From the NCBI GenBank assembly GCA_019912545.1, contig JAIOIK010000030.1:1-42007 (forward strand): a DNA stretch of 42,007 nucleotides. Direction: 5' to 3'. Shown one piece after another: positions 1 to 42,007 of this stretch; the stretch's first letter is position 1, and every line of letters starts with the position of its first letter. Source of the stretch: Ignavibacteria bacterium (GTDB taxonomy: Bacteria; Bacteroidota; Ignavibacteria; Tepidaquicellales; OLB5). The notes under the pieces are model-generated. The model saw only the letters and a list, made by a program, of their open reading frames with translations, did no database searches and was not told where the DNA came from. The translations under genes and the position numbers were made by a program.

Positions 1-9
1 CCTTCGGGG

Positions 10-29
10 CACCCTCCCAAGAGGGGAAT
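10..29. repeat. Short CACCC/GGGGAAT palindromic repeat
   Basis: The sequence CACCCTCCC-AAG-AGGGGAAT is an imperfect palindrome. It has the same ends (CACCC...GGGGAAT) as intergenic copies near 4449 and 17176, so it looks like a member of a dispersed repeat family. Nothing else is visible in the first 149 bases. Confidence 0.5.
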
Positions 30-149
30 ATGTTCAAACAAGATTATATTCATTATTCAAGTTTACCATTCGTGAAACCTCTTAAGCGCTTTATTCGTCA
101 AATTACTTATAGAAACGAGACTAACCTAAAATTTTAAACGAAATTTATA

Positions 150-1610
150 ATGAAAATGACAAGAATCCATAGAAAAACAGCTGGAATTTGGGTTTTAGTT
201 GTACTAATGGTTTTCAGCCTGCCTTTACATACATACACACAGGATAAGGCGGAGAAGATCGATGCACTTGTGCAGAAATACTTTGATCTGAAGCAGTTTA
301 ACGGAAGTGTGCTTGTTGCAGAAGACGGTAATGTAATTTACAGCAAAGGGATAGGGATGGCTGATGTGGAAAAGCAAATTCCAAACAAGCCTGATACAAA
401 ATTCCGCTTAGCTTCTGTGACAAAACAATTTACTGCAACACTAATTATGCAGTTAGTTGAAAAAGGAAAGATCAAGCTTGAAGGAAAACTATCCGATTAC
501 CTTCCGTATTACAGGAAAGATATTGGGGAGAAGATCACAATTCACCAGATACTCAGCCATACTTCGGGAATGGATAATTACACTGATAATTTAAAGTTCC
601 TGCAGGAAGAATCAACAAAGAAAGTTGAGCCTAAGGAATTTATTCTTAGTCACTGCAGCAATGATCTTAAATCAGAGCCGGGAACCGAGTGGGCTTACAG
701 TAATTCAGGGTATTTTATCCTCGGTGCTGTGATTGAAGAAGTAACGGGAAAGAATTATGAAGATGTATTGCAGGAAAATATTTTCACTCCGCTTGGGATG
801 ACTAACTCATCAATTGAGGTTACCGGAAAAGCATATGAAAACAAAGCCAGCGGCTATAACAATACTCTTGGCGAGCTTACTCCGGCAAGGCCTTTAGATA
901 TGACAATTCCGTTTTCAGCAGGCTCTATCATTTCCACGGTTGAAGATATGTTCAAGTGGGACCAGGCTCTTTACACAGATAAGGTGCTTATGAATGTTTC
1001 GAAAGAGAAGATGTTCACTCCGGTTATGAATAATTACGGCTACGGCTGGCAGATAATTGAACAGCCCATTGGGGATATGAAAAAGAAGGTGATCACGCAC
1101 AGCGGCGGGATTTTCGGATTCAACTCGCTTGAAACAAGGCTTGTTGATGAAAACAAGTTCGTAATGGTTTTGAATAATTTTGAAAACGGGAATATCAATC
1201 AGCTTACACTTGGAATAGTTAATATACTGTACGGGTTGGAGCCGGCAAAACCAAAAGAAAGCCTTGCGCTAATGCTTTCTAAAGCAATAAAGGAAAAAGG
1301 AGTTAAAGATGCAATTGCCGAGATGACGGGATATAAAGATAAGAAAGATGTGTACAGGATCAACGAAGGCGAGATCAATTCTCTTGGCTATAAACTTCTG
1401 CTTGAAAAAATGACAAATGAAGCGATAGAAGTATTCAAATTTAATACCGTATTGTATCCGGCCTCAGCCAATGTATATGATAGTCTTGGTGAAGCATACC
1501 TGGAAGCCGGTGATAAGGAGAACGCAATAATCAATTACAGAAAATCCGTTGAACTGGATCCAAGTAATGAGCATGGTAAGGAAGTATTACAGAAATTGGA
1601 AGCAAAATAA
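150..1610 (+). CDS. Serine hydrolase of the beta-lactamase / class C PBP-like family with C-terminal TPR
   Basis: A hydrophobic segment (residues about 12-28) looks like a signal peptide, so the enzyme is probably exported. The beta-lactamase-fold catalytic motifs are all visible: S89-V-T-K92 (SxxK nucleophile and base), Y183-S-N185 (YxN) and H317-S-G-G320 (the KTG equivalent, HSGG). Residues about 405-480 look like one or two TPR units ('DSLGEAYLEAGDKENAIINY'). Family members include D-aminopeptidases, esterases and penicillin-binding-protein-like enzymes. The substrate cannot be read from the sequence, and resistance to beta-lactams is not implied. The chosen ATG gives a positively charged signal-peptide N-terminus; a second ATG two codons on is also possible. 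The gene stands alone, with a GC-rich hairpin directly after the stop. Confidence 0.88.
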   Translation: MKMTRIHRKTAGIWVLVVLMVFSLPLHTYTQDKAEKIDALVQKYFDLKQFNGSVLVAEDGNVIYSKGIGMADVEKQIPNKPDTKFRLASVTKQFTATLIMQLVEKGKIKLEGKLSDYLPYYRKDIGEKITIHQILSHTSGMDNYTDNLKFLQEESTKKVEPKEFILSHCSNDLKSEPGTEWAYSNSGYFILGAVIEEVTGKNYEDVLQENIFTPLGMTNSSIEVTGKAYENKASGYNNTLGELTPARPLDMTIPFSAGSIISTVEDMFKWDQALYTDKVLMNVSKEKMFTPVMNNYGYGWQIIEQPIGDMKKKVITHSGGIFGFNSLETRLVDENKFVMVLNNFENGNINQLTLGIVNILYGLEPAKPKESLALMLSKAIKEKGVKDAIAEMTGYKDKKDVYRINEGEINSLGYKLLLEKMTNEAIEVFKFNTVLYPASANVYDSLGEAYLEAGDKENAIINYRKSVELDPSNEHGKEVLQKLEAK

Positions 1611-1613
1611 CAG

Positions 1614-1645
1614 CCCCACCCCAACCCTCCCCAAAGGGGAGGGAG
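1614..1645. repeat. CCCTCCCC-AAA-GGGGAGGG hairpin repeat
   Basis: Perfect 8-bp arms (1625-1632 and 1636-1643) around AAA, preceded by CCCCACCCCAACC. It begins four bases after the hydrolase stop codon and could slow transcription, but it lacks a T-run. It resembles the CACCCCTC/GAGGGG repeat family found elsewhere in the window. The rest of 1646-1826 holds only the repeat at 1777. Confidence 0.55.
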
Positions 1646-1776
1646 ATTCTCATATTTGAGCTGCAAAATATTACCTTTAAAATTAAGATTAATTTTATAA
1701 ATTTCATGTGATTGAGTATTAAAGAGGATTAATTTCTGAAATTTGCATGGGGTAAACAACCCGGCAATTTCAATAA

Positions 1777-1798
1777 GCACAGACAAGAAGGTCTGTGC
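1777..1798. repeat. Palindromic repeat, GCACAGAC / GTCTGTGC arms
   Basis: Perfect 8-bp inverted arms around AAGAAG, 29 bases before the RidA-like start codon. There is no T-run, so it is more likely a dispersed palindromic element than a terminator. Confidence 0.45.
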
Positions 1799-1826
1799 GA
1801 CTGTAATATATTTTTAATTATGAACT

Positions 1827-2213
1827 ATGGAAATCAAAAAAATTTCAAGCGGTGCGAAGTGGGAAGGGGTTATTGGTTACTCACGCGCAATCAGAATAGG
1901 CAACAGGGTAATAATTACCGGTACAACATCAATTGATGAAAATGGCAATGTACTTGGCAAAGGGAACGCTTACGAGCAGACAAAGTATATTTTTCAGAAA
2001 ATTGAAAAATATCTTATGGAAGCGGGATCATCGCTTGATAAAGTTGTGTGGAACAGGATGTACGTTACTGATATCTCCAAATGGGAAGAGATCGGGCGCG
2101 CTCATGCTGAGTTCTTTCTTAACATCAAGCCATGTGCTACAATGGTAGAGGTCAAAGGATTCATTGACCCTGATATGATGGTTGAGATTGAAACTGAAGC
2201 GTTTATATGTTAA
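1827..2213 (+). CDS. RidA/YjgF/YER057c-family protein
   Basis: The 128-residue length and pattern fit the RidA family: 'AIRIGNRVIITGTTSIDENGNVLG' near the N-terminus, 'VWNRMYVTDISKWEEI' in the middle and 'VEIETEAFI' at the C-terminus. Canonical RidA removes reactive enamine/imine intermediates made by PLP enzymes, using an arginine in a PxRxxVEV stretch. Here the matching stretch reads 'PCATMVEV' (near residue 105), and alanine seems to take the place of the arginine, so imine deaminase activity is doubtful and a divergent Rid subgroup is likely. It is the first gene of a tight three-gene set; its last 7 bases overlap the next gene. Confidence 0.85.
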   Translation: MEIKKISSGAKWEGVIGYSRAIRIGNRVIITGTTSIDENGNVLGKGNAYEQTKYIFQKIEKYLMEAGSSLDKVVWNRMYVTDISKWEEIGRAHAEFFLNIKPCATMVEVKGFIDPDMMVEIETEAFIC

Positions 2214-2587
2214 AGTTTCACAGATTAGACCACATACAGCTTGCAATACCAAAAGGAAGCGAAGCTGAAGCAAGGGATTTTTACGGCGGAGTGCTTGAGC
2301 TTGAAGAGATCGAAAAACCGGATTCACTTAAACCAAGCGGCGGAGTATGGTATACAGCAGGAAACATTGAACTGCATCTCGGTATAGCCATAGAAGAAGC
2401 TAAGGATGGTAAAGAAATCACGAAGAAAGAACACCCTGCTTTTGTGATAGAAGAGCTTGACGAAGCAAAAAAATATTTATTGAATGAGGGAGTTATAATA
2501 AAAGAAGAGATCGCAATTCCGGGAAGGAACCGTTTCTCGTTTTACGATCCTTTTGGCAACAGGATTGAGTTATTAGAATATGAGTAA
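2207..2587 (+). CDS. VOC-superfamily (glyoxalase/dioxygenase-fold) protein
   Basis: A 126-residue protein with the paired beta-alpha-beta-beta-beta pattern of the vicinal oxygen chelate superfamily: 'LDHIQLAIP' at the start, 'ARDFYGGVLELEE', 'HPAFVIEEL' in the middle and 'FSFYDPFGNRIELLEYE' at the end. Candidate metal ligands at the usual places are H9, E55 or H57, H76 and E121. The family includes glyoxalase I, fosfomycin and bleomycin resistance proteins and extradiol dioxygenases; this short generic form cannot be placed further. The start lies 7 bases inside the upstream gene, which suggests translational coupling. Confidence 0.85.
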   Translation: MLKFHRLDHIQLAIPKGSEAEARDFYGGVLELEEIEKPDSLKPSGGVWYTAGNIELHLGIAIEEAKDGKEITKKEHPAFVIEELDEAKKYLLNEGVIIKEEIAIPGRNRFSFYDPFGNRIELLEYE

Positions 2588-2605
2588 AATTATAATGATT
2601 ATCAT

Positions 2606-3175
2606 ATGAGCCATGCACTTGTAATAGGAGGCACGGGAATGCTTGGCGGTGCGGCGATTCACCTGCTTAATAATTATGACCATGTAACCGTCATAGCAAG
2701 AGGAGAAGAAGGATTTAAGAAACTTAGTAGTGATGCAGAGGAAAATTCATCAAAGCTGAATTTTCTGCGGATAGACTACAACAATTACAAGGAGCTGACC
2801 GACGGTATTTTGGAATGCATAAAAAACAAAGGGCCTGTTGAGCTTACAATAAGCTGGATACACTCCACTGCCCAGCTTGCACCAATGCTTGCTGCAAAAA
2901 TAATCAACGAAACATCAACTGATTGCAGATTTTTTGAAGTAATGGGAAGTTCTAACATAAATCCGGAAACTTACAGCAGGGGCAGAGACAAAAATTTCAG
3001 CGTTTTCAGTAACCTTGAGTATCATAAAGTAATATTGGGATTTGTGACAGATGGCAGTAATTCGCGCTGGCTGACAAATAAAGAGATATCAGGGGGAGTA
3101 ATGTATGCAATTGAAGAGGATCTTAAGGAATTTACGGTAGGCGTTGTTACACCTTGGAGTTTGAGGCCGGGGTGA
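2606..3175 (+). CDS. NAD(P)-binding Rossmann-fold protein, SDR-like
   Basis: The N-terminus 'ALVIGGTGMLGGAAIHLL' is a clear Rossmann motif (G8-x-x-G11-x-x-G14), the form used by short-chain dehydrogenases and NmrA-like proteins. The protein is short (189 residues), lies in the usual SDR order, and contains 'FFEVMGSSN' and 'LEYHKVILGFV', where a YHK triplet stands about where the SDR YxxxK motif is expected without matching it exactly. It follows the VOC gene by 18 bases and ends the three-gene set. The substrate is unknown. Confidence 0.75.
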   Translation: MSHALVIGGTGMLGGAAIHLLNNYDHVTVIARGEEGFKKLSSDAEENSSKLNFLRIDYNNYKELTDGILECIKNKGPVELTISWIHSTAQLAPMLAAKIINETSTDCRFFEVMGSSNINPETYSRGRDKNFSVFSNLEYHKVILGFVTDGSNSRWLTNKEISGGVMYAIEEDLKEFTVGVVTPWSLRPG

Positions 3176-3196
3176 AGTATATAGCTGGAAGGCAGT

Positions 3197-3213
3197 CTTC
3201 CTCAGGAGGGGAA
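3197..3213. repeat. Partial CCTC/GAGGGGAAT repeat
   Basis: CTTCCTC-AGGAGGGGAAT is a decayed or partial member of the CACCCCTC...GAGGGGAAT family, 21 bases after the SDR-like gene. Confidence 0.35.
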
Positions 3214-3234
3214 TAAAATTTATCAAGGAAAAAT

Positions 3235-3259
3235 GACAGGTGCTTAGCCTGTCTTTTTT
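3235..3259 (+). terminator. Rho-independent terminator
   Basis: GACAGG (3235-3240) pairs with CCTGTC (3248-3253) around a 7-base loop, followed by six T. It lies 60 bases after the RidA/VOC/SDR set and probably ends that transcript. Confidence 0.75.
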
Positions 3260-3282
3260 ACAAAGTTTTATTTTAAATGCTT

Positions 3283-3414
3283 TTACTTCACAAGTATCAT
3301 TCTTTTAGTTTGAATGAAATCGCCTGTTTTAATTGTATAGAAATAAACCCCGCTTTCAAGACGTGAAGCGATTTCACCCCTAAAATGCGTGAATCCTTTT
3401 GCTAACGGGATTTG
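3283..3414 (-). pseudogene. Remnant of a T9SS C-terminal sorting domain
   Basis: Read on the minus strand this 44-codon frame ends '...SGVYFYTIKTGDFIQTKR' then 'MILVK' and a TAA stop. This is the last half of the sorting domain carried by the surface proteins at 23118, 26356, 27748 and 38517. Upstream in the same frame is 'KGFTHFRGEIASRLE', which does not look like the normal domain, and then a stop codon (3415-3417). The passenger protein and the 'NYPNPFNP' half are gone. It looks like the tail of a deleted secreted-protein gene joined to repeat-derived sequence. Confidence 0.7.
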
Positions 3415-3491
3415 TTAAATTATAAAGTTGTATTACCGTTAATAATTTACTATTTTAAGGAAATCCAAACAGCACGGAAAGGAGCTTAATT

Positions 3492-3923
3492 ATGAAATCA
3501 CTGCGCGATATTTGCCTGGATAAACCGATGCACTTTGTAAATACAGGGATAAGTGTTTATGAGGCAGTTAAACATATGGCCGAAAATAATGTGGGTGCAG
3601 TACCGGTTCTGGATGGTGACGGCAAGCTGAAGGGAATATTTTCCGAGCGAGATTTGATGATAAGATGTGCCGCGAAAAAACTTGATATGAATAACACCAA
3701 GATTGACGAAGTTATGACAAAGGGAGTTATACTGATGGAAGCAGCGGATTCATATGAAGAGTGCATAAAGATCATGCAGCAGGAAAATATACGGCACATG
3801 CCGGTGAGGGATGGGGATAAGCTTATTGGAATGATCTCGATGCGCGACCTGATGCAGGAAGATGCAGAGGAGAAGAAGCAGGAGATCGAAAATCTGAACA
3901 CGTATATTTATTATTATAAATAA
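3492..3923 (+). CDS. Two-CBS-domain protein
   Basis: A soluble 143-residue protein made almost entirely of two CBS domains. The first (about residues 8-62) contains 'NNVGAVPVLDGDGKLKGIFSERDLMIR'; the second (about 73-130) contains 'ENIRHMPVRDGDKLIGMISMRDLM'. Paired CBS domains form a Bateman module that usually binds adenine nucleotides or S-adenosylmethionine and senses energy or redox state. With no attached catalytic domain, it probably acts as a free-standing sensor. AAAGGAG lies 8 bases before the ATG, a good ribosome binding site. It is a single-gene unit closed by the hairpin at 3970. Confidence 0.9.
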   Translation: MKSLRDICLDKPMHFVNTGISVYEAVKHMAENNVGAVPVLDGDGKLKGIFSERDLMIRCAAKKLDMNNTKIDEVMTKGVILMEAADSYEECIKIMQQENIRHMPVRDGDKLIGMISMRDLMQEDAEEKKQEIENLNTYIYYYK

Positions 3924-3969
3924 TTTCTTAAGTATTCTGAAGCAAGGGGAAAGAATACTGTTTTGAATA

Positions 3970-4002
3970 AACCGGCAGATCGTTGAGATGTGCCGGTTTT
4001 TT
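3970..4002 (+). terminator. Rho-independent terminator after the CBS gene
   Basis: AACCGGCA (3970-3977) pairs with TGCCGGTT (3991-3998) and the arm runs directly into a T-run (3997-4002). Confidence 0.85.
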
Positions 4003-4157
4003 ATTGATATGTTCTTATTCATCCGACGACCTATGTTAAAGCGAAGATTTTGGAACGGTTCATGAACATGAAATGGGTGATGAAGAAGATGGGTGAGGTT
4101 ATGAAATTTTGATTTGCTTACGGCAGGAATATGTCGAATTCAAAGTAATTTTATTAC

Positions 4158-4185
4158 GTACTTTTTGTCTTGATACAAAAAGTAC
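4158..4185. repeat. 11-bp inverted repeat GTACTTTTTGT / ACAAAAAGTAC
   Basis: Perfect 11-bp arms around CTTGAT. On either strand the T-rich arm gives a strong hairpin. It belongs to a longer repeated-looking block that runs to about 4310. Confidence 0.6.
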
Positions 4186-4232
4186 CAAAAAAATCAAGGC
4201 TTATGAAAATTACCTAAAATTATCTTCGCTTT

Positions 4233-4285
4233 ACAGGAAAATAACTCGTTCCGACTCTCGTCGGAACTCAGACAAATTTTCCTGT
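4233..4285. repeat. Nested double inverted repeat (cruciform-like)
   Basis: Outer arms ACAGGAAAAT (4233-4242) and ATTTTCCTGT (4276-4285) are perfect over 10 bp. Inside them, TTCCGAC (4249-4255) and GTCGGAA (4260-4266) form a second perfect 7-bp hairpin around TCTC. The arrangement is unlikely by chance and suggests one palindrome inserted in another. Confidence 0.65.
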
Positions 4286-4448
4286 GTTGTAACTGCTCGA
4301 TAATTTCTGAACGGTAATTTTCAAATGCCGGTCAAAATCAAAAGCGATAGTCTTTCTTATGGGCAAATGACGCAATCCCGCAGCTAATAATCTAGCGTCT
4401 ATATGGTTTGAAAATTGCTTCAAGTATTTACTCCTGCAAACAGCAAGT

Positions 4449-4470
4449 CACCCCTCAATTGAAGGGGAAT
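4449..4470. repeat. CACCCCTC-AATT-GAAGGGGAAT repeat
   Basis: A compact member of the CACCCCTC...GAGGGGAAT family: CCCCT and AGGGG arms around a CAATTGA centre, with the same CA...AAT flanks as the copies at 10 and 17176. Confidence 0.55.
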
Positions 4471-4486
4471 CAAGGCACATTTTTTT

Positions 4487-4504
4487 TCGAATCAGGCGAT
4501 TCGA
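4487..4504. repeat. 7-bp inverted repeat TCGAATC / GATTCGA
   Basis: Perfect arms around AGGC, about 110 bases upstream of the AAA+ ATPase start. It could be an operator or another dispersed palindrome; the sequence does not decide. Confidence 0.4.
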
Positions 4505-4612
4505 GCTACGACATTGGAATTTTACCGTTATCAGTTTAGTTAAATTAATGAAGTTGATTTCTAAAACTATTTTAAGTAATTTTTAAAAATAATCAAAAAG
4601 AAAGATTTATAC

Positions 4613-6187
4613 ATGGCGGCCTCAGAAAATTATCCAAAGACACTTGGTGAGCTTAAAAACAGCGGCTATAAGGTGTTATCCGTAAAGGATGAAATACGCA
4701 AAAATCTGGTAGAAAGGCTCAAAAACAAAGAGGAAATATTTCCGGGAATAATAGGTTACGAAAAAACGGTTATACCGCAGGTTGTTAATGCAATACTGGC
4801 AAAGCATGATATAATCTTTTTAGGGTTAAGGGGCCAGGCAAAGACTAAGATGGCAAGAATGCTGATTGATCTGCTGGATGAATACACTCCGGTAATTAAA
4901 GACTCTGAAATAAATGACAATCCTTTCAGGCCGATCTCTAAATTTGCAGTTGATATAGTTAATGAGAAAGGTGATGAAACAGAAATAGAATGGATCGGCA
5001 GAGAAAGCCGTTTTGGTGAAAAGCTGGCAACTCCCGATGTAACTATTGCAGACCTGATCGGCGATATTGATCCCATAAAAGCCGCAACACAACGCCTGCA
5101 CTACTCACACGAAGGAGCAATACATTTTGGAATAATACCAAGAATGAACCGCGGAATATTTGCGATCAACGAATTACCTGACCTGCAGCCGAGAATACAG
5201 GTGGGACTTTTAAACATTATGCAGGAGCGCGATATACAGATACGCGGATTCAACATTCGTTTTCCGTTAGATGTATTTATTGTTTATACTGCGAACCCTG
5301 AGGATTATACCAACAGGGGAAATATCATTACACCGCTGAAGGACAGGATCGACTCGCAGATACTCACACACTATCCAAAGAGCATTGAAGACGGGATAAA
5401 GATAACTGAATCACAAAGCTGGTTAAGAAGGCATCATGATAAAGAAGTGGTCATTCCTTATTACATGAAAGAGATCATCGAAATGTCTGCCCATGAAGCA
5501 AGGAGAAGCGAATTTGTGGAACAGAAATCAGGAGTAAGCGCAAGGCTAACAATATCCGCAATGGAAAACCTTGTGAGCAATGCAGAGCGCCGTTCTATAA
5601 TAAACAGTGAAAATATAATTTTCCCGAGAATTACCGATATGAATGCAGCGCTGCCGGGCATGACTGGTAAGATAGAGCTTGTATTTGAGGGTGAGCAGGA
5701 AGGCCCGGTGAAAGTCAGCAAGGCTTTGATAGGAAAAAGCGTGCGCGAAGTTTTCAGGAAATATTTTCCCGATCCGCTTCAGAAGAAATCAAAACGCCCG
5801 CCGGGATTGCAGGGAGTGGCAATTGACGAAAAACAATCCGGAACAGAATTATATGCGGAAATTATCAAATGGTTTGAAGAAGGCAATTATTTAGAGCTGA
5901 ATGATGACATGAGCTTTAAGGAATATTTTGATAATCTGAAGCGCGTCAATGGGCTCGAAAAAACGGTGAAGAAATTCATAAAAACCGTGGAGAACGACTA
6001 TGAGCTGGCTTCAATGATGGAATTTATGCTTGAGGGACTGCATAACAATTCCAAAATTGCCAAGGACGAAATGGACGAGGGTGTCTCATATAAAGATATG
6101 GTTGGTGCGATGTTATACAACAATAAGGCAACCCAAAAGGGGTCCAGATCGTCATATGATTATGAGAGCGAAGAGTGGAATTTTTAG
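4613..6187 (+). CDS. AAA+ ATPase of the ChlI/MoxR type
   Basis: Residues 71-78 'GLRGQAKT' form the Walker A motif, 'GIFAINEL' (181-188) fits Walker B with the NE seen in MoxR/ChlI proteins, 'TANPEDYTNRG' (about 226-236) is sensor 1, and R245 in 'LKDRID' is a candidate arginine finger. The roughly 520-residue length with a helical C-terminus resembles the large magnesium-chelatase-I-like ATPases of Bacteroidota. These usually remodel a partner that carries a VWA metal-binding domain, but no VWA gene lies next to it; the nearest is at 30820. No chlorophyll biosynthesis genes are present, so a pigment role is not supported. The ATG at 4613 has only a weak AAAGAAAG upstream. The next genes are clpS and aat, 132 bases on. 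Confidence 0.85.
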   Translation: MAASENYPKTLGELKNSGYKVLSVKDEIRKNLVERLKNKEEIFPGIIGYEKTVIPQVVNAILAKHDIIFLGLRGQAKTKMARMLIDLLDEYTPVIKDSEINDNPFRPISKFAVDIVNEKGDETEIEWIGRESRFGEKLATPDVTIADLIGDIDPIKAATQRLHYSHEGAIHFGIIPRMNRGIFAINELPDLQPRIQVGLLNIMQERDIQIRGFNIRFPLDVFIVYTANPEDYTNRGNIITPLKDRIDSQILTHYPKSIEDGIKITESQSWLRRHHDKEVVIPYYMKEIIEMSAHEARRSEFVEQKSGVSARLTISAMENLVSNAERRSIINSENIIFPRITDMNAALPGMTGKIELVFEGEQEGPVKVSKALIGKSVREVFRKYFPDPLQKKSKRPPGLQGVAIDEKQSGTELYAEIIKWFEEGNYLELNDDMSFKEYFDNLKRVNGLEKTVKKFIKTVENDYELASMMEFMLEGLHNNSKIAKDEMDEGVSYKDMVGAMLYNNKATQKGSRSSYDYESEEWNF

Positions 6188-6254
6188 GTTACAGGTTACA
6201 GGTTACAAGTTTCAGGCTGTCCCGCAAGCGGGATTTCAGTCAATCTTCGATTGA
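6187..6254. repeat. Tandem GGTTACA units plus two small palindromes
   Basis: Three GGTTACA units lie in tandem right at the stop codon of the ATPase gene (6187-6207). They are followed by TCCCGC-AA-GCGGGA (6220-6233) and TCAATC-TTC-GATTGA (6240-6254). Each palindrome is perfect. They fill the gap before clpS. Confidence 0.55.
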
Positions 6255-6319
6255 ATTCAACAGGTCTCAGAGTCAAGAAGATCGAAACAATTGACCGGTA
6301 AGAAGTATTATAATTTTAT

Positions 6320-6607
6320 ATGACAGGTACAGAAGAAATATTAGCGCCGGAAGCGATAGATATTGACTCCGCAAGTCATGGATTTACGCTTATCCTGTAT
6401 AATGATTCGCATCATGATTTTGATGAGGTCATCAACCAGGTAATGCTGGCAACGGGCTGCGGGTATGATAAGGCAGAATCAATTACGATGGAGGTACACA
6501 ACAAGGGCCGTGCGGCAGTACTTGCAGGCGAGCTTGATAAATGCCTGAGGGCCCAGAGTGTGCTGGAGGAAATAGCGCTCAGAACATCAATAGAAGTAAA
6601 TGCGTAG
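6320..6607 (+). CDS. clpS: ATP-dependent Clp protease adaptor ClpS
   Basis: A 95-residue protein with the ClpS core 'FTLILYNDSHHDFDEVI...MEVHNKGRAAV'. N28, D29 and H60 match the E. coli ClpS residues (N34, D35, H66) that hold the alpha-amino group of an N-degron. ClpS delivers proteins with bulky hydrophobic N-terminal residues (Leu, Phe, Tyr, Trp) to the ClpAP-type protease in the cytoplasm. The following gene, aat, makes such N-degrons, so the pair is functionally linked. No clpA or clpP lies in the window. Confidence 0.95.
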   Translation: MTGTEEILAPEAIDIDSASHGFTLILYNDSHHDFDEVINQVMLATGCGYDKAESITMEVHNKGRAAVLAGELDKCLRAQSVLEEIALRTSIEVNA

Positions 6608-6649
6608 TTACGGTTTCATAAATTGCAGTAATTCTACCCAACCTAAAGA

Positions 6650-7267
6650 TTGAAATCCCAGCAATACAAATACCGCACATTAGAATGGCACCAGGTCTTA
6701 AACGGATATTCCATGGGAATTTTCCCGATGGGTGAGGATGATGGATCGATCGCGTGGTATGAAGCATCACCGCGTGCAATTATGCCGATTGAACCGGATT
6801 CAAGCCGGATGAAAATATCACGTTCTTTGAAACAGGTAATGAAGAAAGAGAAATTCAATATCACTATAGATAAGGCCTTCAATGAAGTTATAAAGAATTG
6901 TGCAGCAAGGGATACAACCTGGATAAATGAACTTATCATTAGTGCGTTTAAGGATCTTCATAGCAGGGGATTTGCCCACAGCATTGAAGCATGGGATAAA
7001 GATACCGGAGAGCTTGCAGGTGGATTATACGGTGTCGCATATAAAGGCGCATTTTTCGGTGAGTCGATGTTCCGGACTGTAAGCAATGCATCAAAGATAT
7101 GTGTAGTTAAACTTTACGAAATACTTAAACAGAATAATTTCATCCTGCTTGATATTCAGATGATGACAAATCACTTTGAGCAGTTCGGCGCAATTGAAGT
7201 TTCAAAACGCAGCTATCTTGAAATTCTCGATAGGGCAATGAGCGTGAAGAGAGAAATAGTGATATAG
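6650..7267 (+). CDS. aat: Leucyl/phenylalanyl-tRNA--protein transferase
   Basis: This enzyme adds Leu or Phe from charged tRNA to proteins with N-terminal Arg or Lys, creating N-degrons read by ClpS. Family blocks are clear: 'GYSMGIFPMG' near residue 19, 'WYEASPRAIMP' near 36, 'GELAGGLYGVAYKG' and 'FFGESMF' near 120-142, and 'LLDIQMMTNHFEQFGAIEV' near 163. The length of 205 residues is slightly short but complete for the family. Translation seems to begin at TTG 6650; the first in-frame ATG falls inside the conserved GYSMGIFP block, so it is too late. It lies 42 bases after clpS and is probably co-transcribed. Confidence 0.93.
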   Translation: MKSQQYKYRTLEWHQVLNGYSMGIFPMGEDDGSIAWYEASPRAIMPIEPDSSRMKISRSLKQVMKKEKFNITIDKAFNEVIKNCAARDTTWINELIISAFKDLHSRGFAHSIEAWDKDTGELAGGLYGVAYKGAFFGESMFRTVSNASKICVVKLYEILKQNNFILLDIQMMTNHFEQFGAIEVSKRSYLEILDRAMSVKREIVI

Positions 7268-7269
7268 CT

Positions 7270-7317
7270 AAATAGCGGGATAGTGAAATAGCGGAATGAT
7301 GAATTAGCGATTTGTTG
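7270..7317. repeat. Three degenerate 16-bp direct repeats
   Basis: AAATAGCGGGATAGTG, AAATAGCGGAATGATG and AATTAGCGATTTGTTG follow one another without gaps. They start right after the aat stop codon and mark the left edge of the restriction-modification genes. Confidence 0.6.
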
Positions 7318-7325
7318 AATTGGAT

Positions 7326-7362
7326 ATTTGTCTTATTTTCTTTACTTTTGTATTAGACAAAT
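7326..7362. promoter_or_regulatory. Inverted repeat upstream of the R-M genes
   Basis: ATTTGTCT (7326-7333) and AGACAAAT (7355-7362) are perfect 8-bp arms 21 bases apart, 45 bases before the methyltransferase start. No separate controller gene is present. A binding site or simple hairpin are both possible. Confidence 0.3.
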
Positions 7363-7406
7363 CAGAGATTCAATCATAAATCATAAGATATTGTTTTTTG
7401 TAATAA

Positions 7407-8753
7407 TTGGGAAGAGAAGTGTTTAATATTAATACAAAAAGTAAGCAGCTGAAAAGAGTAGCTACTAAGAATGAAAATAGCAATTTGTTAGAGAATTACA
7501 AGTTGCGAGAAAACGTAACGACTGATGAGAGTTGGGACTTTAGAAAATCAAACACTAAAGAATTTACACATTGTTATCACCCTTATCCAGCAATGATGAT
7601 TCCACAAGTTGCAAGACGTATTTTAAATGACTATGGTAAGAAATCCAAGACCTTATTTGATCCTTTTTGCGGTACGGGAACTTCATTGGTGGAAGCGAAT
7701 CTAGTTGGCATAAATGCTATTGGTACAGATATCAATCCTCTTGCGCGGCTTATTGCTTCAACCAAAACTTCCAAAATTGATATTCAAGTTTTAGAATTAT
7801 TTCTACAAGATTTTATAAATTATTTCTTTTCAATAAGTTTTCAGATTGAAAAAGTAAAATCTGTTATAATACCTAAAGTTAAAAACATAGATTTTTGGTT
7901 CTCGAAAAACGTTCAACAAAAATTAGGTGTATTACTTGATTATATTGAAGGCATAAATGATCCATCAATCAGAAATTTTTTTAAGGTTGCTTTTAGTGAA
8001 ACAGTCCGCGAAACCTCATTCGTGAAGCAAGGTGAATTTAAGTTAGTAAGAAATAAAAATTTCAAGGACAGTCGGGAGCCGGATGTTTTTGGAGTGATGA
8101 TTATCAAGTTATCGAGAAACAAACAAGGGTTAGTTGAATTTGAAAAAACATTAAAGAATGATTCTCATGCTTCTGTTTATGGTTTCAACACAGTAAGTAA
8201 CATACCGAAAGAGATTATAAAAGAGAGTTCAATTGATATAGTCGTCACTTCGCCACCATACGGAGATTCTAAAACAACGGTTGCCTATGGGCAATATTCA
8301 AGATTATCAAATGAGTGGCTAGGTTATGAAGAAGCTAACCAAGTTGACAATATTCTTATGGGGGGGGTAAAAAGAAAACACAAACATACATTTAAAAGTG
8401 ATATCTTGAATGATGTGATATTAACTATTCAGGATGAGGACAAGGAGAGGGGTCGAGATGTCATATCTTTTTTTGAGGATTATGAAAAATCCATCAACAA
8501 TGTATCGAAAACTTTAAGAAAAGGTGGTATAGCTTGTTATGTAGTTGGAAATAGAACAGTAAAGGGTTCAAGCATACCTACTGATGAAATTACCTCACAG
8601 CTTTTTGAAGAAAACAACTTCACTCATATTGAAACTATTATAAGAAATATACCAAATAAGAGAATGCCCTCTAAAAACAGTCCCTCAAACGTAGTTGGTG
8701 TAACGGCTTCAACAATGAAGAATGAATATATAGTAGTATGCCAAAAGAACTAA
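7407..8753 (+). CDS. DNA methyltransferase of a type II R-M system (N4-cytosine/N6-adenine class)
   Basis: Motif I 'DPFCGTGTSLVEA' (about residues 86-98) binds S-adenosylmethionine, followed by 'GTDINPLA'. The catalytic motif IV is 'TSPPYGD' (about residue 281), the SPPY form typical of amino-methyltransferases, most often N4-cytosine. The N-terminal 'HCYHPYPAMMIPQVARRIL' is common in this subgroup. The roughly 190 residues between motifs probably contain target recognition. The partner nuclease starts one base after this stop codon and is MvaI/BcnI-like, which fits a CC(W/S)GG-type site. The start is uncertain: TTG 7407 gives the longest frame, GTG 7419 is also possible, and neither has a clear ribosome binding site. 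A run of eight G (8360-8367) lies inside the coding sequence. The gene seems more AT-rich than its neighbours, which suggests transfer. Confidence 0.88.
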   Translation: MGREVFNINTKSKQLKRVATKNENSNLLENYKLRENVTTDESWDFRKSNTKEFTHCYHPYPAMMIPQVARRILNDYGKKSKTLFDPFCGTGTSLVEANLVGINAIGTDINPLARLIASTKTSKIDIQVLELFLQDFINYFFSISFQIEKVKSVIIPKVKNIDFWFSKNVQQKLGVLLDYIEGINDPSIRNFFKVAFSETVRETSFVKQGEFKLVRNKNFKDSREPDVFGVMIIKLSRNKQGLVEFEKTLKNDSHASVYGFNTVSNIPKEIIKESSIDIVVTSPPYGDSKTTVAYGQYSRLSNEWLGYEEANQVDNILMGGVKRKHKHTFKSDILNDVILTIQDEDKERGRDVISFFEDYEKSINNVSKTLRKGGIACYVVGNRTVKGSSIPTDEITSQLFEENNFTHIETIIRNIPNKRMPSKNSPSNVVGVTASTMKNEYIVVCQKN

Positions 8754-8754
8754 A

Positions 8755-9456
8755 ATGAGGCTATCAGAATTAATCAAACGGCTTCGGTCTTTAAAAGACA
8801 AAGGATTCATCCCTACACCCCGAAAGGGGCCAACTGGCGTTGGACACTGTTTTGAACAAGAGTTAGGCGCGAATGAGTCTAATATACCTATACCCGATGT
8901 TGGTGGCAGAGTTGAACTCAAAGGAACAAGAAGAAAAGCGAATTCATTGATTACTCTTTTTACTTTCAATAGAGCTGTTTGGTTAATGAAACAGAAAGAT
9001 CTAATCTATAAATATGGTTATAAAGATGATGATGGAAGACAATCTCTATACAGCACTGTAAGCAACAGGGCGCCAAATACACAAGGTTTCTACATAAAGC
9101 TTGATACCAAAAAGAACTTGATCATCTTAAAACACAAAGATTCAAGTACTCACCTTGCTGAGTGGAGTACTTATGTACTAGCTGGTAAGTTTATGACTAA
9201 AATGGACAGAATAATATTAGGATTTGCTGAAAACAAAGATATTGAAGGTAAAGAACATTTTCATTTTACAGAAGCTGTATTACTAGAAAACCCTACCCCG
9301 GAAAAATTTTTGGAAGCTTTCAACAGAAGCGAAATGTTACTTGACTTACGTATGCATATTAACCAGAAAGGTGGCGTTAGAAATCATGGAACTGGGTTTA
9401 GAATATCTGAAAAGAATTTGTTGTTGCTTTATTCAAAAAAAAGAAAACTTTTATAG
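8755..9456 (+). CDS. Type II restriction endonuclease, MvaI/BcnI-like
   Basis: The N-terminal pattern 'GPTGVGHCFEQELGANES' followed by 'IPDVGGRVELKGTRR' matches the MvaI/BcnI family, a PD-(D/E)xK nuclease fold. The candidate catalytic set is D48, E54 and K56 (PD...ExK). H211 in 'RNHGTGF' stands where this family has a conserved C-terminal histidine. MvaI cuts CCWGG and BcnI cuts CCSGG, and both act as monomers; the specificity here cannot be read directly. The length of 233 residues is close to that of the family. Its start lies one base after the methyltransferase stop, so the two are coupled. Confidence 0.85.
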   Translation: MRLSELIKRLRSLKDKGFIPTPRKGPTGVGHCFEQELGANESNIPIPDVGGRVELKGTRRKANSLITLFTFNRAVWLMKQKDLIYKYGYKDDDGRQSLYSTVSNRAPNTQGFYIKLDTKKNLIILKHKDSSTHLAEWSTYVLAGKFMTKMDRIILGFAENKDIEGKEHFHFTEAVLLENPTPEKFLEAFNRSEMLLDLRMHINQKGGVRNHGTGFRISEKNLLLLYSKKRKLL

Positions 9457-9507
9457 TTTCTAGAAGTAAAATGTAACAATGCAAGTATGTTAAAGTTAAT
9501 TAAATCT

Positions 9508-9963
9508 TTATGTATTTATTTTTTTATCCTCTATCTTCTTTACTTTTTCTAATCTCCTAACATATCTTTCTTCGGGTTTGAATTTTGCGTTAAGGAATAT
9601 ATTTATAATTTCTTCTGCAAGAGATTTGCCTACAATTCCTCCGCCAAGGCAAATTACATTCATATCATCATCTTCTACGCCCTGGTGCGCGGAAAATGTA
9701 TCATGGCATATTGCAGCACGGATTCCTTTGAATTTGTTTGCAGCAACACATGCGCCAACTCCGCTGCCGCATATTAAAACTCCTTTTTTTGCTTCACCTG
9801 CCTGTATCTTCTTTGCAATGAGCTCAGCAATATCCGGATAGTCAATCGAATCAGTTGAAAACGTGCCAACATCAATTACATCAAAGCTGTGAGCCAGTGT
9901 TTTTTTAAGATCTTCTTTTAAAGCATATCCTCTGTGATCAGCTCCAATAATTATCTTTTCCAT
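9508..9963 (-). CDS. rpiB: Ribose-5-phosphate isomerase B
   Basis: RpiB interconverts ribose 5-phosphate and ribulose 5-phosphate in the pentose phosphate pathway. Visible signatures are 'IIIGADHRGYALKEDLK' at the N-terminus, with H10 and R11, and 'GVLICGSGVGACVAANK' with the candidate catalytic C65. 'IRAAICHDTFSAHQG' follows. The histidine that E. coli RpiB carries in its 'EHNDAN' stretch is replaced here by an 'EDDDMN' stretch, as in some other RpiB/LacAB proteins. Length (151) is normal. It is a single gene, convergent with the R-M genes and divergent from the sensor kinase. Confidence 0.93.
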   Translation of the reverse strand: MEKIIIGADHRGYALKEDLKKTLAHSFDVIDVGTFSTDSIDYPDIAELIAKKIQAGEAKKGVLICGSGVGACVAANKFKGIRAAICHDTFSAHQGVEDDDMNVICLGGGIVGKSLAEEIINIFLNAKFKPEERYVRRLEKVKKIEDKKINT

Positions 9964-10069
9964 GGTGCAAATTAACTATTAATTAACTAAGTATCAATAA
10001 ATAAAGAAGTTAGTTTGTAGTCATTTTGATTATATGAAAAGGAACCCTAATTTGTTATATTAGAATTAT

Positions 10070-10089
10070 TGTAAACATAATAGTTTACA
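10070..10089. promoter_or_regulatory. Inverted repeat TGTAAAC / GTTTACA between rpiB and the kinase
   Basis: Perfect 7-bp arms around ATAATA, in the divergent gap and 125 bases before the kinase start. Its position and AT-rich form suit an operator, but no regulator can be named. Confidence 0.3.
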
Positions 10090-10213
10090 GCAAACTGGTT
10101 ATTTTGTATTTGGGTGAAAAGTTAATCAGATAATGTATTATCATTGATATTTTTTTCCTTATGAAGAAACTCAGTATCCAAAAACATAAGACAAATTCAA
10201 ATTAGTTCAAGTA

Positions 10214-13200
10214 ATGTCAATTGGCAAGAACCAGAGAAAAGCTTTCAAATCCAAAAGCCCGAAATATACTTCACCAAAATCCCATTTACCACGAATCCCA
10301 ATAAAAGAAACGAAATTTCTAAGATCATTTTATGCAGAACCGCTTGTTGCATCTATCATTTCTGCTTCAACAGGAAAATATATTGATGTAAACATTCGCT
10401 TTGAGGAATTTTTTGGTTTAAGCAGAAAAGATGTCATTGGCAAATCACCACTTGAACTTGATATATGGGCAAAGAAAAGCCACCGTAAAAAAGCGGCTAA
10501 GGATTTCCTGCAGGAAGGATCATTTGGCAAGTTTTCTCTGAGAGTCATAGCGGCAGGCGGAAAGATAGCAGACGTTTTTGCAGTAAGCGAAGTTATTAAT
10601 TTTAAAGGCGAAGATTGTTACCTGGGGCGTTTATATGATATCACGGGGCAGATAGAAGCATCAAAGAAGCTAAAGGAAGGCGAACAGAAGTTCAGTAACC
10701 TTGTAGAGAACTCACTTGACGTGATTTACGAATTCGATATTAAGCATCATTGTTACAAGTATATTAGTCCGTCATCAAAAGAAATACTTGGCATAAAGCC
10801 AGAGGTATTCCTGAGGAAAAAGTCCGGTGTAATACTATCATTAATTCTCGGTGAAGACAGAAATGAAATAATTGAACATAATAAAATGATCTCAGCATCA
10901 AGAGGCCCGGGCAAGAAAAGCTTTTATATCGAGTACAGGATAAAGTACGGAAAGAAAGATCTAAAGTGGCTGGCGGATAACCGTACTGTAATTTATGACA
11001 ACAACGGCAGGCCGGAGAGTATGATAGGTAATATCACAGATGTTACCTACCGCAAGAATGCACAGGAAGAACTTCTGAAGAGCTATGAGCTGCAAAAAGG
11101 ATATTTAGGTCTTCTAACAACAATACAGGATGCATTGCCGGCATATGTTGCAATGCTTGATAAAACCGGTACAATTGTAACCGTTAATGAATCATGGAGC
11201 AGGTTTGATGCAGGCAGCTCACTTGTACATAAAAGTCACACGGCAGGCATAAATTATATTTCTGTTTGCGATAATGCCAGATGCATGTGTTCGAACGAAT
11301 CCCGCAAAATTGCAGTAGGTATAAAAAAAGTACTCAAAGGGGTATTGGAAGAATTCCAGACCGAGTACCCATGCCACTTTCCGGATAAGCAAAGATGGTA
11401 CCGTTTGCTTGTTTCACCAATTGGCAAAACCAAACCTACCGGTGCAGTTGTAATGCACATTGATATAACAGAGCAAAAACTTGCAGATCTATCTTTGGAA
11501 GATAGTGAAACACAGTACAGACTGTTATTCCACAACAATCCGCTTCCTATGTTCATTTATGATGTTGATACTATGATGATAGTTGCTGCAAATAATGCTG
11601 CAATTCGCCACTATGGTTATTCAAGAAGGGAGATCCTGAAGCTCAGCCTTCATGATATCAGGACGGCTGCAGACAGAGCAGGATTTACAGAACACTGGGA
11701 AAAAGAAACAGCCTCAAATCGCAAATGCAAATCGGCAAACGTTGGGATATGGAAACATTTGAAGAAAAATGGAGAGATCATTGACGTAGATATAACAAGA
11801 GCATGTGTAAATTTTGAAGGCAAAAAAGCAATATTGATCCTGGCAGAAGACGTAACGGAGAGATTAAAAAGCGAAAGATCATTTAAAAAGAAAAAATCAG
11901 ATATTGAGCTTCTGTATAAAGCAGGGAAAGAACTATCCGGCACACTGGATTTACATAAGATACTTGATAAGATATACAGGATTGTCAAGGAAAATTTACA
12001 GTGTGACTCGATGATAATTTCATCTTACAATAATAAGGAAAAAGAGATTAAGTGCCTTGCAGCCTGGCAGGAAGACGTTAAGCAAGATGTATCGAAGCTC
12101 CCGCCGCTCAACCTTGCGCCTAAAGGCCTGGGAATCCAAAGCGAGATAATCAGAACACGGAAAGCTAAGATTGTTAAAGATTATGAGAGATACACAAAGA
12201 ACTGTTTAACAAGGCTGGATTATAATAAGCACGGCGAAGAAGTACCTTTAGGTTCTAAAACCACAAAGGTGAATAATTCAGCTCTGCTGGTTCCTTTGAA
12301 ACTTGAAGGAAAAGTCATTGGTGTTGTACAGGTGTTGAGTTGTGAACATAATGCCTACACAACTGACGATCTTAAAATGCTTGAAGCGCTTTTATCACAG
12401 CTCAGCGCAGCAATGGCAAACGCAAAGCTTTACCAGCAGGCGCAATTGGAAATAAGCGAAAGGGAAAAAGCACAGTCGGAGCTCAAAAAGAAGAAAGACG
12501 AAGTCACAATTCTTTATAATGCAGAAAGAGAGCTTGCAAGTTCATTAGATACAAATGAAGTTTACGATAAAATATACAGGATCGTATCGGAATTGATCCC
12601 GTGTGAATCAATGGTCATCTCCTCTTTTGAGAAAACAAGCAGCAAAATAAATTGCCTTGCCGCCTGGATAAAAGATAAAAAACTTGATAATTCAAAATTT
12701 CCCGAATTGCTGCTTGATAAAACAGGGAAAGGATTTCAAAGCAGGGTTATAATAACCGGAAAATCATTGATCGTGGATAATTTTAGTGAATATGCCGCGA
12801 AAAACAAAAGTATAACCTATGTTTATAAAGATAATACGGTGAAGAAAGACCTGACGGAAGGAGATAAAATAAACAGATCAGCCCTGCTGGTTCCTATGAT
12901 GCTTAAAGGCAATGCCATAGGAGTAATACAGGTATTAAGTTACCGTAAGAATATTTATACTCAGGCTCATTTGCGGGTGCTGGAAGCTCTTTCGGCACAG
13001 ATCTCGGCTGCGACTGCAAATGCAAAGCTGTATTCACTGGCACAGACAGAGATCACAGAAAGGAAAAAAGCTGAAGAAGCATTTCGCAGGAAATCCAACG
13101 AGACATCAGTTTTGTATGAAGCGCAAAAAGAGCTGTCAAAAACACTTGACCTGAATTCGGTATATAACAATTCATACAGGATAATTTCAGGGCTTATGCC

Positions 13201-15295
13201 TTGTGATACGATGATGGTTTCTTCATATGATAAAAAAGATAATATGATCAGGGTTCTAAGTGTATGGACAGAGGGACATAAACCAGCCCTGAAGGAATTA
13301 CCGCCTATCCCGCTTGCGCCAAAAGGCTATGGCATACAGAGCAATGTTATACATACAGGCGAATCTCTTCTGATACTTGATTATAAAAGCTATTTCAAAA
13401 AATCAATAAATAAATACACCTTTACTGACGACAAGCTGGATAAGAATATAAAAAGTATATATTCTTCGGCGATGATAGTCCCAATGAAGGTTGAGGGCAG
13501 TGTAATTGGGACAATACAGGTTTTGAGCTTTAAGAAAGATGCTTACACTGAAAATGATCTCAGGATGCTTGAAACTTTGACAACTCACATTACAGCCGCT
13601 ACTGCAAATGCAGAGCTTTACCAGCAGGCACAAAGTGAAATACTTGAAAGGACAAAAGCAGAAAAGCAGCTGAGGGAAAGGACTGATGAGATAACACTGC
13701 TTTATGAATCATACCGGGATCTAACAAGTACACTTGATACAAAAGTTATATACGGCAAAGTTTATGATGTAATACGGAAAATAATGCCCTGCGATGCAAT
13801 GTCAATTATCAGCATGGAAAAGATCTCAGGTGACATGAAGTTTGTCTCGTTATGGCAGGATGATATTTGTCATGATACAACTAATATCCCCATGATGAAG
13901 TATAACCCAGAAAATAAAGGGATAATTACTGAACTGATAAAAACAGGAGAGCCGAGGATCTATAATAACTATTATGACGTGGTACAGAAGAACCCGAGTA
14001 TGTTCGCAGTTGATAATAAAGGCGAGATATCAAAGCAGTTGAGCGAAGAAGATGATGTGCCGATAACGAGATCGGCAATTTTAGTGCCGATGAAAATAGA
14101 GAACAGCATAATAGGCGTTATTACTGTTTACAGTTACGAAAAGGAAGCGTATAAGGAAGAAAACCTTAAGATACTTGAGGCGCTGACAACAGAGCTTTCT
14201 GCGGCTACACTCAATGCAATGCTCTACCAGCAGGCACAAAAAGAAATTGAAGAACGTATCAGGAATGAAGAAGAGTTAACAATTATCAAAAAGAATCTTG
14301 AAGAAGCACAAAGGATCGCACATATTGGAAGCTGGTTTTTTGATATAGAATCTAACATGATGACAAATTCAGATGAAGTATACACAATACTCGGTATAAA
14401 ACCCACACCCGAAGGATTTGAATTTGATCAGGCTATGAATTTTGTGCATGATGATGACAGGAAGCAAACGATGAAAAATATTAAGGATGCAATTAAAAAT
14501 AAAAAATCGTATGTTAACGAAGACAGGATAATAAGGCCTGACGGTGAAGTAAGATACGTGAAGCTAATGGGCGAGCCTGCCTTTGATGACAAGGGAAATT
14601 ATAAAGGTATTCACGGCACGATACAGGATATAACTGAGATAAAACTGATAAATGGTGAGCTTATGAGGTCACTTAGCGAAAAAGAAATGATGCTTAAAGA
14701 AATACATCACAGGGTTAAGAATAATCTTCAGGTTGTTTCCAGCCTGCTAAGGCTTCAATCTGATAAGATAAGCGACCGCACTGCAATTGATTATCTTAAG
14801 CAGAGCGAGCAGCGTGTTAAATCAATGGCGCTTATACACCAGCAGCTTTACCGTACTAAGGATCTTTCGAAAATAGATTTCAGGGAATACCTTAAAGAAC
14901 TATGTTCATACCTGATATTTGCCTACGGCGTAAACTCTCAGAAAATTTCACTTCAGATCGAGTTAGATGAAACATATTTTGGAATAGATACTGCCTTGCC
15001 ATGCGGCTTGATAGTTAACGAACTCCTGACGAATTCCATAAAGCATGCTTATCCGGGGAACAGAACAGGAAATATTGTAATTAAATTGTATAAAGATGAC
15101 TCGAATACTAATCACCTTACGGTTAAGGATGACGGCATTGGGGGTAAACTTGATTTCAAGAATGCTGAAACACTTGGATTAGAGCTGGTTAGCACATTAA
15201 CCGAACAGCTTGATGGTGAAATAACTTCATGCTGCAATGGAGGAACTGAAATAACCATCAGTTTCGCTGACCAGAAGAATAAAAGCACCAATTAA
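10214..15295 (+). CDS. Multi-sensor histidine kinase: 5 PAS, 4 tandem GAF, HisKA_2
   Basis: A 1693-residue cytoplasmic sensor kinase with no evident membrane segment. PAS-like domains lie at about 35-145, 158-286, 303-415 and 432-553. Four homologous GAF units follow at about 561-743, 759-946, 963-1143 and 1156-1341, each opening '(T)xLYxAxxELSxTLD...KIYRI', centred on '(I)PCDxM', and closing 'LSAATANAxLYQQAQxEI'. A fifth PAS (1363-1476) precedes the HisKA_2 block 'EIHHRVKNNLQ' (candidate phospho-acceptor H1499) and an HATPase with N-box 'IVNELLTNSIKHA' and 'DDGIGG'. The GAF repeats come from internal duplication. GAF and PAS ligands cannot be predicted. It has no receiver domain; the next gene, 16 bases on, supplies one. 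Confidence 0.93.
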   Translation: MSIGKNQRKAFKSKSPKYTSPKSHLPRIPIKETKFLRSFYAEPLVASIISASTGKYIDVNIRFEEFFGLSRKDVIGKSPLELDIWAKKSHRKKAAKDFLQEGSFGKFSLRVIAAGGKIADVFAVSEVINFKGEDCYLGRLYDITGQIEASKKLKEGEQKFSNLVENSLDVIYEFDIKHHCYKYISPSSKEILGIKPEVFLRKKSGVILSLILGEDRNEIIEHNKMISASRGPGKKSFYIEYRIKYGKKDLKWLADNRTVIYDNNGRPESMIGNITDVTYRKNAQEELLKSYELQKGYLGLLTTIQDALPAYVAMLDKTGTIVTVNESWSRFDAGSSLVHKSHTAGINYISVCDNARCMCSNESRKIAVGIKKVLKGVLEEFQTEYPCHFPDKQRWYRLLVSPIGKTKPTGAVVMHIDITEQKLADLSLEDSETQYRLLFHNNPLPMFIYDVDTMMIVAANNAAIRHYGYSRREILKLSLHDIRTAADRAGFTEHWEKETASNRKCKSANVGIWKHLKKNGEIIDVDITRACVNFEGKKAILILAEDVTERLKSERSFKKKKSDIELLYKAGKELSGTLDLHKILDKIYRIVKENLQCDSMIISSYNNKEKEIKCLAAWQEDVKQDVSKLPPLNLAPKGLGIQSEIIRTRKAKIVKDYERYTKNCLTRLDYNKHGEEVPLGSKTTKVNNSALLVPLKLEGKVIGVVQVLSCEHNAYTTDDLKMLEALLSQLSAAMANAKLYQQAQLEISEREKAQSELKKKKDEVTILYNAERELASSLDTNEVYDKIYRIVSELIPCESMVISSFEKTSSKINCLAAWIKDKKLDNSKFPELLLDKTGKGFQSRVIITGKSLIVDNFSEYAAKNKSITYVYKDNTVKKDLTEGDKINRSALLVPMMLKGNAIGVIQVLSYRKNIYTQAHLRVLEALSAQISAATANAKLYSLAQTEITERKKAEEAFRRKSNETSVLYEAQKELSKTLDLNSVYNNSYRIISGLMPCDTMMVSSYDKKDNMIRVLSVWTEGHKPALKELPPIPLAPKGYGIQSNVIHTGESLLILDYKSYFKKSINKYTFTDDKLDKNIKSIYSSAMIVPMKVEGSVIGTIQVLSFKKDAYTENDLRMLETLTTHITAATANAELYQQAQSEILERTKAEKQLRERTDEITLLYESYRDLTSTLDTKVIYGKVYDVIRKIMPCDAMSIISMEKISGDMKFVSLWQDDICHDTTNIPMMKYNPENKGIITELIKTGEPRIYNNYYDVVQKNPSMFAVDNKGEISKQLSEEDDVPITRSAILVPMKIENSIIGVITVYSYEKEAYKEENLKILEALTTELSAATLNAMLYQQAQKEIEERIRNEEELTIIKKNLEEAQRIAHIGSWFFDIESNMMTNSDEVYTILGIKPTPEGFEFDQAMNFVHDDDRKQTMKNIKDAIKNKKSYVNEDRIIRPDGEVRYVKLMGEPAFDDKGNYKGIHGTIQDITEIKLINGELMRSLSEKEMMLKEIHHRVKNNLQVVSSLLRLQSDKISDRTAIDYLKQSEQRVKSMALIHQQLYRTKDLSKIDFREYLKELCSYLIFAYGVNSQKISLQIELDETYFGIDTALPCGLIVNELLTNSIKHAYPGNRTGNIVIKLYKDDSNTNHLTVKDDGIGGKLDFKNAETLGLELVSTLTEQLDGEITSCCNGGTEITISFADQKNKSTN

Positions 15296-15311
15296 AATTA
15301 TTTTTTAAAGT

Positions 15312-16778
15312 ATGAATTTGATGTTTAAAAAATTGAAGATCCTGATTGTTGAAGATGAAAAGATCATAGCAAAGGATATAGAGTCAACGCTCAAGCGAAT
15401 CGGGCATGAATCCGCCGGCACAGTATCCAGAGGCGATGAGGCAATTAAGCAGGCAATGGAGCTTAAACCCGACCTTATTCTGATGGATATAACCCTGAAA
15501 GGTGAAGTTGACGGCATTGAAGCAGCAAAGATAATTAATGAGACCGAACATATTCCGATAGTATATATTACCGCGCACCAGGATGAAGACACTATAGAAA
15601 AAAGTAAAGCAACAAATCCTTATGGATATATTACTAAGCCGCTTGATGACCGGGATCTTAATACTGCGATCAATTCTGCAATATACAGGTTTGATGTAGA
15701 AAAACGGCTTAAAGAAGCAGAAGAGAGATATTTCAGGCTTAGCGAAAATGCAGTTGATATGATATATACCGAAGACGCTGCAACTTCTTCATATAAATAT
15801 GTAAACCGCTCGGCATATGAGCTTACCGGTTACAAGCCCTCGGAATTCTACGAATCACCCGGACTTATTGAAAGAATTGTTCATCCTGAGTGGAAAGAAC
15901 TCTACAATTTCTGCAGAAACCAGATCCTGACGGGAGAGCTGCCCGTGCCGTTTGAGTTTATGATTGTTCACAAATCAGGAAAAGAAAAATGGCTGAACCA
16001 GAGAAGTGTGGTAGTAAAAGACAAAAAACATAATTCAGTATTAATTGAAGCAATAGTTACAGATGTTACGGAAAGAAGAAATCATGAAAAACAGCTTGAG
16101 AGCACTACCGAAAAGCTAAGAGCACTTTCCAATTATCTTCAGAAAGTAAGGGAGGAGGAAAGACTTCATATATCAAGAGAAATACATGATGAGCTTGGAC
16201 AGGACCTGACCGTTTTGAAAATGGACCTATCTATGCTTGGGAAAAAAGCATTGAAGGAAGATTCTGTTTTAAGTATGAAAGATGTTGTTGCTGAAATGAA
16301 GAGAATAAATTCTTCAATTGACGAAATTGTTAACAAGGTAAGAAAGATCGCCACAGATCTCAGGCCGGATATTCTGGATAAACTTGGACTGGTTGAAGCA
16401 ATTGAATGGCACTCGGGGGAATTTGAAAAACGCACGGGCATTAAGTGCAGTTATGAACTTTGTGAACAGGATTTTGAACTTAACATTGAAAAAGCTATCA
16501 GCATGTTCAGAGTATTACAGGAAACGTTTACCAATATTGCGAGGCACGCTAACGCAGAAAGTGTTAAAGTAAACCTTGTTAACCAAAATGGATTCCTGAG
16601 CCTAACTGTTGAAGATAATGGCAAAGGAATTACAGAGGAAGAGATCGAGAAATCAACTTCTCTTGGTATCCTGGGAATGAGAGAAAGAATTACACTGCTT
16701 GGAGGTATGTGGCACATTAAAGGAAGTAAGGATAAGGGTACAAAAGTAACAATTAATGTACCTTTGGATGCAGTTTAG
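15312..16778 (+). CDS. REC-PAS-histidine kinase (HisKA_3), phosphorelay partner
   Basis: Residues 8-125 are a receiver domain with acidic pocket E14/D15, phospho-acceptor D59 ('LILMD'), T87 and K109 ('YITKP'). A PAS domain with a PAC tail spans about 135-255 ('DVTERR'). The kinase part has the HisKA_3 motif 'EIHDELGQDLT' with candidate H292, then the HATPase with 'ETFTNIARHANA', 'DNGKGI' and 'LGILGMRER'. HisKA_3 kinases normally phosphorylate NarL/LuxR-type regulators; none is adjacent. Its receiver probably takes phosphate from the upstream kinase, so the pair forms a relay in which one kinase tunes another. Confidence 0.93.
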   Translation: MNLMFKKLKILIVEDEKIIAKDIESTLKRIGHESAGTVSRGDEAIKQAMELKPDLILMDITLKGEVDGIEAAKIINETEHIPIVYITAHQDEDTIEKSKATNPYGYITKPLDDRDLNTAINSAIYRFDVEKRLKEAEERYFRLSENAVDMIYTEDAATSSYKYVNRSAYELTGYKPSEFYESPGLIERIVHPEWKELYNFCRNQILTGELPVPFEFMIVHKSGKEKWLNQRSVVVKDKKHNSVLIEAIVTDVTERRNHEKQLESTTEKLRALSNYLQKVREEERLHISREIHDELGQDLTVLKMDLSMLGKKALKEDSVLSMKDVVAEMKRINSSIDEIVNKVRKIATDLRPDILDKLGLVEAIEWHSGEFEKRTGIKCSYELCEQDFELNIEKAISMFRVLQETFTNIARHANAESVKVNLVNQNGFLSLTVEDNGKGITEEEIEKSTSLGILGMRERITLLGGMWHIKGSKDKGTKVTINVPLDAV

Positions 16779-17014
16779 TTGTAATAGAAACTATTACATG
16801 TGTTTAGTCATTTAAACTATTTGAAAGCCAGGCGTCTAAAACTATATTTGTGTGGTTAGTCGATGAACCCTTGTGATTTTTTGAAAAAAGTACCCTTATG
16901 AGATTTTTAAATGCCAAAGAGGCATTACGATTTATTAGTTCAGTCTAAAGCTTTTCCTCCCAGAAAGCCGGACTGGACTTTTTTTATGTAGTATAGAACG
17001 TCTATTATCATGTT

Positions 17015-17042
17015 GTGGTGTCAGGTATTCACCTGACGCCAC
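17015..17042. repeat. 12-bp palindromic repeat, GTGGTGTCAGGT / ACCTGACGCCAC
   Basis: Arms of 12 bases around ATTC with a single G-T type mismatch. No T-run follows. A second small palindrome, CGCCTGCAGGCG, lies at 17064-17075. Confidence 0.6.
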
Positions 17043-17175
17043 TATGAAACAAAGCATTGATATCGCCTGCAGGCGGTTACGGTATAGTGGATGAACACCA
17101 AAGAAGCTTGACTGGATTTAAGAAGTGAAATCTTTGCGAGCGAAGCGAAGCAATCTTATAGAGGCAAGATAAAAA

Positions 17176-17290
17176 CCCACCCCTCTACGAGTCTTCGACT
17201 CGAAGAGTCGTAGACCGTCATTGCCTACGGCAATGCCACCCCTGCCTGCGCCGAGTCTTCGGCAGGAAGGCCTACGTTGGAGGGGAATTA
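17176..17290. repeat. Composite nested palindromic repeat
   Basis: The outer ends CCCACCCCTC (17176-17185) and GGAGGGGAATTA (17279-17290) are those of the short CACCCCTC...GAGGGGAAT family, but here they are about 115 bases apart. Between them lie a 31-base near-perfect palindrome (17184-17214, TCTACGA...TCGTAGA), CATTGCC-TAC-GGCAATG (17219-17235), a second CCACCCCTGCC (17236-17246) and a CCTGCC...GGCAGG hairpin (about 17241-17266). It looks like several palindromes inserted in one older copy. Confidence 0.65.
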
Positions 17291-17386
17291 GAAAAAATCT
17301 GTTTAGGCTGTCTCTTAATATGAAAATTTATTGAAGTGAACTTGGATATTATTTTGATTAAATTTGGAGTTACGAAAAATTAGAAC

Positions 17387-20300
17387 ATGAAAATAGAAGA
17401 TTTAACGCACGAGCAGCGCGACAAACTATCAGAATTTGGCGTAAACACCTGGTTTGTTATGGAGTTATTGGAAAACTACCTAAACAATCCCGGCTCTGTT
17501 GGCGAAGACTGGCAGAATTTGTTTGGCAGTCTTAATATAATAACAAACGTAAAGCAGTCCTCAACCGCAGGCAGCCAGAGTGTAAATCCTTCGGGAAATA
17601 GAAGCATTGAAACAGGCGCTTACGTGAAATTTCAGGATAAGCCGAAGGTAAATCTTCCGCTTCCTAATCTGCTGAGCGGTGAGGAAGCAGTTCAGATAAA
17701 AGGTGCCGGCGAGCGGATCATAGAGAATATGACTGCAAGCCTTTCTATCCCTACTGCAACTTCGTTCCGCGCAATACCTGTAAAAGTTCTTGAAGAGAAC
17801 CGTATAACTATAAATACGCATCTAAAGAAAAGAAATGCCGGAAAAATTTCCTTCACACATATTATAGGCTGGGCAATTGTAAAAGCTTTGGATTCAATTC
17901 CGGCGCTTAACAATTCATTCACCATAATAGATGGCAATCCCCACATTGTAAAAAAGCCCGATGTTAACCTTGGGCTTGCTGTTGATCTGGAAAAGAAGGA
18001 CGGTACCAGGTCTTTAATTGTGCCGAACATCAAAAAAGCCAGCACGATGAACTTTAGACAGTTCTTCGAGGCATATAATGATATAATCAACCGGTCAAGA
18101 GCAGGCAAGATAGAGATTCCCGATTTCCAGGGGACGACAATTACACTTACAAATCCAGGTACCATAGGAACAGTTGCATCACAACCAAGGCTTATGACAG
18201 GGCAGGGCGCAATTATAGCTACCGGCGCACTCGACTATCCCGCAGAATACATGGCAGTAACAAAAGATATTATTACTTCTTTGGGTATCAGCAAAGTAAT
18301 GAACATTACCAGTACATATGATCACAGGATAATTCAGGGAGCAGAATCAGGCATGTTCCTTCAGAAAATGCATAAGCTTTTGATAGGCGAAGACGGGTTC
18401 TACGATGAGATTTTTAACGATCTTGCAATGCCGGTGAAGCCCGTACTTTGGAAAGTTGATTACAACCCCGAGGATTTCGGCGGGATTGATAACTTAGAAG
18501 AGATCGAAAAGCAGGCAAAAGCAATACAGTTCATTAATATGTACCGTGTGCGCGGGCATTTGCTGGCAAATCTTGACCCGCTGAAACCAACCCCTAAATA
18601 TCACCCGGAGCTTGATCCCTCAACATACGGCTTTACCGTTTGGGATTATGACAGGGAATTTATCACTGCAAGGCTTGCAGGCTTAAGAACGGCAACGCTT
18701 AGAGAGATATTAAATATACTTCAGAAGACATATGCTGAAAATATCGGGGTAGAGTATATGCATATACAGGACCCGAAACAGAAGTTCTGGCTGCAGGATA
18801 AGATGGAGCCGTTCAAAAATCAGCCGAGCTTTACAGATGCCGAAAAAAAGCATATTCTTTACAAACTTATACAGGCCGAAAATTTTGAGAAGTTTGTTGA
18901 TAAGAAGTACATCGGGCATAAGAGGTTTTCTCTTGAAGGCTCAGAAACAATTATTCCGCTGCTTGATTTTCTGCTTGGGCTTGCAGCTAAAGATAATGTT
19001 GATGAACTTGTGCTTGGCATGGCGCACAGGGGCAGGCTCAATATTCTTGCAAATATAATTGGCAAGAAAATGCAGGAGATATTTTCTGAATTCGAGGATA
19101 TCTTTGATGTTGATTCCGTTGAAGGCTCAGGTGATGTAAAATATCACTTAGGTGCAGCAGGAGTATATGAAACCATGTATGGTGATGATATAAATGTTTC
19201 TGTTGCTTCCAATCCAAGCCACTTAGAGTTTGTCAATCCCGTTGTTGAAGGAATTGTTCGCGCAAAGCAAACCATGATGAATGATATCACCAGGGATAAG
19301 TTTATTCCCGTATTAATACATGGTGATGCGGCAATTGCCGGGGAGGGTATTGTTGCTGAAACGCTTAATCTTTCACAATTAAGGGGCTACAGCACCGGCG
19401 GCACAATTCATATAATCATAAATAATCAAATAGGATTCACCACAAGCCCGGTAGATGCGCGCTCTACAGTATATGCATCGGATGTTGCAAAGATGATACA
19501 GGCGCCGATATTTCATGTGAACGGAGATGACCCGGAGGCAACTATGCTTGTTACTAAGCTGGCATATGAATACAGGATGAATTTTGATAAAGATGTTGTG
19601 ATAGATGTTTACAGCTACCGCAGACTTGGGCATAACGAGGCCGATGAGCCGGCATTTACTCAGCCGGTGTTATACAAGGCGATCCGCAATCATGATTCCG
19701 TTAAGTCCATTTATCAGAAGAAACTTCTTGAAGAAAAAGTAGTTACCTCAGAAGATATCAGGGCAATGGAAGAAGAGATCTACAATGTTATGGATAGCGG
19801 ATATACAAAAGCGCATGAACGGGAAGCGCAGTTCAGGGCAGACTCTCCCATAAGGCTTTCCAAAGAAGAAGTTAAGAAGCTGCGCTCGCACCAGTTTGAA
19901 AAAATTACTATGGAAGACTTGAACAAGGTTGTTGATGTTATAACAACATTGCCCGCGAACTTTCATCTTCACCCTAAACTGAAAAAGTTTATCGATTCAA
20001 GAAGAGAGTTTCTGACAGGGGACGTAAAAGTTGATTGGGCATTTGCCGAAGCCCTTGCATTCGGGACCCTGCTACTGGAAGGAATTCCGGTAAGATTGAG
20101 CGGGCAGGATAGCGCCAGGGGGACTTTTTCACAAAGGCATATTGTGCTTGCTGATATGGAAACAGAAGAAGAAATTATCCCGCATAACAACATAGCCCCC
20201 GGTCTTGCGAGAATTGAGCCTCTTGACAGCCTGCTATCTGAGGCGGCAGTGCTTGGATTTGAGTTTGGTTACAGTACTGCTGACCCCTTAACTCTTGACC

Positions 20301-21091
20301 TATGGGAAGCGCAGTTTGGTGACTTTGCAAATGCAGCACAGGTCATCATTGATAATTTTCTTACGGCATCGCAGGATAAATGGCAGCTGCCGAGTAACCT
20401 TGTGATGCTTTTACCGCATGGCCAGGAAGGCCAGGGGCCGGAGCACTCAAGTGCAAGGCTTGAAAGATTCTTAACGCTCTGCGCAGATGATAATATTACA
20501 GTCTGCAATCCTTCAACCCCGGCGCAGTATTATTACCTGCTGCGTACACAGGGAAAGTACACACGAAGAAGGCCTCTGGTTGTAATGACTCCAAAGAGCT
20601 TACTCAGATTGCCGGAGGCACGCTCCGATAAAAGCGAGTTTATTGACGGTACATACAGGCTTGTAATTGATGACGAAGAGATCAAAAACAAAAGTGAGGT
20701 TAAAAGAATTCTGCTTACAAGCGGCAAGTTTTATTATGACCTGGCGAAATACAGGAAAGAAAATAATATTCCCGGTACTGCAATAGTAAGAATAGAGAGA
20801 TATTATCCTTATCCTTCGGATGAAATAAAAGAGACACTGAGGAAATATGAGAATGCCAAAGAAGTGATCTGGGCGCAGGAAGAGCCGCATAATATGGGTG
20901 CGCTGATATTTATGTCTTACAGGCTGAAGCGCGACCTAAGAGATATGGGAAGCAAAATGACTTTATACGGAGTGAGCAGGGATGAAAGCCCGGCTCCAGC
21001 ACCGGGCTCTAACTCAATATTTAACCAAACACAGAAACGTTTGCTTAAAGAGGCCTTTGCTGAAATAGGTGAAGTTATTGATATTAAATAA
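17387..21091 (+). CDS. kgd: Fused 2-oxoglutarate dehydrogenase E1 / succinyltransferase E2-domain protein (Kgd type)
   Basis: A 1234-residue TCA-cycle enzyme. Residues 1-45 resemble the OdhA/SucA N-terminal helix ('FVMELLENYLNNPGSVGEDWQ'). About 95-335 is an E2 acyltransferase catalytic domain without a lipoyl domain, with the 'YDHRIIQGA' motif (H313). About 365-1234 is the thiamine-diphosphate E1: 'YRVRGHLLANLDPL', 'AHRGRLNILANIIGK', 'HGDAAIAGEG' (H645-D647) and 'LGHNEADEP' (H749). This E2-E1 fusion is the architecture of mycobacterial Kgd and corynebacterial OdhA, which may act as decarboxylase, carboligase or, with a lipoylated partner, as dehydrogenase. No separate E2 or E3 gene lies nearby. 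It is a single-gene unit closed by a strong terminator. Confidence 0.95.
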   Translation: MKIEDLTHEQRDKLSEFGVNTWFVMELLENYLNNPGSVGEDWQNLFGSLNIITNVKQSSTAGSQSVNPSGNRSIETGAYVKFQDKPKVNLPLPNLLSGEEAVQIKGAGERIIENMTASLSIPTATSFRAIPVKVLEENRITINTHLKKRNAGKISFTHIIGWAIVKALDSIPALNNSFTIIDGNPHIVKKPDVNLGLAVDLEKKDGTRSLIVPNIKKASTMNFRQFFEAYNDIINRSRAGKIEIPDFQGTTITLTNPGTIGTVASQPRLMTGQGAIIATGALDYPAEYMAVTKDIITSLGISKVMNITSTYDHRIIQGAESGMFLQKMHKLLIGEDGFYDEIFNDLAMPVKPVLWKVDYNPEDFGGIDNLEEIEKQAKAIQFINMYRVRGHLLANLDPLKPTPKYHPELDPSTYGFTVWDYDREFITARLAGLRTATLREILNILQKTYAENIGVEYMHIQDPKQKFWLQDKMEPFKNQPSFTDAEKKHILYKLIQAENFEKFVDKKYIGHKRFSLEGSETIIPLLDFLLGLAAKDNVDELVLGMAHRGRLNILANIIGKKMQEIFSEFEDIFDVDSVEGSGDVKYHLGAAGVYETMYGDDINVSVASNPSHLEFVNPVVEGIVRAKQTMMNDITRDKFIPVLIHGDAAIAGEGIVAETLNLSQLRGYSTGGTIHIIINNQIGFTTSPVDARSTVYASDVAKMIQAPIFHVNGDDPEATMLVTKLAYEYRMNFDKDVVIDVYSYRRLGHNEADEPAFTQPVLYKAIRNHDSVKSIYQKKLLEEKVVTSEDIRAMEEEIYNVMDSGYTKAHEREAQFRADSPIRLSKEEVKKLRSHQFEKITMEDLNKVVDVITTLPANFHLHPKLKKFIDSRREFLTGDVKVDWAFAEALAFGTLLLEGIPVRLSGQDSARGTFSQRHIVLADMETEEEIIPHNNIAPGLARIEPLDSLLSEAAVLGFEFGYSTADPLTLDLWEAQFGDFANAAQVIIDNFLTASQDKWQLPSNLVMLLPHGQEGQGPEHSSARLERFLTLCADDNITVCNPSTPAQYYYLLRTQGKYTRRRPLVVMTPKSLLRLPEARSDKSEFIDGTYRLVIDDEEIKNKSEVKRILLTSGKFYYDLAKYRKENNIPGTAIVRIERYYPYPSDEIKETLRKYENAKEVIWAQEEPHNMGALIFMSYRLKRDLRDMGSKMTLYGVSRDESPAPAPGSNSIFNQTQKRLLKEAFAEIGEVIDIK

Positions 21092-21124
21092 TTTTCTGCA
21101 GAAAGAATAATATGTTTTATAGAA

Positions 21125-21153
21125 AAGGAGAATTTGATTCTCCTTATTTTTTT
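21125..21153 (+). terminator. Rho-independent terminator after kgd
   Basis: AAGGAGAAT and ATTCTCCTT are perfect 9-bp arms around TTG, followed by ATTTTTTT. Confidence 0.9.
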
Positions 21154-21392
21154 GACTTCAACACTTTGCAAGAGGAGAATTTCTTTTCTTCGCAGCCTGG
21201 TTCGGAAAATTATCAATAAATTACATGATGAATATCGCAGCGCTCTAGCAGTTTGGAGTAATCAGTTTGTTTATGCCCGATAAATTTCTCATAACCTGTT
21301 TCGTTATTTACATACGTTAATATGATTGCTATTTTAGTATTGATTTTTGAACTTTACTTTACAAGATTTAAGAGAAGGAGTTTACTAATATT

Positions 21393-21497
21393 ATGAAAAC
21401 CGATATATCATCCTTTCTGCACAGAAGTAATTTGTTCATTGCCGGAACAATAACACTTTTTTTTGTAATTATTATTCTGGGCCTGTTATTGGGTTAG
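21393..21497 (+). CDS. Single-helix membrane micro-protein, 34 residues (copy 1)
   Basis: Starts MKTDISSFLHRSNLF and then forms one hydrophobic helix (about residues 15-33) ending '...VIIILGLLLG'. AGAAGGAG lies 12 bases before the ATG. A hairpin follows at 21530. The copy at 21704 has the same plan: a polar N-terminus, 'SNL(F/Y)I', one transmembrane helix, and a terminal glycine. Conservation of that plan between two copies, each with its own translation signal, supports a real gene. The function is unknown; small subunits of membrane complexes (such as oxidases or transporters) or membrane-acting regulators are possible. Confidence 0.6.
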   Translation: MKTDISSFLHRSNLFIAGTITLFFVIIILGLLLG

Positions 21498-21529
21498 GGA
21501 TGTGATTACATGTATCCGGCAAAAAAGGG

Positions 21530-21560
21530 ATCTGCTGCTCTAAAGGGCGGCAGATTTCTT
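21530..21560 (+). terminator. Probable terminator after micro-protein copy 1
   Basis: ATCTGCTGC (21530-21538) pairs with GCGGCAGAT (21547-21555) with one G-T pair, followed by TTCTTGTTT. The T-run is interrupted. Confidence 0.55.
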
Positions 21561-21703
21561 GTTTATCGAGCCCATTGCAGCTAAAACAATTAAATTCAAT
21601 TATAACGTGTTGCCGTGATTGCCGCACCGGTATCTAAGGGCTATATTGATAAGGAAAGAAACAATAAAACAATTTAAAACTAACTTATAATAAGGAGCCA
21701 AAA

Positions 21704-21811
21704 ATGGAACAGCAGCAAATGAAGGAAGTTAATAAAAGCAGCAATTTATATATCGGCACAACTCTTGCAATTTTGTTTGTTATTATGATAGTTGGCTTTG
21801 TATTCGGTTGA
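21704..21811 (+). CDS. Single-helix membrane micro-protein, 35 residues (copy 2)
   Basis: Starts MEQQQMKEVNKSSNLYIG and continues as one hydrophobic helix (about residues 16-34) ending '...MIVGFVFG'. TAAGGAG lies 7 bases before the ATG, a strong ribosome binding site, and a terminator follows at 21845. Aligned with copy 1, the segment from SNL to the terminal G is the same length and keeps its hydrophobic pattern, with T, F, VI, G and the last G in register. The N-termini differ in length and sequence. No function can be assigned from the sequence. Confidence 0.65.
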   Translation: MEQQQMKEVNKSSNLYIGTTLAILFVIMIVGFVFG

Positions 21812-21844
21812 ACAATTGAGTAAAATATATTTTTCTTCCTATAG

Positions 21845-21876
21845 GAGCGTTGCATAACTGCAGGGCTCTTTTTTTA
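21845..21876 (+). terminator. Terminator after micro-protein copy 2
   Basis: GAGC (21845-21848) and GCTC (21865-21868) close a hairpin with an inner TGC/GCA stem, followed by a seven-T run. Confidence 0.7.
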
Positions 21877-22239
21877 TGGACAGAAATTCTGCAAGCGATA
21901 ATGCTCCCCTTACAACTCAAATATTTACCAAGTTGTTTTAATGCATTGAAGAATTAAGCAGCTTAATTTATTCAGCCTGTTAATCCCTAATATTTGTGAA
22001 ATTTTAAAGCAAAACGATAGTTCATAAAATTTTATGCTTAATATCATAGGAAAAGGATTTTAAGGCGATGTGTTTTTGATATTGGGGGAGTGTGCCAGCT
22101 CCTCCCGGGAAAACCGTTCCCTTTATATATCTACAGGCAGTTAGACTGCGGCTTTCGTTTATTCTCATTTGGCAAAGTTTGAACTTCATTAGTAAAAGCT
22201 GTCTTTTTATTATGAGGTTTTATCAAACGGGAGCAGGAA
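21877..22239. other. Gap with no recognisable feature
   Basis: No gene, clear hairpin or repeat is seen. A 79-codon frame starting at 22092 overlaps the next gene out of frame and is not protein-like. The end of the gap carries the GGAGCAGGAA ribosome binding site for the gene at 22240. Confidence 0.5.
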
Positions 22240-23057
22240 ATGAAAAAATTATTCATCTTATCCGCATTATTTATTTTGTCCTCATCTATCCACTATACTC
22301 AATGGCAGCCGGATGTTCAGCTTACAAATAATTCCGGGGCTTCCCTTACATCAGATAATAATGGCTGGTGTGTGGCAGCAGATGGAAATCTCGTTCATGT
22401 TGTGTGGTATGACGACCGGGACGGGAACACGGAGATATATTATAAGCGCTCAATAAACGGAGGGGCAGCTGGGAGGCGAATACGAGATTAACAAATAACA
22501 ATTTCCCGTCAGAATATCCTTCAGTGGCAGCATCCGGTTCATTTGTACATATTGTGTGGGCCAGTGTAGGCTCGCTGTATTATATATGTTCAGAAGATGG
22601 GGGTGCAAGCTGGGGAGCGGCATCCCAGATAACGTATGTTAACCAGCATCCATCCATTGCGGTATCAGGAACAGATCTGCATGTTGTATGGACTTTTTCT
22701 ACGGGTAACTTTGAGATATTTTATAAACGAAATCCCACAGGTAATATTGGCATTACAACTATCAGCTCAGAGATTCCCGCATCATTTTCATTGTATCAGA
22801 ATTATCCAAATCCGTTTAATCCAAGTACAAAGATCAGGTTTGATGTACCCCCGGAAAGGAACGGTCGCGACCGTTCCCTACAAATTATTATATACGACAT
22901 GCTTGGAAGAGAGATTGCAGTACTTGTGAATGAAAATCTAAACCCCGGAACTTATGAGGTTGATTGGGATGCGGCAGATTATCCAAGCGGGGTGTATTTA
23001 TGTAGACTGGAAACAGACAAGTTTAATGACACAAGGAAATTAATACTTTTGAAATAG
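22240..23057 (+). pseudogene. Frameshifted BNR/sialidase-like secreted protein with T9SS sorting domain
   Basis: The first frame (22240-22491) has a signal peptide (residues 1-18) and a beta-propeller style repeat 'VHVVWYDDRDGNTEIYYKRS'. The matching rest, 'SWEANTRLTNNNFPSEYP' then 'VHIVWASVGSLYYI', continues in another frame to 23057. The shift is at 22466-22467: restoring one A there turns GCAGCTGG into GCAAGCTGG and gives 'NGGASW', which matches the later repeat 'DGGASW'. So one base is missing. The C-terminus is a full sorting domain ('NYPNPFNPSTK...TRKLILLK') with a palindrome in its loop at 22858. The gene is either disrupted or carries an assembly error. It opens the surface-protein cluster. 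Confidence 0.8.
22858..22877. repeat. In-frame 20-bp palindrome inside a sorting-domain gene
   Basis: GGAACGGTCGCGACCGTTCC is a perfect 20-bp palindrome. It is read as 'RNGRDRS' between the strands 'RFDVP' and 'IIYDMLGRE' of the sorting domain. An identical copy occupies the same codons of the gene at 23118. Confidence 0.85.
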
Positions 23058-23117
23058 GTGTTTTATAGATTTTTTTAGATGTAATATTGCTATTCAGATT
23101 CATTTAACTGAATTATT

Positions 23118-24326
23118 ATGAAAAAGACAATTGCACTAACCATATTTCTCGCATTTAGTAATTCGTCAACGGCAGAGTGGGTGCATATGACAAATGTATT
23201 GGGCTATAGAAATGTAAACGCATTTACAATAAGCGGAAATAATGTTCTTGCCGGAGTTGAGAATTATGGGATATATTTGACTTCGAATAACGGTATAAAC
23301 TGGACTCAAACTACCTTTAACATTCATTCTGTTTGGGCATTAGCAGTAAACGGGAATAACGTTTTTGCCGGGACTTATCCAGGTGGAGTATTTTTATCTA
23401 CAGATAGCGGCACAAACTGGTCTCAAACTTCTTTAAGCAGTCAAACCATTTATTCGTTAGCAGTAAGCGGGAATTACATTTTTGCCGGTACCTGGCTTAA
23501 CGGTGTATATATCACAACAGATAATGGCACGATCTGGACCCAAACTGCCTTAAACAATCGTGTTGTTTTCTCATTAGCAGTAAGCGGCAATAATATCTTT
23601 GCGGGAACATGGACGAACGGCGTATATTTATCAACAGATAACGGCAATAACTGGTCTCAGACATCTTTGAACAACCTAAGTATTTTTTCATTAGCAGCAA
23701 ACGGGAATACTATCTTTGCCGGTACCGACCATCATGGTATATATTTTTCCACAAATAACGGTACAAACTGGACTCAAACCCCTTTAGAAACCGAACTTGT
23801 TTATTCATTTGCAGTTATTGGAAATAATGTTTTTGCAGGTGCTAATCATGGTGGTGATGCCGGAGTTTATGTATCAAATGATAATGGAGCAAATTGGATT
23901 GAAAGAAGTGAGGGTTTACCTGTTAATAATACTGTGAGTTGCTTATGCATACACAGTAATTATATTTTTGCCGGTTCAGGTGGAAGCATTTACAGAAGGC
24001 AGCTTAATGAGTTAATTGGCATTGAACCAATTTCAGGACAAATACCTGCTCAATACACTCTGTATCAAAACTATCCAAATCCGTTCAATCCTTCGACGAA
24101 TATCAGATTTGATGTACCGGCAGAAAGGAACGGTCGCGACCGTTCCCTACAGATTATTATATACGATATGCTTGGCAGGGAAATTGTAGTTCTTGTGAAT
24201 GAAAATCTAAAACCCGGAACATATGAGGTTGAATGGGATGGCGGAAGCTATCCAAGCGGGATATATTTTTACAAATTGACTGCGAATAATTTCCGGGAAA
24301 CTAAGAGAATGGTGATATTTAAATAA
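23118..24326 (+). CDS. Secreted BNR-like beta-propeller protein with T9SS sorting domain
   Basis: A 402-residue secreted protein. Residues 1-19 are a signal peptide. Seven repeats of about 40 residues follow (about 27-300), each of the type 'SLAVSGNNIFAGT...GVYLSTDNGTNWTQT', the Asp-box-like pattern of beta-propellers. The last 85 residues are the sorting domain from 'NYPNPFNPSTN' to 'KRMVIFK', which directs T9SS export and attachment. Its loop carries the palindrome at 24127. The ligand or enzyme activity, if any, is unknown. It lies 60 bases after the frameshifted gene, whose sorting domain is nearly identical, so the two domains share recent ancestry. Confidence 0.88.
   Translation: MKKTIALTIFLAFSNSSTAEWVHMTNVLGYRNVNAFTISGNNVLAGVENYGIYLTSNNGINWTQTTFNIHSVWALAVNGNNVFAGTYPGGVFLSTDSGTNWSQTSLSSQTIYSLAVSGNYIFAGTWLNGVYITTDNGTIWTQTALNNRVVFSLAVSGNNIFAGTWTNGVYLSTDNGNNWSQTSLNNLSIFSLAANGNTIFAGTDHHGIYFSTNNGTNWTQTPLETELVYSFAVIGNNVFAGANHGGDAGVYVSNDNGANWIERSEGLPVNNTVSCLCIHSNYIFAGSGGSIYRRQLNELIGIEPISGQIPAQYTLYQNYPNPFNPSTNIRFDVPAERNGRDRSLQIIIYDMLGREIVVLVNENLKPGTYEVEWDGGSYPSGIYFYKLTANNFRETKRMVIFK
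24127..24146. repeat. In-frame 20-bp palindrome, second copy
   Basis: Identical to the palindrome at 22858 and in the same position of the sorting domain ('ERNGRDRS'). Confidence 0.85.
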
Positions 24327-24336
24327 GTCCTTCAAT

Positions 24337-24365
24337 TCCTCTCCCCTTTGAATAAGGGGAGAGGA
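24337..24365. repeat. 12-bp hairpin TCCTCTCCCCTT / AAGGGGAGAGGA
   Basis: Perfect 12-bp arms around TGAAT, 10 bases after the stop codon at 24326. It has no T-run. The arms belong to the CCCCTC/GAGGGG repeat style, and it may also slow or end transcription. Confidence 0.6.
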
Positions 24366-24926
24366 GTCACTTTATCGCAGGCTAAGCTACTGTTAAATAG
24401 GTTATAAAATTAATGTTTACAATAATTTAATTGTGGTTTAATATTTTCATTGTATTACCGTAATTTGGGTATTAATTTAGTGTTACATTAAATATATACC
24501 GCGTTTTTTGTGCAACCCGGCAAGTGTCACATTAATGGCGTAATGCACATCCAGTCTAATCTTCCATCCGAGCAGCATCACAAAAAGTACAGCATCATAG
24601 ATAAAGAAGTCCGATAGTACTTCATCCATAATGTATTCCCGGTTGATAAAATGCAGCGTTAATTAATAACCGGAGGAGATATGGAATAATGAACGGGCAT
24701 TCTGCTGCGTCGTTTTCTTATAACCGGATCTTTACGGCTGCGATATATTACCCTTACGGAAATACTATATATAACATTTCCTGTTTGTTTCTTACTCCGC
24801 AGCTTCTCGGCGGGCAATTTCTGTTTTTTGGAAGAAGTAAGTTAATTAGTGAAACTGCTTTCAATAATAAAAGCACAAATAAATATCTATCGTTAATTTT
24901 TTATTCATTAAATATCGGAGGAAAAA
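24366..24926. other. Mostly featureless gap
   Basis: Only a 48-codon minus-strand frame (24483-24629) looks at all coding. GGAGGAG at 24672-24678 precedes an 81-codon frame (24689-24934), but that frame overlaps the lipoprotein start and lacks protein-like character; the signal may be left over from a lost gene. Confidence 0.45.
24483..24629 (-). CDS. Possible 48-residue small protein
   Basis: On the minus strand, MDEVLSDFFIYDAVLFVMLL begins a 48-codon frame with an acidic start, a hydrophobic centre (about residues 8-21) and a basic C-terminal half. No ribosome binding site or homology is evident, and it stands alone between plus-strand genes. It is listed because its composition is protein-like; it may well be a chance frame. 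Confidence 0.22.
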   Translation of the reverse strand: MDEVLSDFFIYDAVLFVMLLGWKIRLDVHYAINVTLAGLHKKRGIYLM

Positions 24927-25367
24927 ATGTATAAATTCATAAACTATCTTTTGTTTTGTTTTCTTGTTTTCGTTTTAAGCGCATGTACCATAAAAGTAAG
25001 CGATTCAGATAAGGATGATGGCGGAGGCGGCATCATTACCTCGCCACCGCCGCCACCGACCTGTATTTACCCCAATTTCAACGATACAGGAGTAGCATTA
25101 ACACCGCAGCTCAGCTGGATGTGCAACTCATACTCGGGAAGCGGCACCCTGATGTTTGACGTGTATCTTGACACTATTGACCCGCCATCATTAATTGCAC
25201 ACGATCTGACGTATACAAATTACTTTGTTTATACACTTTTACTGAGTAACAAAATGTATTATTGGCAGGTCAAGTCAAAAAATGAATATGGATCGAGCTC
25301 AAGCGGCGTTGTATTTTTTACTACAACTGCTATGGTTCCGGATGCAGGCAGTGTGTTCAAAAAGTAG
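24927..25367 (+). CDS. Small lipoprotein with fibronectin-III-like fold
   Basis: A lipobox 'VLSAC' ends at C20, so the mature protein is probably lipid-anchored. After a Gly/Pro-rich linker (about residues 31-44) comes one beta-sandwich-like domain with 'TPQLSWMCNSYSGSGTLMFDVYL' broken into 'LSW', 'FDVYLDT' and 'YYWQVKSKNEYG', the pattern of carbohydrate-active or adhesive Fn3-like modules. GGAGG lies 6 bases before the ATG. The binding partner is unknown. It sits in the surface-protein cluster and is followed 54 bases on by a probable beta-barrel gene. Confidence 0.78.
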   Translation: MYKFINYLLFCFLVFVLSACTIKVSDSDKDDGGGGIITSPPPPPTCIYPNFNDTGVALTPQLSWMCNSYSGSGTLMFDVYLDTIDPPSLIAHDLTYTNYFVYTLLLSNKMYYWQVKSKNEYGSSSSGVVFFTTTAMVPDAGSVFKK

Positions 25368-25421
25368 AAGCACCGGCATAAATCAGCAATGGTTCATCTA
25401 AAATTTTAGTAAGGGGAAAAA

Positions 25422-26291
25422 ATGAAATACCTATACAGCACAATCATAATAATTATTTCTTTGCAGGTCTTCTCTGTTTGTAATTATGCGCAGCAGGAAG
25501 AGGATGTGGTTTACCTGAAAAACGGAAGCATTATTCACGGGACTATCACAGAACAGGTTAAGGGAGAGTCTATAAAGATTAAAACAGCCGATGGCAACAT
25601 ATTTGTTTTCAAGATGAGTGAAATTGATAAGATGACGAAGGAAAAAGTTGCCGTCAAAGAGGAAGTTATCAAAAATCCGGAGAGCGATACAAGCAAAAAC
25701 AAGAATGTTAAGACCATTTTGAAAACCGACTCAACAAAGAAGAAGGTAAAGCTGCCCAATGCAAGCAATTCGATGACTATTCAACCCATAGGCCTGTTAA
25801 CGCTGCTGACAAATTTTGAGTATGACAGGGCGCTTTCAGGCAGTTTCAGCATGGGATTAAAAGTGAGCTTCATGACTTTTTTCCTAAGGAATGCAATTAA
25901 CTTTGAAGGCGATAAAAGTGACGTAGAAAACGCCGAAGCCATGAAAGAGTCACTTTCTTCTTGGGGAATCGGGACCCACATAAGATACTATCCCGGAGGC
26001 AGGGCAGTAGAGGGTTTTTTCCTCGGGCTGGCATTTGAAAAACTGCAGGCCAGCTTTGATGAGATCAAAGGAGAAACCGGTACAGTAAAGACTAAAACAA
26101 ACTATACTGCAAGCCTATCCAGGCTGGAGTTTGAAATCGGGCACAGAAGCAAGCTATCAAGCAAACAGGGGGGATTTACAATTCAGTGGACGCTTGGAGC
26201 AGGCGTTGGTTTTGGAAGTACTACTGAAAAAAATGAGAGCTTCACCGTTCCAATAGGCAGTTTCGGGTTTGGAATCGGTTATTCATTCTAG
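25422..26291 (+). CDS. Probable outer-membrane beta-barrel-type protein
   Basis: Residues 1-23 are a signal peptide. Residues about 28-72 ('VVYLKNGSIIHGTI...IKIKTADGNIFVFKMSEIDKMT') are a small domain common at the N-terminus of Bacteroidota envelope proteins. A Lys-rich charged linker (about 73-115) leads to a C-terminal part with alternating hydrophobic residues, many glycines and a final 'FGFGIGYSF', the usual ending of a beta-barrel with a terminal aromatic residue. AAGGGG precedes the ATG. The transport or structural role is unknown. Confidence 0.72.
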   Translation: MKYLYSTIIIIISLQVFSVCNYAQQEEDVVYLKNGSIIHGTITEQVKGESIKIKTADGNIFVFKMSEIDKMTKEKVAVKEEVIKNPESDTSKNKNVKTILKTDSTKKKVKLPNASNSMTIQPIGLLTLLTNFEYDRALSGSFSMGLKVSFMTFFLRNAINFEGDKSDVENAEAMKESLSSWGIGTHIRYYPGGRAVEGFFLGLAFEKLQASFDEIKGETGTVKTKTNYTASLSRLEFEIGHRSKLSSKQGGFTIQWTLGAGVGFGSTTEKNESFTVPIGSFGFGIGYSF

Positions 26292-26355
26292 AAGTAATTA
26301 GTTTCTGGCTATAAGCCAAAAATAATTAAGCATAAAGAACATAATAAATAAAAAT

Positions 26356-27687
26356 ATGAAGACAATTACAATATTTTTTATAGTTTTACTCGCCACTCTT
26401 AACTTATCGTTTGCAGGGTGGAGTGTTGTTAATATGGGAACAAATTATAATTTTACGGATATTCAGCTTAAAGAAGGCCCTAACTTTTTTGCGACGGCAT
26501 ACAACCCAACAACATATGCCGGTGTGCTATTCAAATCTATAAACAACGGAGCGAACTGGACACAGATCCAGCTGCCTTCAATCTGTCAGTATCCTACGTC
26601 TTGTGATTTCAGCAGCGATGGATTGAACGGAATAGTGGCAGGCACATCATTAATTGGCACATCAAACGGCGGGGCAAACTGGATGACGATGTACGCGGCA
26701 AGTGATACAATAATTCTCTTTGGGCTTGATGAAGGCGGCGGAAGCATGTGGGCTGTTGGAAATAAAGTGAACGGAAATAATATCATTGGGACTGTGATAC
26801 TAAGGTGTTCTAACATAATGGCGCAAATTCCTGCATTCACAAGAATGTCACTTCCTCAAAGCATGTCAACATATCAATTGACAAGTGTATGTGCAGTTGA
26901 CAGCATGACATGTTATATAGGAGTTAGTGACTACCCAACGTTTACCGGTGTTTTGAAAACCACAAATAAAGGCGCCACATGGACTCAAATCGGCATGAAT
27001 CGCGAGATTTGGGCAGTTTGTGTTAGTCGTGATAATGGATTGGGATTCGCAGTTGGAGGCAATAATTCAAATTGCGAAGTGTATAAGACATCAGATTATG
27101 GTTTAAGCTGGCTCCCGGTATTTTCACAAAGCTCCGGAACGCTAAAGGGCTTATTCAGAGGAGCCATGGTTTATGCAGTAGGCAACGGCGGTATAATATT
27201 AAAGGGCAACTATTTTGGCGATATGTGGGACTGGCAGTATTCAGGCGTAACAACAGACCTGAATGCAGTGGATGCGCTGGATCAAAATACTGATGTAGCA
27301 TATGCAGTTGGTGATAACGGCGTTATGCTGAAGACAAGTGACGGGGGTATCGGTGTAAATGTAATCAGCACAGAGATTCCATCATCTTATTCGTTACATC
27401 AAAACTATCCGAATCCGTTCAATCCTTCGACCTTCATCAAATTTGATGTACCAATAGATTCCCGCCTTCGCGGGAATGACAATGTTGTGTTGAAAATATA
27501 TGATGCATTGGGAAGAGAAGTGGCAGTACTTGTGAATGAGGATCTAAAACCGGGAACATACGAGGCTGACTGGAATGCAACGCAATATCCAAGCGGAGTG
27601 TATTTTTATAGATTGGTTGTTGGTGACAACACCAACAACGGGGGTAATGGATTCACCGAAACGAAACGTATGGTGCTTGTAAAATGA
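26356..27687 (+). CDS. Secreted YCF48/BNR-repeat protein with T9SS sorting domain
   Basis: Signal peptide 1-20, then beta-propeller repeats of the YCF48/BNR type ('GVLFKSINNGANWTQI', 'GVLKTTNKGATWTQI', 'YKTSDYGLSWLPV', 'VMLKTSDGG') to about residue 335. The sorting domain runs from 'NYPNPFNPSTF' to 'KRMVLVK'. It carries two repeat-derived insertions: ATTCCC...GGGAAT at 27458 read as 'DSRLRGND', and a second palindrome at 27616 read as 'VVGDNTNN' in another loop, making this domain longer than its paralogues. The catalytic or binding role is unknown. Confidence 0.87.
   Translation: MKTITIFFIVLLATLNLSFAGWSVVNMGTNYNFTDIQLKEGPNFFATAYNPTTYAGVLFKSINNGANWTQIQLPSICQYPTSCDFSSDGLNGIVAGTSLIGTSNGGANWMTMYAASDTIILFGLDEGGGSMWAVGNKVNGNNIIGTVILRCSNIMAQIPAFTRMSLPQSMSTYQLTSVCAVDSMTCYIGVSDYPTFTGVLKTTNKGATWTQIGMNREIWAVCVSRDNGLGFAVGGNNSNCEVYKTSDYGLSWLPVFSQSSGTLKGLFRGAMVYAVGNGGIILKGNYFGDMWDWQYSGVTTDLNAVDALDQNTDVAYAVGDNGVMLKTSDGGIGVNVISTEIPSSYSLHQNYPNPFNPSTFIKFDVPIDSRLRGNDNVVLKIYDALGREVAVLVNEDLKPGTYEADWNATQYPSGVYFYRLVVGDNTNNGGNGFTETKRMVLVK
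27458..27477. repeat. In-frame ATTCCC-N8-GGGAAT palindrome
   Basis: ATTCCCGCCTTCGCGGGAAT is read as part of 'IDSRLRGNDN' in the sorting domain. The layout ATTCCC-N8-GGGAAT has the form known from neisserial dRS3 elements; shared ancestry is not implied. Confidence 0.85.
27616..27639. repeat. In-frame palindrome GTTGTTGGTG / CACCAACAAC
   Basis: Perfect 10-bp arms around ACAA, read as 'VVGDNTNN'. It fills the loop before 'GFTETKRM', where paralogues have only three or four residues. Confidence 0.82.
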
Positions 27688-27747
27688 CCTAAAGATTGCT
27701 ATAAGCTGTTGTAATCAATATTTGAATAAACTTTAATATGAATAATT

Positions 27748-29415
27748 ATGAAAAAGTTATTTTACTCTTCTGCAATTGTTCTTCTCGTTCTCACAGGTTC
27801 GCTCGTTTCACAAGTAACACTGGAGTGGGTCTCAAGCTATAACGGACCGGCAAATGGTTTAGATTTTGCTTTCTCAACAGCCGTAGATGGCTTAGGTAAC
27901 GTGTATGTTACCGGGGTTAGTACCGGAAATGGTACAGGTTTTGACTATGCTACAATAAAATATAATTCATCAGGTGTTCAGCAGTGGGCTCAAAGATATA
28001 ACGGACCGGGAAATGGTGATGATTATTCTTACTATATCGCCGTAGATGGATCGGGAAATGTGTGGGTGACTGGCGAGAGTTATGGAGGCGGAACTACCCG
28101 GGATTATACTACAATTAAATACAATTCATCAGGTGATCAGCAGTGGATTCAAACTTATAATGGCCCTATTGGTTTTGGTGCTGATGTCGCTCACTGTCTT
28201 GCAGTGGATAACTTAGGAAATGCATATGTGTCAGGTCATAGCGATAGAAATCCATCAGTAACTGATTACGATTATACCACAATAAAATATAACTCTTCAG
28301 GTGTTCAGCAGTGGATAGCAATATATGATGGATCGGCAAGCGGGGGCTGGGATTGGGCACGCTCGATCGCAGTTGACGGCTCAGGGAATGTATATGTAAC
28401 AGGCTGGAGTGAAGGGGTTGGTACAGGAAATGACTATGCAACAATAAAATACAATTCTTCAGGTATTCAGCAGTGGGCTGTCAGATATAATGGTCCGGGA
28501 AATGGCGATGATTCAGCACATTCAATTGCTGTGGATATTTCAGGTAATGTGTACGTTACCGGAGGTAGTTTTGGAATCGGTACAAAGGATGACTACGCAA
28601 CAGTAAAATACAATTCTTCAGGTGTTCAGCAGTGGGCTGCAAGATATAACGGATCGCTGGATAGCAGTGATGCGGCATCTTTAGTAAAAGTGGATGGTTC
28701 GGGTAATGTGTACGTCACAGGAGGGAGCGTGGTAAACAGTACAACAATTGATTATTCTACTATAAAATACAATTCGTCCGGAGTGCAGCAATGGGTATCA
28801 AAATATAACGGACCGCGAAATTATATAGGACGGTTTGGGTTTTCTATGCTTGCAATAGATAGCTATGGCAACTCGTATGCAGCGGCTATAAGCAGGGGCA
28901 GCGGGGTAACCATAGGGTATGCAACAATTAAATATAATGCATCGGGTGTACAACAATGGGTTCAAACATATTACGGGCCCGGAGATTCTGCTATGGCATT
29001 TTCAATTACAGTGGATGGTTCATCTAACGTTTACTTAACAGGTACGAGTGCAGGCATAGGAACCGGTTACGATTTTACAACGATAAAATATTCTCAGTCA
29101 ATCGGCATACAAATTATCAGCACGGAAATTCCGTCTGCGTTTTCATTACAGCAAAATTATCCAAATCCGTTTAATCCAACGACGAAGATAAGGTTTGATG
29201 TACCAATAGATTCCCGCCTTCGCGGGAATGACAATGTTGTGTTGAAAATTTATGATGCATTGGGAAGAGAAGTTGCGGTACTTGTGAATGAGAATCTAAA
29301 GCCCGGAACATATGAAGCTGATTGGAATGCAAGCAGCTTCCCGAGCGGAGTTTATTTTTATACACTGAAGACTGATGGTTTCACAGAAACCAAAAAGATG
29401 ATACTCATCAAGTAA
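27748..29415 (+). CDS. Secreted SBBP beta-propeller repeat protein with T9SS sorting domain
   Basis: Signal peptide 1-21, then eight repeats of about 52 residues (about 25-450) of the type 'SIAVDGSGNVYVTG...DYATIKYNSSGVQQWAQRYNGP'. These are SBBP repeats, which form beta-propellers. The sorting domain runs from 'NYPNPFNPTTK' to 'KKMILIK' with the ATTCCC...GGGAAT palindrome at 29210 in its loop. It is closely related to the protein at 33346, which has the same number of repeats. Such proteins are probably exposed at the cell surface; no activity can be assigned. A terminator follows. Confidence 0.9.
   Translation: MKKLFYSSAIVLLVLTGSLVSQVTLEWVSSYNGPANGLDFAFSTAVDGLGNVYVTGVSTGNGTGFDYATIKYNSSGVQQWAQRYNGPGNGDDYSYYIAVDGSGNVWVTGESYGGGTTRDYTTIKYNSSGDQQWIQTYNGPIGFGADVAHCLAVDNLGNAYVSGHSDRNPSVTDYDYTTIKYNSSGVQQWIAIYDGSASGGWDWARSIAVDGSGNVYVTGWSEGVGTGNDYATIKYNSSGIQQWAVRYNGPGNGDDSAHSIAVDISGNVYVTGGSFGIGTKDDYATVKYNSSGVQQWAARYNGSLDSSDAASLVKVDGSGNVYVTGGSVVNSTTIDYSTIKYNSSGVQQWVSKYNGPRNYIGRFGFSMLAIDSYGNSYAAAISRGSGVTIGYATIKYNASGVQQWVQTYYGPGDSAMAFSITVDGSSNVYLTGTSAGIGTGYDFTTIKYSQSIGIQIISTEIPSAFSLQQNYPNPFNPTTKIRFDVPIDSRLRGNDNVVLKIYDALGREVAVLVNENLKPGTYEADWNASSFPSGVYFYTLKTDGFTETKKMILIK
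29210..29229. repeat. In-frame ATTCCC-N8-GGGAAT palindrome, second copy
   Basis: Identical in sequence and in position within the sorting domain to the copy at 27458 ('IDSRLRGNDN'). Confidence 0.85.
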
Positions 29416-29441
29416 AGTTTTTAATGCCATCTCATCATCCG

Positions 29442-29474
29442 AAGCCGGAATGCTTTTTGTTCCGGCTTTTTTAT
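29442..29474 (+). terminator. Rho-independent terminator after the SBBP gene
   Basis: AAGCCGGAA (29442-29450) and TTCCGGCTT (29460-29468) are perfect 9-bp arms, followed by TTTTATTT. The rest of the gap to 29762 shows no gene or repeat. Confidence 0.88.
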
Positions 29475-29762
29475 TTACCGGATAAAACCCATAATACCTG
29501 CTTTTAGGCCGATCCTCCGAACCTTTGCAATCCAAAACCTATTGTTCTATATAGACACAATATATTGGAGAAAATTGGATGAAATGCGTGACCAAAGCTC
29601 CAAATTGCCTCATGTTAATGATTATAAATTAGATATTTACGTGGCATTTCTACTAAATCGCAGGATGTAGTTCCAATATAATCCGCTGGATTGATGCATT
29701 ACGTTTTTTGAATTGCGGTGATGGTGGGTTGATTATACTGAACAAATAGATCATTGAAGCGA

Positions 29763-30626
29763 TTATCTGTAATTACTTAAGACTCCATTAGCAAGGTCTA
29801 AGACTTTTTGTTTTAGTTCCTCAGGTTCATAGACAATTATTCCGGCACCGCGGCTTGCGATCCACGAGGCCATTTCTTCAAGTGAATTAACTTTGGTTTC
29901 GTACATAACAGAACCATCTTTCTGTTTGGTAAACACATCATGATCCATTAACTGCTTAGGCATTATTCTTTCAGCCCACTTCTTAGAAAATTTCATTTTT
30001 ACTTCATATTCATCTTTTCCTATCCAGCTTTTCCACGAATTCTTAAAAAGGTCCTGAATGATCAGGTTATCGGGGAGCAAGTAAGTCTTATCGGATGCTC
30101 TTGCTTCAATTATTTTATTCAGGTGAAATTGCTTTACCAGTTTTCCGGATAAGGCAAGTACTCTCCAGTAGTTTTCCTTCTGGAAGATGAGCAGGGGATT
30201 AACCTCTCTTCCGAATTCAACTGTACCGTTTTCTTTTTCATAGTCTATCTGCACGGTATATTTATTTTCTATGCACATTTGTATTGTAACAAGGTTAGCA
30301 AGTGATTTCTCTCCAAGCCTCTTCACAAGTAAAGAGGTTGATTTTTCAACAAATTCATTTGAAAAACAAAGTAAAGAATACTGGTGAATAAGCCCTTTCA
30401 AAACATCCTTATCGATCTGCTTATCAAGGCAAACTCCGTGATTCTTTGTAGAGTGAATCCCTATACCGCATGAACGAAGCTGCTGAAGGTCACGCATTAT
30501 TGTAAGATCTTCAACTTTGAAAATCGAAGCGAGGTCTGTGGTTCTGATAATATCACTGAAATTTTGAGAGAGTATAATTCCCAAAATTTCAACCTGCCTT
30601 TTTAATTTTATCCTTAGATCCTGCAT
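29763..30626 (-). CDS. WYL-domain transcriptional regulator
   Basis: Residues about 8-65 form a DeoR-like winged helix ('VEILGIILS...TTDLASIFKVEDLTIMRDLQQLRSCGI'). Residues about 115-185 are the WYL domain ('VQIDYEKENGTVEFGREVNPLLIFQKENYWRVLALS' broken by the 'YWRVLAL' core at 153-159 and 'KQFHLNKI'). The WYL triplet itself is replaced by YWRVLAL, as in many members. A C-terminal WCX-like part follows (about 200-287). WYL proteins sense nucleic acids or other ligands and often control DNA-damage or defence genes. It is divergent from the OmpA-VWA gene and may regulate that gene or itself. Confidence 0.85.
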   Translation of the reverse strand: MQDLRIKLKRQVEILGIILSQNFSDIIRTTDLASIFKVEDLTIMRDLQQLRSCGIGIHSTKNHGVCLDKQIDKDVLKGLIHQYSLLCFSNEFVEKSTSLLVKRLGEKSLANLVTIQMCIENKYTVQIDYEKENGTVEFGREVNPLLIFQKENYWRVLALSGKLVKQFHLNKIIEARASDKTYLLPDNLIIQDLFKNSWKSWIGKDEYEVKMKFSKKWAERIMPKQLMDHDVFTKQKDGSVMYETKVNSLEEMASWIASRGAGIIVYEPEELKQKVLDLANGVLSNYR

Positions 30627-30819
30627 GTTTATAGATAAATTTAAGTAATTATGAATTCATTTTGTATTCAGTAAGTAATCAGTTTGCTCAGGGATCTCCC
30701 GCTTGGTTAGTAGTATCAGTTAGTACTTTAGACTAGAAAAAATTGAATTACTATCATCAAATGATATGAATTGAAGATGATAATTTATTACAATTGTAAA
30801 ACTAATGGAGGCAAATACA

Positions 30820-32271
30820 ATGAGTAAATTTACAGATTCAAAACATGCGTCTGCTGAAGCCAAAAGATACAGAGGGAATTACTATTTCATTATTCTTATC
30901 GTAAGCATAATGATAATTTTTGTTTTAAGTGTCGTAATCAATATTCAGAGCAGGGAATTGTATGAGAAAATCCCGCTGGATTCATTAAGTTCTGCAGAAG
31001 TGTGTTATTTTGATTTCGGGGAATCTGAACTTAAAAGCGAGTCATTGCCGGTTCTTGAAAAAATTGCTGCGATGCTGAAGAAGAATCCGGAAAATAAGCT
31101 GGAGATAATTGGCCATACAGATAATGCAGGAAGTGATGAATTCAACTATGAACTCTCCCTCAAAAGGGCAGAGGAAGTAAAGAAGTTTCTAATTTCAGCA
31201 GGGTGCCCGGAAAACCAGATAAATACAATAGCCAAAGGGAAGCAGGAGCCCGTCAATCTTAATGCAACTGACTTTGAGCGTGCACTTAACCGCAGAGTTG
31301 AACTGAATTTATTGATACCGCAAAAAATGGCAGAGGATAAAGATATTGAATTTGTAAATTCTGTATTTAACCAGCAGGGCAGAAATGAACTTAAAGGCGA
31401 AATATCAGTCAGAGACTCCAGCGGAATGCCGATAGAAAATATCAAAGAAGAGGATGTAACAGCAGTACTTAAATGGGAAAGAGATAATACTGAAGACTCA
31501 ACGGCAGGTAAAGTAAATTATATCCCAATTGACGATAAAAAGAAACTTGCGTTTTCGCTCACTATGGATTATAGCGGAAGTATGTATGGCAGTGAAAGCG
31601 ATCTTAAGACAACGCCCAAAAGCGATAAGGTAATTGCAATGGAAAGCGCAGTAAAAACTTTCATTAAAGAGCTTAAAGGCAATATGTTCTGCAAGATTGT
31701 TAAGTTTGGCTTTGATGTTAACGAGATAATAAGATACTCCAAGTCGAGGGAAGTACTTGAAAGAGCAGTTGATGATGCAAGCTATCCCCGCGGCGGAACT
31801 GCACTTTATTCTTCAATATATGCCTGTATGAGAGATACTTCATTTGACAGCAATCCCACTGTAATGAAGACAGTTATTGCTTTTACAGACGGAATGGAAA
31901 ATTCATCTAAGAAGATCACGATCGATTCAGTATTCAATCTTAGTTTCCGCAAGAATATCAAAATTTTTACAGTCGGATTATTCTCGGATATAAAAGGATT
32001 TGAAGTAGATGCCGGCATAAAGGAACGCGGGGTAATGGATTTACAGAGTATTGCTGCAACATGCGGCGGATTTTTCTACAGGGCAGGCAATTCTACAGAG
32101 CTAAGCGGCATCTACAAAAGCATTTTTGAGCAAATATTGAAATCTTACCAGGTAAGCATTATATGGAATGAAGAAAAATTACCTCCTAAAGGAACAAAGG
32201 TAAAAGCAGTTGTAAGAATCAACGTTAACGGCAAAACCAGAGTTTTGTACAAGAACTATACCATTGAATAA
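30820..32271 (+). CDS. Membrane-anchored OmpA-like / VWA-domain protein
   Basis: A GGAGG lies 8 bases before ATG 30820, so this start is preferred over an ATG 15 bases upstream that overlaps the ribosome binding site. A single transmembrane helix (about residues 22-42) is followed by an OmpA_C-type peptidoglycan-binding domain (about 60-167, with 'GHTDNAGSDEFNYELSLKRA') and a VWA domain (about 240-430) with an intact MIDAS: 'DYSGSM' (DxSxS), the threonine of 'RGGTALYSS' and the aspartate of 'AFTDGMENS'. It probably links the membrane to the cell wall and binds a partner through metal. A broken trypsin-like protease gene follows by 17 bases. Confidence 0.9.
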   Translation: MSKFTDSKHASAEAKRYRGNYYFIILIVSIMIIFVLSVVINIQSRELYEKIPLDSLSSAEVCYFDFGESELKSESLPVLEKIAAMLKKNPENKLEIIGHTDNAGSDEFNYELSLKRAEEVKKFLISAGCPENQINTIAKGKQEPVNLNATDFERALNRRVELNLLIPQKMAEDKDIEFVNSVFNQQGRNELKGEISVRDSSGMPIENIKEEDVTAVLKWERDNTEDSTAGKVNYIPIDDKKKLAFSLTMDYSGSMYGSESDLKTTPKSDKVIAMESAVKTFIKELKGNMFCKIVKFGFDVNEIIRYSKSREVLERAVDDASYPRGGTALYSSIYACMRDTSFDSNPTVMKTVIAFTDGMENSSKKITIDSVFNLSFRKNIKIFTVGLFSDIKGFEVDAGIKERGVMDLQSIAATCGGFFYRAGNSTELSGIYKSIFEQILKSYQVSIIWNEEKLPPKGTKVKAVVRINVNGKTRVLYKNYTIE

Positions 32272-32288
32272 TTCAAAAAATACCTGAT

Positions 32289-33028
32289 ATGAAAACAATA
32301 TTATTAATGTTGATATTCATTTGTTTGTCCTCTTAGGTCTTGTTTACTCAAAATGAGATTGCTTCTGAAAAACAAAAGTCACCCGAAGAGATATATAGTG
32401 CCTGCTGCAACGCAGTTGTTCTTATCTATAATTATGACAGTGATAATACTCTGCTTGGTTACGGCAGCGGAGTAATAGTTACGGCCACGGGTGTAGTTTA
32501 TACAAACTATCACGTTGTTGATAAAGGATACAGAATAAAGATCAGGAACGGGAACGATATATACAATAACATTCCGATTGTGGGTTTCAATCCGTTCAAT
32601 GATGCGGCAATTCTTAAGCTTCCTGAGGGCAGTTATCCCTTCATGAGACTTCAAATGATGAAAATACTGAACCCGGAAGCAGTATTTATGCGCTGGGAAA
32701 TCCGATCGGATACTCTAAAACTTTTACTCCGGGAATTGTGAGCGCAATCCGCAAGGATGAAAAACCTTATGAGATACAGCTAACAGCGGCAATTTCGCCG
32801 GGCTCAAGCGGGGGAGCTTTACTGAACATCAACGGAGAGCTAATAGGAATAACTTCATCATCTGTACCCAAAGGTCAGAATTTGAACTTTGCAATTCCTG
32901 TTGAGAAATTCATGCAAATTCCCATTGCAGACTTAAACAACCTTGAGCAAAAGGAATTAATAAGGCAAATGCAGAATATGAAAAACATCCCGTTATGCAT
33001 GAAAAAACATGATGTTACCAAAATATAA
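32289..33028 (+). pseudogene. Broken trypsin-like (S1/Deg-type) serine protease
   Basis: Starting at ATG 32289, the signal peptide 'MKTILLMLIFICLSS' runs into a TAG stop (32334-32336), after which the same frame continues with 'VLFTQNEIASEKQKSP'. A second lesion lies at about 32650: one T seems lost, so 'PFMRL' continues in another frame as 'SNDENTEPGSSIYALGNPIGYS'. Residues of the triad are all there: H in 'TNYHVV', D in 'FNDAAILKL' and S in 'SPGSSGGAL'. With the two lesions corrected this is a complete periplasmic protease of about 245 residues. It follows the OmpA-VWA gene, so the two probably worked together. Sequencing error is possible for either lesion. Confidence 0.85.
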
Positions 33029-33345
33029 CGCCATTTCTTTTTGAAACCGATTACGTAAGTTCATAAAATAAAGGAAGCATGATTTTTCTTAATTTTTTTC
33101 TGTTTATTGATATAAGTATTCAAAACTCCTCAAAAACTGCGATTTAGTCCGTTATTTTGCCCTTTTTTTGTAAGACTTCCTGTAATATTTCCAATAAGGT
33201 TTAAAATTAGATTTGTACTATAATTCAGATCAAAATGAAAAACAACAAATTCATAAACAGAAAAAGAAAAACAAGCAGAATAAAATCAAAGAATAGGATG
33301 GCTAAAAAGTATAAAACTAATTTAAAACCGAAAGGAGATTCAAAA

Positions 33346-34983
33346 ATGTTTAAAATTACATTTATCATTGTAATGTTGTTAACATTATCAATAGGTACAT
33401 CAAATTCACAGGTTTCACAGGAATGGGCATCAACTTATAACGGTCCAGGAAATGGATGGGATGAACTTACATCAATGAAAGCAGATGATGCCGGCAATGT
33501 TTATGCGGCTGGATGGAGCATTGGGAGCGGTTCAGGACCGGATTATATAATTATAAAATATAATTCAGCAGGAGCACAACTGTGGGCCCAAAGATACAAT
33601 GGCCCGGGAAATGCTTCAGATATAGCATGGGCGCTTGCTATAGATGATTCCGGGAATGTTTACGTTACAGGTGAAAGTTCTACTGCCGGAACAACTGATA
33701 TTGATTATGCAACAATTAAATATAATTCATCGGGCGTTCTGCAGTGGGTCCAAAGATATGCAGGTCCCGCAGTCAGTGGAGATTGGGCATATTCAATTGC
33801 TGTTGATAAGTTACATAATGTTTACGTAACAGGGGGCAGCACAGCTTCGGGTACATCCTCAGATTATGTAACCATCAGATATAATTCAGCAGGCGTTCTT
33901 AAGTGGGTTCAAAGATATAATAACGTTTCAACAAACGGAAATGATATTGGACGCTCAATAACATGTGATACTTCAGGATTTGTTTATGTTACAGGTAACA
34001 GCGATGGCAGCTATGCGGATTATCTTACGATTAAATATGATACTTCGGGTGCAATTCAATGGCTCAGGAGATATGACGGCGCAGGGGGAATTGGCTCAGA
34101 TATGGCACGAACAATTGCAATTGATAATTCCGGAAATGTTTATGTTGGAGGCTACAGCTGGGGAGATGGTTCCGCGTTTGATTATGCAGTCATTAAATAC
34201 AATTCTTCCGGAGACTCTCTATGGGTAAGAAGATATAATGGCCCGGCAAACAGTGATGACAGATCTTATCAGGTAGCCATTAGCAGTGCGGGAGATGTAT
34301 ATGCTGCCGGCGGGAGCCTGGGAAGTTCTACGGGTTTTGATTTTGCAGCTATAAAATACAATTCATCGGGTGTTCAGCAATGGGTTCAAAGATATAACGG
34401 GCCCCTTGGTTCAGGAACTGATGACGCATATTCTATTACGATAGGCAGCTCAGGAAACGTTTACATAACAGGACGCAGTATGGGAAGCGGAACAAATTAT
34501 GATATAGTGGTTATAAAATACAATTCATCAGGTGTTCAGCAATGGGCACAAAGATATAACGGGGCGGGTAACGGAACTGACTGGGCAAATGTGGTATTTA
34601 TTGATGCTTCTGAAAATGTTTATGTATCAGGAACAAGCACAGGCATGGGTTCGCTGAACGATTGCATTACTATAAAATATTCTCAATTAACGGGTGTAAT
34701 TAACAACAACAATGTAGTGAAAGAATTTACCCTGTTACAGAATTATCCAAACCCGTTTAACCCTGCAACAAAAATCGGGTTTAAGGTTGCAAAATCCGGA
34801 TCTGTTAGAATTGTTGTCTTTGATATACTAGGCAAGCAGGTTGCCGAATTGATAAATAAAGTCCTGCAGCCCGGATCGTATGAAGTTGAATGGAATGCTT
34901 CGGTCAATCCCAGCGGTGTTTATTTTTATAAATTAAAAGCTGAAAATTTTGACGAGACAAGAAAAATGATCTTATTAAAATAG
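33346..34983 (+). CDS. Secreted SBBP beta-propeller repeat protein with T9SS sorting domain
   Basis: The start at 33346 is preferred because AAAGGAG lies 8 bases before it and the next residues (MFKITFIIVMLL) form a normal signal peptide; the frame extends upstream to 33235 with a Lys/Arg-rich stretch that is probably untranslated. Eight SBBP repeats of about 52 residues follow ('SGNVYVTG...DYATIKYNSSGVQQWVQRYNGP'). The sorting domain runs from 'NYPNPFNPATK' to 'RKMILLK'. This is the only intact sorting domain here with no palindrome in its loop ('KVAKSGSVRIVVFD'), so it shows the unexpanded form. Paralogue of the protein at 27748. Confidence 0.9.
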   Translation: MFKITFIIVMLLTLSIGTSNSQVSQEWASTYNGPGNGWDELTSMKADDAGNVYAAGWSIGSGSGPDYIIIKYNSAGAQLWAQRYNGPGNASDIAWALAIDDSGNVYVTGESSTAGTTDIDYATIKYNSSGVLQWVQRYAGPAVSGDWAYSIAVDKLHNVYVTGGSTASGTSSDYVTIRYNSAGVLKWVQRYNNVSTNGNDIGRSITCDTSGFVYVTGNSDGSYADYLTIKYDTSGAIQWLRRYDGAGGIGSDMARTIAIDNSGNVYVGGYSWGDGSAFDYAVIKYNSSGDSLWVRRYNGPANSDDRSYQVAISSAGDVYAAGGSLGSSTGFDFAAIKYNSSGVQQWVQRYNGPLGSGTDDAYSITIGSSGNVYITGRSMGSGTNYDIVVIKYNSSGVQQWAQRYNGAGNGTDWANVVFIDASENVYVSGTSTGMGSLNDCITIKYSQLTGVINNNNVVKEFTLLQNYPNPFNPATKIGFKVAKSGSVRIVVFDILGKQVAELINKVLQPGSYEVEWNASVNPSGVYFYKLKAENFDETRKMILLK

Positions 34984-35007
34984 GAAGTAATTCCGCCGGT
35001 TTTTTAT

Positions 35008-35036
35008 ACCCCTGTCAAAACGCAGGGGTTTATTTT
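35008..35036 (+). terminator. Rho-independent terminator after the second SBBP gene
   Basis: ACCCCTG (35008-35014) pairs with CAGGGGT (35023-35029), followed by TTATTTT. Confidence 0.8.
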
Positions 35037-35117
35037 ATATCTTAGAAGCAAATTTCTGATTATATTGTGTTAATTGTGTAATTCTTTGGGAGTCAATTTT
35101 TAAAAATTTATCAGAAA

Positions 35118-38100
35118 TTGTCCGAAATAGTTATCAAATCACGGCTTGAAATTCCTGCTTTGCCCGGGAATATTATATCGAGAGAAAGGCTGAATACTCT
35201 TATTCACAATAATATCAATAAGAAGCTCATATTTATAGAAGCGCCAGCGGGATACGGCAAAACGACCCTTGTTATAGATTATCTAAATTTACATAAACAT
35301 GAATATGCATGGTTCAGTGTTCCGGAAAATACACAGGATTTTTATTCATTTATAAATTATTTAACCGATTCACTTTCCAGAATAAATCCGGAATTCGGGA
35401 AAACAACGGCACAGATAATTGATTCTTCCAGGCAAAGCCTGGATTTTAAGAATGACCGGAAAGATATCATCGAGTCTGTAACCGGAACTTTTATAAATGA
35501 TTTTCTTGTGAGCTTTCAGGATGATACGATACTGGTAATAGATGATGTTCATAATATTAAGTCTGGCTGGGCTGCAGAAACATTTAATCTGCTGCTGGAA
35601 AATCTTCCAATGCGCCTGCATTTGTTCATTATTTCCAGAGAAAAGCCGGTTTTTAATACCGTCAGGCTTAATTCAAAAAGAAGCATAAAGGAAATTAAAA
35701 AGCAGGATATATTATTCAACGAGGACGAAACAAAAAAACTCCTGTATTTATCCGGAAATAAAAGCAATACAACTGCCGAACGTGTATATAATAAATTGAA
35801 CGGCTGGGTAACGGGTATCCACCTGCTACTTCAGGCAAAGAAATTTGAAAATGATGAAATGAATCTTGATTTTAGCTATATACCGGATATCCTTTATAAA
35901 TTTTTCGCCAGTGAGATATTTGACAATCTTGATGAGAATGTTCAGGACTTTTTGCTTAAAACATCATTGCTGGATGATTTTTCTTACGGCATTTGTAATA
36001 ATATTCTTGGCATTAAATCCGCAGGCACAATCATTGAAGAACTGTATAATAGAAATATCTTTATAGATCTTAAGCCCGACGAGACCATACCTTCTTATAA
36101 GTACCAATCGCTGTTTAAGGAATTTCTTTTAATGAAACTAAATTTACTTAAATCAAAAGAGGAAATTCGTTCTATCTATGATCGCATTGCAGATTTTTAC
36201 GATCAATGTGGCGAGGTGGATAATCAAATTGATTTCAGGATAAAAAGCGGCAGCTGCAACAGAGCAGCCGAACTTATCAAAGCAAACTTTGAAACGTTAT
36301 TCAATAACGGAAAACATGAAAAATTGTGGAAATGGCTAAACGGCCTGCCCGATGTAATAAAAAATCAAAATGCCTGCATTAAATTTTATATCGGGAAATT
36401 ATACTATTTTTATTTAGGCGAACTTGATCCTGCGCTTGAATATATCAGCTTATCTATAAAGCTTGGAGGAAAGAAAGACAAGAATTTTATCATTACAGCC
36501 TTAATAGAAAAAACGAAAATTCTCGTCTACTTAGGAAGAATTGATGAAGCTCTGCTAACGGTGAATCATATGTTAAAGATGAAAACAGGAAAAGAAAATA
36601 AAGTGCGCATTTATTATTCAGCATCGACAGTATATTACAGCGCAGTAGATTATGATAAATGCCTTGAAATGCTGAATAAAACCCTGAAAATCAACGAAGA
36701 ATGCCTCATTCCGGGGTTTGATGTTAATGTTAATTCACTTATTGGAAACATATACCTTGCAAGAGGAGAATTTATTAAAGCATGTTATTACCTTGAGCTT
36801 GTTGCTGATAAGCTGAGCAATGTATATAAAAGGCTTTTTGCCCTAACTAACTTAGCAGAATTGTATTCCTATACAGGGCGGTATGAAGCGGCAAAGGTAT
36901 ATCTTGATAGGGCGGGATATATTTTAAAAACCTTTCCAAGCACTTACCATGAGATATACATTTTGCTTGGTGAAGGTTTTTTAAGGTTTGAGTGCGGTGA
37001 CTACGAAGAAGCAATACAGATCCATAAAAAGGTAAATGCAATGTCTGTGAAAGCAAATTATAACTACTATATTTATTTCAGTAATATTGTAATTGCTTTG
37101 TGCAATTATTATCTCGGTAAAGAATCTCTTTCTGAAAAGCATTTAAAAATTGCCGGGTCGGTAACGGCAAAAGGCCTGGAATACAGGGTCAATGAACTCA
37201 AGTTTATTAATGTACTTTTGCTGAAAAGGAAATTTTCCATTAAAAACACAAAGAAAATGGAGAGGGATTTACTGGCGGCATTAAAATATAATAAACAAAA
37301 CAAATTCTATTATGATACGGCCAGGATTTTATTTCATACAGCTCACTATTATCTTCTTTCAGGAAAATATGATGATGCGAAACATTACCTTCTGGATGCA
37401 ATGAAGCTTGCCTCCGGAAATGATTATCTATCGTTTCTTGAAAGAGAATATCAGCATAACAGGGATATTTTCGATTTTGCCGCAGTAAACGATATCGGTA
37501 AAGATACAATATTGGTAATTCATTTAAATAATAATGAAAAGCGTTCATTAAAATGGATTTCAGCTCCTGCCAGACAAAGAATACAAAGATCATTATCAAA
37601 TTTATGGGATATAGAAATGGAAGCATTTGGGAACCTTCAGTTTAAAATCAGAGGGCAGGTTGTTCCCGATAGCACATGGTCAAGAAAAAAATGCAAGATG
37701 ATCTTAGCATGGCTAATTTTAAATAAAGAAAAAAGAATCAATAAAGAAATAATAATTGACAGGTTTTTCGGTGAACTATCCGCCGAATCTGCTGAGAACA
37801 TATTTCACCAAATAATTCATAACATCAGGAGTGTTATTAAAGTAATAGTCGGGAAAAAGGGATTCACTGGTCAGAATATACCCGAGTTTGTGATTTATGA
37901 TCATAAAAATCTATACATGAACCCTGATTTTAACTATATATCAGATGTAGAAAGACTGGATCGCATTAATGAAGCAATTAACAAATGCAGAGATACAGAG
38001 GAAATAAAGGAATTAATCAGCGAGGCAAAAATAATTTATAAAGGCAATCTTTTTACTAAATTTGATGAAAGCTGGTGCAAAGAACTTAGAAACCAATACT

Positions 38101-38141
38101 CTGAGAAATTTGAGCTCATCATTCAAAAAGGTGCGGGTTGA
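35118..38141 (+). CDS. MalT-like STAND ATPase regulator with SARP/BTAD-type C-terminus
   Basis: A large cytoplasmic signal-integrating regulator. The Walker A motif is 'APAGYGKTT' (about residues 42-50) and Walker B is 'TILVIDDVHNI' (about 136-146), in the order and spacing of MalT-type NTPases ('WFSVPENTQD', 'GWVTGIHLLLQA'). Helical TPR-like repeats fill about 380-830. Instead of the LuxR helix-turn-helix of MalT, the C-terminus (about 835-1007) begins 'AFGNLQFKIRGQVV', contains 'WSRKKCKMILAWLILNKEKRI' split around 'KMILAWL', and ends in a BTAD-like helical part: the OmpR-type winged helix plus BTAD of SARP activators. Translation appears to start at TTG 35118. Its targets are unknown; neighbouring surface genes are candidates. 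Confidence 0.87.
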   Translation: MSEIVIKSRLEIPALPGNIISRERLNTLIHNNINKKLIFIEAPAGYGKTTLVIDYLNLHKHEYAWFSVPENTQDFYSFINYLTDSLSRINPEFGKTTAQIIDSSRQSLDFKNDRKDIIESVTGTFINDFLVSFQDDTILVIDDVHNIKSGWAAETFNLLLENLPMRLHLFIISREKPVFNTVRLNSKRSIKEIKKQDILFNEDETKKLLYLSGNKSNTTAERVYNKLNGWVTGIHLLLQAKKFENDEMNLDFSYIPDILYKFFASEIFDNLDENVQDFLLKTSLLDDFSYGICNNILGIKSAGTIIEELYNRNIFIDLKPDETIPSYKYQSLFKEFLLMKLNLLKSKEEIRSIYDRIADFYDQCGEVDNQIDFRIKSGSCNRAAELIKANFETLFNNGKHEKLWKWLNGLPDVIKNQNACIKFYIGKLYYFYLGELDPALEYISLSIKLGGKKDKNFIITALIEKTKILVYLGRIDEALLTVNHMLKMKTGKENKVRIYYSASTVYYSAVDYDKCLEMLNKTLKINEECLIPGFDVNVNSLIGNIYLARGEFIKACYYLELVADKLSNVYKRLFALTNLAELYSYTGRYEAAKVYLDRAGYILKTFPSTYHEIYILLGEGFLRFECGDYEEAIQIHKKVNAMSVKANYNYYIYFSNIVIALCNYYLGKESLSEKHLKIAGSVTAKGLEYRVNELKFINVLLLKRKFSIKNTKKMERDLLAALKYNKQNKFYYDTARILFHTAHYYLLSGKYDDAKHYLLDAMKLASGNDYLSFLEREYQHNRDIFDFAAVNDIGKDTILVIHLNNNEKRSLKWISAPARQRIQRSLSNLWDIEMEAFGNLQFKIRGQVVPDSTWSRKKCKMILAWLILNKEKRINKEIIIDRFFGELSAESAENIFHQIIHNIRSVIKVIVGKKGFTGQNIPEFVIYDHKNLYMNPDFNYISDVERLDRINEAINKCRDTEEIKELISEAKIIYKGNLFTKFDESWCKELRNQYSEKFELIIQKGAG

Positions 38142-38149
38142 ACGCCAAT

Positions 38150-38469
38150 TTACTTTTGGATATACTTTGCTTTCACAATTTCATGCATATAGTTCCCCGT
38201 GAACCCAGCATTCACCAGCCGGCAATGTAATTATTACCTTCCCTACCCAATACTTATAAAGATGCACTTTCGCTCATATTCAGACCACTATCTTAATTTC
38301 TCACCCAAACGGGCTCTTCTATAGATATTGCTTAAGCTATCAAGCGGCAATTTTAATGTAATGATCATCGTTGCCGTGCCAGTTATATTTTGCAATCCAC
38401 TCTTCATTTACCTGTGCAAATGATAAAGAGCAATGCACAAAAAGTGTAATTCCCATAATGAAGCAGCAT
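38150..38469 (-). pseudogene. Decayed N-terminus of an SBBP surface protein
   Basis: On the minus strand, 'IMGITLFVHCSLSFAQ' then 'VNEEWIAKYNWHGND' reads like the signal peptide and first strand of the SBBP proteins ('QVSQEWASTYNGPGN'). An AGGAG precedes an ATG at 38469 in the neighbouring frame, so one base near the start has shifted. A stop follows after '...YIKIAA', and further down other frames show scattered matches such as 'GNNYIAGW'. No sorting domain is left. This explains most of the 375-base gap after the MalT-like gene. Confidence 0.5.
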
Positions 38470-38516
38470 TTTGGAATTTTTTCTCCTATGAATTATTCCT
38501 TCAAACTATTGATTTT

Positions 38517-39776
38517 CTATTTAACAAGGATCATCTTTTTTGTCTGCGAGTAATCCCCGGCTATAAGTTTATAACAATAAATCCCTGATGCAAAATTCGC
38601 TCCGTCCCACTCAACCTCATATGTTCCCGGCTTGAGTTGCTCGTTGACAAGTGTTACCATTTCACTTCCAAGGATGTCGTAAACATATAGCCCCACTCCC
38701 AGCCCATCGTAGGAGAGGGGAGTTGCAGGAATTGAGAAGCGGATTTTTGTATTTGGATTAAACGGATTTGGAAAGTTTTGTTTCAGTGAAAAATTTTCAG
38801 GGATATTATTACTTATTGGCTCAATTGCTGTGATACCGCCATTGGTAGTTTTTAGTATTGTTCCTAAGTCTCCGACAGCCCACCCGGTAGCTGCAGATGT
38901 AAAATAAATGCTGCGCAGTGAATTTGAAGTGCCGCTTATTTGGTCTGACCAGTTTGTGCCGCCATCAGAAGTGTACATTATTGTACCTATCCAGCCGGCA
39001 GCCCATCCTGTTGAAACATTTGCGAAAAATACCGATGTTAAAGCATTTCCAAGCGGAACAGGTAGTATTGCCCAGTTATTTCCTGAATCAGTTGATTTTA
39101 ATATTGGCGGACTTGGAGAGCCCATACCCACAGTGTAACCTGTTGTTGTAATCCCTGCAGGAAAATGAACAGAATAAAGATACCAGGCAGGATTGCTAAT
39201 TGGCGCTGACCAGTTCAATCCACCGTTTGTCGTTTTGTAAAGAAAACCGTTGCCGGCTACATATCCAACTAGCGAATTATTGAAAAAAACCGAGTTAATT
39301 GCTAATGAACTGCTCAATAATGGAATCCAGTTCACACCGCTATTTGTTGTTTTTAAGATTGTCATAAACTCTCCTGCTGCCCACCCCGTAGTTGCAGATA
39401 TAAAATGAACTGAATTCAATGCAGAGGTAATCCCTGTGGTTTGAAGTGTCCATGATGTTCCGCCGTTTCCTGTAGTAATAATATCACCCATTGCTCCGAC
39501 TGCCCAGCCAACAGTTGTGCTCACAAAAAATACAGAGAAAAGAGGATTTGCAGTTGGACTCGTTTGAGATATCCAGTTTGTTCCTCCATTTGTTGTTTTT
39601 AATATTTTCCCAGCATAACCAACAGCCCAACCGGTCATGTCGTTTACAAAGAAAACAGAACGCATATGTTCGGTTGTCCCGCTGGATTGGGTAACCCAGC
39701 CCGGTTGAGAAAAGAGAGACTGACTTAAGAAATAAAATAGTGAACAGAGAACTAATGTATTCCTGAGAAAATTCAT
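38517..39776 (-). CDS. Secreted YCF48-repeat beta-propeller protein with T9SS sorting domain
   Basis: Signal peptide 1-23, then seven repeats of about 42 residues (about 28-320) of the type 'SVFFVNDMTGWAVGYAGKIL' followed by 'KTTNGGTNW', the YCF48/BNR form. YCF48 itself helps photosystem II assembly in phototrophs; in non-photosynthetic bacteria the repeat is just a surface beta-propeller, so no photosynthetic role is implied. The sorting domain runs from 'NFPNPFNPNTK' to 'KKMILVK'. Its loop carries a third kind of repeat insertion (38691-38724), read as 'TPLSYDGLGVGL'. Confidence 0.9.
   Translation of the reverse strand: MNFLRNTLVLCSLFYFLSQSLFSQPGWVTQSSGTTEHMRSVFFVNDMTGWAVGYAGKILKTTNGGTNWISQTSPTANPLFSVFFVSTTVGWAVGAMGDIITTGNGGTSWTLQTTGITSALNSVHFISATTGWAAGEFMTILKTTNSGVNWIPLLSSSLAINSVFFNNSLVGYVAGNGFLYKTTNGGLNWSAPISNPAWYLYSVHFPAGITTTGYTVGMGSPSPPILKSTDSGNNWAILPVPLGNALTSVFFANVSTGWAAGWIGTIMYTSDGGTNWSDQISGTSNSLRSIYFTSAATGWAVGDLGTILKTTNGGITAIEPISNNIPENFSLKQNFPNPFNPNTKIRFSIPATPLSYDGLGVGLYVYDILGSEMVTLVNEQLKPGTYEVEWDGANFASGIYCYKLIAGDYSQTKKMILVK
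38691..38724. repeat. In-frame repeat with ACTCCC / GGGAGT ends in a sorting domain
   Basis: The plus strand reads CCCCACTCCC...AGAGGGGAGTTG. The ends ACTCCC (38695-38700) and GGGAGT (38718-38723) are inverted, and the style matches the CCCCTC/GAGGGG intergenic family. It occupies the same sorting-domain loop that holds other palindromes in the genes at 22240, 23118, 26356 and 27748. Confidence 0.7.
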
Positions 39777-39900
39777 GATAATTTATTTTAATTTCTGAAA
39801 AATTTAGACAAACTCTCTGTTTATTAAGTTAATATACTGATTTTTTTTCTTTGAATACAACCGGAGTCGTATTAGACTTTAATTTTGACTGTTTTTTAAA

Positions 39901-39926
39901 TAAAAAAGCCGCCAAAAGAGGCGGCT
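39901..39926 (-). terminator. Rho-independent terminator after the lipoprotein gene
   Basis: On the minus strand AGCCGCC (39926-39920) pairs with GGCGGCT (39913-39907), followed by six T. It lies 24 bases past the stop of the gene at 39950. Confidence 0.88.
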
Positions 39927-39949
39927 CATAAATTTTTTGCAAAAGTTTC

Positions 39950-41284
39950 TTACTGAATCGTAAAAGTCCTGGCTGTCACAGATCCTGTTGAAAGCGATCC
40001 GGAAAAATTTGTAACACTTCCATTTACAATTACACGGCAATTAAAAGTCTTACTCACTCCTGTAAAGTGGCTTACATCAACATGATAATCTCCTGCCGGC
40101 ACAGTAGTTGTTGTACTGTAAATATTCTCAATTGCATTGCCAAATGTGGAAGTCCAGTCCCTATCCAGAGCAAAGTTTGTACTTGTCGGAGCGCCAAAAA
40201 AGACGTGTAGACCATTTGGACCAAACAAATGCAGATCAAGATCTGCAGTACTGCCCTGTATGTTTACCCAGGTCAGTGTTGCCTGCACAGTTCCCGTACC
40301 GAATGGTTGTGTTGGTGTCGGCCATGAAGTCGGCCTGCCGGGAATCCACGTCCCGCCTGGGGGTAATTGGCAACCCATAATTGTCCAGCCATCACCAATG
40401 GTATAGATCCAGCCTAAAGGCCAGTTTAATGAATTTGAAATTGTGACAGGTACGGGAACACTGTAAGTCTGTATATCATCTGACATCCAGTTCCTGGTTG
40501 AAACCCAGAACGTGTAAGTTCCAAGAGGCAAGATACCTCTGCAGAAGTCACTTGGGAACGGGCTTCCCGGCCAATTGGGAGAAATAAATACATCGCCAAC
40601 CAAACCGGCTGCATAAGAATTTACATAACCGGGCGGATATACCGGGTCTAATGTAACACTTGCAACAGTAAGAATAATAAATGTCAATCCGTCATTGGTG
40701 CACCATTGAACGCCCCCTTCGGATGGAATTGATAGCGGATTATCAGCAGTTGTACTTTTAAGCAAAACGAAAGAACCAAGTTTCAGAACATCAATATATA
40801 AATAATGAGAATTATCGGAGGGGTTAGTCCCAATATTTGAAGGAACAATTTTCCATTCGTTTGTTTCCGGGTAATAGCCCATTACAACTAAACCTGCTGG
40901 GGAGGACTCCGACCCAGCAGGCAGGTATATGCGAATAGTCATATTAAAAACAAACTGTTCAGGCCCTACTTTCACAAAATCGCTTATCCTGGTATATCCG
41001 GCAGGCAATTGAGAAACACCCTGTTCAATAGTAGAAGATGTATTAATTGAAAACACAACGGTTCCGGGGCTGCCGTTTTGCAGCTTTGGCACTGCTCCAA
41101 CCGGAATATTAACAATGAATCCGTTATTGCTCAATGATCCTTCCTGGTTAGAAGTTAAAGTTTTTGTGGTGCCACTTCCGGTTCCCGGGTCATTTGGAGC
41201 AGTTGTATCATTATTGCAGGCGGGAAAAAATGAGAATATAATTCCAATTAATACTGCTGGAAAAATCCTGTATGGTTTGATCAT
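39950..41284 (-). CDS. Large surface lipoprotein with C-terminal beta-sandwich domain
   Basis: A lipobox 'FFPAC' ends at C23, so the mature protein is probably lipid-anchored. A Gly/Thr/Asn-rich linker (about 24-45) precedes a beta-rich domain (about 46-165) with 'NNGFIVNIPVGAVP' and 'MTIRIYLPAG', resembling ZU5-like or similar envelope modules. The C-terminal part (about 330-444), with 'TATLTWVNIQGSTADLDLHLFGPNG' in shortened form 'STADLDLHLFGP' and 'PAGDYHVDVSHF', resembles the DUF2135/YfaP-type beta-sandwich. It lacks the T9SS sorting domain. Function unknown; it is transcribed alone with its own terminator. Confidence 0.78.
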   Translation of the reverse strand: MIKPYRIFPAVLIGIIFSFFPACNNDTTAPNDPGTGSGTTKTLTSNQEGSLSNNGFIVNIPVGAVPKLQNGSPGTVVFSINTSSTIEQGVSQLPAGYTRISDFVKVGPEQFVFNMTIRIYLPAGSESSPAGLVVMGYYPETNEWKIVPSNIGTNPSDNSHYLYIDVLKLGSFVLLKSTTADNPLSIPSEGGVQWCTNDGLTFIILTVASVTLDPVYPPGYVNSYAAGLVGDVFISPNWPGSPFPSDFCRGILPLGTYTFWVSTRNWMSDDIQTYSVPVPVTISNSLNWPLGWIYTIGDGWTIMGCQLPPGGTWIPGRPTSWPTPTQPFGTGTVQATLTWVNIQGSTADLDLHLFGPNGLHVFFGAPTSTNFALDRDWTSTFGNAIENIYSTTTTVPAGDYHVDVSHFTGVSKTFNCRVIVNGSVTNFSGSLSTGSVTARTFTIQ

Positions 41285-41491
41285 AAAACCCCCTTTTCTT
41301 TTTCTAAATATGTTTTGCAGACTTAATTCAGTTGAAGAAAATAAACACGATATTAATCATAAACAATATTCAAATTTATCCAAATATCGATTTTTACAGA
41401 ATTTTACACAATCCAGTGCGATTAAGGTCATATTATTTCCTGAGAAACCTCTAATATCAGGGTAGGTGTTCAGACTTTGTTGAAGCATTTG
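41285..41491. other. Upstream region of the lipoprotein gene, no further feature
   Basis: AAAAGGGGG (on the minus strand AAAGAAAAAGGGGG, about 41286-41300) lies just before the lipoprotein start and acts as its ribosome binding site. The rest is AT-rich and probably holds the promoter. No gene is seen until the repeat at 41492. Confidence 0.45.
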
Positions 41492-41543
41492 TCGGGGTGA
41501 TCCCGCCACGGCGGGACGGCCTTCCCGACACGGAGTGTCGGGA
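41492..41543. repeat. Direct-repeat copy 1 (GTCGGGGTGATCCCGCC...) plus a second palindrome
   Basis: The block TCGGGGTGA + TCCCGCC-AC-GGCGGGA + CGGCC recurs at 41802 in the same orientation, with a two-base difference in the loop. It is followed directly by TCCCGACAC-GGA-GTGTCGGGA (41523-41543), another perfect palindrome, which abuts the end of the GIY-YIG frame. Confidence 0.75.
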
Positions 41544-41547
41544 CGCT

Positions 41548-41801
41548 CTACGGGCTGTTTAATTCTATCCATCGTAAAATTCTTTGTTTGTTCTTGAAAG
41601 ATTTTAGCATCTTTTCCAGTAAAATAGCATTTGTTCTGGATTCAAATCCTTTTACTAAGAGAATTTTCCACGGACCTTTGTTCTTAGTGCTTAAAGATAT
41701 ATCGAGTTGTGCTGTAACAAGCGGTTGTGGAGGTTATTTGTCTGACCAATATAAAGTTTTCCGGTGGATTCCGACTGAATTATGTAAGTATAATAATTCA
41801 T
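41548..41801 (-). pseudogene. Frameshifted GIY-YIG nuclease family gene
   Basis: On the minus strand the first part 'MNYYTYIIQSESTGKLYIGQ' continues 'TNNLHNRLLQHNS' and stops at TAA (41691-41693). The neighbouring frame then continues 'STKNKGPWKILLVKGFESRT' and 'NAILLEKMLKSFKNKQR' to a stop at 41548. Joined, they give the usual UPF0213/GIY-YIG protein of about 85 residues: 'TYI...YIG' with the R and the 'HN' and 'KGPW' blocks in place. So one small indel splits the gene. These single-domain nucleases often travel near mobile sequence. Repeat copies of the same sequence lie at both ends (41492 and 41802). Confidence 0.85.
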
Positions 41802-41832
41802 TGTCGGGGTGATCCCGCCTTGGCGGGACGGC
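41802..41832. repeat. Direct-repeat copy 2
   Basis: TCGGGGTGA + TCCCGCC-TT-GGCGGGA + CGGCC, the same orientation as copy 1. The first ten bases (GTCGGGGTGA) also match the 3' end of tRNA-Pro at 41903-41912. Confidence 0.75.
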
Positions 41833-41855
41833 CTCAACTATCCAGCCTGAAAATG

Positions 41856-41886
41856 AAAAAGCCCAGAATGAGTTTCAATTCTGAGC
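41856..41886 (-). terminator. Rho-independent terminator after tRNA-Pro
   Basis: On the minus strand GCTCAGAAT (41886-41878) pairs with ATTCTGGGC (41869-41861) with one G-T pair, followed by TTTTT. It lies 17 bases past the 3' end of the tRNA. Confidence 0.85.
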
Positions 41887-41903
41887 CATAAACCGATTTT
41901 CAG

Positions 41904-41977
41904 TCGGGGTGAGAGGATTCGAACCTCCGGCCTCCTAGTCCCGAACCAGGCGCTCTACCGGGCTGAGCCACACCCCG
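41904..41977 (-). tRNA. tRNA-Pro (anticodon CGG)
   Basis: On the minus strand the 7-bp acceptor CGGGGTG pairs with CACCCCG, a D-arm GCTC...GAGC follows, then anticodon stem CCTGG/CTAGG around loop TTCGGGA with anticodon CGG and G37, and a T-arm with TTCGAAT. C1-G72 and discriminator A fit proline. CCA is not encoded. The tRNA is complete and decodes CCG. Confidence 0.96.
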
Positions 41978-42007
41978 AAAATAATGAATACAAACATAAG
42001 AAAAATA

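Follow-up and report, generated by a model that had tools for sequence, protein, structure and literature searches.

Two tandem micro-protein genes of one bacterial family encode paralogous single-helix peptides with a predicted interaction face

Results

Two short genes between a dehydrogenase gene and a surface cluster

Two neighbouring frames of about 35 codons, here named A and B, are conserved genes that share a protein plan, a fixed place in the genome and a distribution restricted to one bacterial family. We found them in a 42,007-nucleotide stretch (the window), which is part of the 3.66-Mb genome of an Ignavibacteria bacterium. Each frame encodes a single hydrophobic helix with glycine as its final residue, and we put at about even the chance that the products are tail-anchored inner-membrane micro-proteins docking sideways as accessory or regulatory subunits. 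The genes, their ribosome sites and their upstream neighbour are as follows.

17387..21091, + strand: fused E2-E1 2-oxoglutarate dehydrogenase gene (NCBIfam NF008907, 1656 bits against a cut-off of 878; same neighbour in relatives)
21375..21380, + strand: ribosome site of A, AAGGAG, 12 nt 5' of the ATG, read from the sequence
21393..21497, + strand: micro-protein gene A, 34 aa, MKTDISSFLHRSNLFIAGTITLFFVIIILGLLLG (frame kept in 13 of the 15 family genomes)
21692..21697, + strand: ribosome site of B, AAGGAG, 6 nt 5' of the ATG, read from the sequence
21704..21811, + strand: micro-protein gene B, 35 aa, MEQQQMKEVNKSSNLYIGTTLAILFVIMIVGFVFG (frame kept in all 15 family genomes)

A gap of 206 nt separates A from B. 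The dehydrogenase gene lies 5' of the pair and a string of type IX secretion sorting-tail proteins (TIGR04183) 3' of it, which agrees with an earlier note, made from the letters of the window, that had placed the frames between a 2-oxoglutarate dehydrogenase gene and a surface cluster. That note had also credited each frame with a good ribosome site; the site of B is ideally spaced, whereas that of A is, in this genome, twice as far from its start codon. In several relatives B starts nine codons farther upstream, giving a protein of 44 aa. Elsewhere in the window, the frames at 22240-22491 and 22524-23057 (together 22240-23057) read like one secreted type IX sorting-tail protein split by a frameshift. 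Positions 10214-16778 encode a very large histidine kinase of 1693 aa with multiple PAS/GAF sensors and, after it, a response-regulator/PAS/kinase hybrid, and relatives of these two genes lie 5' of the dehydrogenase gene in most genomes of the genus.

Conservation within the family

When 59 relatives were searched, B turned up in all other genomes of the genus and in two more genera of the same family, nearly always with A alongside, and a profile search of the 44 genomes of the order gave the same distribution. In loci that could be oriented the gene order is dehydrogenase, A, B, and the pair follows the fused dehydrogenase gene in every locus with a visible flank, while genes farther downstream vary. 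Two genomes, G004 and G014, have B only. In G003 the frame of A is disrupted by one additional adenine within an adenine run, possibly a sequencing error. The contig of G006 begins just 5' of A. A third, B-like copy lies between A and B in G007 (locus L030, 7815-7940; 42 aa, with a differing N-terminal tail). The earlier note had named frame loss in close relatives as the observation that would count against its reading; across the genus the frames are kept, with the absence of A from G004 and the insertion in G003 as the exceptions.

Nei-Gojobori counts over the last 25 codons, pooled across pairs, gave dN/dS of ~0.17 for A and ~0.065 for B, values that are sums over related pairs and thus describe a trend without formal error, with the synonymous sites of B near saturation. 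Synonymous changes predominate in both genes, as the earlier note had proposed to check, and differences at codon positions 1, 2 and 3 numbered 328, 44 and 684 in A and 436, 184 and 1237 in B. Because the frames recur at the same place across the family and change mainly at synonymous sites, they stand far beyond chance. By this comparison A and B are real genes under strong purifying selection, and both frames are borne out at the positions first assigned to them.

With a combined profile, we found no credible relative outside the family of the window, either in the class (391 genomes) or in the phylum (395 genomes). The exceptions were a single contig of G043 and two weak matches (E = 4e-4 and 3e-4 in ~790 genomes). 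We took the two weak matches as chance; the one inspected, in G533, sits inside a larger membrane-protein frame. Genome G043 is assigned to the sister family f2 and carries a copy of B on the 3.9-kb contig C66 (locus L032). As its dehydrogenase gene is located on a different contig, we judge the B-bearing contig to be probably misbinned. At the 15 f2 loci scanned (one with a short flank), the dehydrogenase gene is not followed by any small hydrophobic frame that has a ribosome site.

The strict adjacency wherever a flank is visible, set against the variable genes downstream, could mean that A and B are accessory proteins of the adjoining dehydrogenase, for example a membrane tether. We regard this as most improbable: the dehydrogenase gene has its own terminator (listed below), and f2 has the enzyme without such frames after it. 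Genes 5' of the dehydrogenase gene are conserved too, so that the adjacency may reflect shared descent.

Database and literature searches

Pfam returned nothing near a cut-off in the 29 rows scanned, and the best NCBIfam match reached 14.3 bits against a cut-off of 80. No significant match came from PADLOC, Rfam or PDB sequences, no relative of A or B was found on viral contigs, and we found nothing on these peptides in the literature. The phage family PHROG_9875 weakly matched 7 of 24 members of the A/B family (best E = 4e-4, where shuffles of A reached only E = 0.03); as a family with no assigned function, and with no viral relatives of A or B, it is a weak lead. For the databases searched, the A/B family is thus a new one. 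Small single-helix membrane proteins are already a known kind, and absence from these databases together with confinement to one bacterial family makes A and B new within that kind.

Each gene has its own predicted promoter and terminator

Alignment of relatives, promoter scanning and folding placed the following elements around the two frames.

21125..21153, + strand: intrinsic terminator of the dehydrogenase gene, 9-pair stem and T-run
21292..21306, + strand: element TAACC-N5-CGTTA abutting the -35 box of A, from the alignment of relatives; elsewhere in the genomes chance-level matches only
21307..21335, + strand: predicted promoter of A, TTTACA-17-TATTTT, from the scan; place kept in relatives
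21512..21524, + strand: conserved 3' UTR element GTATCCGGCAAAA after A, exact in 11 of 13 genus genomes
21525..21560, + strand: terminator hairpin of A (fold z = -5.3, compensatory changes)
21601..21621, + strand: conserved element TAAC-N8-GTGATTG, sharing bases with the -35 box of B and present upstream of B in 12 of the 13 genus genomes, with scattered matches at other places
21619..21647, + strand: predicted promoter of B, TTGCCG-17-TATATT, from the scan; layout shared by 13 of the 15 family genomes
21844..21876, + strand: terminator hairpin and T-run of B (fold z = -3.7, compensatory changes in 6 of 10 pairs)

Taken on its own, the promoter scan did no better than shuffles (5 found against 4.7 expected). 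We nevertheless accept both promoters since they hold position across relatives, the call for A drawing on the alignment of relatives together with the scan; both are predicted, conserved and sigma-70-like. In the terminator stem of A, 98.4% of cells were paired and both sides had changed in 4 of 14 pairs; in that of B, 98.3% were paired and both sides had changed in 6 of 10, with slid controls far lower for each. The separate signals that the earlier note had read into the two frames are therefore recognisable, the hairpins acting like intrinsic terminators, and A and B are predicted to be separate transcription units, each with its own promoter and terminator. Between the dehydrogenase terminator and the promoter of A, relatives also conserve a palindromic element, ATCA(T)-N-ATGAT (~21225-21245), perhaps the site of a regulator.

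A genus-wide search for the elements upstream of the two promoters gave, beyond A and B, scattered matches near control level. Both elements thus appear essentially private to the locus, and no regulon emerged that would point to a function.

The 13-nt element GTATCCGGCAAAA is conserved beyond what a terminator needs. This element and the conserved stems are what might be expected if the transcripts worked mainly as RNA regulators, of the dual-function or 3' UTR type, and the peptides were of secondary importance. Yet coding constraint is strong, the stems are accounted for as terminators and Rfam gave no match, and we think such a role very unlikely.

Short transcripts with terminators also recall another kind of locus. 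Type I toxin peptides (the Hok, Ldr and Ibs kinds) are short and hydrophobic, occur in tandem copies and are made from short transcripts. A and B, as short hydrophobic peptides in tandem copies (three in G007) with short predicted transcripts, resemble them and might each be under the control of an antisense RNA. Unlike those toxins, however, A and B are universal in their family, syntenic at one fixed place and strongly conserved. No outstanding promoter-like site was seen on the minus strand; those that recur sit largely within the conserved coding sequence, a region with recurrent plus-strand matches too. With no PADLOC or Rfam match either, we consider a type I toxin unlikely.

A shared protein plan and a conserved helix face in B

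A and B align without gaps from 'SN' through the last glycine and, judged by this alignment, are tandem paralogues related by duplication. Their common plan is S-N-x-[FY]-I-x17-G-stop. Much of the plan proposed in the earlier note, namely SN, the aromatic residue, the isoleucine and the terminal glycine, withstood comparison; the leucine did not, as the position after SN varies freely (L/I/M/V/T/S/N/K), and the spacing from isoleucine to glycine is 17 rather than 18-20. Among 24 aligned sequences, residues N14, I17 and G35 of B are invariant and K11, S13, I27 and G31 nearly so.

The helix is preceded by a polar N-terminal tail that varies in length and has K/R adjoining the helix, and from this, by the positive-inside rule, we infer an N-in/C-out topology. 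AlphaFold2 predicted one helix, residues 3-34, with confidence across the membrane part. Small membrane proteins are recognised by a conserved short frame (at most ~50 aa) with one helix; here we found purifying selection, a predicted helix and hydrophobicity.

Conserved positions of B fall on one face of the helix (p = 0.0028; A and B together, p = 0.0009) in a permutation that runs over positions, the rows being related sequences. The face comprises I17, T20, L/M24, I27, G31, F34 and G35, and ends in G-x-x-x-G. For A alone the face was not significant (p = 0.62).

Discussion

A docking model

In the model that we give about an even chance, the K/R/N-rich N-terminus would stay in the cytoplasm and a helix of ~20 residues would end level with the outer side of the membrane at the C-terminal G-x-x-x-G. 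The conserved face listed above for B would then dock sideways on an integral membrane complex or transporter, or alternatively on the protein itself or its paralogue, and A and B would act as small accessory or regulatory subunits. In this scheme B may be the core protein, and A a duplicate that was kept and bears a 'FIAG' signature of its own. Our main reason for preferring docking to a general effect on the bilayer is the one-sided conservation of B together with its glycines, and the confinement of the pair to one family makes a universal complex a less likely partner. Against docking stand the lack of a significant face signal in A alone and the fact that no partner was identified. Between the two roles that the earlier note had left open, a subunit of a membrane complex and a membrane-active peptide, the one-sided helix of B thus favours a subunit or regulator contact over a generic membrane-active peptide, with no partner found to settle it. 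A bolder version seems to us rather unlikely: A and B would form an obligatory hetero-oligomer serving an important membrane complex as a new subunit or switch specific to this family, and the A transcript would also carry a conserved regulatory 3' UTR.

CydX, KdpF and AcrZ are small accessory subunits or regulators of membrane complexes; each binds sideways to a large membrane protein and has a known partner, with which it is encoded or to which it is linked. A and B resemble them in size and in having a single helix; in contrast, they lack a Pfam or NCBIfam match, and their partner is hypothetical.

The main competing explanation is that A and B are stress micro-proteins which, when induced, act on the whole bilayer (its fluidity, potential or lipid make-up) with no fixed protein partner. 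Escherichia coli YohP, of 27 aa, reduces membrane potential and fluidity (PMC12719787). Like A and B it is very short, has a single hydrophobic helix and is encoded by a stand-alone gene, its membrane function being a reported one (PMC12719787). A and B fall into the same size class, and their promoter elements, private and conserved, might point to regulated expression. They differ from YohP in their invariant S-N, I and G-x-x-x-G and in being two tandem paralogues. A bulk effect should not call for position-specific invariance on one face of B, nor for near-invariant G, N and I residues, and we consider this explanation possible but doubtful.

Significance

The comparative evidence raises two frames of ~35 codons, which fall under the limits of most gene callers, to well-supported genes of an uncultured lineage. 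The pair makes a small, clear target: its position is fixed, and its promoters and interaction face, as predicted, are defined. Should a partner be found, A and B would count as subunits or regulators specific to the family and overlooked by annotation.
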